Shown here: positions 1-44,254 of the stretch, piece after piece
How the letters are laid out: each line of letters opens with the position of its first letter
How positions within the stretch are numbered: position 1 is the first letter of the stretch
Source of the DNA: Candidatus Gastranaerophilales bacterium
Lineage (GTDB): Bacteria; Cyanobacteriota; Vampirovibrionia; Gastranaerophilales; Gastranaerophilaceae
Assembly: GCA_947589705.1 (NCBI GenBank)
Contig: CANQCO010000004.1
Span: 1 to 44,254, forward strand
Reading direction: 5' to 3'
DNA: 44,254 nucleotides
Position numbers and translations under genes: made by a program
The notes under the pieces: generated by a model
What the model was told of the DNA's origin: nothing
Databases searched by the model: none
The model's input: only the letters and a program-made list of their open reading frames with translations

Positions 1-785
1 CCAGAAACTCTGATGCGGACGTAAATGTTGTTGCCTTGATTGGTGAACGTGGCAGAGAAGTAAAAGAATTTGTTGAAAATTCTCTTGGTGAAGAAGGAAT
101 GAAAAAGTCTGTTATTGTTTGTTCTACGGGCGACCAGCCACCTTTAATCAGACAAAAATGTCTTATGGCTGCTACTGCCGTTTGTGAATATTTCAGGGAT
201 TTAGGGAAAAAAGTATTTTTGATGACGGATACTGTTACCCGTTGTGCTATGGCAGGCAGAGAAGTAGGATTGTCTATCGGTGAACCGCCTACTATAAAAG
301 GCTATCCGCCTTCTATTTTTTCTTGGCTTCAAAGAGCTTTAGAAAGAAGCGGAAATAGTCCAAAAGGTTCAATTACGGCTCTTTATACCGTATTAATGGA
401 GGGGGATGATATTAATGATCCTGTTGTTGATACAGTTAGAGGTATTGTTGACGGGCATATTTTTCTTTCAAGAAAAATTGCGGAAATGAATCATTATCCT
501 GCTATTGATGTACTTGGAAGTATAAGTCGTTTGTTTACTGAAATTGTTACGGAAGAACATAAGCAGGCTGCAAATAAAATGCGTAAATTAATGTCTTTAT
601 ATCGTGAAAATAAGGATTTAATTGATGTTGGTATGTATAATGCAGGTTCTAATCCAAAACTTGATGTCGCAATTGAATTAATGCCTGATATTAATGCTTT
701 CTTACAGCAAAGAATATCTGACAGTGTTACTATGGATTCTACTATTTCAACACTCATTTCAATGATGAAAGATGTAGATATTTAG
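1..785 (+). CDS. fliI: Flagellar export ATPase FliI, C-terminal part (5' end outside window)
   Basis: This is the carboxy-terminal part of the ATPase that powers flagellar type III export, working with FliH and FliJ on the inner face of the membrane. The reading frame is open from base 3, so the gene enters from the left. About 260 codons are present out of the roughly 440 usual for the family. Visible family blocks are ALIGERGREVKEF, the Walker B-like FLMTDTVTRCAMAGREVG, IGEPPTIKGYPPSIF, GSITALYTVLMEGDD and HYPAIDVLGSISR. The stop codon overlaps that of the convergent aroE by 4 bases. A virulence-type SctN ATPase is the alternative. Flagellar genes at 30-32 kb favour FliI. Confidence 0.92.
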   Translation, partial: RNSDADVNVVALIGERGREVKEFVENSLGEEGMKKSVIVCSTGDQPPLIRQKCLMAATAVCEYFRDLGKKVFLMTDTVTRCAMAGREVGLSIGEPPTIKGYPPSIFSWLQRALERSGNSPKGSITALYTVLMEGDDINDPVVDTVRGIVDGHIFLSRKIAEMNHYPAIDVLGSISRLFTEIVTEEHKQAANKMRKLMSLYRENKDLIDVGMYNAGSNPKLDVAIELMPDINAFLQQRISDSVTMDSTISTLISMMKDVDI

Positions 786-1633
786 TCTATCATTGCTTCT
801 AATGCGGCTATTTTCATTTTTAAAACATCGGGCTTTTTGCCTGTCCATATTTCAAATGCTTTAGCCCCTTGATATATCAGCATATCAAGACCTTGAACAG
901 TATTTATTTCGTATTTTTTTGCTAATTTGATTAATTCTGTTTTTAAAGGATTATAAACAATATCGTATATATATGACTCTTTTTTCATAGTTTTGATAAT
1001 ATCTTCCGATATGGGAGTCACTCCCATTGCTTTACTTCTCATGCCTATAGGTGTAGTATTTACCAAAAGAGTATACTCTGATAAATTCTTGAGACTTTCT
1101 ATTTGTTTGCAGTTTATTTTAACATTAGAAAAATTTGGTCTTAGTGTTTCTGCCATTTCAGAAGCATTTATTATATTTCTTGCAAAGATGTCAATTTCTT
1201 TAACCTTCATAATGGATAGTCCGCACCCGACAGCTCTTGCCGCCCCACCATTACCCAGTATTGCGGCTTTGCTTCCTGAGAGTTTATCTTTTAATTCATC
1301 AGGCATTGCTTCAACGAATCCGTATACATCTGTATTATATCCGAACATTGATGTGTCTTTCATTATTTTAATAGTATTTGCACTGCCTGCGACATTTGCT
1401 ATATTATCCACACCTGAAAGAAATAATGTTATTGGTACTTTTAAAGGAATTGTTACATTAAATCCCTGAAATCCTTTCGACCTTAAATATTTAATTCTTG
1501 AAATTAATTCATCTTGTTGCGTTTCAAGTATTTCATAACATCCCTCTAAGCCTAATGATTTGAATGCTGCTTCATGAATTATTTTTGATAATGAATGAGA
1601 AAGAGGATATCCTATAAGCGCAAATTTATACAT
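782..1633 (-). CDS. aroE: Shikimate dehydrogenase (NADP+)
   Basis: This enzyme reduces 3-dehydroshikimate to shikimate in the cytosolic aromatic amino acid pathway. The 283-residue length is normal for AroE. The substrate-binding start GYPLSHSLSK is at residues 9-18, the catalytic lysine is K65 in NVTIPLK, and the catalytic aspartate is D102 in NTDVYGF. The Rossmann glycine loop is ILGNGGAARA near 125-134, followed by NTTPIGM and the C-terminal GLDMLIYQGAKAFEIW. It lies three bases downstream of topA, so it is probably co-transcribed from the dprA-topA side. Its ribosome binding site would sit in the end of topA. Its stop overlaps that of fliI on the other strand. Confidence 0.96.
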   Translation of the reverse strand: MYKFALIGYPLSHSLSKIIHEAAFKSLGLEGCYEILETQQDELISRIKYLRSKGFQGFNVTIPLKVPITLFLSGVDNIANVAGSANTIKIMKDTSMFGYNTDVYGFVEAMPDELKDKLSGSKAAILGNGGAARAVGCGLSIMKVKEIDIFARNIINASEMAETLRPNFSNVKINCKQIESLKNLSEYTLLVNTTPIGMRSKAMGVTPISEDIIKTMKKESYIYDIVYNPLKTELIKLAKKYEINTVQGLDMLIYQGAKAFEIWTGKKPDVLKMKIAALEAMID

Positions 1634-1636
1634 AAT

Positions 1637-3883
1637 TTATTCATCCATTTCTTTTGAAAATGTACATTTTTTATTACTGCAAATTAATTTTTTTTCTTTT
1701 TTTGTTATTTTTTTAACAAGTATATTTCCGCATTCTGGGCATTTCTCATTAACAGGTTCGTTCCAGGAAACGAAATCGCAATCGGGATATTTACTGCAAG
1801 CAAAAAATACCTTTCCATATTTAGATTTTTTAAATACAATTTCACCTTCACCGCACTTAGGACATTTTACGCCTGTAGTTTTTATTATGCGTTTTCTGTG
1901 TCTGCACTCAGGTGATGTGCACTCAAGATAAGGACCATAGGGTCCTGTTTTTTGAACCATAGGACTTGAGCATTTTTCGCATTTCTCGTCGGTTTCTTTG
2001 TTCTGTTCAACAATTTGCCCATCGGAATTTAATGGAAGCATTGTTTTACATTCGGGATATCTGCTGCAGCCTAAAAATTGGGTTCCGAATCTGCTTGTTC
2101 TTACTACCATTTTACTTCCGCAGTTAGGACATAATGTATCAGACTCTATCAAAACTTTTTGCATATTCTTTTTTGCTTCAGTAACGGTTTCTATAAATGG
2201 AGTATAAAAATCTTTAATGACTTCATTCCATTTGAGTTTATCTTCAGCTATATCATCCAGTTTTGATTCCATATTTGCTGTAAATTCATAGTTCATAATA
2301 TCTTTAAAATAATCAACAAGCTGTTTGCATAATGTCATGCCTAAAGCAGTCGGAGCTAAAGCTTTATCAATTTTTTCAACATAATTTTTCTGCTGAATTT
2401 TAGAAATAATAGGCGCATAGGTACTTGGTCTTCCTATGCCGTGTTCTTCTAATGCCTTAACAAGTGATGCTTCCGTAAACCTTGGCGGTGGACTTGTAAA
2501 GTGCTGTTTGGGCATAACTTCACTCAATTTTAGCTCATCCCCTTCTTTCAAATCAGGTATTTTTGATGATGCTTCTTTGTCCTCATCATCATTATATACT
2601 TTTAAATATCCGTCAAAGGTAATTTTACTAACACCTGCTTTAAATAAACAATCACCCGCTTCGATATCTACCGTTGTATTTTTTACCTGAGCATTTTCCA
2701 TTTGGGATGATACAAATTTTGTCCATATTAACTTATACAGTTGGTACTGTTCATTTGTTAAATACTGTTTTATACTGTCGGGAGTTTTATCTATATATGA
2801 TGGTCTTATAGCTTCATGTGCATCTTGTACGTTTTTTGATTTTTTTACATAGTTATTTGCTGTTTTAGGGTAATATTTTTCGCCGTAGTTCTCAGTAATA
2901 AAATCTTTAGCGGCAGCTTGAGCATCATCAGAAATTCTCACCGAATCGGTTCTCATATATGTAATTAACCCTACGGGACCGTCTGAACCTATATCTATTC
3001 CTTCATACAGTTTTTGAGCTATCTGCATTGTTTTTGATACACCGTATCCGAGTTTTGTGCTTGCTTCTCTTTGAAGGGTTGATGTTATAAAAGGTGCCGT
3101 GGGTTTCCTTTGGGTATTTCTTGTTGATATTTTTGAGACATTATATGTCCTTTTTTTATCTTTTAAATATTCAACAATCTTATTTGCTTCTTCTTCATTT
3201 TTAATATCAATTTTAGCGTTTTTGTATTTAGAAAGTTCTGCTGTAAATTTTGATTTGTTTTTTAATAAATCTATAGAAACGCTCCAATATTCAACGGGAT
3301 TGAAAGCTTTTATTTCATCTTCTCTTTCGCATATCATTTTAAGTGCAACACTTTGAACTCTTCCTGCTGAAAGATGATAATTTCTCATTTTTTCCCATAG
3401 AACGGGACTTATTTTATACCCTACCAGTCGATCTAAAATCTGTCTTGTCTGCTGCGCTTTTACTCTTTTCATATCAATTTGTCTTGAGTGTTCAACGGCA
3501 TATGTAACAGCCTTTGGCGTAATTTCGTTAAATTCTATTCTATATACTTTACTGTCATCAACCTCAATAACCTGCCTTACATGCCAGGCTATTGCTTCTC
3601 CTTCTCGGTCAGGGTCGGATGCAAGATATACTTTATCCGCCTTTTTTGCCATATCATTCAATTTTTTTACAACAGCTTTTTTCTCGGGTATTATCTCAAA
3701 TGTTGGGGTAAAATCATTTTTAACGTCAAATCCCAATACTTTTGGCGGAAAATCTCTTATATGCCCGTAGCTTGCTTCTATATCATAAGAACTCCCTAGA
3801 ATCTTTTTTATTGTTTTAGACTTTGCAGGTGATTCTACTATAACTAATATGTGTTCTTTTTTCTTTTCTGTTTTTTGGGGCAT
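1637..3883 (-). CDS. topA: DNA topoisomerase I (type IA)
   Basis: This enzyme relaxes negative supercoils by single-strand passage. The 748-residue protein opens with the Toprim domain (VIVESPAKSKTIKKILG, then YLASDPDREGEAIAWH). The catalytic tyrosine is Y309 in GLITYMRTDS. SAGRVQSVAL and GIGRPSTYAPII are further type IA hallmarks. From residue 585 to the end there are four successive zinc ribbons, each with a CPxCG-like and a C-x(4-5)-C half (for example CPNCG and CSRYPEC), a usual DNA-binding tail. It sits one base after the dprA stop and three bases before aroE, which suggests one transcript. Confidence 0.97.
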   Translation of the reverse strand: MPQKTEKKKEHILVIVESPAKSKTIKKILGSSYDIEASYGHIRDFPPKVLGFDVKNDFTPTFEIIPEKKAVVKKLNDMAKKADKVYLASDPDREGEAIAWHVRQVIEVDDSKVYRIEFNEITPKAVTYAVEHSRQIDMKRVKAQQTRQILDRLVGYKISPVLWEKMRNYHLSAGRVQSVALKMICEREDEIKAFNPVEYWSVSIDLLKNKSKFTAELSKYKNAKIDIKNEEEANKIVEYLKDKKRTYNVSKISTRNTQRKPTAPFITSTLQREASTKLGYGVSKTMQIAQKLYEGIDIGSDGPVGLITYMRTDSVRISDDAQAAAKDFITENYGEKYYPKTANNYVKKSKNVQDAHEAIRPSYIDKTPDSIKQYLTNEQYQLYKLIWTKFVSSQMENAQVKNTTVDIEAGDCLFKAGVSKITFDGYLKVYNDDEDKEASSKIPDLKEGDELKLSEVMPKQHFTSPPPRFTEASLVKALEEHGIGRPSTYAPIISKIQQKNYVEKIDKALAPTALGMTLCKQLVDYFKDIMNYEFTANMESKLDDIAEDKLKWNEVIKDFYTPFIETVTEAKKNMQKVLIESDTLCPNCGSKMVVRTSRFGTQFLGCSRYPECKTMLPLNSDGQIVEQNKETDEKCEKCSSPMVQKTGPYGPYLECTSPECRHRKRIIKTTGVKCPKCGEGEIVFKKSKYGKVFFACSKYPDCDFVSWNEPVNEKCPECGNILVKKITKKEKKLICSNKKCTFSKEMDE

Positions 3884-3884
3884 G

Positions 3885-4991
3885 TTACTCTACCAATATA
3901 TATCTTTCTCCTCTGTCCTGAGAAATTAATCCGTTCAATTCTAACTTTGTTAATATTACCATTAAATCATTAATATTCAAGTTGGTTTTTATAATTAATT
4001 CGTCAACGGTTAAGGAATCCTTTTGTATACATTCATAAACCAGTTTCTCATCTTTTGTTAATTGATTATTGTTTTCTGATTTTGCGCTAATAGTTTCCGT
4101 CTTTTTTATTTCCCAGTTCATAACGTCTAAAATATCCTGTGAACATGTAACTATAGAAGCTCCTTCTTTTATTAATTTATAAATGCCCTGTGTATTGGGA
4201 TTGGAAATTAACCCCGGCATGCACATAAGTTCTCTGCCTTGTTCCAATGCTAGTTTCCCTGTTATCATAGCTCCTGATTTTAATCCTGCTTCTGCTACTA
4301 AAATCCCTTTAGAAAGCCCTGAAACAATTCTGTTTCTGACGGGGAAATGCCAGCTTATTGCATCAATATCAGGCCAATATTCACTAATTACTGCACCATA
4401 TCCTTCTTTTATAATTTTATTAAACAGTTTAATATTCGATTTAGGATATAATTTATCAAATCCTCCGCCTATTACAGCTATTGTTTTCATATTATTTTCT
4501 ACCGCGCAGGTATGAGCTGTTGTATCGATACCTTCAGCAAGTCCTGATACTATACAAATATCTGTATTTGAAAAATCGGAAAGTATTGAGCGCAATGTAT
4601 TTTTTGCATTTTCGCTTGCTTTTCTTGACCCTACTACTGCTATTGTCCGTTCCATATTGCATAAATTTAAATCTCCGAGGACAAAAAGTCCTATAGGCGG
4701 ATTGTCTATTTGTTTCAATAAATAAGGATAATCCCTGCTTTCAGGATTAATAAATGTTATACCTTGCTTATTTAAATAATCCATACATTCATCAGGATTT
4801 ATGGACTTCTTTTCATTTAAAAAAGCATTTACACTTTTTTCTAACAGTCCTTCTATTTTATTCAAATCATAAAACTCTGCATTCCAAGCTGCTTCTATGG
4901 AACCAAAATATTCATATAATTTATTAACAAAAGCTGATGAAGTTTTTGTTAATTTTGCAAATGCACACCAATATTTATCATTACTATTCAT
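3885..4991 (-). CDS. dprA: DNA-processing protein DprA (Smf)
   Basis: DprA binds incoming single-stranded DNA and loads RecA during natural transformation. The protein has a helix-hairpin-helix-like N-terminal part, then the Rossmann-like core with AVVGSRKAS (near residue 120), CIVSGLAEGIDTTAH, TIAVIGGGFDKLYP and FPVRNRIVSGLS. A winged-helix (DML1-like) tail follows at about residues 310-368. I take the ATG at 4991 as the start. A TTG two codons earlier (4997) is also possible, and neither has a clear Shine-Dalgarno sequence. It is the first gene of a dprA-topA-aroE run, an arrangement also common elsewhere for dprA-topA. No other competence genes are in the window. Confidence 0.94.
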   Translation of the reverse strand: MNSNDKYWCAFAKLTKTSSAFVNKLYEYFGSIEAAWNAEFYDLNKIEGLLEKSVNAFLNEKKSINPDECMDYLNKQGITFINPESRDYPYLLKQIDNPPIGLFVLGDLNLCNMERTIAVVGSRKASENAKNTLRSILSDFSNTDICIVSGLAEGIDTTAHTCAVENNMKTIAVIGGGFDKLYPKSNIKLFNKIIKEGYGAVISEYWPDIDAISWHFPVRNRIVSGLSKGILVAEAGLKSGAMITGKLALEQGRELMCMPGLISNPNTQGIYKLIKEGASIVTCSQDILDVMNWEIKKTETISAKSENNNQLTKDEKLVYECIQKDSLTVDELIIKTNLNINDLMVILTKLELNGLISQDRGERYILVE

Positions 4992-5040
4992 AAACAATAA
5001 ATATCATATAAAAAAAGCTGAGTCCAACTCTTAATGAAAA

Positions 5041-5277
5041 TTAAACATCAATAAAACCTGATTTAATAAGAGATTCATATTGCTTTTTATAATAAGCAGC
5101 TAACTGACATGCCAAATCATATTTTTGTTCAATAATAGCAGTATTATCAGGGGTATATGTATCATCAAGCAAAATAATATTTTGTTTATCAAGATTATTT
5201 TCTCTTTCAAAACTTACAGGCTTTATAGGTTGGCAGTTTAAAGTAGAATTTGCAGAACTTAAAGCTTGTATTTGCAT
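5041..5277 (-). CDS. Small protein of unknown function
   Basis: This is a 78-residue protein I do not recognise. It has no signal peptide or membrane helix. The first 25 residues are polar and end in the short motif PIKPVSFERE. The C-terminal third is probably helical (EQKYDLACQLAAYYKKQYESL). A good Shine-Dalgarno sequence (AAGGGG) precedes the ATG. It lies after the M49-like peptidase gene on the same strand with a 65-base gap. The N-terminal pattern (M-x-I start, polar stretch, then P-x-S-F) resembles that of two other proteins in this window, at 32367 and 35279. Confidence 0.6.
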   Translation of the reverse strand: MQIQALSSANSTLNCQPIKPVSFERENNLDKQNIILLDDTYTPDNTAIIEQKYDLACQLAAYYKKQYESLIKSGFIDV

Positions 5278-5342
5278 GATTTACCCCTTCACATAACTAT
5301 CCATACATTAATCCTACCACAGTTATTTTAGAATTTCAACTG

Positions 5343-7085
5343 CTAAACAGAACTATTTTTACATAAAAAATCTGCTAACGGAGTTACTATCATGCCATTT
5401 AAAGATTTATCTGTTTCTCTAAGTTTTTTTGAAACTCTGTCTATATCATCCGTCCATTTAAAATAGTCATTTATAAATTTTTCTCCGCTGTTAAAATTTT
5501 GAGAAAGCTGGACTTTAATTATTTCAGAAAGCATTTTGTTAGCAGTTGAAACCATTTTATCTGTATTAATGTTTATAATTCCGTCTTTGTCTACTAATAT
5601 AGCACCTTCTTTTATAAAATAATATGCCTGCATGACTGTTCTTACACGGTGGGCTTGCGATAGTTCCGGTTTAGCTTTTAAAAAGCAGTCAGCACCAAAA
5701 GTTACAAGTATTTGTTTTTTTTCTTCTTCAGTATATACACCTGCATTAACAAGACAGTCAAGAAGAGCCAAAGAACCCATATCCGCTTTATTTTCTTCAA
5801 TAATATTCTTATATTTTCCCAATGCTTCCGTACCTGATTTTGGTCCTAGTGAGTGAACATTTTCATGTCCTATTGTAAACCAATGGTCTGCTTCAGGATT
5901 ATACCATTTATGCAGTTCGGGATTTAATGTCGCATTTAATCTCTTTTTCCTTCTTTCAAGTGCTTCAGGTGAATTACTTGTTCTTATTTGTCTGTGATAT
6001 ACATTCCTTCTTCCGCCGCCTATTGTAAGTGACAACTTATCATTATTTGGAAGATTTTGGGCTATTGTAATACCACCTCTGTAGGCGCCTTCATCCCCTC
6101 TTAAAGATACTATATCAACATCAACCATTGTTTGAAGATTATCATCATCGGATGATATATTTTGTTCATATTCTTCTTTATACGGCATATTTTCAGCCAT
6201 TAAAGGAAGATAATTTTTTATTTTAAGTATATCTTGAGTTCCTTTTTCGTTTACTATACCTACTCTTGTACCTATTGAGTCTTTTGATATCGGATTTATT
6301 CCGTTTTTATCAAGCAGTTCTTTTAATTCTTCATCCTCTATAACAGTTCCTGTTAGTAAATCAGCATATTGTTCTCTTGATATTGTAAATTCCAAAGGAG
6401 TATCTTGAAGTGATGCCCATTTTTTGTCCGCTTTAGCGTCTAACATAGGGTCATTTCCCCTTAATGCTTTTACTTGAAGTAAAAGATATTCATTAAAATC
6501 TTTGTTTGTTGAAACTATTGCAGCTTTTTCAAGTTCATCTGCTATATTATTAAATTCTTCTTTAAACTCAACTGTATAATCAACGGCTTTTAAATATTTG
6601 CCGTCTCTTTTTACTATAGTTCTTTGATTTAATATATTTTTTACTTCTTCTGTTTTTCCCTCTTTTAACATACATTTAAGAATTGAATGCAGTTCTTCTT
6701 TAGTAATATCTGAAGGATAGAATGCTTTTCCTTCCTTTTCAACAGCGTTTTTCAAGAGAATTACTTTATTTGATTCAGAATCAATTCCTATTATTCCAAG
6801 TTGTGCGCAGAATAATATTTTTGTAAGTTCTGCTTCTTTATTGCCGTTTTCCGTTTCTTTCTCTAAATATTTTAGAAAAGGAATATTTAATTCATTATCC
6901 TGCTTCATATATATTAAATTTGCATACTCCGCAGCTTTAACAAGATGCTGCAATGCCTTTTTATCGCCATCTGGTAAATTATTATATTCTATTGCATCCT
7001 TATCAAGAAGCGGTTTTCTTATTAAATAATCTTTATCTGTTCTTTTTTCAAGTTCTTCAAGTGGCAAATTTAGTTCAAATTCCAT
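5343..7085 (-). CDS. Zinc metallopeptidase related to dipeptidyl peptidase III (M49-like)
   Basis: This 580-residue protein has no signal peptide, so it is probably cytosolic. The zinc site reads HENVHSLGP at residues 407-415, with H407 and H411 as ligands and E408 as catalytic base. EENKAD follows at 430-435, where E431 matches the third zinc ligand of the M49 EECRAE motif. The M49 family itself has HExxGH; this shorter HExxH-x-LGP form is known from bacterial DPP III relatives. The N-terminal 350 residues are acidic and helical and contain two IS.. REQYADLL-type stretches without a recognised domain. The ATG has a TGGAGA ribosome site. The gene follows a membrane protein by 12 bases and is likely in an operon with it. 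Substrate is unknown. Confidence 0.68.
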   Translation of the reverse strand: MEFELNLPLEELEKRTDKDYLIRKPLLDKDAIEYNNLPDGDKKALQHLVKAAEYANLIYMKQDNELNIPFLKYLEKETENGNKEAELTKILFCAQLGIIGIDSESNKVILLKNAVEKEGKAFYPSDITKEELHSILKCMLKEGKTEEVKNILNQRTIVKRDGKYLKAVDYTVEFKEEFNNIADELEKAAIVSTNKDFNEYLLLQVKALRGNDPMLDAKADKKWASLQDTPLEFTISREQYADLLTGTVIEDEELKELLDKNGINPISKDSIGTRVGIVNEKGTQDILKIKNYLPLMAENMPYKEEYEQNISSDDDNLQTMVDVDIVSLRGDEGAYRGGITIAQNLPNNDKLSLTIGGGRRNVYHRQIRTSNSPEALERRKKRLNATLNPELHKWYNPEADHWFTIGHENVHSLGPKSGTEALGKYKNIIEENKADMGSLALLDCLVNAGVYTEEEKKQILVTFGADCFLKAKPELSQAHRVRTVMQAYYFIKEGAILVDKDGIININTDKMVSTANKMLSEIIKVQLSQNFNSGEKFINDYFKWTDDIDRVSKKLRETDKSLNGMIVTPLADFLCKNSSV

Positions 7086-7097
7086 ATTAATTCTCCA

Positions 7098-8864
7098 TTA
7101 ATAACTCAATAGTACGGTATCAGGAACTTCATAATAATAGCAAGAATGGCATTGGGCTTTTGCATAAGGGGAACCATCTATACCTTTAAATCTGGATTTA
7201 TAATTTGCTATTATTTTTGAAGGGAAATCCGGTTCTGTTATACAAAATGCGTAGGCATTATCCTGTTCTTTTGAATCAAGAACTTTTATTTTCATAAATC
7301 TTGTATCTTTATAAAATACCAGTACAGGTTTTCTTTCTTTTGTGGTCTTATCTGTAATTTTATTATTTGTCCAATATTTTTCACCTGTTTTCTTTATGTT
7401 TAGTGTTTTTAAAATACCGTTTAATTCGGGTATATTAGGTAATCTGCCCCCTTTTTTTGTACAATAAGAAGCTGCTTCATTTTTTGATTTCATAATGGCA
7501 TTTGGTTCTAATAATATTATAAATGGTGAACAGAAACTTTGTTTCCATATTTGCGCTTCATTTTCTATACTTAAGTTACCGTAATCCATGAACGGATAAT
7601 AACACAATCTTATATATTTTTTACTGGCAGATGGTGTTATTCTCATTGAAAGAGTTTGGTCATTTGTTTCATATTTTGAGTTTATTTTTAATTTCGGATT
7701 ATAGTCATAACCTTTTTTAATTAAGTTTATCATTATATCAGAAGATACTTCTTTAACCGAGAAATTTACAAATTTCTTTTCAGTATCAGGGCTATAGACA
7801 ATAATATCATCATTCGTTTTTACTTCTGTTTTTTGATAATTTTGATCCAAAGTCATAGTATTTTCTTCGGGAGTATCAAAATTCCTGTAAAAATGATTTC
7901 TCTTAAATATGTTATTGTTATCATCTTTATTTGCTACGCAATGCAGTGTTGGAGAAATATTTTGATTATATTTAACTACATTATAGGACATATTTTTAAA
8001 ATGTATAAGGACAGGGACGGAGCCATCTTTATTACTTGTCCAATAATAATCTTCTCCAAATATATTAAATTTATTGAAGGCAATATTGTACATTTCAAGA
8101 TAATTAGGTACTCTTGCACCTATAGATTTACAGAATTTTTCAGCCTCTTCATAGCTGTTATATTTGAATGATTCTGAAGTATATGCAAATGGCACTACAA
8201 CTTTTGCATAGGAAAGTTTTTTCTTTCCGTATTCACTTATATTTTTTATTTTTAGATATTGATTAGAATACCGAAAAGGCATTTTTACTATTTTATATTT
8301 ATCTTGTTTGTCTATGTTTATTGCTTTTACCGAGTATGAAATAAGTTTAAATCCTGACATAATTAGAAATATAATAAAAAATACAATTAAATATTCCATA
8401 CTTTGAGAATCTTGCTTGTTTGATGAAATTCCGGGCAGTATAAATGCCGGAAATATAAAACAAATATATGCTAATATCAATATGGATGGTAACAATAATG
8501 ATAAGATATTTAAAAAGTATGTAAATATAAATGCTAGGTTTAAAGCTTCACTATTTATAGTATAAAGGCTTACTATACTATATACGAATATTAAAAATAT
8601 GCAGAACATAAATGTAGTTATATTTAGAGGATAGTTTATATATAAAGCTTCTCTTTTCATTTCATTTATATTCTTTTTTGATTTTTTTATAATTAAGAAT
8701 CCATGAAGAAAAAATAAACAAATATTTAAGAAAATACTTATTAAAACAAAATTAATTTTATTACTTCCGCAGAAAATAAAGGCAGGCAAATTTGAAAGTA
8801 TTACTAATGACCCTATTATTATGTTAATATTTTTTAAAATGTTTAAAGATTTTTCCTGTTTCAT
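7098..8864 (-). CDS. Membrane protein with two DUF1566-like (lectin-fold) modules
   Basis: Numbered from a TTG at 8873, this protein has about five hydrophobic helices within residues 15-180, then a large domain outside the membrane. Two related modules follow. Module 1 (about 225-315) carries EEAEKFCKSIGARVPNYLEM then DYYWTSNK. Module 2 (about 450-545) carries NEAASYCTKKGGRLPNIPEL then EKYWTNNK. This A-x(2)-(F/Y)C-x(4)-G-R-(L/V)P-N ... YWT pattern is typical of DUF1566/FGE-like folds. The C-terminus has a CHSC pair. I prefer the ATG at 8864, preceded by TTGGAA, over the in-frame TTG at 8873. It heads the minus-strand trio with the M49-like peptidase. Function is unknown, possibly surface recognition. 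Confidence 0.62.
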   Translation of the reverse strand: MKQEKSLNILKNINIIIGSLVILSNLPAFIFCGSNKINFVLISIFLNICLFFLHGFLIIKKSKKNINEMKREALYINYPLNITTFMFCIFLIFVYSIVSLYTINSEALNLAFIFTYFLNILSLLLPSILILAYICFIFPAFILPGISSNKQDSQSMEYLIVFFIIFLIMSGFKLISYSVKAINIDKQDKYKIVKMPFRYSNQYLKIKNISEYGKKKLSYAKVVVPFAYTSESFKYNSYEEAEKFCKSIGARVPNYLEMYNIAFNKFNIFGEDYYWTSNKDGSVPVLIHFKNMSYNVVKYNQNISPTLHCVANKDDNNNIFKRNHFYRNFDTPEENTMTLDQNYQKTEVKTNDDIIVYSPDTEKKFVNFSVKEVSSDIMINLIKKGYDYNPKLKINSKYETNDQTLSMRITPSASKKYIRLCYYPFMDYGNLSIENEAQIWKQSFCSPFIILLEPNAIMKSKNEAASYCTKKGGRLPNIPELNGILKTLNIKKTGEKYWTNNKITDKTTKERKPVLVFYKDTRFMKIKVLDSKEQDNAYAFCITEPDFPSKIIANYKSRFKGIDGSPYAKAQCHSCYYYEVPDTVLLSY

Positions 8865-8894
8865 AATTTCCAATATTTATAATTTACAATAAAA

Positions 8895-8923
8895 TTCACA
8901 GTTAATTTATTATAGTGTATAAT
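8895..8923 (+). promoter_or_regulatory. Sigma-70 type promoter of kdsD-kdsC
   Basis: TTCACA (8895-8900, five of six consensus bases) and TATAAT (8918-8923, perfect) are separated by 17 bases. Transcription should begin near 8930, leaving a short leader with an AGAAGG ribosome site just before the GTG start of kdsD at 8950. The divergent membrane-protein gene begins only 30 bases away, so control regions overlap. Confidence 0.72.
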
Positions 8924-8949
8924 TAATTATAAACGATAGAAGGTAAAAA

Positions 8950-9933
8950 GTGGAAACAATTCAAAAAAATACAATGGAAGATTTAGCAAAAGAAGTATTT
9001 CAAATAGAAGCAGATTCTATTCTCAAGCTAAAAGAAAGAATTAACAAAAATTTAGAAAATGCACTAAATGTAATAATATCTTCAAAGGGAAGAGTAATAG
9101 TAACAGGAATGGGGAAATCCGGTTTGATAGCCAGAAAAATAGCTGCAACCCTCTCATCAACAGGCACTCCTGCATATTTTTTACATCCGGCGGAAAGTAC
9201 TCACGGTGATTCCGGAATTATAACCAGGCAAGATGTTGTTATTGCTATTTCTAACAGCGGTGAAACTGTTGAATTATTAAATCTTTTACCTTTAATAAAA
9301 AGATTTGAAGTTCCTTTAATTGTATTTTCAGGTAATCAAGCTTCAACTTTAGGAAGATTAGCTGATATATATTTTGATATATCAGTTGAAAAAGAAGCAT
9401 GCCCATTAGGTAAGGCTCCGACAGCCAGTACTACTGCGACACTTGCAATGGGTGATGCTTTGGCTGTTTGTCTGCTTAAAAAAAGAGGTTTTTCTTTGGA
9501 AGATTTCCTTTTATATCATCCTTCTGGTACTCTCGGCAAGGGTATATTATATCTTGTTAAAGATTTAATGCTTAAAGATACTGAACGGTTGCCTATTGTT
9601 CATGAAGATGATACTTTCCTTGAAACAGTTGATTTTATTACGAAGAAAAGATTGGGTCTTGCTTTAATTGTTAATTCTGATAATAAATTAACGGGTATTA
9701 TAACTGATGGTGATATAAGAAGAATACTTTTGAGATATCCTGATGTATCAATACTAAAAAATAAAACAGTCATGACACAAAATCCAAAAACAATTCAGGC
9801 TGATGCTATGGTGTCAAAGGCATTGGCTTTAATGGAAAAATATTCAATATTGTCACTTGCTGTTTGTAATGAAAATAGTGAACCTATAGGGTTATTACAT
9901 ATTCATGATTTATTAAGAGCAGGTGTTGCATAG
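8950..9933 (+). CDS. kdsD: D-arabinose 5-phosphate isomerase (KpsF/GutQ family)
   Basis: This enzyme converts ribulose 5-phosphate to arabinose 5-phosphate, the first step of KDO synthesis for lipopolysaccharide. The 327-residue protein has an SIS sugar-isomerase domain (TGMGKSGLIARK at 52-63, STHGDSGII, AISNSGETVELL, LGKAPTASTTATLAMGDALA) and then two CBS domains (about 205-327; GIITDGDIRR and a C-terminal GLLHIHDLLRAG). The GTG start has a clear AGAAGG site. Its stop overlaps the GTG start of kdsC by one base, so the two are translationally coupled. The gene supports an outer membrane with KDO. Confidence 0.95.
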   Translation: METIQKNTMEDLAKEVFQIEADSILKLKERINKNLENALNVIISSKGRVIVTGMGKSGLIARKIAATLSSTGTPAYFLHPAESTHGDSGIITRQDVVIAISNSGETVELLNLLPLIKRFEVPLIVFSGNQASTLGRLADIYFDISVEKEACPLGKAPTASTTATLAMGDALAVCLLKKRGFSLEDFLLYHPSGTLGKGILYLVKDLMLKDTERLPIVHEDDTFLETVDFITKKRLGLALIVNSDNKLTGIITDGDIRRILLRYPDVSILKNKTVMTQNPKTIQADAMVSKALALMEKYSILSLAVCNENSEPIGLLHIHDLLRAGVA

Positions 9934-10436
9934 TGTATAATCTTGAATTAAAAAGTAAGGCTTCCAAAATTAAAATGGCAGTATTTGATGTTGATGGTGT
10001 AATGACTGATGGAAGCATTACTTATGATGAAAATGGCAGAGAATATAAAACTTTTAATGCTAAAGACGGTCAAGGCATTGTTATGATTACAAAAGCCGGA
10101 ATTATAACCTGTATAATAACTGCAAGAGAAAATGCCACTGTTAAACACAGGTTTGAAAATCTCGGTATGACACGTTTATTTATGGGGCAGAAAAACAAAA
10201 TCATTGCAATGAATGAGTTATTAAAAGAATTTAATTTGGAATTTTCGCAAGTAGCATATATGGGTGATGATTTACCTGATTTGTGTGTATTAAAAGAGGT
10301 TGGTTTATCGGCATGCCCTAATGATGCAGTGGATGAAGTTAAAGAAATCTGCCATTTCGTTTCTTCTAAAAATGGTGGAAAAGGTGCAATTAGAGAATTA
10401 ACCGATTTAATTTATAAAACACAGTTCCTAAATTAG
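9933..10436 (+). CDS. kdsC: 3-deoxy-D-manno-octulosonate 8-phosphate phosphatase (HAD family)
   Basis: KdsC removes the phosphate from KDO 8-phosphate to give free KDO. The 167-residue length is typical of this cap-less HAD phosphatase. The nucleophile motif is FDVDGVMTDG near residue 14, motif II lies in IITARENATV, and the metal-binding motif is YMGDDLPDL with CPNDA after it. The GTG start is embedded in the kdsD stop (TAGTG). The end overlaps convergent coaX by 9 bases. KDO 8-phosphate synthase (kdsA) and kdsB are not in the window. Confidence 0.95.
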   Translation: MYNLELKSKASKIKMAVFDVDGVMTDGSITYDENGREYKTFNAKDGQGIVMITKAGIITCIITARENATVKHRFENLGMTRLFMGQKNKIIAMNELLKEFNLEFSQVAYMGDDLPDLCVLKEVGLSACPNDAVDEVKEICHFVSSKNGGKGAIRELTDLIYKTQFLN

Positions 10437-11216
10437 GCTTGTTTCCTTAGTTTTTGTGTTTAATTCATAAAGAATTTGCATTCCGTATAAAGTTAAATCA
10501 GGGTTTATATAGTCAAATTTTCTTTTTAAATATTTGCTAATAACAGAAGAAAATCCGCCTGTAGCAACAATTACAGCCTTTTGTCCGAGTTCATTCTCAC
10601 AGCCTTCAATAAGTCCGTCAATCATAGCGGCATGTCCTCTTACTATTCCTGAAAGCATTGCTTCTATTGTATTTCTTCCTATTATATTTTCTGGCGCTTC
10701 TATGTTTAATTTTGGAAGTTTAGATGTATGTGAACTCAATGCTTCAGCTTGAATTTTCATGCCTGCAGTAATTATTCCGCCTACAAATTCATTATTGGCG
10801 TTAACTATGTCAAAAGATGTAGCCGTTCCAAAATCAATAACTATAACGGGAGTCTTATATAGAACTGCTGCACCTGCTGCATTCGCAATTCTGTCTGCTC
10901 CGATTTGAGAAGGATTATCTGTCTTTAATACAATATTTGTTTTTAGTTTATGAGAAATTATTAATGATTCTATTTTTAGGTATTTTTTTACCGCAAGCTC
11001 AATTCTGTCTGTGAGTTGAACTACTACGCTTGATATTACCGCATTTGATATCTTATTTTCCAAATCTTGTGATATCAACAAATTTTTAATAAAAATTCCG
11101 TATTCATCTTCTGTTCTTGTAATTTCCGTTGATAATCTCCAAGAGTGAAGTAATTTATCCCTATCAAAAACACCCAGAGTTAAATTTGTATTTCCTATAT
11201 CTATAACAAGTAACAT
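10428..11216 (-). CDS. coaX: Type III pantothenate kinase
   Basis: CoaX phosphorylates pantothenate, the first committed step to coenzyme A, using the ASKHA fold instead of the CoaA fold. The 262-residue protein shows the phosphate-binding start LLVIDIGNTNLTLGVF, the pantothenate site with GADRIANAAGAA, VIDFGTATSFDIV and a C-terminal ATGGFSSVI. The gene is alone on the minus strand. panB and panC lie 15 kb away on the same strand, so this genome makes and uses pantothenate from dispersed loci. Confidence 0.95.
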   Translation of the reverse strand: MLLVIDIGNTNLTLGVFDRDKLLHSWRLSTEITRTEDEYGIFIKNLLISQDLENKISNAVISSVVVQLTDRIELAVKKYLKIESLIISHKLKTNIVLKTDNPSQIGADRIANAAGAAVLYKTPVIVIDFGTATSFDIVNANNEFVGGIITAGMKIQAEALSSHTSKLPKLNIEAPENIIGRNTIEAMLSGIVRGHAAMIDGLIEGCENELGQKAVIVATGGFSSVISKYLKRKFDYINPDLTLYGMQILYELNTKTKETSLI

Positions 11217-11290
11217 TATTTCTCCTTATATATTCATTCTACCAAAAACATAATTTGTGCTACAATTAGAAATATTCTAAGGAGTAAATA

Positions 11291-11593
11291 ATGCAGGAAC
11301 TTTTGTTACAAAGTTTTCAAATAAAATCAATGAGCATATATGAAGCGGCAATGCTTATATGTTTCGGTGCGAGCTGGCCGTTTGCAGTTATAAAAACATA
11401 TAAAACAAAAAATGTTAAAGGAAAAAGCAGATTATTTCTTACTTTAATTATAATCGGCTATATTTGCGGCATTATTAATAAAATCATCAATTCTATGGAT
11501 ATCGTTTTTTGGTTATATGTAATAAACTTATTATTGGTAAGCACGGATTTTGCTTTTTGTTTAGTATATAGAAATAGAGATGAAAATAGATAA
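11291..11593 (+). CDS. Small three-helix membrane protein, PQ-loop/SemiSWEET-like
   Basis: This 100-residue protein has three predicted membrane helices (about 17-35, 48-66, 70-92). The segment FGASWPFAVIKTYKTKNVKGKS resembles the first helix and loop of PQ-loop or SemiSWEET proteins, with a W-P in place of P-Q. Such half-transporters act as dimers on sugars or other small solutes, but no substrate can be inferred here. Translation starts after AAGGAG. A likely extended -10 (TGC TACAAT, 11258-11266) lies 24 bases upstream. The next gene follows after 8 bases. Confidence 0.6.
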   Translation: MQELLLQSFQIKSMSIYEAAMLICFGASWPFAVIKTYKTKNVKGKSRLFLTLIIIGYICGIINKIINSMDIVFWLYVINLLLVSTDFAFCLVYRNRDENR

Positions 11594-11601
11594 AGGTTAT
11601 T

Positions 11602-12591
11602 ATGAGCAAAAAATTATTATTAAATATTTTATGTTTATTGACAATTGTATCAAGTGTTAATTGTGATGTTTTAGCACTACCGCAGGAAATAAAAAAAGTT
11701 GATACAGTTTCTATTCAAATTAATCCGGCTGATTTGAAAGATGAAGAGTCTGATTTTATTAAGAAGTTTAGTTTAAGAAATAAACTACAGCGTTCTCCTC
11801 AAACTCAAATAAGAAGTTTTTATAAAAAATTCAACAAATATTCTGATAATAATGAAATAGAAAAATTAAAAGAATTATATTCAGATGATTATGTTAATAA
11901 TGACGGATTTGATAAATCTACAATTTTTGAAATGATTTCAAAAGCTCAAGATGCCTATAAAGATGTAGAAAATACAATGACACTTGATAGTATAGTTACA
12001 GATGGAAAATATGCAACTGTTGATATTCATGAGTTTTCAATTGGTACTACAACAAAAAAACAAAAAACTGTTGGTGATTACGGATTAATTTCTTCTGATT
12101 TATATTATACGGATTATTTAGAAAAAAAAGGTAATAAATGGCAAATAACTTCTTCAAATGTTAAATCTGAAAAAGTAGCATTAAAATATGGAGAAGCAAA
12201 AAATATGCCTATAGAAATTTCAGCTCCTTTATATGTGCCTGAAAATAGTGATTATGAAGTGAAAATAACGGCTCAACCGCCAAATGGTGTTATGGTTATT
12301 GGGTCTATTGTTAATGAAAATATTGTTTATCCGCAGGTAAGTGAAAAAGATATTTTTAAATCAGTTAAATCAGGTGTGATTGAACGTATTTTAAAATCTA
12401 ATACAAATAATACAAACGAATATGCTGCTGTAACTATAGGTCTTTCAAGAGCGGCTATTGAGCCCCCTGAAATTGTATTTACTATGACAGGCATGGCTTT
12501 TGTTATGTCCAGAGTTAATGTATTACATAAAAATCCATCTAATGTTATTGAAAAGGAGAATAAAAATGAATCAGAGACATTACAAGAATGA
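11602..12591 (+). CDS. Secreted protein with NTF2-like domain, function unknown
   Basis: The first 25 residues form a signal peptide (KKLLLNILCLLTIVSSVNC), with a cysteine at its end that might be lipidated. Residues about 70-180 look like an NTF2/SnoaL-type fold: a helix FYKKFNKYSDNNEIEKLKELY, then alternating strands ending in YTDYLEKKGNKWQITSS. A beta-rich half follows (MPIEISAPLYVPENSDYEVKITAQPPNGVMVIG). I cannot name a function. The gene overlaps lspA by 26 bases, so coupled translation is likely. Confidence 0.6.
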   Translation: MSKKLLLNILCLLTIVSSVNCDVLALPQEIKKVDTVSIQINPADLKDEESDFIKKFSLRNKLQRSPQTQIRSFYKKFNKYSDNNEIEKLKELYSDDYVNNDGFDKSTIFEMISKAQDAYKDVENTMTLDSIVTDGKYATVDIHEFSIGTTTKKQKTVGDYGLISSDLYYTDYLEKKGNKWQITSSNVKSEKVALKYGEAKNMPIEISAPLYVPENSDYEVKITAQPPNGVMVIGSIVNENIVYPQVSEKDIFKSVKSGVIERILKSNTNNTNEYAAVTIGLSRAAIEPPEIVFTMTGMAFVMSRVNVLHKNPSNVIEKENKNESETLQE

Positions 12592-13069
12592 GTCATCAGG
12601 CAGAAAAATTGATTTATCTGCGGTTATAAGGTTTGGTATTTTAGCATTATTGTATTCTGCAATAATATATGGAATGAAATATATAGTTTTAACAGCTATA
12701 AAAATGTCGCCTACTGGACAAGTCGGTAATAATGCTTTGACTTTGTATGAGGTACATAATACAGGTGCTGCGTTTAGCTTATTTCAAGGTCAGCCTGAAA
12801 TGCTTATTATGGCTTCATTTATAACTGTTGCTGCTATAGTATTCGGGGTTATAATGCTATCAGGAAGATTAACACAGCCTAATATATCGGCTTTGGCTTT
12901 TCTTTCTTCAGGTATATTTATGAATATGCTTGAAAGAATCCAAAACGGTTATGTTATAGATTATATCCATTGTAATTTTTTGAACGGATTCCCTGTTTTT
13001 AATGTAGCTGATATAATGATAGTATTTGGTGCTTTGGGATTAATATTATCTCTTTTATCAAGAAGATAG
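12566..13069 (+). CDS. lspA: Lipoprotein signal peptidase (signal peptidase II)
   Basis: LspA cleaves the signal peptide from lipidated prolipoproteins in the inner membrane. I use the ATG at 12566, which follows AAAGGAG; the frame is open further upstream but those codons are not family-like. The 167-residue protein has about four membrane helices. The family block NTGAAFSLF is at 65-73. The catalytic aspartate pair is D132 in GYVIDYI and D149 in FNVADI. Some normally conserved parts are altered: helix 1 reads YGMK where D-x-x-K is usual, and the GN-x-x-DR block reads MNMLER. It lies inside a run with rluD 12 bases downstream. Confidence 0.9.
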   Translation: MNQRHYKNESSGRKIDLSAVIRFGILALLYSAIIYGMKYIVLTAIKMSPTGQVGNNALTLYEVHNTGAAFSLFQGQPEMLIMASFITVAAIVFGVIMLSGRLTQPNISALAFLSSGIFMNMLERIQNGYVIDYIHCNFLNGFPVFNVADIMIVFGALGLILSLLSRR

Positions 13070-13081
13070 GAATAAATTTCA

Positions 13082-14005
13082 ATGCCGAAAAAATATATTT
13101 TTAGCGTCCAATCTTTGACTAGTCCTATAAGATTGGACGCTTTTTTAACTTCACAGGATATCTTTAAATCACGCTCTTGCGTGCAGAATCTTATTAAAAA
13201 ATCTCAGGTTCTTGTAAACGGTGAAGTTAAAAAAGCGTCTTTTTTAGTAAAAAATGATGATGAAATAACGGTTTTTTTAAGTGATGAAATGTCTATTTTG
13301 ATTAAGGGAGAAGATATTAAGCTTGATATTGTGTATGAAGATGATGATATTTTAGTTGTAAATAAGCCTAAAAATATGATAGTTCATCCGACATCAAAAG
13401 AAACCGAGCATACACTTGTAAATGCACTATTATATAAATACGGCTATGAGGGATTATCGGATATAAATGGAATCTTGCGCCCCGGAATTGTTCATAGGCT
13501 TGACAGAAATACATCAGGGCTTTTAATGGTCGCTAAAAATAATAATGCACATGAATTTTTAGCTGAGCAGATAAAAAATAAAACGGCAATCAGAAAGTAT
13601 TTAGCCGTAGTTCACGGGAATTTTGAACAAAAAGAAGGAATAATAGATTATCCTATAGGCAGAAATCCCAACAAACCCGAAAAAATGGCGGTGGTTGATG
13701 ACGGTAAACCTTCAATTACAATGTATAAAGTGCTTGAAGAATTTAAAGGATTTTCTTTTGTAGAACTGACTTTAAAAACGGGAAGAACTCATCAAATAAG
13801 GGTTCACATGTCATATATCTCTCATACGATAGTTAACGATAGCCTTTATAATAAAATTCCATTTAAAGTTAAGACTACAGAGCAGGTTCTTCAAGCATAC
13901 AGTTTAAAATTTGCCGTATTAAAAAATAATGATATAATTGAACTTACGATAGATCCTGATAAAGATATTAAAAAAGTTTTAAAATACTTAAGGAGTACTA
14001 GATGA
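13082..14005 (+). CDS. rluD: 23S rRNA pseudouridine synthase, RluD family
   Basis: The enzyme isomerises uridines in large-subunit rRNA. The 307-residue protein has an N-terminal S4 RNA-binding domain starting at RLDAFLTSQDIF (about residue 18) and a catalytic domain with GIVHRLDRNTSGLL, where D141 is the catalytic aspartate. GRTHQIRVHMSYISHTIVND follows. The S4 start and position rule out a later start codon, yet codons 8-21 contain a perfect 13-bp inverted repeat with a T tract. RluC/RluD specificity cannot be separated by eye. The stop overlaps the next start (ATGA). Confidence 0.92.
   Translation: MPKKYIFSVQSLTSPIRLDAFLTSQDIFKSRSCVQNLIKKSQVLVNGEVKKASFLVKNDDEITVFLSDEMSILIKGEDIKLDIVYEDDDILVVNKPKNMIVHPTSKETEHTLVNALLYKYGYEGLSDINGILRPGIVHRLDRNTSGLLMVAKNNNAHEFLAEQIKNKTAIRKYLAVVHGNFEQKEGIIDYPIGRNPNKPEKMAVVDDGKPSITMYKVLEEFKGFSFVELTLKTGRTHQIRVHMSYISHTIVNDSLYNKIPFKVKTTEQVLQAYSLKFAVLKNNDIIELTIDPDKDIKKVLKYLRSTR
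13103..13146 (+). promoter_or_regulatory. Terminator-like hairpin inside the start of rluD
   Basis: AGCGTCCAATCTT (13103-13115) and AAGATTGGACGCT (13129-13141) are perfect reverse complements around a 13-base loop, and six T follow from 13141. This has the form of an intrinsic terminator but lies 21 bases inside the rluD coding region. The right arm encodes the conserved RLDAF of the S4 domain; the left arm encodes SVQSL, which is not conserved. It could attenuate transcription from lspA into rluD when translation is slow. Confidence 0.6.
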
Positions 14006-14364
14006 AAAGTAAAATATTATTAACTGCAGTCGAAACAATATTTTTCACAATATTATTATATCTTTTGGTTGTAAATTATAATGCTCATACAACAACTCAA
14101 TTTAGTATTTCACCAGATAATTCATATATAGTTTTAAATACATTTTTTGTAATATTCGGAATTTATTTAATAGGAGTATTTTCAGGTTTTGTATACTCTG
14201 TTGTGCTTGGTATGAGATATAGAGATCAGATTGAATTTTATGCAAGGAAAACCGAAAAATTATCTCAGCAAAATGAAATAGATTCAGATGACAAAGAAGC
14301 TCTTCAAAGAAAAATAGCTTCACTTGAAATTGCACTTAATAATGCACTTAAAAACAAAGAATAA
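14002..14364 (+). CDS. LapA-like small membrane protein
   Basis: This 120-residue protein has two membrane helices (about 8-25 and 43-65) and a C-terminal coiled coil (RDQIEFYARKTEKLSQQNEI and on to the end). The layout matches LapA/DUF1049-type proteins, which in other bacteria scaffold envelope assembly (LapAB). Sequence similarity is too weak to be sure. It overlaps rluD by 4 bases (ATGA), so it is translationally coupled to it. Confidence 0.5.
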   Translation: MKSKILLTAVETIFFTILLYLLVVNYNAHTTTQFSISPDNSYIVLNTFFVIFGIYLIGVFSGFVYSVVLGMRYRDQIEFYARKTEKLSQQNEIDSDDKEALQRKIASLEIALNNALKNKE

Positions 14365-14370
14365 TTTTTA

Positions 14371-15885
14371 ATGAAAAAAATCCTCTTAATATTAGTTATA
14401 TTAACTCTTATATGTATAGAATGCGAAAGTTCTATACAAGAATCTATATTGCGTTTTACATCAAAAAATCCAATATTACAAACTTATACGGAAATAATAT
14501 ATTCTAAAATATATTCCGTAAAAACATTTTATAATGATGTACTTGATAAAATGAATAAAAAGGAATATTCATTCCCTAATATTGTGCCGTCGGGGGATAT
14601 GCCTTCTTTATATACAGCTGTAAGAAAAGATAAAACAGGCGAAATAAAAGATTTAGCGGAACTTTTTATGAACCCTGAAACTAAAGAAGAAAACAGATTA
14701 GAAATAATAGATAATATATTATTTAAAATGTCAGGTTCTGAAAATATAGATGAGAACTCAAGAGGTGAATATATAAATGCAAAACATTTAAGTACGCTCG
14801 AAAAGGTTATGGGAAGAAAATTCTTTTCAACTTATGATGCAAGTCATGACGGAGAAAACCCGAAAAATCCCAATCTTGTTGCGGGACAATTGCTTGAAGA
14901 CGGATATTATGTATTAAGGTTGTATTATTACGCTTCATTAATGAATGAAATGCTTTTCTCCAATCCCGATTTGAAAGATACAAAACCTAAACAAAATTTA
15001 TATTTTTTAAATATGAAAAAAATAAATAAATATTTAAATAAACAAATTGAAATAGATGAAACAAAAGGTAAAGAAAAGGTCTATCAGACAGCAGCCGTTA
15101 TAAAAGGTTTGGGGCTTTGGGATAAAATTTTGGATGATAAAGCATTTGATGTATATAATGATAACTGTTTTTATACGTTGTTTACGCAAAATGACAGAGA
15201 CCTTAAATGGAAGATAGATTCATTGGCAAGAGTTCCTTTAAAAAAAGCACATGAATCAAAGCAGGCTTCAGAATGTTACAGAGCAGCCGAAGATGAGGAA
15301 TTAGACGGTTTACATTTGAGAAAAGGCGACGATGTAATATATGGCGGGAACAAAAATGACCGATTTATAGGCGGAAGCGGTAATGATATTTTAGATGGTG
15401 GCGATGGTAACGATATTATTGACGGCTGGCTTGATGATGACATTATATATGGCGGAAACGGAAACGACATTTTAAGAGGCGGCCAGGGAAATGATATTAT
15501 AATTGCAGGTGACGGTGATGATGAAATATATCCCGACCATAATGATGAAAATGAAACTGCAGAAGGTGACGATATCATAAGAGGCTCTCAAGGTAATGAT
15601 AATATTGTCAGTGTCTTTGGAAATGATACATACATCTTTAATAAAGGCGACGGAAATGATATTGTTTCTGACTTTAAAGGTAATGATACAATATATTTCG
15701 GAGACGGAATAACATGGGCTGATTTATCTTTTATTAAAGAAAAAGATGATATGCTGATAACGATAGATGATACTAAAGATTCAATCCTCATTAAAGATTG
15801 GTTTAAAAATGAAGATAATATAATAGAAAACTTTGAATTTAAAACAGGAATGGCTCATAGAGCGAATGAAATAAAAATAGAATAA
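14371..15885 (+). CDS. Secreted RTX calcium-binding repeat protein
   Basis: This 504-residue protein starts with a hydrophobic signal-like segment (KKILLILVILTLICIEC), followed by about 290 residues of unrecognised mostly helical sequence. From about residue 318 it carries tandem RTX nonapeptides of the GGxGxDxUx type (GGSGNDILDGGDGNDIIDG, then GGNGNDILRGGQGNDIII), which bind calcium in a beta-roll. A second short set with FGNDTYIFNKGDGNDIVSDF passes into a tail like the haemolysin-type calcium-binding related domain (DTIYFGDGITWADLSF ... DSILIKDWF). RTX proteins normally leave through type I secretion without an N-terminal signal. No type I transporter gene is nearby. Function is unknown. 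Confidence 0.8.
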   Translation: MKKILLILVILTLICIECESSIQESILRFTSKNPILQTYTEIIYSKIYSVKTFYNDVLDKMNKKEYSFPNIVPSGDMPSLYTAVRKDKTGEIKDLAELFMNPETKEENRLEIIDNILFKMSGSENIDENSRGEYINAKHLSTLEKVMGRKFFSTYDASHDGENPKNPNLVAGQLLEDGYYVLRLYYYASLMNEMLFSNPDLKDTKPKQNLYFLNMKKINKYLNKQIEIDETKGKEKVYQTAAVIKGLGLWDKILDDKAFDVYNDNCFYTLFTQNDRDLKWKIDSLARVPLKKAHESKQASECYRAAEDEELDGLHLRKGDDVIYGGNKNDRFIGGSGNDILDGGDGNDIIDGWLDDDIIYGGNGNDILRGGQGNDIIIAGDGDDEIYPDHNDENETAEGDDIIRGSQGNDNIVSVFGNDTYIFNKGDGNDIVSDFKGNDTIYFGDGITWADLSFIKEKDDMLITIDDTKDSILIKDWFKNEDNIIENFEFKTGMAHRANEIKIE

Positions 15886-15930
15886 GAAAATATATTGTTA
15901 AATTAACTTTATATAATGAATTTTATAGAG

Positions 15931-15959
15931 TTGACATTGTTTTTTGCTTGTTGTATTAC
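15931..15959 (+). promoter_or_regulatory. Promoter of rpsL-rpsG
   Basis: A perfect -35 TTGACA (15931-15936) lies 17 bases before TATTAC (15954-15959, four of six). Transcription would start near 15966, giving a leader of about 110 bases before rpsL. Confidence 0.65.
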
Positions 15960-15984
15960 TATAAATAAAGTAAAGTGAGTGGTA

Positions 15985-16077
15985 AAGTTTGTGCTGAACG
16001 TACCACGGGCGGTAGTCAAATGACGGCGAGGAGGCGGCAGGAGATTACGGCACAATGAAAGTATACAAGGAGAAAAT
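15985..16077 (+). promoter_or_regulatory. Structured 5' leader of rpsL mRNA (candidate regulatory RNA)
   Basis: This stretch is much richer in G and C than its surroundings although it codes for no known protein. GTGCTG (15991-15996) can pair with CGGCAC (16048-16053) to close a roughly 60-base domain. Inside it TACC (16001-16004) pairs with GGTA (16011-16014), and GTC (16015-16017) with GAC (16022-16024). An AGGAGG at 16029-16034 lies in the domain but is far from the rpsL start, which has its own AAGGAG at 16067-16072. Ribosomal protein operons are often self-regulated through such leaders. I do not recognise it as one of the known motifs. Confidence 0.5.
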
Positions 16078-16455
16078 ATGCCAACAATAGCACAGTTAGT
16101 ACGTAAAGAACGTAAAAGAACAACTGATAAGACTAAATCACCGGCGTTAACAAATTGCCCTCAAAGAAGAGGTGTTTGTACAAGAGTTTATACAACAACT
16201 CCCAAAAAACCTAATTCTGCACTTAGAAAAGTAGCAAGGGTAAGATTAACAAACGGATTTGAAGTTACTTCATATATACCAGGTATCGGTCATAACCTTC
16301 AAGAACACTCTGTTGTATTAATTAGAGGCGGAAGGGTTAAAGATTTACCCGGTGTTAGATACCATATAATTAGAGGTACACTTGATACAGCAGGTGTCGC
16401 AAATAGAGCTAAATCAAGATCTAAATACGGCGCTAAAAGAGCTAAAAAGAAATAA
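16078..16455 (+). CDS. rpsL: 30S ribosomal protein S12
   Basis: S12 shapes the decoding centre of the small subunit. The 125-residue protein is highly conserved: [81 protein letters not shown]. The streptomycin-sensitive lysine context (TPKKPNSA) is present. AAGGAG precedes the ATG. It is the first gene of a two-gene operon with rpsG. Confidence 0.99.
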
Positions 16456-16470
16456 GAAAGGTGATTTATA

Positions 16471-16941
16471 ATGTCAAGACGTAGTAAATCTGCAAGAAGA
16501 ATACCTGCTCCCGACGCTGTATATAATAGTGTTGATATTGCAAGCTTTATAAACAGATTAATGAGACGTGGTAAAAAATCTGTAGCAGAAAAAATATTTT
16601 ATTCAACATTAGAAAACTTAAAAACAAAATCAAAAGATGAACCTATTGAAATATTTAAAAAAGCTTTAACAAATGCAACTCCTTTATTGGAAGTTAAAGC
16701 AAGAAGAATCGGCGGTTCTACATATCAGGTACCGCTTGAAGTTAAAGCAGATAGAGGTATGGTTTTAGGTTCAACATGGTTAATAGATGCTGCTAAACAC
16801 CGCAGCGGTAAATCAATGGTTGAAAAATTAACCAATGAATTAATGGATGCTTCAAATGGAACAGGTGCTGCCTGCAAAAAACGTGAAGATACTCACAAAA
16901 TGGCAGAAGCTAATAAAGCATTTGCTCACTACAGATATTAA
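16471..16941 (+). CDS. rpsG: 30S ribosomal protein S7
   Basis: S7 nucleates assembly of the small-subunit head and lines the exit site. The 156-residue protein has the usual features: FINRLMRRGKKSVAEKI, KARRIGGSTYQVPLEV, and the C-terminal KREDTHKMAEANKAFAHYRY. An AAAGGTGA site precedes the ATG, 15 bases after rpsL. The str operon normally continues with fusA and tuf; here a terminator follows directly and the next gene is convergent. Confidence 0.99.
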   Translation: MSRRSKSARRIPAPDAVYNSVDIASFINRLMRRGKKSVAEKIFYSTLENLKTKSKDEPIEIFKKALTNATPLLEVKARRIGGSTYQVPLEVKADRGMVLGSTWLIDAAKHRSGKSMVEKLTNELMDASNGTGAACKKREDTHKMAEANKAFAHYRY

Positions 16942-16959
16942 TAATTTAATTAATATAAA

Positions 16960-16990
16960 AAAGAACCCTTTTATAAAGGGTTCTTTTTTT
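16960..16990. terminator. Bidirectional intrinsic terminator after rpsG
   Basis: A perfect 12-bp stem, AAAGAACCCTTT (16960-16971) with AAAGGGTTCTTT (16975-16986), has a three-base loop and a T tract on the plus-strand side. A run of A on the left gives a weaker T tract for the minus strand, so it can serve rpsG and the convergent gene ending at 17002. Confidence 0.9.
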
Positions 16991-17001
16991 ATTTGTTAAA
17001 A

Positions 17002-17562
17002 TTATCGTCTATGATGTTCGAATCCGCCTTGAGAGGGTCTGGGTCCTTGATTCTGACCGTTTTGCGGAAATTTCTGAGGCGGTATAGGCGGCTTATTATT
17101 TGGCATAGGAGGTTTCCAATTGTTTGGCGGCGGAGGCGGTGCCGGATGCCCGTAATATTGGGTATGCCAAACACCTTGACCGCCATAATTATAACTATGT
17201 CCGTTAAGATTTGTATGAACTCTTACTCCCCCATTTCCTGCCCAAATTCCGGGGACTGTTACTGAATATCCTCCGTAATACGGGTAAACAGGATATACGG
17301 GAACCATTGGATTTTGATAATAATCATAATAAGGAGCAGCTTCCGGGTCCGGTTGCTCTTCAGATTTCTTTTCTTCTTCTTCTTCTTCTTCTTCTTCTTT
17401 ATTTCCCGTATAATATGGGTCATCTACTTGCGGAGTGTATATAATATCGTCTTCACCCACATTTAAAGTTTGTCTGTATATATTACTTTCTGCTTTTGTT
17501 TCTTCTATACAAAAACAGAAAACTAAGGAGAACATAACAAATAATGCTAATTTATATTTCAT
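17002..17562 (-). CDS. Low-complexity secreted protein, Pro/Gly/Tyr-rich
   Basis: This 186-residue protein has a signal peptide (KYKLALFVMFSLVFCFC, likely cut after TKA near residue 25). The mature part has nine consecutive glutamates encoded by nine GAA codons, then YPVYPYYGGY-type tyrosine-proline-glycine sequence, six prolines in a row and a Pro/Asn/Gln-rich end finishing in HHRR. Such composition suggests an extended, probably surface or periplasmic protein; no family is recognised. AAGGAT precedes the ATG. It shares the terminator after rpsG. Confidence 0.6.
   Translation of the reverse strand: MKYKLALFVMFSLVFCFCIEETKAESNIYRQTLNVGEDDIIYTPQVDDPYYTGNKEEEEEEEEEKKSEEQPDPEAAPYYDYYQNPMVPVYPVYPYYGGYSVTVPGIWAGNGGVRVHTNLNGHSYNYGGQGVWHTQYYGHPAPPPPPNNWKPPMPNNKPPIPPQKFPQNGQNQGPRPSQGGFEHHRR
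17371..17397. repeat. TTC/GAA trinucleotide microsatellite (nine units)
   Basis: Nine uninterrupted TTC units on the plus strand encode nine glutamates on the minus strand. All use the same codon, so polymerase slippage could change the glutamate number without shifting frame. Confidence 0.9.
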
Positions 17563-17614
17563 ACTATCCTTTTATTTCTTATAACGATATTTTTATTTAG
17601 AAGTTCATATAATT

Positions 17615-18115
17615 TTATCTGTAATTTTGAAATTGCAGAGGTACATTATATTTATCGTCATTTTCTCTAAGTACTTTAATAACCGCTTGAAGGTCATCTT
17701 TGTCCTTGCCTGAAACTCTTACTTGCTCGCCTTGAATTGAAGCTTGAACTTTTAATTTTGTATTTTTAATATCTGAAACGATTTTTTTTGCTAAATCTTG
17801 TGTTAATCCCTTTTTTAAATTAAAAACTTGCCTAACATTTCCGCCAAGAGCGTTTTCTACAGGCTGCGGGTCAAGTATTTTTATGCTTAAAGAACGCTTA
17901 ATCATTTTCGATTGCAGGATATCAAGTATGTTTTTCAGTTTCATTTCATCATTTGTTGTTATTGTGATTGTTTTATCAGAATCCATAATTACATCAGAAT
18001 TTGAGCCTTTTAAATCAAATCTTGAACCGATTTCTCTTTTAACTTGATCAACCGCATTTACAAGCTCTTGCTTATCAAATTCGGATACTATATCAAAACT
18101 GCAATCTTTCGCCAT
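17615..18115 (-). CDS. yajQ: YajQ-family nucleotide-binding protein (DUF520)
   Basis: This 166-residue cytosolic protein matches the YajQ family across its length: MAKDCSFDIVSEFDKQELVNA, KREIGSRFDLKGSNS, DILQSKMIKR and VQASIQGEQVRVSGKDKDDLQAVI. The family has two ferredoxin-like domains; members bind nucleotides, and in some bacteria cyclic di-GMP. Its role here is unknown. AAGGAG precedes the ATG. It is divergent from lexA. Confidence 0.93.
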   Translation of the reverse strand: MAKDCSFDIVSEFDKQELVNAVDQVKREIGSRFDLKGSNSDVIMDSDKTITITTNDEMKLKNILDILQSKMIKRSLSIKILDPQPVENALGGNVRQVFNLKKGLTQDLAKKIVSDIKNTKLKVQASIQGEQVRVSGKDKDDLQAVIKVLRENDDKYNVPLQFQNYR

Positions 18116-18186
18116 AATAAACTCCTTCTTATTGTTTATATTATTATATATGATTTATTAATATTTTGAAAATTTTTTTATTTTAC

Positions 18187-18215
18187 TTGACAATTTATAG
18201 ACGATTGTCTATAAT
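18187..18215 (+). promoter_or_regulatory. Consensus promoter of lexA with embedded palindromic operator
   Basis: TTGACA (18187-18192) and TATAAT (18210-18215) are both perfect and 17 bases apart. Between and overlapping them is the perfect inverted repeat TATAGAC (18196-18202) GATT GTCTATA (18207-18213). A repressor bound there would block RNA polymerase, so self-repression by the downstream LexA-type protein is likely. The -10 ends only 6 bases before the ATG at 18222. Confidence 0.85.
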
Positions 18216-18221
18216 ATAAAT

Positions 18222-18797
18222 ATGCTTACGGAAAAACAAAAAACATTCTTTGAAAAATTAAAAGAATTATACGGAAATGAAATGCTGCCAAGCTTTGAGG
18301 TTATTGCAAAAAACTTCGGGTTTAAACATAAAAATTCAGTATGGCAGTATTTTAATAAACTTAAAGAGGAAAATTTAATCCAAGAAAAAAACGGAAGATT
18401 TTTCATTAATAAAGAACTTTTTGGTGCCGTAATGTTTTCTTCCGTCGTAAAAGCAGGGTTTGCTTCCGTAGCGGACGATTATGTTGAAAAAAGAGTTTCA
18501 TTGGATGAAAGTTTTGATATAAATGCTCCTTCTACTTTCTTATTTACGGTATCAGGAGATTCAATGATTGATTTAGGTATATTTGAAGGTGATAAAGTGG
18601 TTGTTGAAAAAACAAACACGGCAAGAAACGGTGATATAGTTATTGCATTTATTGACGGCGGATATACCTTAAAAACTTACAGAAATAAAAACGGAAAAGT
18701 ATGGCTGGAGCCGGCCAATTCCAATTATCCTAATTTGTACCCTAAAGAAGAACTTATTATCTTCGGAGTTGCAAAAGGGATAGTAAGAAAGTTTTAA
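18222..18797 (+). CDS. lexA: LexA-type self-cleaving SOS repressor
   Basis: This 191-residue protein joins a LexA winged-helix DNA-binding domain (residues 1-65; LTEKQKTFFEKLKELY, FEVIAKNFGFKHKNSV) to an S24 self-cleaving domain. The cleavage site is the A78-G79 bond in VVKAGFAS, and the catalytic pair is S114 (SGDSMID) and K151 (YTLKTY), 37 residues apart as in E. coli LexA. It would repress SOS genes until RecA filaments trigger cleavage. No Shine-Dalgarno sequence precedes the ATG, and the promoter geometry predicts a leaderless transcript. umuC follows after a hairpin, so this may combine LexA and UmuD-like roles. Confidence 0.88.
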   Translation: MLTEKQKTFFEKLKELYGNEMLPSFEVIAKNFGFKHKNSVWQYFNKLKEENLIQEKNGRFFINKELFGAVMFSSVVKAGFASVADDYVEKRVSLDESFDINAPSTFLFTVSGDSMIDLGIFEGDKVVVEKTNTARNGDIVIAFIDGGYTLKTYRNKNGKVWLEPANSNYPNLYPKEELIIFGVAKGIVRKF

Positions 18798-18819
18798 TTA
18801 TTCAAAAGTTTAATGATTA

Positions 18820-18860
18820 GCGGGGTTGTCATTCCTCCCTTTAACCCCGCAGTTTTTTTT
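18820..18860 (+). terminator. Intrinsic terminator or attenuator between lexA and umuC
   Basis: GCGGGGTT (18820-18827) pairs with AACCCCGC (18843-18850) around a 15-base loop, and eight T follow from 18853. The hairpin lies between the lexA stop and the umuC start at 18871. It is therefore either the end of the lexA transcript or a partial terminator that lowers umuC expression. The loop holds CCTCCC, an anti-Shine-Dalgarno-like sequence. Confidence 0.78.
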
Positions 18861-18870
18861 AAGGTTGACT

Positions 18871-20085
18871 ATGAATGATAAAAAAATAATACTTGTTGAC
18901 GGCAATAATTTTTTTGCTTCTTGTGAACAGATGATAAATCCTTCTTTAAAGGGAAAAGCCGTATGCGTTTTGAGTAACAATGACGGTTGTGTTATTGCAC
19001 GTTCTAACGAGGCAAAAAAAATGGGAATAAAAATGGGAATGCCTTACTTTATGGCAAAAAAAAGTTTTCCTGAGGCTGTATATTTAAGTTCAAATTTCAG
19101 CTTGTATCATGAAATTTCAACAAGAATGATGACTCTTTTAAGCAAATATTCGGATAAAGTTGATATTTATTCCATTGATGAAGCTTTTCTTGATATTACG
19201 GGCAGTGATAAAATATTTAAAATTGACTATAAAACTCTGACAGCTTTAATAAAAAATGATATAGAAACTCATATCGGCATAACTGTTTCTATAGGGCTGG
19301 CTTCGACAAAAATTCTTGCAAAACTTGCTAATCATAAGGCAAAAAAAGGAATCGGTATTTATGAAATACAAAATAATCTTATTTTAAACGAGCTTGAAAA
19401 TATTGAAGTTGAAGAAATATGGGGAATCGGAAGAAACTTAGCACGTTCTTTAAGAAAGTACGGAATTTTCTATGCGCATGAAATATTATTAAAAGATGAT
19501 AATTTTTATAAAACATTATTCGGCAAAAAGGGGCTTGAATTAAAGTATGAACTTTCGGGAAGAAGTGTTATACCGCTTAATGGAGTTATGGAAAAACCGA
19601 AATCAATACAAAAAACCCGTGCTTTTCCGGAATTTTCAAATGATAAAGAATATATAAAAACAGAACTTTCAATTCACTTGCATAATGTATGTAAAAAGCT
19701 TAGGGCTTATAATTTAGAAGCTGATTCTTTGTGTGTAATGCTTAGAACAAAGGATTTTAGAGTATATTATAGAGAAATAAATCTTGAAACTCCTACAAAC
19801 AGTGAATTTAACTTAATGAGTAAAGTTTTAAATCTCTTTTATACTATGTATAAAGAAAATGTAATTTATCGTTCATCGGGAGTGTTGGTTTTCGGTCTTC
19901 AAGATAGTAATACCGTTCAATTATCGTTATTAACAGACAGATTACAAAATAAAAACCAAAAGATTTCTCTCTTAATGGATAAAATAGAAAATAAATATGG
20001 AAAAGGTGCAATTTCTATCGGGAAAACGGGAATTAAAAATGAAATAACAAAACATATAAGAGAACTTAGAAAACTGCCTTTTTAA
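18871..20085 (+). CDS. umuC: Y-family DNA polymerase (UmuC-like)
   Basis: This is an error-prone translesion polymerase of about 404 residues. The ATG at 18871 (after AAGG) is preferred because upstream codons in the same frame run through the hairpin. Motifs are ILVDGNNFFASCEQ (metal aspartate), VLSNNDGCVIARSNEAKKMG, YSIDEAFLDITG (catalytic D-E), GIGLASTKILAKLANHKAKK-like (here SIGLASTKILAKLANHKAKK), EEIWGIGRNLARSLRKYGI (helix-hairpin-helix) and the little finger domain after about 230. NNDGC and the UmuC-type C-terminus favour UmuC over DinB. Placement after lexA suggests SOS control. Confidence 0.93.
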   Translation: MNDKKIILVDGNNFFASCEQMINPSLKGKAVCVLSNNDGCVIARSNEAKKMGIKMGMPYFMAKKSFPEAVYLSSNFSLYHEISTRMMTLLSKYSDKVDIYSIDEAFLDITGSDKIFKIDYKTLTALIKNDIETHIGITVSIGLASTKILAKLANHKAKKGIGIYEIQNNLILNELENIEVEEIWGIGRNLARSLRKYGIFYAHEILLKDDNFYKTLFGKKGLELKYELSGRSVIPLNGVMEKPKSIQKTRAFPEFSNDKEYIKTELSIHLHNVCKKLRAYNLEADSLCVMLRTKDFRVYYREINLETPTNSEFNLMSKVLNLFYTMYKENVIYRSSGVLVFGLQDSNTVQLSLLTDRLQNKNQKISLLMDKIENKYGKGAISIGKTGIKNEITKHIRELRKLPF

Positions 20086-20150
20086 CTTTTTGTTTACTTT
20101 AATGGAAAGTGTTTTATTTATGTGATATAAAAAAGTAGAGGGATGAAAAA

Positions 20151-20978
20151 GTGAAAAAACTTTTAGTTAGTATTATCTTTATATATTTTTTATTTTCGCA
20201 AGTCGCTTGCGCAGCAGAAGTCATTAATCTTGAATTGAAAGAAAAAAATCAATTAAAACTCGGCGGAGAAAAAAATTTAAGTGAAAAAAATCTGGTTTTG
20301 AATAACAGAGAAGAAATTGAAAATCTGATAAGGATTCAAAAAGAAGAAGAAGTTAAAGATATAGAAGCACTTTGGCAGGCAACAATAAATAATAATACAT
20401 TGATAAAATTTACAATGAATAAATTGAATACGCCGGAATCACAAAGAAGATTGCATTCGTCTTTAATGGCAAAGAGTTTATCGTCTTTGATATACGGTGC
20501 AAGTTTTATTCCTATGTTTACAGGGTCAAATGCAATGCTGCAGTCCGCATCATTTTCGGCAGGAAGGCTTGCCAATAATTTTATTAATAAAGAGTCTTCC
20601 ACTATGGAATCTACTCCTATTACGGATACCGAGCTTATTCAACTGGCTGGTACAATAGAAGAACTGCAGGAAAAAATTATTTCTTCTTATTATGAATATA
20701 AAGGTTCCTTGAATAAATTAAAAGATACAAGGTCAAGAATAATTCTTTATAATAAGAATTATTCAAAGGCGCTTCAAAATAATTCATTGACCGAACTTGT
20801 TGTGTCATCGGCATTATATGAAGATATGCAGCTTCAAGAGTATAAACAGGAGCAGGACGCTAAAAAATATTATTTGGCTCTTGAACGGCTTGCAGGTAAA
20901 GAAGCTGTTGATAATTTGATTTTATCTCAGTATGCTTTAAAAAATCAGCTTATAAATACGGAAAAAATAAACAAATGA
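20151..20978 (+). CDS. Secreted helical protein, first of a tandem paralogue pair
   Basis: This 275-residue protein has a signal peptide (KKLLVSIIFIYFLFSQVACAA). The mature part is largely helical and shares a layout with the next gene: EALWQATINNNTLIKFTMNKLNTPE near residue 80, a small-residue segment in the middle, ITDTELIQLAGTIEELQEKI near 160 and a long C-terminal helix ending in ALERLAGKEAVDNL. The pattern recalls one half of a TolC-type outer membrane efflux protein but no barrel strands are evident. The GTG start follows GAGGGA. The stop overlaps the next start (ATGA). Function unknown. Confidence 0.6.
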   Translation: MKKLLVSIIFIYFLFSQVACAAEVINLELKEKNQLKLGGEKNLSEKNLVLNNREEIENLIRIQKEEEVKDIEALWQATINNNTLIKFTMNKLNTPESQRRLHSSLMAKSLSSLIYGASFIPMFTGSNAMLQSASFSAGRLANNFINKESSTMESTPITDTELIQLAGTIEELQEKIISSYYEYKGSLNKLKDTRSRIILYNKNYSKALQNNSLTELVVSSALYEDMQLQEYKQEQDAKKYYLALERLAGKEAVDNLILSQYALKNQLINTEKINK

Positions 20979-21844
20979 AGAAAATTACATATTTGTTGTT
21001 AATAATGTTATTGAGTATGCAGATGGGAAATTGTGCTTCCGTTGACACGTTAAAAGAGCCTAAAAAACCCGTATACAGACTTGGTACAAGTTATAGTTTA
21101 GAAAAAGAGTATAAAGTTAAGGATTTGAGTCAAACACAAAAAGAAAAAACCGCATCTTATGAAAGAGATTATTTGAGAAATACAACTTATGCGGATACAA
21201 CATTGAAAGATTTGTCAACTGAAATATCCAAGCTTATGACAATAGAAAAAGAAGCAATGCTTGAGCATGTGCAAATATTGTGGGCAGGTGCGGCAACGAA
21301 GAGTGAAACAATAAAATTTGCACTTTATAAACTTGCAAATCCGGATGCGGATAAGCCTGATGAAACAATAATAAAAAAAATAATAAGACCATTATCTACA
21401 GCTTCATCTATTGCAGGTGCGGGGTTGGGTAATCCGTTTGCCGCTACAACAGCTTTATTCGGCGGTCACTTATTAAATTCTCTTTCTTTTAATGATAAAG
21501 ATTTAAATTATAAATACACAAAAGTTACAGATGCGGATATGATTGTTTTAATTACCAAGGTTGATGATTTACAAAAAAGAGTTATAGATGAATATTTTGA
21601 CTATATGACGGCGTATAATATGCTTAAAATTGTTGAAAAAAATATTAAAACACGTGAAGCAAGATATAATTCCGGAGTTTACAATACGGAAGAACAGTTA
21701 TTGGTTGCTGATGCGTATTACAGAAGTGCCGTTGATAATAAAGCAAAATTAGAACTTGAATTTTTGGAACACAGAGCTGCTCTTGAACAACTTGTAGGTT
21801 TTGAAGCTCTTAGTGCCTTTGAAAAAGTTTTGATTGAAAATTAA
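20975..21844 (+). CDS. Secreted helical protein, second of a tandem paralogue pair
   Basis: This 289-residue protein has a signal peptide (KKITYLLLIMLLSMQMGNC, with a Cys that could be lipidated). It is related to the preceding gene: VQILWAGAATKSETIKFALYK corresponds to its EALWQATINNNTLIKF segment, VTDADMIVLITKVDDLQKRV to its ITDTELIQLAGTIEELQEKI, and the C-terminal helices match (RAALEQLVGFEAL). The coupled ATGA overlap suggests equal production and perhaps a heteromeric complex. The stop overlaps that of the convergent rel gene by 4 bases. Confidence 0.6.
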   Translation: MKKITYLLLIMLLSMQMGNCASVDTLKEPKKPVYRLGTSYSLEKEYKVKDLSQTQKEKTASYERDYLRNTTYADTTLKDLSTEISKLMTIEKEAMLEHVQILWAGAATKSETIKFALYKLANPDADKPDETIIKKIIRPLSTASSIAGAGLGNPFAATTALFGGHLLNSLSFNDKDLNYKYTKVTDADMIVLITKVDDLQKRVIDEYFDYMTAYNMLKIVEKNIKTREARYNSGVYNTEEQLLVADAYYRSAVDNKAKLELEFLEHRAALEQLVGFEALSAFEKVLIEN

Positions 21845-24051
21845 TTTTTCGGAGTTTTCTGCTGTTTTTTTGGTTTCTGTTTAACAGCATTTATGGGCTT
21901 AACTTTTGAATTCATTTGAATCCTTTTAACCGAATGTACATCAGGCAAGGATTGAAATGCGTTAATAACATCCGTTAGTTTTTCTATACCGTTAACCTCA
22001 ACACCAAGTTCAATGGTTCCGACTTTTTTTGCAAAATTTGTTTTGACATTGGCATAAGTAATATTTATACCGCAATCTGCGGCTTTAACCAGAATATCTT
22101 TTAACATTCCGACTTTATCAACACAATTAATTCTGATAGAAGTAACATAAGTTTTGTTGGAATTTTCACTGTTACGCCAGCTGATTTTCATAAGTCTTTC
22201 TTCAGGTACGGTATCTAAAGACGGACAATCAATTCTGTGAACTGAAACACCTTTACCTCTGGTTACAACGCCTACTATATGCTCTCCAGGTACGGGCGAA
22301 CAGCATTTTGCAAAGCTGTACAGCATTCCTTCAAGACCTTCAATTTCATCTTTATACTGGCTTTTCTTTTTATTTGAAACATATTGCTCTTCATTTGTTT
22401 CAACAGTTTTTTTGATTCTGCTTGTGACTTTATTTATAGTAGTTTCGCCATTCCCTATTGCGGCAAAAAGATCATCTGTTGATATATAATTCAATATTTT
22501 TGAAATTTCAAGAAATCTTCCGTTTTTGATATTTTCATCAAAGGCAGTCTTTCCGATTTCCTGTTCAAGCATATTTCTGCCTGTAATAATATATTCGTCA
22601 CGGTTATGTTTCTTAAACCATTGTCTTATTTTGGATTGAGCTTGTTTAGTTACACAGAATTTTAACCAGTGAAGTTTAGGTGTTCCCGTTTTAGAGGTGA
22701 AAAGTTCAACAATATCACCGTTTTTAAGTTTTGTATCAAGCTGGGCTATTCTTCCGTTTATTAATGCACCTGTCGTTTTATAACCTACCTCGGAGTGTAT
22801 TCTGAATGCAAAATCAATGGGGGTTGCATTTAAAGGTAAATCAATTATATCTCCCATTGGCGTAAATGCAAAAATTTGGTTATCAAATAAATCAAGCTTT
22901 ACTTTTTCAACAAATTCATTAGCGTTTGAAGCTTCTTTATCCAGTTCTATCATCTGGTGCATCCAGGAAAATTTAATATCATCATTTGATTCAGCTTTAA
23001 TAGAGCCTGATTCTTTGTATTTCCAGTGTGCAGCAACACCGTATTCTGCTACTTTGTGCATTTGCATTGTTCTAATCTGCACTTCCAGCGGTTTTTGCTT
23101 TGGTCCTATTACGGAGGTATGCAAAGATTTATATCCGTTGCCTTTCGGCATTGCTATATAGTCTTTAAATCTTCCCGGAATAGGTTTAAATAAAGAGTGA
23201 ATTATTCCAAGAACTTCATAGCACTGTCTTTCGGTATCAACTATGACTCTTACTGCTGTTATATCATATAAGTCATTAAATGCTACATTGAGTCTTTGCA
23301 TTTTTTTATAAATACTGTAGTAATGTTTTGCTCTGCCCGTGATTTCAGCGTTTATTTCATTCTTTTTAAGACTTTCAGAAATTTCATCAATCAAAAGTTT
23401 AACTGTATTTTCACGTTCAACTTTCTTTTGGGCGACAAGCTGTGCTATTTCAAAATATTTTTCGGGATTTAAATATCTTAAAGATAAATCTTCAAGTTCT
23501 GCTTTAATCCTGCCGATACCTAAACGGTTAGCTAACGGAGCAAATATATCAAGAGTTTCCTGCGCTATTCTGACCTGTTTATTTTGCGCCATATAATTAA
23601 GTGTACGCATATTATGCAGTCTGTCTGCCAGCTTTAAAAATATAACACGTACATCTTTTGCCATTGCAATAAACATTCGGCGAAAGTTTTCTGCCTGCCT
23701 TTCCTCCTTAGATTTAAACTGCAATTTATCAAGTTTTGTTATCCCCAAAACCAAATTTAAAACATCTTCACCAAATTCTTTTTCAACCTGTTCGGGTGTT
23801 ATTCCTGTATCTTCAATGGTATCATGCAGAAGCGCTGCCATTAGTGTATGTTTATCAACCTTTAAGGTGGCAAGAATTTTTGCAACTTCAACGGGGTGAA
23901 TAATATAAGGTTCTTCACTTACACGGTACTGCCCTTCATGCAGTTTCTGTGCAAATTTAAATGCTCTATATATCTCATCTATATCTTCTTGTGACCTGTT
24001 TTGCTCTTTTAATATGTTTTCAAGTCCGAGAAATATATTTTCCTGTTCCAT
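21841..24051 (-). CDS. rel: Bifunctional (p)ppGpp synthetase/hydrolase
   Basis: This enzyme makes and degrades the stringent-response alarmone. The 736-residue protein has, in order, an HD hydrolase domain with intact H76-D77 (LLHDTIEDTG), a synthetase domain with YDITAVRVIVD, GRFKDYIAMPKGNGYKSLHT and the RFKD signature of bifunctional Rel/SpoT enzymes, a TGS domain (FAFTPMGDIIDLPLNATPIDFAF-like region near 400), a CxxC-zinc/helical region (CCSPVPGEHIVG) and a C-terminal ACT domain (TSIRINCVDKVGMLKDI). It appears to be a complete long Rel. GAGG precedes the ATG. Confidence 0.96.
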   Translation of the reverse strand: MEQENIFLGLENILKEQNRSQEDIDEIYRAFKFAQKLHEGQYRVSEEPYIIHPVEVAKILATLKVDKHTLMAALLHDTIEDTGITPEQVEKEFGEDVLNLVLGITKLDKLQFKSKEERQAENFRRMFIAMAKDVRVIFLKLADRLHNMRTLNYMAQNKQVRIAQETLDIFAPLANRLGIGRIKAELEDLSLRYLNPEKYFEIAQLVAQKKVERENTVKLLIDEISESLKKNEINAEITGRAKHYYSIYKKMQRLNVAFNDLYDITAVRVIVDTERQCYEVLGIIHSLFKPIPGRFKDYIAMPKGNGYKSLHTSVIGPKQKPLEVQIRTMQMHKVAEYGVAAHWKYKESGSIKAESNDDIKFSWMHQMIELDKEASNANEFVEKVKLDLFDNQIFAFTPMGDIIDLPLNATPIDFAFRIHSEVGYKTTGALINGRIAQLDTKLKNGDIVELFTSKTGTPKLHWLKFCVTKQAQSKIRQWFKKHNRDEYIITGRNMLEQEIGKTAFDENIKNGRFLEISKILNYISTDDLFAAIGNGETTINKVTSRIKKTVETNEEQYVSNKKKSQYKDEIEGLEGMLYSFAKCCSPVPGEHIVGVVTRGKGVSVHRIDCPSLDTVPEERLMKISWRNSENSNKTYVTSIRINCVDKVGMLKDILVKAADCGINITYANVKTNFAKKVGTIELGVEVNGIEKLTDVINAFQSLPDVHSVKRIQMNSKVKPINAVKQKPKKQQKTPKN

Positions 24052-24139
24052 TATTGACCTCGCTCAACCATTTTACACTTTATTTTTCAATTTTTCCATA
24101 CTTTTATTAAACTTACTGTAGTTGATGTATAATTATTGT

Positions 24140-24466
24140 ATGGTTGAAAAATATAATTTTTTGTATGAAGCATCGGATGGTATGATTTTTTGCGTAAAAC
24201 TTGTACCTAATTCTTCATTTAATAAAATTTTAGATTATACACAAGATTATGTTCGCATTAAAATTTCTTCTCCGCCGATTGAAAATAAGGCAAATAAAGA
24301 GTTAATAGAATTTTTGAGTGATATTTTAGATATTAATAAGTCAAAAATAAAAATTATAAGCGGTGATAAATCTAAATTGAAAAAAATTTTATTGGTTAAT
24401 ACAAATTATGATTATGTTATACAAAAAATTATGTTTGTGTTAGACTCTGTTCATAAAGAAAAATAA
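24140..24466 (+). CDS. YggU-family protein (DUF167)
   Basis: This protein of about 108 residues belongs to DUF167/YggU: GMIFCVKLVPNSSFNKI, YVRIKISSPPIENKANKELIEFLSDIL and KIKIISGDKSKLKKI are the usual blocks. The function of the family is unknown. Starts at TTG 24122, ATG 24125 and ATG 24140 are all possible. I choose 24140 because a perfect TATAAT at 24128-24133 would place transcription start at about that ATG. A -35 element is weak, so this is uncertain. secG follows after 13 bases. Confidence 0.82.
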   Translation: MVEKYNFLYEASDGMIFCVKLVPNSSFNKILDYTQDYVRIKISSPPIENKANKELIEFLSDILDINKSKIKIISGDKSKLKKILLVNTNYDYVIQKIMFVLDSVHKEK

Positions 24467-24479
24467 GGGATAAAATATA

Positions 24480-24704
24480 ATGTTGACTATTTTTTGGATA
24501 ATACAGATAATATCAGGTGTTTTATTAATATTATTGGTGCTGCTGCATTCACCAAAAGGCGACGGACTGGGTGCAATAGGCGGTGCCGCAAATTTATTTT
24601 CATCACAAAAAAGTGCCGAAAAAGGTCTGAATCATGTTACATACGTTTTATCGGCAATCTTTTTAATTTGTTCATTTATAACCGGTTATCATTTATTCGG
24701 TTAA
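24480..24704 (+). CDS. secG: Protein translocase subunit SecG
   Basis: SecG is the small third subunit of the SecYEG export channel. The 74-residue protein has two membrane helices (about 5-23 and 54-72) joined by the typical glycine-rich loop HSPKGDGLGAIGGAANLFSS. An AAGGGA site precedes the ATG. Its stop overlaps that of convergent dut by 4 bases. Confidence 0.93.
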   Translation: MLTIFWIIQIISGVLLILLVLLHSPKGDGLGAIGGAANLFSSQKSAEKGLNHVTYVLSAIFLICSFITGYHLFG

Positions 24705-25135
24705 AATCCTGTTGAACCAAAACCGCCTTCACCTCTTAAAGAATTCGCAAGCTCTGAGGTTACTTCGATTTTAGCTTTTTCAACTCTTGCTATAACCATT
24801 TGCGCAATTCTGTCTTCGGGGTTAATGGTATATTCCTCATTTGAAATATTGACAAGCCCTACGCAGACTTCACCTCTATAGTCGGCATCTACTGTTCCTA
24901 CTGCATTTATTAATGTTATCCCGTGTTTAACAGATAGACCTGAACGGGCTCTAATTTGTGCTTCATATTCTACAGGAATTTCTATTTTTATTCCCGTAGG
25001 TACAAGCACTCTTTCTAACGGTTTTAGTGTTATTGGTTTTTCTATTGCCGCATATAAATCCATTCCTGATGAACCTTCTGTTTTATACTCAGGCAGGTGT
25101 TTATTATGTTCCATTCTTGTTACTTTCATTATCAT
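24701..25135 (-). CDS. dut: dUTP diphosphatase (dUTPase)
   Basis: Dut hydrolyses dUTP to dUMP, keeping uracil out of DNA and feeding thymidylate synthesis. The 144-residue trimeric-type enzyme shows all five motifs: GSSGMDLYAA, RARSGLSVKHG, NAVGTVDADYRGEV, NPEDRIAQMVI and the C-terminal glycine loop RGEGGFGSTGF. The ATG at 25135 lies 7 bases after GGAG. It overlaps the upstream membrane protein gene by 4 bases. Confidence 0.97.
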   Translation of the reverse strand: MIMKVTRMEHNKHLPEYKTEGSSGMDLYAAIEKPITLKPLERVLVPTGIKIEIPVEYEAQIRARSGLSVKHGITLINAVGTVDADYRGEVCVGLVNISNEEYTINPEDRIAQMVIARVEKAKIEVTSELANSLRGEGGFGSTGF

Positions 25136-26103
25136 TTGCTTGCTCCTGTTCTGTTATTCTCTGATAATATATATAAAGGCTGATTATTTGTTATTGATAA
25201 ATTCTTTGACAAGTTATATTCACCTTTATACTGCAATGTATATTGGGCTCTTGCTTTATTATCATAATTTATTTTGAATCTTTGCGTTGCTATAAATTGG
25301 TTAATAAAATTAAGGGATAAAATTGTATCCATACAATCAAGTTCTTTTTCTAAATTTTCAATTAAAGATAAAGCGCTTAATACATAGCAGAAGGAAACAA
25401 AAATACCGTATTTTTTAAATTCCATTATAATTGAATCTAAAGTCGGTTTTGCATAATATATAAATTCATCAACATAGTTAAAATCTTTATAAACGAGAAA
25501 TAAATTCTTTCTGTAATAACCTTTTTGCATTGGTTTAGAATAAATAATATTATCAATAAATTTCTTATTAACCCGTTGTTTCCATAAATCAACTTCCTGG
25601 AAAGTTAATTCTAAATCTGTCTCTTTTCTTTTAATTTTGTTAACATGAGGCATAATAATAAAAAGGAGCATAGAATTTTCCATTCGGACATTATTATTTA
25701 CTTCCGAAACTGCAGCTCTTGCCTCCTGACGTTTCATTCTGTCTTTTTTCCTTTTTAGTTGAATCTGTTTATCTCTTTCATCTTCTAAATTATCAATAAT
25801 TCTTATTAAAATATTAGACCAGAAATCACAGAAAAATCCCAGCAGTAAAGAAGCACCTCCTATTATTGCAAGTGAAAAATCAGCACTCACACCTTGTGGC
25901 TGATAAAAACTTCTGACTATTTTATATGGGACTATAAACAGTTTTTCAAATTGATATATCCAGTCAACTTCAAAACAATTTAAGAACCAAAATACAAAAG
26001 ATATAAAAGCATAAAAAAAGAATAATATACGCATAAAACGGACACAAAGCATAAACCTTGTATTAGATTTTATTTTATTCGTAATAGTATCAATTCTTGC
26101 CAT
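25132..26103 (-). CDS. Membrane protein of unknown function
   Basis: This 323-residue protein has an N-terminal hydrophobic helix (about 20-42), a second near 75-95, and a charged coiled-coil-like stretch (DNLEDERDKQIQLKRKKDRM) at about 105-130, followed by a largely cytosolic helical domain. I recognise no family. It lies seven bases after panC and is coupled to dut by ATGA, so it is part of the minus-strand run from pxpA to dut. The neighbours are metabolic and give no clue to its job. Confidence 0.6.
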   Translation of the reverse strand: MARIDTITNKIKSNTRFMLCVRFMRILFFFYAFISFVFWFLNCFEVDWIYQFEKLFIVPYKIVRSFYQPQGVSADFSLAIIGGASLLLGFFCDFWSNILIRIIDNLEDERDKQIQLKRKKDRMKRQEARAAVSEVNNNVRMENSMLLFIIMPHVNKIKRKETDLELTFQEVDLWKQRVNKKFIDNIIYSKPMQKGYYRKNLFLVYKDFNYVDEFIYYAKPTLDSIIMEFKKYGIFVSFCYVLSALSLIENLEKELDCMDTILSLNFINQFIATQRFKINYDNKARAQYTLQYKGEYNLSKNLSITNNQPLYILSENNRTGASK

Positions 26104-26110
26104 TTATTAT

Positions 26111-26968
26111 TTACAATATTTCATTATCAATTAATCTGGTATTTCCCGATTTTGCGGCTATAGCCACAAGTGTATTTTTTTCTGCTTTCTCTGCTTTTTT
26201 AAAAGTAGAAAAGTCTCTAAATTCAATATAATCAATTTCAAGATTTTTATCTAAAACTGAAACTGCCGTATCAAAAAGTATTTTTGTGTCATTAATACCG
26301 TTTGAATAAAGTTTTTTAATTTCTTTAAGTGCCATAGATATTGTGAGAGCATTTTTTCTTTCTTCAGAAGATAAATATGTATTTCTGGAACTTAGTGCAA
26401 GACCGTCTTGCTCTCTTACAATAGGGCACGGGATAATTTGAATATTCAGGTTTAAATCTTTAACCATTTTTTTTATAACAAATAATTGCTGAGCGTCTTT
26501 TTGCCCAAAACAAGCGTAATCCGGTTGAATAATATTAAAAAGTTTAAGAACGACAGTAGCAACTCCGTCAAAATGCGAGGGTCTTGTTTTACCGCAAAGA
26601 CAGTCTACTATGTTATAAGGCGGACATACAAATGTTAAATCCGTATTAGATAATACGGTATTTTCGCCGTACATTTCTTTAGGTGCAGGAGCAAAAACTA
26701 TGTCAACTCCGTTTTCTTCGCATACTGATTTATCGTGTTCTATGGTTCTTGGATATTTATCATAGTCTTCATTTGGTCCGAATTGAATAGGATTAACAAA
26801 TACGCTTACTACAACTTTATCTGCAATTTCTTTTGCTTTTTTTATTAAAGAAATATGTCCTAAATGTAATGCTCCCATTGTTGGGACTATGGCTATTGTC
26901 TTTTTATCCGATTTCCATTTTTGTATGTTTTCTCTAACTTCAACTATATTATTTAACAATGCAGTCAT
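26111..26968 (-). CDS. panC: Pantothenate synthetase
   Basis: PanC joins pantoate and beta-alanine using ATP to make pantothenate. The 285-residue protein has PTMGALHLGHISLI (residues 29-42, with the HLGH nucleotide motif at 35-38), VVVSVFVNPIQFGPNEDYDKYPR, GQKDAQQL and the second ATP motif ALSSRNTYLS. It overlaps the end of panB by 20 bases, so the two are coupled. panD, which makes beta-alanine, is not in the window. Confidence 0.97.
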   Translation of the reverse strand: MTALLNNIVEVRENIQKWKSDKKTIAIVPTMGALHLGHISLIKKAKEIADKVVVSVFVNPIQFGPNEDYDKYPRTIEHDKSVCEENGVDIVFAPAPKEMYGENTVLSNTDLTFVCPPYNIVDCLCGKTRPSHFDGVATVVLKLFNIIQPDYACFGQKDAQQLFVIKKMVKDLNLNIQIIPCPIVREQDGLALSSRNTYLSSEERKNALTISMALKEIKKLYSNGINDTKILFDTAVSVLDKNLEIDYIEFRDFSTFKKAEKAEKNTLVAIAAKSGNTRLIDNEIL

Positions 26969-27815
26969 TAAGTTTATCTCTCTCCTCTTTTGTTAAATTA
27001 AAAGTATATTCTAAAGAAGGAAAACTGCCTTCTTTTACTTCTTTAGAATATTGTTCAATTGCATTTTTCATAACTTCTTTTATATTAGCATATTGTTTAA
27101 CAAATTTCGGCAAATGAAAATTATCTGTTTTTTTGCCTAAAATATCGTCAATAACCAAAACCTGTCCGTCGCAGTATTTTCCTGCACCGATACCTATTGT
27201 CGGAACGGATAAGTTTTCACTTATATATTTTGCAGATTCTTCGGGTACCATTTCTAAAACGATAGCAAAGACACCACTTTCTTGGAGTTTTTTTGCTGAT
27301 TCAAAAAGTTTAATTGTATTTTCATAGGATTTTCCCTGAATAAAGTATCCGCCGATTGTATTAATATATTGAGGAGTAAAACCTAAATGACCGACAACAT
27401 TTATTCCGGAATTAACAAGATGATTGACTTCATCTAAAATAAAATCGGAAGCTCCTTCGAGTTTAACGGCTTTGGCTCCTGCCTGAATTAATTTTCCCGC
27501 ATTTATTATTGTTCGTTCTTTAGAAACATGATAAGTCATAAACGGCATATCTGCAATGACAAGGGCTCTTTTTACAGCTCTTGTAACGGCCTTTGTAAAA
27601 GTCAGCATATCATCTAAAGTGACATTTATAGTGCTATCGTATCCGAGAACAGTCATTCCAACAGAATCACCTACTAAAATTGAATCAATTCCTGCTTCAT
27701 CAATATATTTTGCCGTAGGAAAATCATAGGCTGTCAGCATTGATATTTTTTCATTATTTTCTTTCATCTTTTGAAAAGTTTTTACGGTGACAGGTTTTAT
27801 ATTCGTATTAGACAT
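26949..27815 (-). CDS. panB: 3-methyl-2-oxobutanoate hydroxymethyltransferase
   Basis: PanB adds a hydroxymethyl group to alpha-ketoisovalerate, giving ketopantoate. The 288-residue protein shows KISMLTAYDFPTAKYIDEAG, ILVGDSVGMTVLGY (metal and substrate aspartate), AVKLEGA, GHLGFTPQ and PTIGIGAGKYCDGQVLVIDD, matching the family throughout. It starts one base inside the yvcK stop and overlaps panC, so yvcK-panB-panC is very likely one transcript. No panE is seen for the next reduction. Confidence 0.97.
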   Translation of the reverse strand: MSNTNIKPVTVKTFQKMKENNEKISMLTAYDFPTAKYIDEAGIDSILVGDSVGMTVLGYDSTINVTLDDMLTFTKAVTRAVKRALVIADMPFMTYHVSKERTIINAGKLIQAGAKAVKLEGASDFILDEVNHLVNSGINVVGHLGFTPQYINTIGGYFIQGKSYENTIKLFESAKKLQESGVFAIVLEMVPEESAKYISENLSVPTIGIGAGKYCDGQVLVIDDILGKKTDNFHLPKFVKQYANIKEVMKNAIEQYSKEVKEGSFPSLEYTFNLTKEERDKLNDCIVK

Positions 27816-29143
27816 TATATTGTATCCTTTTCATGTTTTCGAAACCAATAATAAATAATTCTTGCCAGTCTTTGAGGTGAGTGTCTTATAAAAGAAGAAT
27901 GTCCGTCTTCATACCTTTTATCTTCTATCAGGTTTTTTTGAACAATTTGAATTCCTAATTTATTTATTTCTTTAGTATCGACAACAACCGGAACGGAACC
28001 TGCATCTTTATAAGGCGCAGTTAAATTCTCAGGTAAATCAGTATTAACAAGCACTGCATCAATAATTTTATCGTATTGTGCATGACTGATAAGAGTTTTT
28101 ATATGGTCAGATACCGTGAAACCGTCAGTTTCTCCGGGCTGAGTCATTATATTGCATACATATATCTTTTTAGCCTTTGATTCATGAACAGCTTTAGCGA
28201 TATCTTTTATTAATAAATTAGGGATAACGCTTGTATATAAGCTTCCCGGACCTAAAATAATTAAATCGGCATCATGTATAGCCCAAATGGCATCTTCTAA
28301 AGGTTTACAGTTAGCTGGCTCTGTAAATAAGCGTTTAATTTTTTTTCCTGATTCGGGTATATTGGATTCACCTTTAATAATGGAGCCGTCTTCCATTTCT
28401 GCTGCTAATCTCATATCATCGAGAGTAGAGGGCAGAACTCTTCCCCTTATTGATAATACTTTAGATGATTCTTTAACCGCTCTAACCATATCTCCCGTAA
28501 TAGCGCACATAGCAGTTAAGAACAGGTTGCCGAAGCTGTGTCCGGATAACCCTGCACAGTCTTTAAATCTGAATTGAAATAATTTAGCAACTAAATCTTC
28601 ATCATCTGCCAGAGCTGCTATACAGCTTCTTATATCACCGGGAGGCAGAACCCCAAGTTCTTCTCTTAACTTACCCGAGCTTCCCCCGTCATCTCCGACT
28701 GTTACAACGGCTGTTATGTTATTGGTTAATTTTTTTATACCTTTTAACATTGTAGAAAGCCCTGTTCCGCCTCCTATAGCAACAATCTTAGGACCTCTAT
28801 TAAGTCTTCTTCTTCGATATAAGTCTTCAAGCAAAGCATGTCTTGTTCTGTCGTTATTTGCATCCAAAATTGAATAATTAGTTTTCAGCCAGCCTATACA
28901 AAAACAAGCTGCACCTATGATTATTAACAGCCAGCCTGTTAATCCCGGAGGCATCATTTGAGTTATATTCATTATAATATCAATCAGTCTGTATACGGGT
29001 CTGAGTCCTGATATTATACATAAACCTATAGCGGCAAGAATTGCACCTGTTATAATAAGTATAAACCAGCGTTTTACTTCCAGCCCCGGAAGCAGCCATC
29101 CTGCATCTTTCGGTATTTTTAAAGAAAATTTATTTATTTTCAA
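27815..29143 (-). CDS. yvcK: YvcK/GlmR-type gluconeogenesis factor with membrane anchor
   Basis: This CofD-like protein is associated with carbon metabolism and cell-wall precursor control, and in Firmicutes binds UDP-GlcNAc. The 442-residue form has two N-terminal membrane helices (about 28-50 and 68-88), then the CofD-like domain from about residue 118: KIVAIGGGTGLSTMLKGIK, TVGDDGGSSGKLREELG, PPGDIRSCIAALA, GHSFGNLFLTAM, ILGPGSLYTSVIPNLL and NIMTQPGETDGF. The membrane-anchored form is longer than the roughly 320-residue Bacillus protein and is known in cyanobacteria and relatives. It shares one base with panB. Confidence 0.92.
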   Translation of the reverse strand: MKINKFSLKIPKDAGWLLPGLEVKRWFILIITGAILAAIGLCIISGLRPVYRLIDIIMNITQMMPPGLTGWLLIIIGAACFCIGWLKTNYSILDANNDRTRHALLEDLYRRRRLNRGPKIVAIGGGTGLSTMLKGIKKLTNNITAVVTVGDDGGSSGKLREELGVLPPGDIRSCIAALADDEDLVAKLFQFRFKDCAGLSGHSFGNLFLTAMCAITGDMVRAVKESSKVLSIRGRVLPSTLDDMRLAAEMEDGSIIKGESNIPESGKKIKRLFTEPANCKPLEDAIWAIHDADLIILGPGSLYTSVIPNLLIKDIAKAVHESKAKKIYVCNIMTQPGETDGFTVSDHIKTLISHAQYDKIIDAVLVNTDLPENLTAPYKDAGSVPVVVDTKEINKLGIQIVQKNLIEDKRYEDGHSSFIRHSPQRLARIIYYWFRKHEKDTI

Positions 29144-29152
29144 TTCTTCCTC

Positions 29153-29923
29153 CTATACCCAGCCTGATAATTCAGCTTTATTATAATTGTATGGCGTAGG
29201 AGTTATTATTTCATTTGCTTTTTTTAACAGTTCTAAGGCATTGGGATTTTTTGTATCAAAGTGTATTGTATCTGCTTTTAATGGCATAAATACACCATTA
29301 CCAAGCTTTATTTGTGATGAGAATAAAACAGTTCTTATTCTGTTTAAAGCATCATCATCACTGATATATTTTTTTGAATCCCAATCGGGTTTAAATTCTT
29401 GAGTATATATTTTATCTATGAATAATTCTTTATTAACTATAATACCTGTATCTGAGGCAACTCTATCAAGTGTTTCATTATCCAATCCCGTATAAACAAG
29501 CCATTTATCAAATTTTTGTATAGCTTTTGCTATTGCTAAAGAGAATTCATAATTTTCTGAAGCCTGCTTATACATAGCCCCATGCGGTCTTACGTGGTCT
29601 ATTGTAAGACTATATGCTTTTGCAAAAGAAGCTAAAGCACCTATTTGATATATAACCATTGCTTCAATTTCATCTTCAGACAATTCCATAGGGCGATAAC
29701 CAAGTCCTGCTATATCATTAAATCCTATATGTGCTCCGATTGTTATGTTTTTTTCTTTACATTTTAACAAAAAATCCCTAATTAAAACCGGATCTCCGGC
29801 ATGAAATCCGCAAGAAATGTTTACAGAACTTACATAATCCAGAAGTTCATATTCTTTTTCATTTTTATAAATACCGTATCCCTGTGCTGTATCTATATTA
29901 AAATCTATATGTTTTAACGGCAT
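29153..29923 (-). CDS. pxpA: 5-oxoprolinase subunit A (LamB/YcsF family)
   Basis: PxpA is one part of the bacterial PxpABC enzyme that opens 5-oxoproline with ATP. The protein of about 256 residues matches YcsF-type blocks: HIDFNIDTAQGYG, SVNISCGFHAGDP, GAHIGFNDIAGLGYRPM, DHVRPHGAMYKQA. I start at the ATG at 29923 because GAAGGGGAG lies directly before it and inside the codons that would follow the earlier in-frame ATG (29944). No pxpB or pxpC is in the window, so the complete enzyme depends on genes elsewhere or this copy has another role. Confidence 0.85.
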   Translation of the reverse strand: MPLKHIDFNIDTAQGYGIYKNEKEYELLDYVSSVNISCGFHAGDPVLIRDFLLKCKEKNITIGAHIGFNDIAGLGYRPMELSEDEIEAMVIYQIGALASFAKAYSLTIDHVRPHGAMYKQASENYEFSLAIAKAIQKFDKWLVYTGLDNETLDRVASDTGIIVNKELFIDKIYTQEFKPDWDSKKYISDDDALNRIRTVLFSSQIKLGNGVFMPLKADTIHFDTKNPNALELLKKANEIITPTPYNYNKAELSGWV

Positions 29924-30130
29924 ATACTCCCCTTCGATAAACATTTAAAATTTGTTATATTATCATTCCTTTATTATATATCAATATTGAATTTAGTCCA
30001 GTTCGTAACGTAATTTTGACTTTTTAAAAATAATAATTAAATAGGTATTAAATTCATACAAATAGAGGTACTTAATAACTCAAAAAAATAACATAATTAA
30101 TCTGTATAAGTATAAATAATCGGTAAATGT

Positions 30131-30592
30131 ATGCCATTCAGATACAGACTCCAAAAAGTTTTGGATTTTAGAATAAAAAAGAAAGAAGAACAACTCCAAG
30201 AAGTATTAAAAGCTAAACAAGAGGTAGACAGGATTCAACTTTTAATTGACAAAAATAATGAGGAAATATCAGGTGTAATTCATATTATGCATACAACAAC
30301 AGATTTTAGTCAAATTGACTCTTATGATAAGTATTTAAAACACCTGTATGAAAAAGGAGATGAACTCGAAAAACAGTTACAAGAAGCTATAAGAGTTTTA
30401 AGAATTGAAGAGGATAAACTTATTGAAAAAGAAAAAGAAGTAAAAGTTCTCGAAAAACATAAAGAAAAGGCTCTTGAGACATATAAAGAAGAGGAAAAAG
30501 CTCTTGAAAATAAACAGTTATCGGAAGTAGCAGTACAAAAATATTTTCAAAAAACAAAAGAAAAAAAAGAAGAAGAAAACGAAGATTTATAA
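30131..30592 (+). CDS. fliJ: Flagellar export chaperone/stalk protein FliJ
   Basis: FliJ is the central stalk of the flagellar export ATPase and escorts export chaperones. The 153-residue protein is nearly all coiled coil and begins with the typical FRYRLQKVLDFRIKKKEEQL. Length and charge pattern fit the family. Its partner FliI is at the left end of the window, about 30 kb away, instead of adjacent. The next gene begins 11 bases on. The Shine-Dalgarno site is weak. Confidence 0.85.
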   Translation: MPFRYRLQKVLDFRIKKKEEQLQEVLKAKQEVDRIQLLIDKNNEEISGVIHIMHTTTDFSQIDSYDKYLKHLYEKGDELEKQLQEAIRVLRIEEDKLIEKEKEVKVLEKHKEKALETYKEEEKALENKQLSEVAVQKYFQKTKEKKEEENEDL

Positions 30593-30603
30593 AAAGGGTA
30601 ATT

Positions 30604-31218
30604 ATGAATATTAAAACAGAATCAAAACAAAATATTGAAAATACAAAAGAAATGCAAATTCCTGTTATGAGTAAGGAAGAAGAAAATATAATGTCAGAAG
30701 TTAATATGCCTTTTTCTGAAATTCTATCGGGTGCAATAAATAATTTTGATACGAATGGTTTACCGGATATTGATTTTGATTACGATTCATTGTCAATGAA
30801 TATAGAAGATGCAATGTTTTTTATAAATTTAACGCATGAAGGGCAATTTACGGTTGAAGTTAATAATGAAGGAAATTTTCAATCAATTTCTCAAATTGAC
30901 ACTGCTCAAAATGTTGTATCAAAAAGAACTGTTGAAGTTACAAATCAACTGACCAATTTAATAGAAAAAGCTCAAAATACGCAAAAACCTGTAAGAATCT
31001 CATTTGATAATGATGTTTCGGTTATTTTAAAAATAGATAAACACGGGAAAGTAACAGCAGAATTTATTCCCGGAAATATAGAAGTTGAAAATTATTTAAG
31101 AAATAATATTTCTTCTTTAAAACAAAGATTTGATGAACAAAATCTGCCGTACAACGATTTATTATACAGACAAAATAACAGACAAAACAGAAATAAAAAA
31201 GAAAGAGGGGAAAAATAA
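30604..31218 (+). CDS. FliK-like flagellar hook-length control domain protein
   Basis: This 204-residue acidic protein lies between fliJ and a hook/rod gene, where fliK is often found. Its C-terminal half (about 120-185) fits the FliK C-terminal pattern: a strand IDKHGKVTAEFIPG followed by VENYLRNNISSLKQRFDEQNLP, resembling the usual substrate-specificity switch domain. The N-terminal part is short and low-complexity compared with the long ruler of typical FliK proteins (often above 350 residues). AAGGG precedes the ATG. The identification rests on position and this weak match. Confidence 0.5.
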   Translation: MNIKTESKQNIENTKEMQIPVMSKEEENIMSEVNMPFSEILSGAINNFDTNGLPDIDFDYDSLSMNIEDAMFFINLTHEGQFTVEVNNEGNFQSISQIDTAQNVVSKRTVEVTNQLTNLIEKAQNTQKPVRISFDNDVSVILKIDKHGKVTAEFIPGNIEVENYLRNNISSLKQRFDEQNLPYNDLLYRQNNRQNRNKKERGEK

Positions 31219-32054
31219 TGCGTGATGCATTTATTAATGCTTTAAATACCCAAAGAATTACAAATGAATGGGTAAATGATATAGCACAAAACCTTGTAAA
31301 TGCGTATACACCGGGGTATAGAGAGAAAAAGTTTACATTTAAAACATTCTTAGACGGGTCTATAGCGGATACATCATTAAGGAATCTCGGACAGGGAAAA
31401 TCTTCTCCGGGTACTTCCGATGAAAATATTTTTTTAGAAGGTTCAGGTTATTTTGTTTTAAGAAATGACAAGGGAAGATTAGTTTATACAAGGCTCGGAG
31501 AATTTAAGTTTGATGGAGAAGGAGTATATAGAAGTAAAGACGGGCAAGCTGTTCAAGGATATATACTTAATGATAAAGGAGAAATAATGAACGGCGCAAA
31601 ACCTGTTGACGCAGATTCTTTTGTAGATACTGCATTTGACGGTGGTGCGGCTTCTGTTCCTACTACAAATATTAAATTATGGAGAGATCCTTCTAACGGT
31701 AAATATCTTGGTAAGTACGAAGAATTTGAATTTAAAGATGACGGAATCTTATATGGTAAAGCGGATGGCGGAAAAGTTACTACTCCTTTGTATAAAGTTG
31801 CTATTATTAATTTCCATAATCCGCAGGAGTTATTTGAAGTCACTGAAGGGCAATTTATAGAAACTGTTGAATCAGGAAAACCTGTTGTTGGTCGAGGTGA
31901 GGTAAGAAGCGGTTTAATTGAACTTTCTAATGTTGATTTTGATGCTAATACTTCATATTATCAACAGGCTCAAATGCAATTGGAGTTAGCTAATCAATTA
32001 ATTAAATCTCATAAGCAATTATTACAAAATGCAATAGAATTAATGAGTAATTAG
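31218..32054 (+). CDS. Flagellar hook/rod protein of the FlgE/FlgF/FlgG family
   Basis: This 278-residue protein has the family ends: an N-terminal helix IAQNLVNAYTPGYREKKFTF, close to the usual IANN-x(2)N-x-x-TPGY, and a C-terminal SGLIELSNVDFDANTSYYQQAQMQLELANQLIKSH, close to SNVDxxxE..QRxYQAN. The middle (GSGYFVLRNDKGRLVYTRLGEFKFD) is the hook/rod core. The length is nearer FlgF/FlgG than FlgE. It starts one base inside the end of the FliK-like gene (TAATG). A terminator follows, so this three-gene unit ends here. Confidence 0.83.
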   Translation: MRDAFINALNTQRITNEWVNDIAQNLVNAYTPGYREKKFTFKTFLDGSIADTSLRNLGQGKSSPGTSDENIFLEGSGYFVLRNDKGRLVYTRLGEFKFDGEGVYRSKDGQAVQGYILNDKGEIMNGAKPVDADSFVDTAFDGGAASVPTTNIKLWRDPSNGKYLGKYEEFEFKDDGILYGKADGGKVTTPLYKVAIINFHNPQELFEVTEGQFIETVESGKPVVGRGEVRSGLIELSNVDFDANTSYYQQAQMQLELANQLIKSHKQLLQNAIELMSN

Positions 32055-32085
32055 TTTTTTTATGTCTGAGAAAATTTTTTCAAGG

Positions 32086-32111
32086 CTTTACGTTTAGTAA
32101 AGTTTTTTTTT
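32086..32111 (+). terminator. Intrinsic terminator after the flagellar genes
   Basis: CTTTAC (32086-32091) and GTAAAG (32097-32102) form a six-base stem with a five-base loop, followed by nine T. It lies 32 bases after the stop of the flagellar hook/rod gene. Confidence 0.75.
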
Positions 32112-32366
32112 ATTTTGGCAAAATTTTTATTTTTCAATTTTTATTTAATCTAGTGTCGCAACATTACGCTTGCTGTCTTGAAATTACTTTACGCTTGGTT
32201 TTGTCGCTCCTTAGGCTATCGCCTTGACTCGCTTCCAACCTCGCTTACCGAACTCCGTTCGTACGTAATTTCGATCCTCGCAACCGTAAAGTTGCTCAAC
32301 TCCGCTTTGTAACACCTTCGGCTTATCGTAAAAATTTACTCGGACAATCTAAGTAAAGGGGAAATT
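32112..32366. other. Intergenic block with unusual composition and nested repeats
   Basis: After an AT-rich start, the stretch from about 32152 to 32345 is clearly richer in C and G than the rest of the window and has no convincing gene. TTACGCTTG occurs twice (32164-32172, 32189-32197), CTCGCTT twice, and ACTCCG twice. GAAATTAC (32180-32187) is complementary to GTAATTTC (32265-32272), while the overlapping ACTTTACG (32186-32193) is complementary to CGTAAAGT (32285-32292). A minus-strand frame of about 45 codons is open, rich in Arg and Lys, but has no start signal. Candidate structured RNA or dispersed repeat. Confidence 0.5.
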
Positions 32367-33110
32367 ATGAAAATTTCACAGATATTATACGTTGCGGATA
32401 ATAAAAATCATTATAAAAAATCAGAAGTTAAAAAAAGTCATGTTAAATCTTTAAATAATGATTTTGAGCAAAAAAAATATAATAGCGAACATGTTAGAGC
32501 AAATTTTATACCATCTTTTGACGGATATAAAAAAGTCGGAACTGTTCAATTAAAACAACGTTCAACTGATAATAATGTAGCAGCGATAGTAAAAAAAGAG
32601 AGAATCGGCGATTTTATATCATTAAAATTATATGTAAAAAATAAAGAAGCCGGTTTTTTGGATATGAAATGTGATAGTGTCCTTCCGAATAATGATTATA
32701 CATTGGATAAACCAAGTAATATAATCCCGCAAATTCTTCATTTAAGATCTATACAGGGAGATAAATATAAAGGAATCGGTACGGCTCTTATAAAAACCGC
32801 AATACAAGAAAGCTGGAATAATGGCGGTTTTGGAAATTTATGGCTTAGAACGGAAACAGGATATGCCTATAGCTATTCACCATATAGAAGTAATGAAAAT
32901 CCTATCCCTTTTTATTATAAAGTAGGATTTGAATCTCCGGATTATAGTACAAATAAACTAATAAAGGATTGTATTGAAAAAAAAGAACACTCAAAACTGC
33001 CTAATTCTGTCTTATTAATGCTTACTGATGAAGCAAAAAACAAATGGACAAAAGAATTAATTAGGCATCCTATAATAAAATCTCCGAATATGGTTGTTAT
33101 GAACAGTTAA
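32367..33110 (+). CDS. GNAT-family acetyltransferase-like protein
   Basis: This 247-residue protein has a GNAT core in its second half. LRSIQGDKYKGIGTALIKTA contains the acetyl-CoA loop (Y-K-G-I-G-T-A). A strand with NLWLRTE and PIPFYYKVGFES, the usual end of the fold, follow. The first 60 residues are polar and end in NFIPSFDGYKK, a short motif resembling the N-termini of two other proteins in this window. AAGGGGA precedes the ATG. The stop overlaps that of the LUD gene by 4 bases. Substrate unknown. Confidence 0.72.
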   Translation: MKISQILYVADNKNHYKKSEVKKSHVKSLNNDFEQKKYNSEHVRANFIPSFDGYKKVGTVQLKQRSTDNNVAAIVKKERIGDFISLKLYVKNKEAGFLDMKCDSVLPNNDYTLDKPSNIIPQILHLRSIQGDKYKGIGTALIKTAIQESWNNGGFGNLWLRTETGYAYSYSPYRSNENPIPFYYKVGFESPDYSTNKLIKDCIEKKEHSKLPNSVLLMLTDEAKNKWTKELIRHPIIKSPNMVVMNS

Positions 33111-33763
33111 AATCCTATATCTTCATTAGTTATAATAATTTTTATACGATTTTTCGGATTACATAACCTTGTAATTACTATGTGAGAACATATAGAATCA
33201 GGTGACAGACAATCATGACATTTTCCTGTTTCAAGGCAGGGTGTCTTTATTTCTCTTGAAGAAGCTATCCTTTGTATATTAATAGGTGCGGCAATGTTCC
33301 TTACTCTTTTTATAGCACTGTCTATATCTGGCATGATTTTTTTTACAGATGCAATAATAATAACTTTCTTTGGTCCGAACATTAAAGCAGCGGTTCGATT
33401 TCCTATAGAATCTACATTTACAAGTTGTCCGTCTGTTGTTATTGCATTTGTTCCCATTAAGTAAGTATCACACAAAAGAGATTGTCTTAATAAGTTCAAT
33501 TTTTCTTCCTGATTGGCGGCTTTATCTCTGTTAATAACTTTATAATTATTTTTCAGCAGGTAATCAATTAATCCAACCTGAACTAAAGACATTGAACCAC
33601 CCCAGGAGACTATATCCGATTTTTCAATCATTTCAATAGCTTTATCTCTTACTTCTTCTTTCGTTTCTGCATAATATGCTTCAAAATGTCTTTTATAAAG
33701 AGATTCTATTGTTTTTTGCGCAATTCTTTCATTTCTTATTCTTGTAAACTCACATTGATTCAT
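33107..33763 (-). CDS. LUD-domain protein (LutC/YkgG-like)
   Basis: This 218-residue protein belongs to the lactate utilisation (LUD/DUF162) superfamily: SDIVSWGGSMSLVQVGLIDYL, LCDTYLMGTNAITTDGQLVNVDSIGNRTAALMFGP and the C-terminal region around ETGKCHDCLSPDSICSHIVITR. The cysteines there may hold a metal. Stand-alone LUD proteins of this size are widespread, with unproven activity. No lutA or lutB is in the window. GAAGGGG precedes the ATG. The gene is convergent with the GNAT gene. Confidence 0.82.
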   Translation of the reverse strand: MNQCEFTRIRNERIAQKTIESLYKRHFEAYYAETKEEVRDKAIEMIEKSDIVSWGGSMSLVQVGLIDYLLKNNYKVINRDKAANQEEKLNLLRQSLLCDTYLMGTNAITTDGQLVNVDSIGNRTAALMFGPKKVIIIASVKKIMPDIDSAIKRVRNIAAPINIQRIASSREIKTPCLETGKCHDCLSPDSICSHIVITRLCNPKNRIKIIITNEDIGF

Positions 33764-33801
33764 TTAATATCCCCTTCAAAATTCATTTTATTATATAACT
33801 C

Positions 33802-33830
33802 TTGTTAAAATTAAAAAAATAATTTACAAT
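33802..33830 (+). promoter_or_regulatory. Promoter of the Cys-cluster protein and carbonic anhydrase genes
   Basis: TTGTTA (33802-33807, four of six) lies 17 bases before TACAAT (33825-33830, five of six). The start would be near 33837, just before the AAAGGA ribosome site of the gene at 33856. It lies in the short gap between divergent genes. Confidence 0.6.
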
Positions 33831-33855
33831 ACGTATAAAATTGAAAGGAAAAAAT

Positions 33856-34569
33856 ATGAAAAAATTTTTATTGGGAATAATTGCAACGGCTGTAATGCTA
33901 GGAATGTATCCGGTGTTTGCAATTGAGGTTGAAGATGTACTTGACGGGTATCAAGTAATTTATTCTCCGTCTGCAAAAACATTTGCAACAGGCGGTATGG
34001 CACCTGACAGAATTGTTTTAACTAAAAAAACATCGGAAGGCAGCGGAAGTTATTCTTTCTATTCTTATAAATGTAATTGCCAAAATAAAGCAACAAAATG
34101 TAAATGCGGATGCTCTTTGTCTGATAAAAAATGTAATTGTTCTAAAAAATCCAATACCGGTATTAATGAAATTGCTTTAAATTCAAATTATGAATTTATT
34201 TATGAAAACCGTTTAATCGGGGTTGATAATGAAAATTTAAATTATTATGAAATAGTTTATAGTGATGGTGAGTTTAAGCAAAACAAACTTTCTCTTGAAG
34301 AGGTGAAACAAATATTCAAAGATGCTGAAATTGTTAAAATTTCTGAATTTAAGAGAGGGAAATATACTGTAATCGGTAATAAGACAGAAAAAGAAATATT
34401 ACTTTTTAATGATACCGATGAAAATTTTCATAAATATAATGTAACTCCTGAAGCTGCAAATATTAATAAGTATATTAAAGGATTGATACAGCTTCCTCAA
34501 AAAGGAAATGTTATATTCTCTCATATTGGAAACGAAAAAACTAAAAAATATACAATAAGAGTAAAATAG
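33856..34569 (+). CDS. Secreted protein with metallothionein-like Cys cluster
   Basis: The ATG at 33856 follows AAAGGA and opens a signal peptide (KKFLLGIIATAVMLG, cut near residue 22, VFA). The 237-residue protein then carries seven cysteines between residues 73 and 95 in the pattern CxC-x6-CxCxC-x6-CxC, with lysines between, as in metallothionein-like sites. The rest is beta-rich and alternates charged and hydrophobic residues, without a recognised fold. A metal-binding role in the periplasm or at the surface is an inference. A beta-carbonic anhydrase gene follows four bases later and may share the transcript. Confidence 0.62.
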   Translation: MKKFLLGIIATAVMLGMYPVFAIEVEDVLDGYQVIYSPSAKTFATGGMAPDRIVLTKKTSEGSGSYSFYSYKCNCQNKATKCKCGCSLSDKKCNCSKKSNTGINEIALNSNYEFIYENRLIGVDNENLNYYEIVYSDGEFKQNKLSLEEVKQIFKDAEIVKISEFKRGKYTVIGNKTEKEILLFNDTDENFHKYNVTPEAANINKYIKGLIQLPQKGNVIFSHIGNEKTKKYTIRVK

Positions 34570-34573
34570 ATAA

Positions 34574-35173
34574 ATGGATTTAAAATTGTCGCAGGGGATT
34601 CCTGATAATGCAAAGAAAGAATTGATAAAGCTGATAGAAGGCAATAGAAATTTTGTAAATTCAACGCCTACAGCAAAAAATATGTGTCTTGAAACATTAA
34701 GAAAATTTGCTTTTCATCAAGAACCTTATGCGGCAGTTTTAAGTTGTTCTGATTCAAGAGTTGTTCCCGAGATAATATTTGACTGCGGAATAGGTGAACT
34801 TTTTGTAATAAGGGTTGCTGGGATTGCTCTTGGTCCTAATGTCATTGAGAGTATTGAATATGCGGTTAAAAAACTTAAGCTTCCTTTATTGATTCTTCTC
34901 GGGCATGATGATTGCGGAGTTATGAAATATGCCAAAGAGCATTATCCTGAGATTACTGATGATTTTAAATCAATAATTAAAAGTGTTTACCCTGTTTTAG
35001 ACAAGAATGAAGATATTACCTGTCATAATTTTTTTGCAAAGGAACATACAAAATGGGTTGAAGAAACTTTGTTGCAAAAATCTTCCATAATATCTTCTGC
35101 TGTATCAAAACGTGATTTATATATTGCAAAATGTCATTTTGATCATTCAACGGGTCTTGTAAGTTTTATTTAA
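34574..35173 (+). CDS. Beta-class carbonic anhydrase
   Basis: This enzyme interconverts carbon dioxide and bicarbonate. The 199-residue protein has the zinc ligands C58 (in VLSCSDSR), H111 and C114 (GHDDCG). The catalytic pair D60 and R62 is in the same CSDSR motif. The first-half VIRVAGIALGPNVIESIEYA is typical. The family needs no signal peptide and none is seen. The start lies 4 bases after the preceding stop without a strong ribosome site, which suggests translational coupling. Its role is probably bicarbonate supply to carboxylases. Confidence 0.94.
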   Translation: MDLKLSQGIPDNAKKELIKLIEGNRNFVNSTPTAKNMCLETLRKFAFHQEPYAAVLSCSDSRVVPEIIFDCGIGELFVIRVAGIALGPNVIESIEYAVKKLKLPLLILLGHDDCGVMKYAKEHYPEITDDFKSIIKSVYPVLDKNEDITCHNFFAKEHTKWVEETLLQKSSIISSAVSKRDLYIAKCHFDHSTGLVSFI

Positions 35174-35278
35174 CAAATGTAGTTAATTAATGTAAAAAAT
35201 GTAAATAAAAATATATATCTGCTAACAAAAAATAATACGTTTATAATTAATATAAATGAGATATTAAAGGGATATATA

Positions 35279-38200
35279 ATGAGAATAAATGGAATTATAA
35301 AAGGGTACACACCCGTTTTTAAAAGTGTTAGAACAGATAAAAAAACAATAGGAGAATTAAAAAACGGAACAAATCCAATATTAGACAATAAAACAGAAAA
35401 TATAAGAACAGCATTAAATAATTTTACTAAAAACACGGATAGAGATTGTATTCAATATTTATTGGACGTAGCTGAGCACATAAGATACGGTCAAGGCGGT
35501 AATTCCGAATTCAGAGAAATAATAGATGAAACAACAACTGCAGGGGAAGAAAGAGAGAATACTGATTGGTTAGAATTACTCTCTTCAACTATTAAAAAAG
35601 CATTAGATTCATCGAAAGATGATGTTAGCGATTTACAAGGTGAATATGATAGAATTTTTAATACAAAAAGACCATTAACATCCGAACAGACCGATATTCT
35701 TGAAAAAAGAAAAATACTTCATTCAAAAGTAATAAACCAAGGACAGACTCTTAATGATTCTCAAACTCTTACAAGAACTGCAAAAATACTAAAAAATATT
35801 GACTACTTTATATCATCTTCAGAAATTTCTGACATACAGAAACAAAAGTGTTTAGATTTATTCTTATATTTTATGAGTGATGAATATAAAATAAATCCTC
35901 AGTTAGAGGATAAAAGACTTCAAGTAATTGAAGAAATGCTTGATGATATGCTCATAAAAACACCGGAGAGTAAGATACTAACTACAAAAACCGTAGATCA
36001 AAAATATTCCGGAATATGTGCTGCAATAGCTATTTGCAGAAAGGCAGTTGCATATGAAGATAAGGTTAGATATATGGAAATAGTTCTCGATGAATTAAAA
36101 GATTCTCCTTATATGAGTGTATATGATGTAACGGCATTGGGGACAGGAAAAAAGATAGAAATACCAAAGATAAAAATTGATTATAAATCGGCATTGGCGC
36201 AAGGGTATAGAATATTGGATGCTTCAGCTCATATATGGATGCAAAATTCACATACTGCAGGTAATAGTAGTATTCAAACAGAAAATTATATAGCATTTGA
36301 GCCTGAAAGTTATGGAATATATGATGATTCAAGCTGGTATATCGGAATAAATCCGGAATTAGAAGGCGAAAAGAAGCTTTTACAAGCTTTAATAAAAGAA
36401 AAAGAAGCCTTAGACTCTGTATTGAAAGTAAAAAATGATATAAAATCCGCAAATCAACAAATAGGTGCCGTAAAAAAAGAAGTAATATTTATTCAGGGGA
36501 AGATTAATGCAAGTTTAAATTCTACTTTAAAATCATTATTCCCTGATAAAACACAAACAGAAATTACCAAAATCAGACAAAATTTGGGTGAGTTTTATAA
36601 AGGCAAAAATGGTAATGAAGCAAATATAGCAAAAAAAATGCCAGGATATTTGAAAATTGGAATTATATCAGATTATTTAAAACAACAAGGAAATGTTTCT
36701 GTTGAAAATGAACAAGAATTAAGAAAAAAATCTAAATTAATATTACAAATGCTTTCAGAATATGATGTATCTGACAAGAAATTAATAAAATTGAAAAAAT
36801 ACAACTCAAAAAGGGGATTATATTTATATTATAAAAAACTTTTTGACCTTGCAGCAGCTGACAGATTGGCGATAGAAGCTGATATTAATTTAGAGGATGG
36901 TGTAACAAGATATGAAAAACTTTTAGGACTTCCTCCTCGTAACATACAGATTGTTAATTATTTAAAAGGTTTAAAAAATAATCAAAATGAAGAGATTAAG
37001 AAAGATATTGAATCAGATATTTTAAAAATTGAAGCTGTTATTCCTCATAATTTGGATAATATCGCAAAAAAGTTTTTTGGAATGGATGTTAAAGGTTTAA
37101 CTAAAAGTACCTATGAAAGTATTCTTGAATCTGTAAAACAAGGTGATTCAGATATTATAGATGATGTTGCAATGACTTTTTATCTTGATAACAATAAGGA
37201 AAAGGTTATTAATTTTTTGAATAAACAGATATCGAAACTGAACCAAAATAATGTATCAGCATTTGAATTACAAGATTCAATAAGAATGCTGGGATATGAA
37301 AATCCGATACAACTTATATATAAAACAGTGTCAAATTATATTGATAAATTGGAAAACGGGATATCTGAAAAAGAATATAAAGATTTAATATATCGTTTTG
37401 GTGGAGAAGATAATATTACCGACACTATAAACTCAATGTGCAATAAAATTGATGAATTATTGGAATTATATAATAACATTCAAGAAAAGTGGAATGTACC
37501 TTTAAGTTCAGAAGAAATAATTAGAAAAAAGGAAAAAGATAAATCTATAATTTCTAAAAATGATTTAAGAATTTTATATAACAGATTTATGCAAATAAGA
37601 AAAAGGATTTCAGAACAAGAAAATATAGAAAATTTAAAGGACAGACAAAAGGCAGAAGCTGATTTATATGAATTTACTAATGAAGAAATAGAAATATTAA
37701 AACTGATAGAAAAAAATATTCCTAATATGAAAAAGTATTGTATTAGGGCATATAATGCACTAAATCAAGGAATGAAAGAAGATTTAGAAAAATTATATTC
37801 GGATATAGGTATGATAAGCGGTCAATTTTGGGTAGGAGAAGAAGGTTCTACAGGATTAAGCACCAATGAAGAAATAAGAATTATGGAACAGATGACTGAT
37901 AGACCGTATCATAAAGAGACAGATATAGAAAATGCTGTAAAGGAAATAAGAAAAGGACAAGGAAGCGGAATAATTGCTTATAGTGTAGATGATAAGGATT
38001 ATGCTTTTCATGCTCAGTATGTCCCTTCTGTAACATCTGAAACTTTTTATAGTCCTAAAACCGGTGAAAAACATATTCAAGATGTAATTTGGACTGATAA
38101 TTCTTGGGGAAACAGTGAAAAAAAATATTTTTGGAATGGAAGAGACGGCTTTTATTATACTGACTACAATAGCGGTTATGGCTGGAAAAAAGGTTTTATT

Positions 38201-41038
38201 ATTTCTGAAGATGGAAAAATTGGACATCGTATAAATACCATAAAAAATTCTGTGGGATTTAATGCAAAAGAAAGGGAAAGATTTCAGCTTGTATCGGATA
38301 TGATATTGCCCGGTACACCTGTTGAAGCTTATCAAAAACTTTATAAAATGTTTCAAGCTATAATAAATATGGATCAAAACGAAAAGTTTTTGGAACAATT
38401 AGAATCAATATTAAAAAAAGGATATAAAATAGATAATAGATATCTTGAAGGTATAGATGGTTGTTCAGAAGTTGTAATAGAAAATTTAAGAAAAAAAGTA
38501 TCTGAATTAAAAAGCGTAGAAGACTTTGAAAAACTTCCAGAGGATGATTATTTAAGATTTGTATTAGAATTGTTAAGTTTATATAAATCAACTAATAATC
38601 CTGAACTAAAAGATAGTGTACTTTATATAACTACAAAAGAAGAATTAGAACAGCAAAAAGAGGAGTTTCTAAAGGAAAATATTGATGAAATAGCTTCTAT
38701 TTTCGCAAAATCAAATAAAAGTGTTGATAATCTTTTCGTAGATTGTATTGAAGATATAAAAAATGTTTTTACCGAAATTGAACAAAAATACAATATGGAA
38801 TTTGATGATGATTCTATATCAGAAAATTCGTTAAAAATATTTTCTGATATAGAAATTGGTAAAAATTGGGATGGAAGTATAAAATCTCTGGAAAAAGCTC
38901 TTTTAAATGAAACTCAAAAAGTTTCATCAAGTTTATTTGAAAATCCGCAAATAATGCAGTATTTTAATAATGAAGTTGAAAAAATTATAAAAGAGAAAAT
39001 AGATACAACATTAAGAATAAAGGATTTAAACAGTTCCGTCCTTCAAAGTTCTCCTTTATATGAAATGATTATTAATGCGGTAGATAAATATATGAATCCT
39101 AAATCGGATGAAGATTTATTAGAATTTTTAATAGGATTACAAGACCTTGATAAAAAAACTGCTGATAAATTTTTTGATATGTTCACTTATGAAGATGTAG
39201 GTTTAAATTTTAAACATCCCTACGAATATGTTAAGAAATTGCAGCATTGTGACGGTGAAACAAATATTGATTTTTACGAGGTTGTAACTTCAAATTATAT
39301 AGCAAGAGAACTTGAAGGAGTATTAAAAAATAGACATTTTAGTAATTTAGATCAAGTTAATGAAGATGAAATTGTCACGCCGGAAGAATTATATAGGCAT
39401 ATATATGTGAAGCTATCCGAGCTTGATGTACAAAAATATATAAAGAAATATGCGGTTGAATATTTCAATAAATATAAGGTACGACAAGCATTCCCTCAGC
39501 CTGTTGTTATATCAGATGAAAATATTTGTGAAACATTAGAAGAATTTTTTAAATATATAGAAAAACAAGTAGGTGATGTTGAAACTTTAAATTATATTAT
39601 TGAGGTATTAAATGATTATGAAGATATAACAAAATATTTAAAATCTATTTCATTATATTCAGCTTTACAAAATCAAGAATATTATAAAGCTAATGATGAA
39701 AAATCTATAAATGAAATAAAGAAATTAAAAGAAAAAATATTAGATTTTAAAAATTTAATTGATAAAGATGCTTCTTTTCCTGGAGTAGCAGATTCACTAA
39801 AAAATATTTATAATTTTCTTTCAACTCCAGACGGTATAATAGATTGTGTAAAAATATCAAAAGAACTGGATAATATAAATGAAATAATGAATGTTTCAGA
39901 TATTTTAAAATTAAATGAATCTTTAGAAATAAGACGCAAGATTATAGATGAACTGAATAAACAAATAGGAAATTTTGTAAATTCAAATATAGAGCCTTCA
40001 CATAGGCAATTGGCAATTAAGAAGCTTAAAACAGTGGTAAATTTAATTAAAAAAGGAGCAGATGAAGATGTAATATCGGAATCAAAAGATGACTTTACCG
40101 ATTTTACCTTAGCTAAACATATTTTGAAAAATCCGCCAGTAATGCTGCGTGAATGGGTAAGGCTTTTGCAGGAAGGAAAATCTGAATCTGTTGAGTTTCA
40201 TTCAATTAATAATTATATAAAAGAAGCATTAAAGGTTGCACAGCAGACTAACATTCAATATAAACTTGTGCAAAATGCCCATGATGGTATTAGTTCTAAA
40301 ACAAGTGACTTATTATCTATGTTCTCTGTTAAACTAGAAGATGGTCCGAGTCTTTCAATGGATAGTAATGTTGGAATGTTATATTTGATTGAGCAGCTTA
40401 ATAATATCAGTGATAATAACCAGACATTAAGGTTATTTTTGAATCAAACCGGATTAGGACAAAGAGCATTAAATGCTCTAATTGACCATTTTGATTTCCA
40501 AGATATTTATAATAGTGCTGTTAAGATAGCTAATGAAGTAAAAAAAGATTTTATAGATTTTTACGAAATTTACAATTTATCTAATCAATTTATTAATAAT
40601 AGTAATATCCAATATAAATCACTTAAAGATGCTGTTAATAATATGCTAATTTTCATAAAAAGGAAATATGAAAATAAGGAAAGTGATATTTATAATGAAT
40701 ATATTAAATATATGGAATCAATTGTTGACGATAATGAATTACAAAAAGTTCCTGTTTCAATGATAAATAATTTAATAAGTGGTTTTAATTCTAGTATAAT
40801 TTCTTCCTTAAACAACAGTATTGTTCAAAAATTTCAACAGCTTGCAGAATTAGCAGATGATGTATTACCGGATGATGTAGACTTGATGTATAATATAGAT
40901 GTACCAAAGGATTGTGATGAGTATTCTATGCGTGAATTAAAATTTAAAGAGTCTGAGAATTATCGTGAAAAAATTAGAGATTTAATTCTTGATATTTCAG
41001 CACTTATAAAAAGTTTAAATGAGCAAATAGAAAGTTAA
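35279..41038 (+). CDS. Giant protein with split papain-like cysteine peptidase motifs
   Basis: This 1919-residue protein has no signal peptide or membrane helix and is mostly helical and coiled coil. Q241-KYSGI-C247 keeps the Gln-x5-Cys spacing of papain (Q19, C25). H911 is in YAFHAQYV and N941 in WTDNSWG, like the papain His and NSWG asparagine, 30 residues apart. The Cys and His are about 660 residues apart, against about 134 in papain, so a large helical region appears inserted. Residues from about 1000 to 1919 show no known domain. The N-terminus RINGIIKGYTPVFKS resembles other proteins here. AAAGGG precedes the ATG. A target-cell or host effector role is only a guess. Confidence 0.72.
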   Translation: MRINGIIKGYTPVFKSVRTDKKTIGELKNGTNPILDNKTENIRTALNNFTKNTDRDCIQYLLDVAEHIRYGQGGNSEFREIIDETTTAGEERENTDWLELLSSTIKKALDSSKDDVSDLQGEYDRIFNTKRPLTSEQTDILEKRKILHSKVINQGQTLNDSQTLTRTAKILKNIDYFISSSEISDIQKQKCLDLFLYFMSDEYKINPQLEDKRLQVIEEMLDDMLIKTPESKILTTKTVDQKYSGICAAIAICRKAVAYEDKVRYMEIVLDELKDSPYMSVYDVTALGTGKKIEIPKIKIDYKSALAQGYRILDASAHIWMQNSHTAGNSSIQTENYIAFEPESYGIYDDSSWYIGINPELEGEKKLLQALIKEKEALDSVLKVKNDIKSANQQIGAVKKEVIFIQGKINASLNSTLKSLFPDKTQTEITKIRQNLGEFYKGKNGNEANIAKKMPGYLKIGIISDYLKQQGNVSVENEQELRKKSKLILQMLSEYDVSDKKLIKLKKYNSKRGLYLYYKKLFDLAAADRLAIEADINLEDGVTRYEKLLGLPPRNIQIVNYLKGLKNNQNEEIKKDIESDILKIEAVIPHNLDNIAKKFFGMDVKGLTKSTYESILESVKQGDSDIIDDVAMTFYLDNNKEKVINFLNKQISKLNQNNVSAFELQDSIRMLGYENPIQLIYKTVSNYIDKLENGISEKEYKDLIYRFGGEDNITDTINSMCNKIDELLELYNNIQEKWNVPLSSEEIIRKKEKDKSIISKNDLRILYNRFMQIRKRISEQENIENLKDRQKAEADLYEFTNEEIEILKLIEKNIPNMKKYCIRAYNALNQGMKEDLEKLYSDIGMISGQFWVGEEGSTGLSTNEEIRIMEQMTDRPYHKETDIENAVKEIRKGQGSGIIAYSVDDKDYAFHAQYVPSVTSETFYSPKTGEKHIQDVIWTDNSWGNSEKKYFWNGRDGFYYTDYNSGYGWKKGFIISEDGKIGHRINTIKNSVGFNAKERERFQLVSDMILPGTPVEAYQKLYKMFQAIINMDQNEKFLEQLESILKKGYKIDNRYLEGIDGCSEVVIENLRKKVSELKSVEDFEKLPEDDYLRFVLELLSLYKSTNNPELKDSVLYITTKEELEQQKEEFLKENIDEIASIFAKSNKSVDNLFVDCIEDIKNVFTEIEQKYNMEFDDDSISENSLKIFSDIEIGKNWDGSIKSLEKALLNETQKVSSSLFENPQIMQYFNNEVEKIIKEKIDTTLRIKDLNSSVLQSSPLYEMIINAVDKYMNPKSDEDLLEFLIGLQDLDKKTADKFFDMFTYEDVGLNFKHPYEYVKKLQHCDGETNIDFYEVVTSNYIARELEGVLKNRHFSNLDQVNEDEIVTPEELYRHIYVKLSELDVQKYIKKYAVEYFNKYKVRQAFPQPVVISDENICETLEEFFKYIEKQVGDVETLNYIIEVLNDYEDITKYLKSISLYSALQNQEYYKANDEKSINEIKKLKEKILDFKNLIDKDASFPGVADSLKNIYNFLSTPDGIIDCVKISKELDNINEIMNVSDILKLNESLEIRRKIIDELNKQIGNFVNSNIEPSHRQLAIKKLKTVVNLIKKGADEDVISESKDDFTDFTLAKHILKNPPVMLREWVRLLQEGKSESVEFHSINNYIKEALKVAQQTNIQYKLVQNAHDGISSKTSDLLSMFSVKLEDGPSLSMDSNVGMLYLIEQLNNISDNNQTLRLFLNQTGLGQRALNALIDHFDFQDIYNSAVKIANEVKKDFIDFYEIYNLSNQFINNSNIQYKSLKDAVNNMLIFIKRKYENKESDIYNEYIKYMESIVDDNELQKVPVSMINNLISGFNSSIISSLNNSIVQKFQQLAELADDVLPDDVDLMYNIDVPKDCDEYSMRELKFKESENYREKIRDLILDISALIKSLNEQIES

Positions 41039-41058
41039 TGGATTATTTTAAAACTCTA

Positions 41059-41074
41059 TAGTAATATATTACTA
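41059..41074. promoter_or_regulatory. Perfect 16-bp palindrome between two genes, operator-like
   Basis: TAGTAATATATTACTA is a perfect inverted repeat in the gap after the giant gene, ending 3 bases before the GGAG ribosome site of the small gene at 41088. It could be a repressor site or an RNA hairpin. AT-rich palindromes also occur by chance. Confidence 0.4.
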
Positions 41075-41087
41075 ATTGGAGATAAAG

Positions 41088-41363
41088 ATGAAAAAGATAT
41101 TAAAGATTTTAGTAGTATTGATGATAATATGGTCAATAAATATACCTGTATATGCCATAAATGTCGGAACATATAAAACAGAAACCGAATATGGTTTATT
41201 GGACGGATTTAAGATAAATTGGAAACGAAAAGATAAAACAACTCCGTTTATAGAACCCAGAGAAGAATCAACAAAACAGCAGTATGAAAAGGAATATCAG
41301 GATTATAAAGATTCTGAGTATGAACGTACGAAGTTTATGTATGAAGGTAAATCAATATTATAA
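41088..41363 (+). CDS. Small secreted protein of unknown function
   Basis: I start at the ATG at 41088, which has TTGGAG upstream; the upstream TTG in frame is part of that site. The 91-residue protein has a signal peptide (KKILKILVVLMIIWSINIPVYA) and a short charged mature part of about 68 residues rich in Lys, Glu and Tyr (KQQYEKEYQDYKDSEYERTK). I recognise no family. It follows the 1919-residue protein by 49 bases, so the two may be co-transcribed. A bidirectional terminator follows. Confidence 0.62.
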   Translation: MKKILKILVVLMIIWSINIPVYAINVGTYKTETEYGLLDGFKINWKRKDKTTPFIEPREESTKQQYEKEYQDYKDSEYERTKFMYEGKSIL

Positions 41364-41382
41364 AATAAAAAAAACAATAAAA

Positions 41383-41410
41383 AAAGAGAACCCTTTTGGT
41401 TCTCTTTTTT
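41383..41410. terminator. Bidirectional intrinsic terminator
   Basis: AAAGAGAACC (41383-41392) and GGTTCTCTTT (41398-41407) form a ten-base stem with a five-base loop, flanked by A runs on the left and T on the right. It can end both the small gene and the minus-strand tpsB gene that stops at 41425. Confidence 0.9.
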
Positions 41411-41424
41411 ATATATATTAAACA

Positions 41425-42581
41425 TTACAGAATGTTTGAAGTAACAGTGAAGTGGAATCTTGCAGTATCACGGTTCAAACTGTTAGCATAGTCCGGAAGA
41501 CGTTTGCCGATAGGGAAGCCCCAATACATGTTAGCAGAAATATATTTAGTAAGTTTAACAACGATACCGGGACCGGCACTCATTAAGTAATCAGCACTTC
41601 CATCAATAAATCTGTCACCGAACCAGCCGAAATCATAAAATCCTGCAAGTTGGATACTATCAGAGATAAACCCGTATTTTTCAGGAAGTAAAGCTTTTAA
41701 ACCCGGGATAGGTGTTCTATATTCTAAGCTTGCAGTAACACCATAGTCACCGATTCTGAAGCCTTCATCATAACCTCTAACAGAAGAGATACCGCCGAAT
41801 TGCATAGCTTCTGAAGCGTATAAGTGTCTGTTAGCGTACTGGGTATTAACCTGTAAAATAGCTAACTGATTTTTAGGTAATACTTGTAAACGTGCAGCAC
41901 TTGCATTAACTTTAATAAAGTTGTTGCTTGCGTAGTTTCTTGCTTTGTTGTAATCGGAAGCATCAATAGGAATACCGCCTGCAAGAGTGGTATTAAATAA
42001 CCATCTGCCGTAGTAATCATCTTTAACATCAGTTAAAGAACCTCTAAGAACTCTTGTTCTGTATGATGAATCCAGTTCAGGAATAAGACCTGATTCTGTA
42101 GAAGTATTACGCATATCTAAAGTGATATCACCGTATAATCTGTATTGGTCACCTTTAGCTAAACGTCTTGATACGCCGATATAAACATCATGTGAATCAC
42201 CTTTGATGTTCCAAGGTTTGAAGTCTTTACCCAATCTAACGTGAGAATAAGAATAACCGAGGTTTAATCTTGTATCATTTTTAGCAATCGGGATAGAATA
42301 CATACCGCCAACACCGAGAGAACGTGAAGACAAAGCCAAAGTACCCATTAAAGTATCGCCATGACCGGTAACATCATGAAGACCAGCGTATAAAACGCCT
42401 CTTTGAGTACCGATTAATTCTCTTCCCTGATTATCGTATCTAAGGTCTAAGTTAACAGGGAATCTGTCTTTTACATCAAGAGTAACATCTGAAAATTCTT
42501 CTGATTCTTCGTTATCAGCGAAAGAAACAGAACCTTTCATGTATTCTTCAGTACTCATATCAGTTAAAGCGTTACGAACAT
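41425..42581 (-). CDS. TpsB C-terminal fragment: outer membrane beta-barrel
   Basis: This frame carries the 16-strand-type barrel of a ShlB/FhaC transporter: VKDRFPVNLDLRYDNQGREL, then alternating aromatic strands with GGISSVRGYDEG (the conserved VRGY near loop L6), ADYLMSAGPGIVVK and the terminal strand ARFHFTVTSNIL with the usual aromatic end. It is open from 42582 to the stop at 41425. The first ATG is at 42558, with no ribosome site, so separate translation is doubtful. It should be expressed only as the extension of the upstream fragment. Confidence 0.85.
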
Positions 42582-43172
42582 CTTATTAAGGACTTTACCT
42601 GTTTCTATATTATTGTCTTTTAAGTAATGATCTGTAAGATAGGATTTTTTTTGCCATTTGCCGTTGTTAGCAACAACATTACCGTATTTACCTTCAAGGA
42701 TAACGATATCTACTTTACCGTTTTGAACCTTTTGAGGAGGCAGATAAGCGATTGTAGAAACGTAACCTTTGCTCTGGTAATAGTCTGTAATATCGTTAGC
42801 AGACATAATAAGGTCGTTAATTGTAACTTGTTGACCTATTTTAAAATCAACCAATCTCATTAATTTATAAGTCGGGATTTTGGTATTACCTGTGATATTG
42901 ATTTCTTTAAGTTTAAAAGAAACTTGTTTTGTGTTAAGCAAGTCCATTTTTTGACGAACTTCTTCTTCAATAACTGCAGGATCTTTAGTATCTTCAAACT
43001 TTACTCTTTCTTTGTATTGTTGAGTTTGAATAAAGTTAGAGTTGTCGATACTACCGGGGTCATAACCGCCCATTGCGCTGCCCATATTTTGAGGGTCAGG
43101 CGCTGAAAAAGCGACACTTCCAAGTATTGAAGCGAAGCAGATTAATGATGTTTTTAAAATTAAATTTTTCAT
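42564..43172 (-). CDS. TpsB N-terminal fragment: signal peptide and POTRA domains
   Basis: This fragment of about 202 residues starts at ATG 43172 (an earlier GTG at 43181 is possible). It has a signal peptide (KNLILKTSLICFASILGSVAFSA), a linker helix region, and POTRA-type folds: KLKEINITGNTKIPTYKLMRLVD and VDIVILEGKYGNV, typical of the periplasmic part of ShlB/FhaC. These POTRA domains bind the TPS domain of the exported partner. It ends early at 42564 because of the frameshift, so without a shift the cell gets no barrel. Confidence 0.85.
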   Translation of the reverse strand: MKNLILKTSLICFASILGSVAFSAPDPQNMGSAMGGYDPGSIDNSNFIQTQQYKERVKFEDTKDPAVIEEEVRQKMDLLNTKQVSFKLKEINITGNTKIPTYKLMRLVDFKIGQQVTINDLIMSANDITDYYQSKGYVSTIAYLPPQKVQNGKVDIVILEGKYGNVVANNGKWQKKSYLTDHYLKDNNIETGKVLNKMFVTL

Positions 43173-43523
43173 GTGTTCCACTCTCTATATTTATTTATAA
43201 TCAAATACTAATTACATTATACAATATAAAAGAATTATTTCTACAATAATTAAATTTTATCTTATATTTCTTTGCTATGACATAATGCAATTGTATGAAA
43301 TCCAAACAAAATTAATTTTGCAGATTCTTATTATAATTATAACAATTCTTAACATTTGAATTTTTACCTTGTAAAAAATATATTTAATAATAAAATATAT
43401 TTAGCTTTAGGGATTTTAAAGTTTTATTAAAAAAGAAAAGGAATAATAGCAAAAATATTTTTTATAAATTTTATATTTTGTCAGTTATCAAAACAAAAAG
43501 TGTTATAAAGGAGAAGTGTTTAG
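43173..43523. other. Divergent intergenic region between tpsB and tpsA
   Basis: This 351-base AT-rich region contains the control regions of both genes. A TATAAT for the minus strand (43216-43221) lies 44 bases before the tpsB ATG; its -35 is weak. For tpsA a TTGTCA (43478-43483) is found, with a poor -10. An AAGGAG (43508-43513) is the tpsA ribosome site. I see no gene, RNA or clear operator in it. Confidence 0.45.
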
Positions 43524-44254
43524 ATGAGAAGAAAGATTAGTGCAGCTATAGTAGCAGCAGGGATGATGGTAATGAACAGCACTCCGGTATTTGCGACAGT
43601 TGGTGCAAATGTATTGCCGCAATATAATAGTGGAAGTTTATTTAATAATAACGTAAACGTACAGACCGGAAGCGGAATAACAGGAACTTTTCCGGACGGG
43701 AAACCGGATATGAATGTTCAAATACAAGGTGGTGCTGGTTCTGTAGGAACAGCAAGCTGGAACAGTTTTGATATAGGTTCAAGTAAACATGTAAATTTTG
43801 AATTTACAAATAATAATCAGACATCATTAAACAGAGTAGAAGCAGCAGGCGGAATGTCACAGATATATGGGAAATTGACAAACTCATGCGGAAGTAACTG
43901 CGGATATGCTTCAACAGGAAAAGTAATATTAATAAACCCGAACGGGGTATTATTCGGAACCGGTGCTAATGTAAACTTAAACTCATTTACGGTATCGACA
44001 CTTGACGGTAATTATACACAAGGCGCAGATGAAACAAAAGGCGGCAGTTTAACATTAAAGCCAAATACATCAGAAGCATATAATGGAAAAAATAAGGGAA
44101 TAATTGCTGTAGAGAACGGGGCAACAATATATGGAGATAAAGCTGTAAACTTTGCAGCAGATAACAGAATCATATTATATGAAGGTTCAAAAATAAAAAC
44201 AAATACAGGAAACAATGCTAAATATACAAATGGCGGTGAATTAGCAATGGGCAA
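43524..44254 (+). CDS. Two-partner secreted exoprotein TpsA (haemagglutinin type), 5' part
   Basis: The frame starts at ATG 43524 after AAGGAG and is open to the end of the window (243 codons seen). A signal peptide (RKISAAIVAAGMMVMNSTPVFA) leads into the TPS domain: SWNSFDIGSSKHVNFEF, LNRVEAAGGMSQIYGKL, and the NPNGVLFG motif (with V-N-L-N-S-F) conserved in FhaB-type proteins. A CGSNC pair lies just before this. It is exported by TpsB, whose gene is divergent here and frameshifted. The passenger lies beyond the window; adhesion or toxin function is unknown. Confidence 0.9.
   Translation, partial: MRRKISAAIVAAGMMVMNSTPVFATVGANVLPQYNSGSLFNNNVNVQTGSGITGTFPDGKPDMNVQIQGGAGSVGTASWNSFDIGSSKHVNFEFTNNNQTSLNRVEAAGGMSQIYGKLTNSCGSNCGYASTGKVILINPNGVLFGTGANVNLNSFTVSTLDGNYTQGADETKGGSLTLKPNTSEAYNGKNKGIIAVENGATIYGDKAVNFAADNRIILYEGSKIKTNTGNNAKYTNGGELAMG

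Follow-up and report, generated by a model that had tools for sequence, protein, structure and literature searches.

The window, that is the whole stretch of DNA that was analysed, comprises 44,254 nucleotides from a Candidatus Gastranaerophilales bacterium. It carries a giant gene, a small companion gene and a hairpin, the parts of which are given below with the evidence on which they were delimited.

35279..41038, plus strand: giant protein P0001, 1919 residues, 222 kDa, pI 5.1 (calculated); open reading frame with an ATG start, free of stops inside
35321..35878, plus strand: N-terminal helical domain, residues ~15-200; helices of the model, pLDDT ~90
35876..36349, plus strand: predicted Cys-bearing papain-fold half, residues ~200-357; secondary structure of the model, invariant columns of alignment A2, fold comparison
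35999..36019, plus strand: Q241 (oxyanion-type Gln) to C247 (putative nucleophile); sequence, model and conservation, C247 opening helix 247-260
36353..37807, plus strand: predicted helical arm, residues ~359-843 (~485 residues); secondary structure of the model, the opening helix 359-420 having 62 residues
36932..37504, plus strand: removable outer part of the arm, residues ~552-742, edges approximate; missing from nine short forms
37808..38317, plus strand: predicted His/Asn-bearing papain-fold half, residues ~844-1013; model, invariant columns of A2, fold comparison
38009..38101, plus strand: H911 to N941, the latter in a DNSWG context; H911 is residue 2 of strand 910-924 and N941 directly follows strand 931-940
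38318..41035, plus strand: predicted all-helical C-terminal region, residues 1014-1919; model of residues 985-1919, pLDDT 87.3, pTM 0.75
41088..41363, plus strand: small secreted companion protein, 91 aa, with a signal peptide-like N terminus; likely ATG at 41088
41380-41410, both strands: terminator-like hairpin of 13 pairs, between the companion gene and a converging TpsB gene

No signal peptide-like or transmembrane stretch was found in P0001 (the highest 19-residue mean hydropathy is 0.99), so that by default the protein would be cytosolic. In its own genome (2.09 Mb, 133 contigs) P0001 matches only itself, with one match at E ≤ 10. The giant gene also contains an inverted repeat made of two perfectly matching 16-nt arms around a loop of 11 nt (38812-38854, plus strand).

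A preliminary description of the locus had read P0001 as a protein in which a long helical insert divides a papain-like active site. The motifs on which this reading relied are where they were said to be: Q241 and C247 lie in QKYSGICAA with Gln-x5-Cys spacing, H911 lies in FHAQYV and N941 in TDNSWG. The distance from Cys to His, given earlier as about 660 residues, was counted as 664. The earlier figure of about 530 residues for the insertion is explained by the difference between this distance and the spacing of 134 in papain; in the model the arm itself takes up ~485 residues. The central claim itself is now supported by conservation, by the existence of forms with a short arm and by structure prediction combined with fold comparison.

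Residues 1-1030 were modelled with AlphaFold2 at a pLDDT of 90.7 and a pTM of 0.85. The first 14 residues of the model are unstructured, with pLDDT values below 50 for residues 1-8 and 10-14. The model displays the order of elements seen in clan CA, with the Cys at the N-terminal end of a helix, the His at the start of a strand and the Asn after the next strand. Upon structure comparison, papain-fold enzymes (falcipain, staphopain and calpain) ranked first, with an aligned range covering both halves, and the resemblance to solved papain-like enzymes that is expected of a clan CA member is thus present in the predicted structure. Smaller structures align almost entirely (9l5u_B over 130/138 residues and 8ssm_A over 132/143) and span both halves of P0001 as well. 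No OTU enzyme was seen among the 50 matches listed, an absence which excludes nothing. Comparison of the C-terminal region gave no match exceeding the level common to helical proteins. As judged from the model, P0001 almost certainly has a papain fold.

Loss of the catalytic residues among relatives, named in the preliminary description as an observation that would speak against its reading, was looked for and found in none of 111 distinct relatives. The Gln, Cys and His were present in 111/111 sequences each and the Asn in 110/110, with one gap; this count leaves out four ORFs that match one half only (L097, L098 and both ORFs of L119). Two alignments were used, A1 with 56 sequences and an identity to the window protein down to 25%, and A2 with 69 rows. 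Q241, C247, H911, D940, N941, W943 and G944 are invariant in both. The 32 invariant columns of A2, the active-site residues included, are distributed over residues 180-321 (18 columns) and 844-982 (14 columns), while none falls within residues 359-843, which make up 47% of the aligned protein; this pattern exceeds chance. In A1, which has 34 invariant columns, three are located in the arm (R529, G672 and E752), indicating that the arm is under some constraint. R529 is conserved in 109/111 relatives. In the N-terminal domain, R18 and W97 are each conserved in 110/111, with one gap each.

The length of the arm varies within the family. Nine short forms do not have ~186 of the arm residues, and their Cys-His spacing is 467-490, as compared to 639-765 in 102 long forms. 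A quick tree built on residues 15-356 requires two changes between the short and the long state, whereas 500 shuffles gave a mean of 8.8 and none that low; the well-supported branches of this tree force the two changes. The active site has thus been retained through at least two gains or losses of the outer arm. Calmodulin-type PDB sequence matches within the arm were weak (best E 8e-4) and intermixed with designed helical proteins, for which reason EF hands were not accepted there. To our knowledge, the arm of P0001 would be by far the longest interdomain insert in a papain fold.

The giant gene was found in 41/41 genomes of the genus, albeit in G037 only as a fragment of 123 residues at the end of a contig. 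All matches came from genomes of the Gastranaerophilales type, and outside the genus their distribution is patchy. Matches were obtained in 56/146 genomes and 21/41 genera of the family, and in 94/286 genomes, 26/50 genera and four families of the order. In a sample of the phylum, 22/194 genomes matched, every one of them within the family of the window's organism. Each of the tallies 56/146, 94/286 and 22/194 includes one genome that matched just weakly and probably by chance (G126, G166 and G178, respectively), and genomes were scored on their best few candidates only, so that genomes with no match probably, but not certainly, lack the giant gene. When one genome per species was scanned, 171 relatives emerged, the best 80 of which were examined by title; titles that name a lineage refer to Ca. 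Gastranaerophilales, Avigastranaerophilus, Melainabacteria or an unplaced cyanobacterium, the remainder just to a "bacterium". A remote paralogue, considered on the basis of weak matches in G126, G309, G178, G166 and G020, was rejected: the A2 profile matched only one ORF, a helical stretch with a score of 10.9, and the active-site motifs are missing from the weak-match regions. This comparison covers the range of A2; the match in G126, to residues 1145-1323, lies beyond it. A viral origin was also rejected, as none of 60 pattern stretches in viral contigs was confirmed as a relative. In a comparison with viral models nothing reached E ≤ 0.001, and none of the 50 matches listed was papain-like.

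Profile searches against papain-fold families, proposed in the preliminary description, bear out its statement that no family model explains the giant protein. Pfam and NCBIfam recognise no domain in it, and searches of P0001 against Pfam (E ≤ 1) and NCBIfam (E ≤ 0.1) gave no papain-family (C1) or calpain match. C1 was not present among the 25 of 97 families listed for a Pfam scan of the 56 A1 members, nor was the peptidase C1 model among the 11 families listed for 45 His/Asn halves. Nothing papain-like was obtained from PDB sequences, PADLOC or PHROGs. In PHROGs only families of unknown function matched, one of them weakly the giant (E 0.041) and two others the companion (E 0.00052 and 0.0066). 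A search of the literature found no paper linking Gastranaerophilales with papain. As far as literature searches and family libraries can tell, the giant family has so far not been described. Since the fold and residues of clan CA are present in the prediction while a C1 or calpain profile match and the compact C1 build are missing, P0001 reads, on its model, as the first representative of a novel clan-CA (papain-fold) family of cysteine enzymes in Ca. Gastranaerophilales, that is, a new family with a known fold.

Comparison with known systems delimits this family further. P0001 resembles the members of family C1 (falcipain, cathepsins and papain) in the Gln-x5-Cys spacing, in the order of His and Asn-Ser-Trp-Gly and in the predicted fold. 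It differs from them in the Cys-His spacing of its relatives (467-765 versus 134 in papain), in the lack of a sequence-profile match and in being some six to eight times longer overall, the C1 core being compact, with ~220 residues and no long interdomain insert. The cores of calpain (C2) and staphopain (C47) rank high in the fold comparison, but neither gave a profile match to P0001. Calpain has the motif N-P-W-G instead of the D-N-[ST]-W-G of the giant family, and its EF-hand domains are not established in P0001. Papain-fold toxin domains and C39-type peptidases (9l5u, 8ssm and PCAT1 8vp5) are small domains, almost all of which can be superposed on the two halves of P0001, and are carried by polymorphic toxins or ABC transporters; we know of no comparable arm in them. 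The LOT-type deubiquitinases of Legionella, LotB and LotC, are OTU rather than papain enzymes that act within host cells, and their likeness to P0001 concerns the working mode only and is not a family claim. Their helical lobes of 183-210 residues, to be compared with ~485 in P0001, are reported to bind ubiquitin (PMC7690952). Among the bacterial clan-CA enzymes known to us, the LOT group comes closest to having an arm in a similar position. Insertions in the papain fold limit the access of substrates to the cleft, as stated in a review of the papain family (PMC10380794).

Taken together, we moderately favour the reading of P0001 as a single-chain papain-fold peptidase with an active site formed by C247, H911 and N941 together with Q241, in which the helical parts would confer selectivity for a specific protein substrate. 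The papain core would be assembled from residues ~200-357 and 844-1013, with the arm projecting between the halves and ~900 helical residues following. The thiolate of C247, activated by H911, which would be oriented by N941, would attack a bond of the peptide or isopeptide type, while Q241 would lie in the oxyanion hole, and cleavage would be restricted to one specific protein or to a few. By analogy with the Legionella LOT lobe, the arm might, together with the N-terminal domain and the C-terminal scaffold, choose the substrate and place it, or control access to the cleft. A narrow specificity guided by the arm is given a slight preference. That P0001 is an active peptidase, rather than an enzyme using the papain fold for other chemistry, is quite likely. 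A transamidase, acyltransferase or deamidase, which would modify a protein without cutting it, seems rather unlikely: the third residue is Asn, in a D-N-[ST]-W-G context, and a Gln is located six residues before the Cys, a combination which is the pattern of papain-type hydrolases, while the highest VIA rows in the fold comparison are the peptidases calpain and staphopain.

The place of action of such a peptidase is a separate question. An effector exported without a signal peptide, for instance via a flagellar-type export apparatus, and acting on other cells or in the gut would fit the lack of a signal peptide or membrane helix and the unstructured first 14 residues of the model. The genome has retained FlhA, FliF, FliH and rod/hook genes, whereas no flagellin was found in it, and in the genus flagellin was found in just 2/40 genomes. 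FliJ-, FliK- and FlgE/F-like genes are located upstream of the giant gene (30131-32054), and members of these clusters lie near the giant in 38-41/121 loci, repeated genomes included. Nevertheless, export is an unlikely explanation: the neighbours of the giant gene differ in other genera, the giant occurs in flagellin-bearing and flagellin-free genera alike, and a mostly folded protein of 1919 residues is an unusual export load. In addition, a linear export motif common to other proteins was sought but not found. A first count of F-[KTG]-[GS] after a loose MKI start gave 87/895 versus 31 in shuffles, but many of the matches listed were the giant proteins themselves. Outside this giant-dominated set, the motif was not raised in a sample of 404 proteins of the window and its genome (4 versus 7.6 expected), nor in a further comparison (2/26 versus 29/1213), and it was rejected. 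The more specific proposal of a giant papain-fold peptidase that is exported by a flagellin-less flagellar-type machine, retained by these gut relatives of cyanobacteria, and acts on neighbouring microbes or gut proteins must be considered improbable.

The flagellar-type export and basal-body set of the genome was noted at L245 (6934-9036, C25) and in the window (30131-32054). FlhA-type genes are present in 145/146 genomes of the family and flagellin in 58/146. Among the matches listed, the FlhA scores form two classes, of ~850-885 and 717-736 bits.

The companion gene most likely starts at the ATG at 41088, downstream of a listed TTG; the ATG is preceded by a ribosome-binding-like stretch and lies ~50 nt after the giant gene. 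In the genus of the window, the companion is probably co-transcribed with the giant. The preliminary description had suggested that the companion and a palindrome form a unit with the giant gene. The companion does exist and adjoins the giant in most of the closer loci; the palindrome next to it reads as an ordinary terminator. Among the closer loci with a flank of at least 600 nt, the companion is located 30-99 nt downstream of the giant in 28/32, even though the upstream neighbours vary by locus; the four loci without it are L083 and also L113, L121 and L132, which are less than 30% identical in A2. These observations and the terminator common to both genes would be in line with a joint function of the two, for example as a peptidase and its secreted inhibitor or substrate, and in staphopains an inhibitor gene is adjacent. 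On the other hand, only one of 33 more distant loci with such a flank (L096) has the companion downstream of the giant. The companion, a conserved protein, was found in 28/146 genomes of the family, in nine genera, eight of these genomes having the giant, 19 having no match to it and G126 having weak partial matches, so that 20 of the 28 have no clear giant gene. The companion also looks exported and the giant does not. The companion is not an obligate partner of the giant; the pair is a local arrangement, as the two are neighbours in closer loci while the companion is rare in the distant ones and often occurs without a giant. A functional unit of the two is therefore hardly to be expected.

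A catalytically dead scaffold that has retained the papain fold would agree with the great size of P0001 and with the largely noncatalytic nature of its chain, but is very improbable given the invariance of Gln, Cys, His and Asn across 111 distinct relatives, remote ones included, an invariance for which a dead enzyme would have no need. If the preferred reading of an active papain-fold peptidase is true, the papain fold gains a family that is missed by sequence profiles, and a concrete function can be sought in a gut lineage that ranks among the larger uncultured ones. As forms with a long and with a short arm both occur in nature, what the arm does can be put to the test.

Several other genes are present in the window. 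A two-partner secretion pair (TpsB and TpsA) lies downstream of the giant gene. The TpsB (ShlB/FhaC-type) transporter gene is split into ORFs of 205 and 377 aa (41425-43181, minus strand), while its relatives in L017, L019 and L027 are single ORFs of 580-598 aa; the split reflects either decay or an assembly error. The start of a TPS-domain (TpsA-like) exoprotein is located at 43524-44252 on the plus strand, where it is cut by the end of the window. Neighbouring genes at 5343-8873 (minus strand) encode two proteins, of 580 and 591 aa, that gave no Pfam match at E ≤ 0.001. A 504-aa protein encoded at 14371-15885 on the plus strand carries four stretches of RTX calcium-binding repeats.
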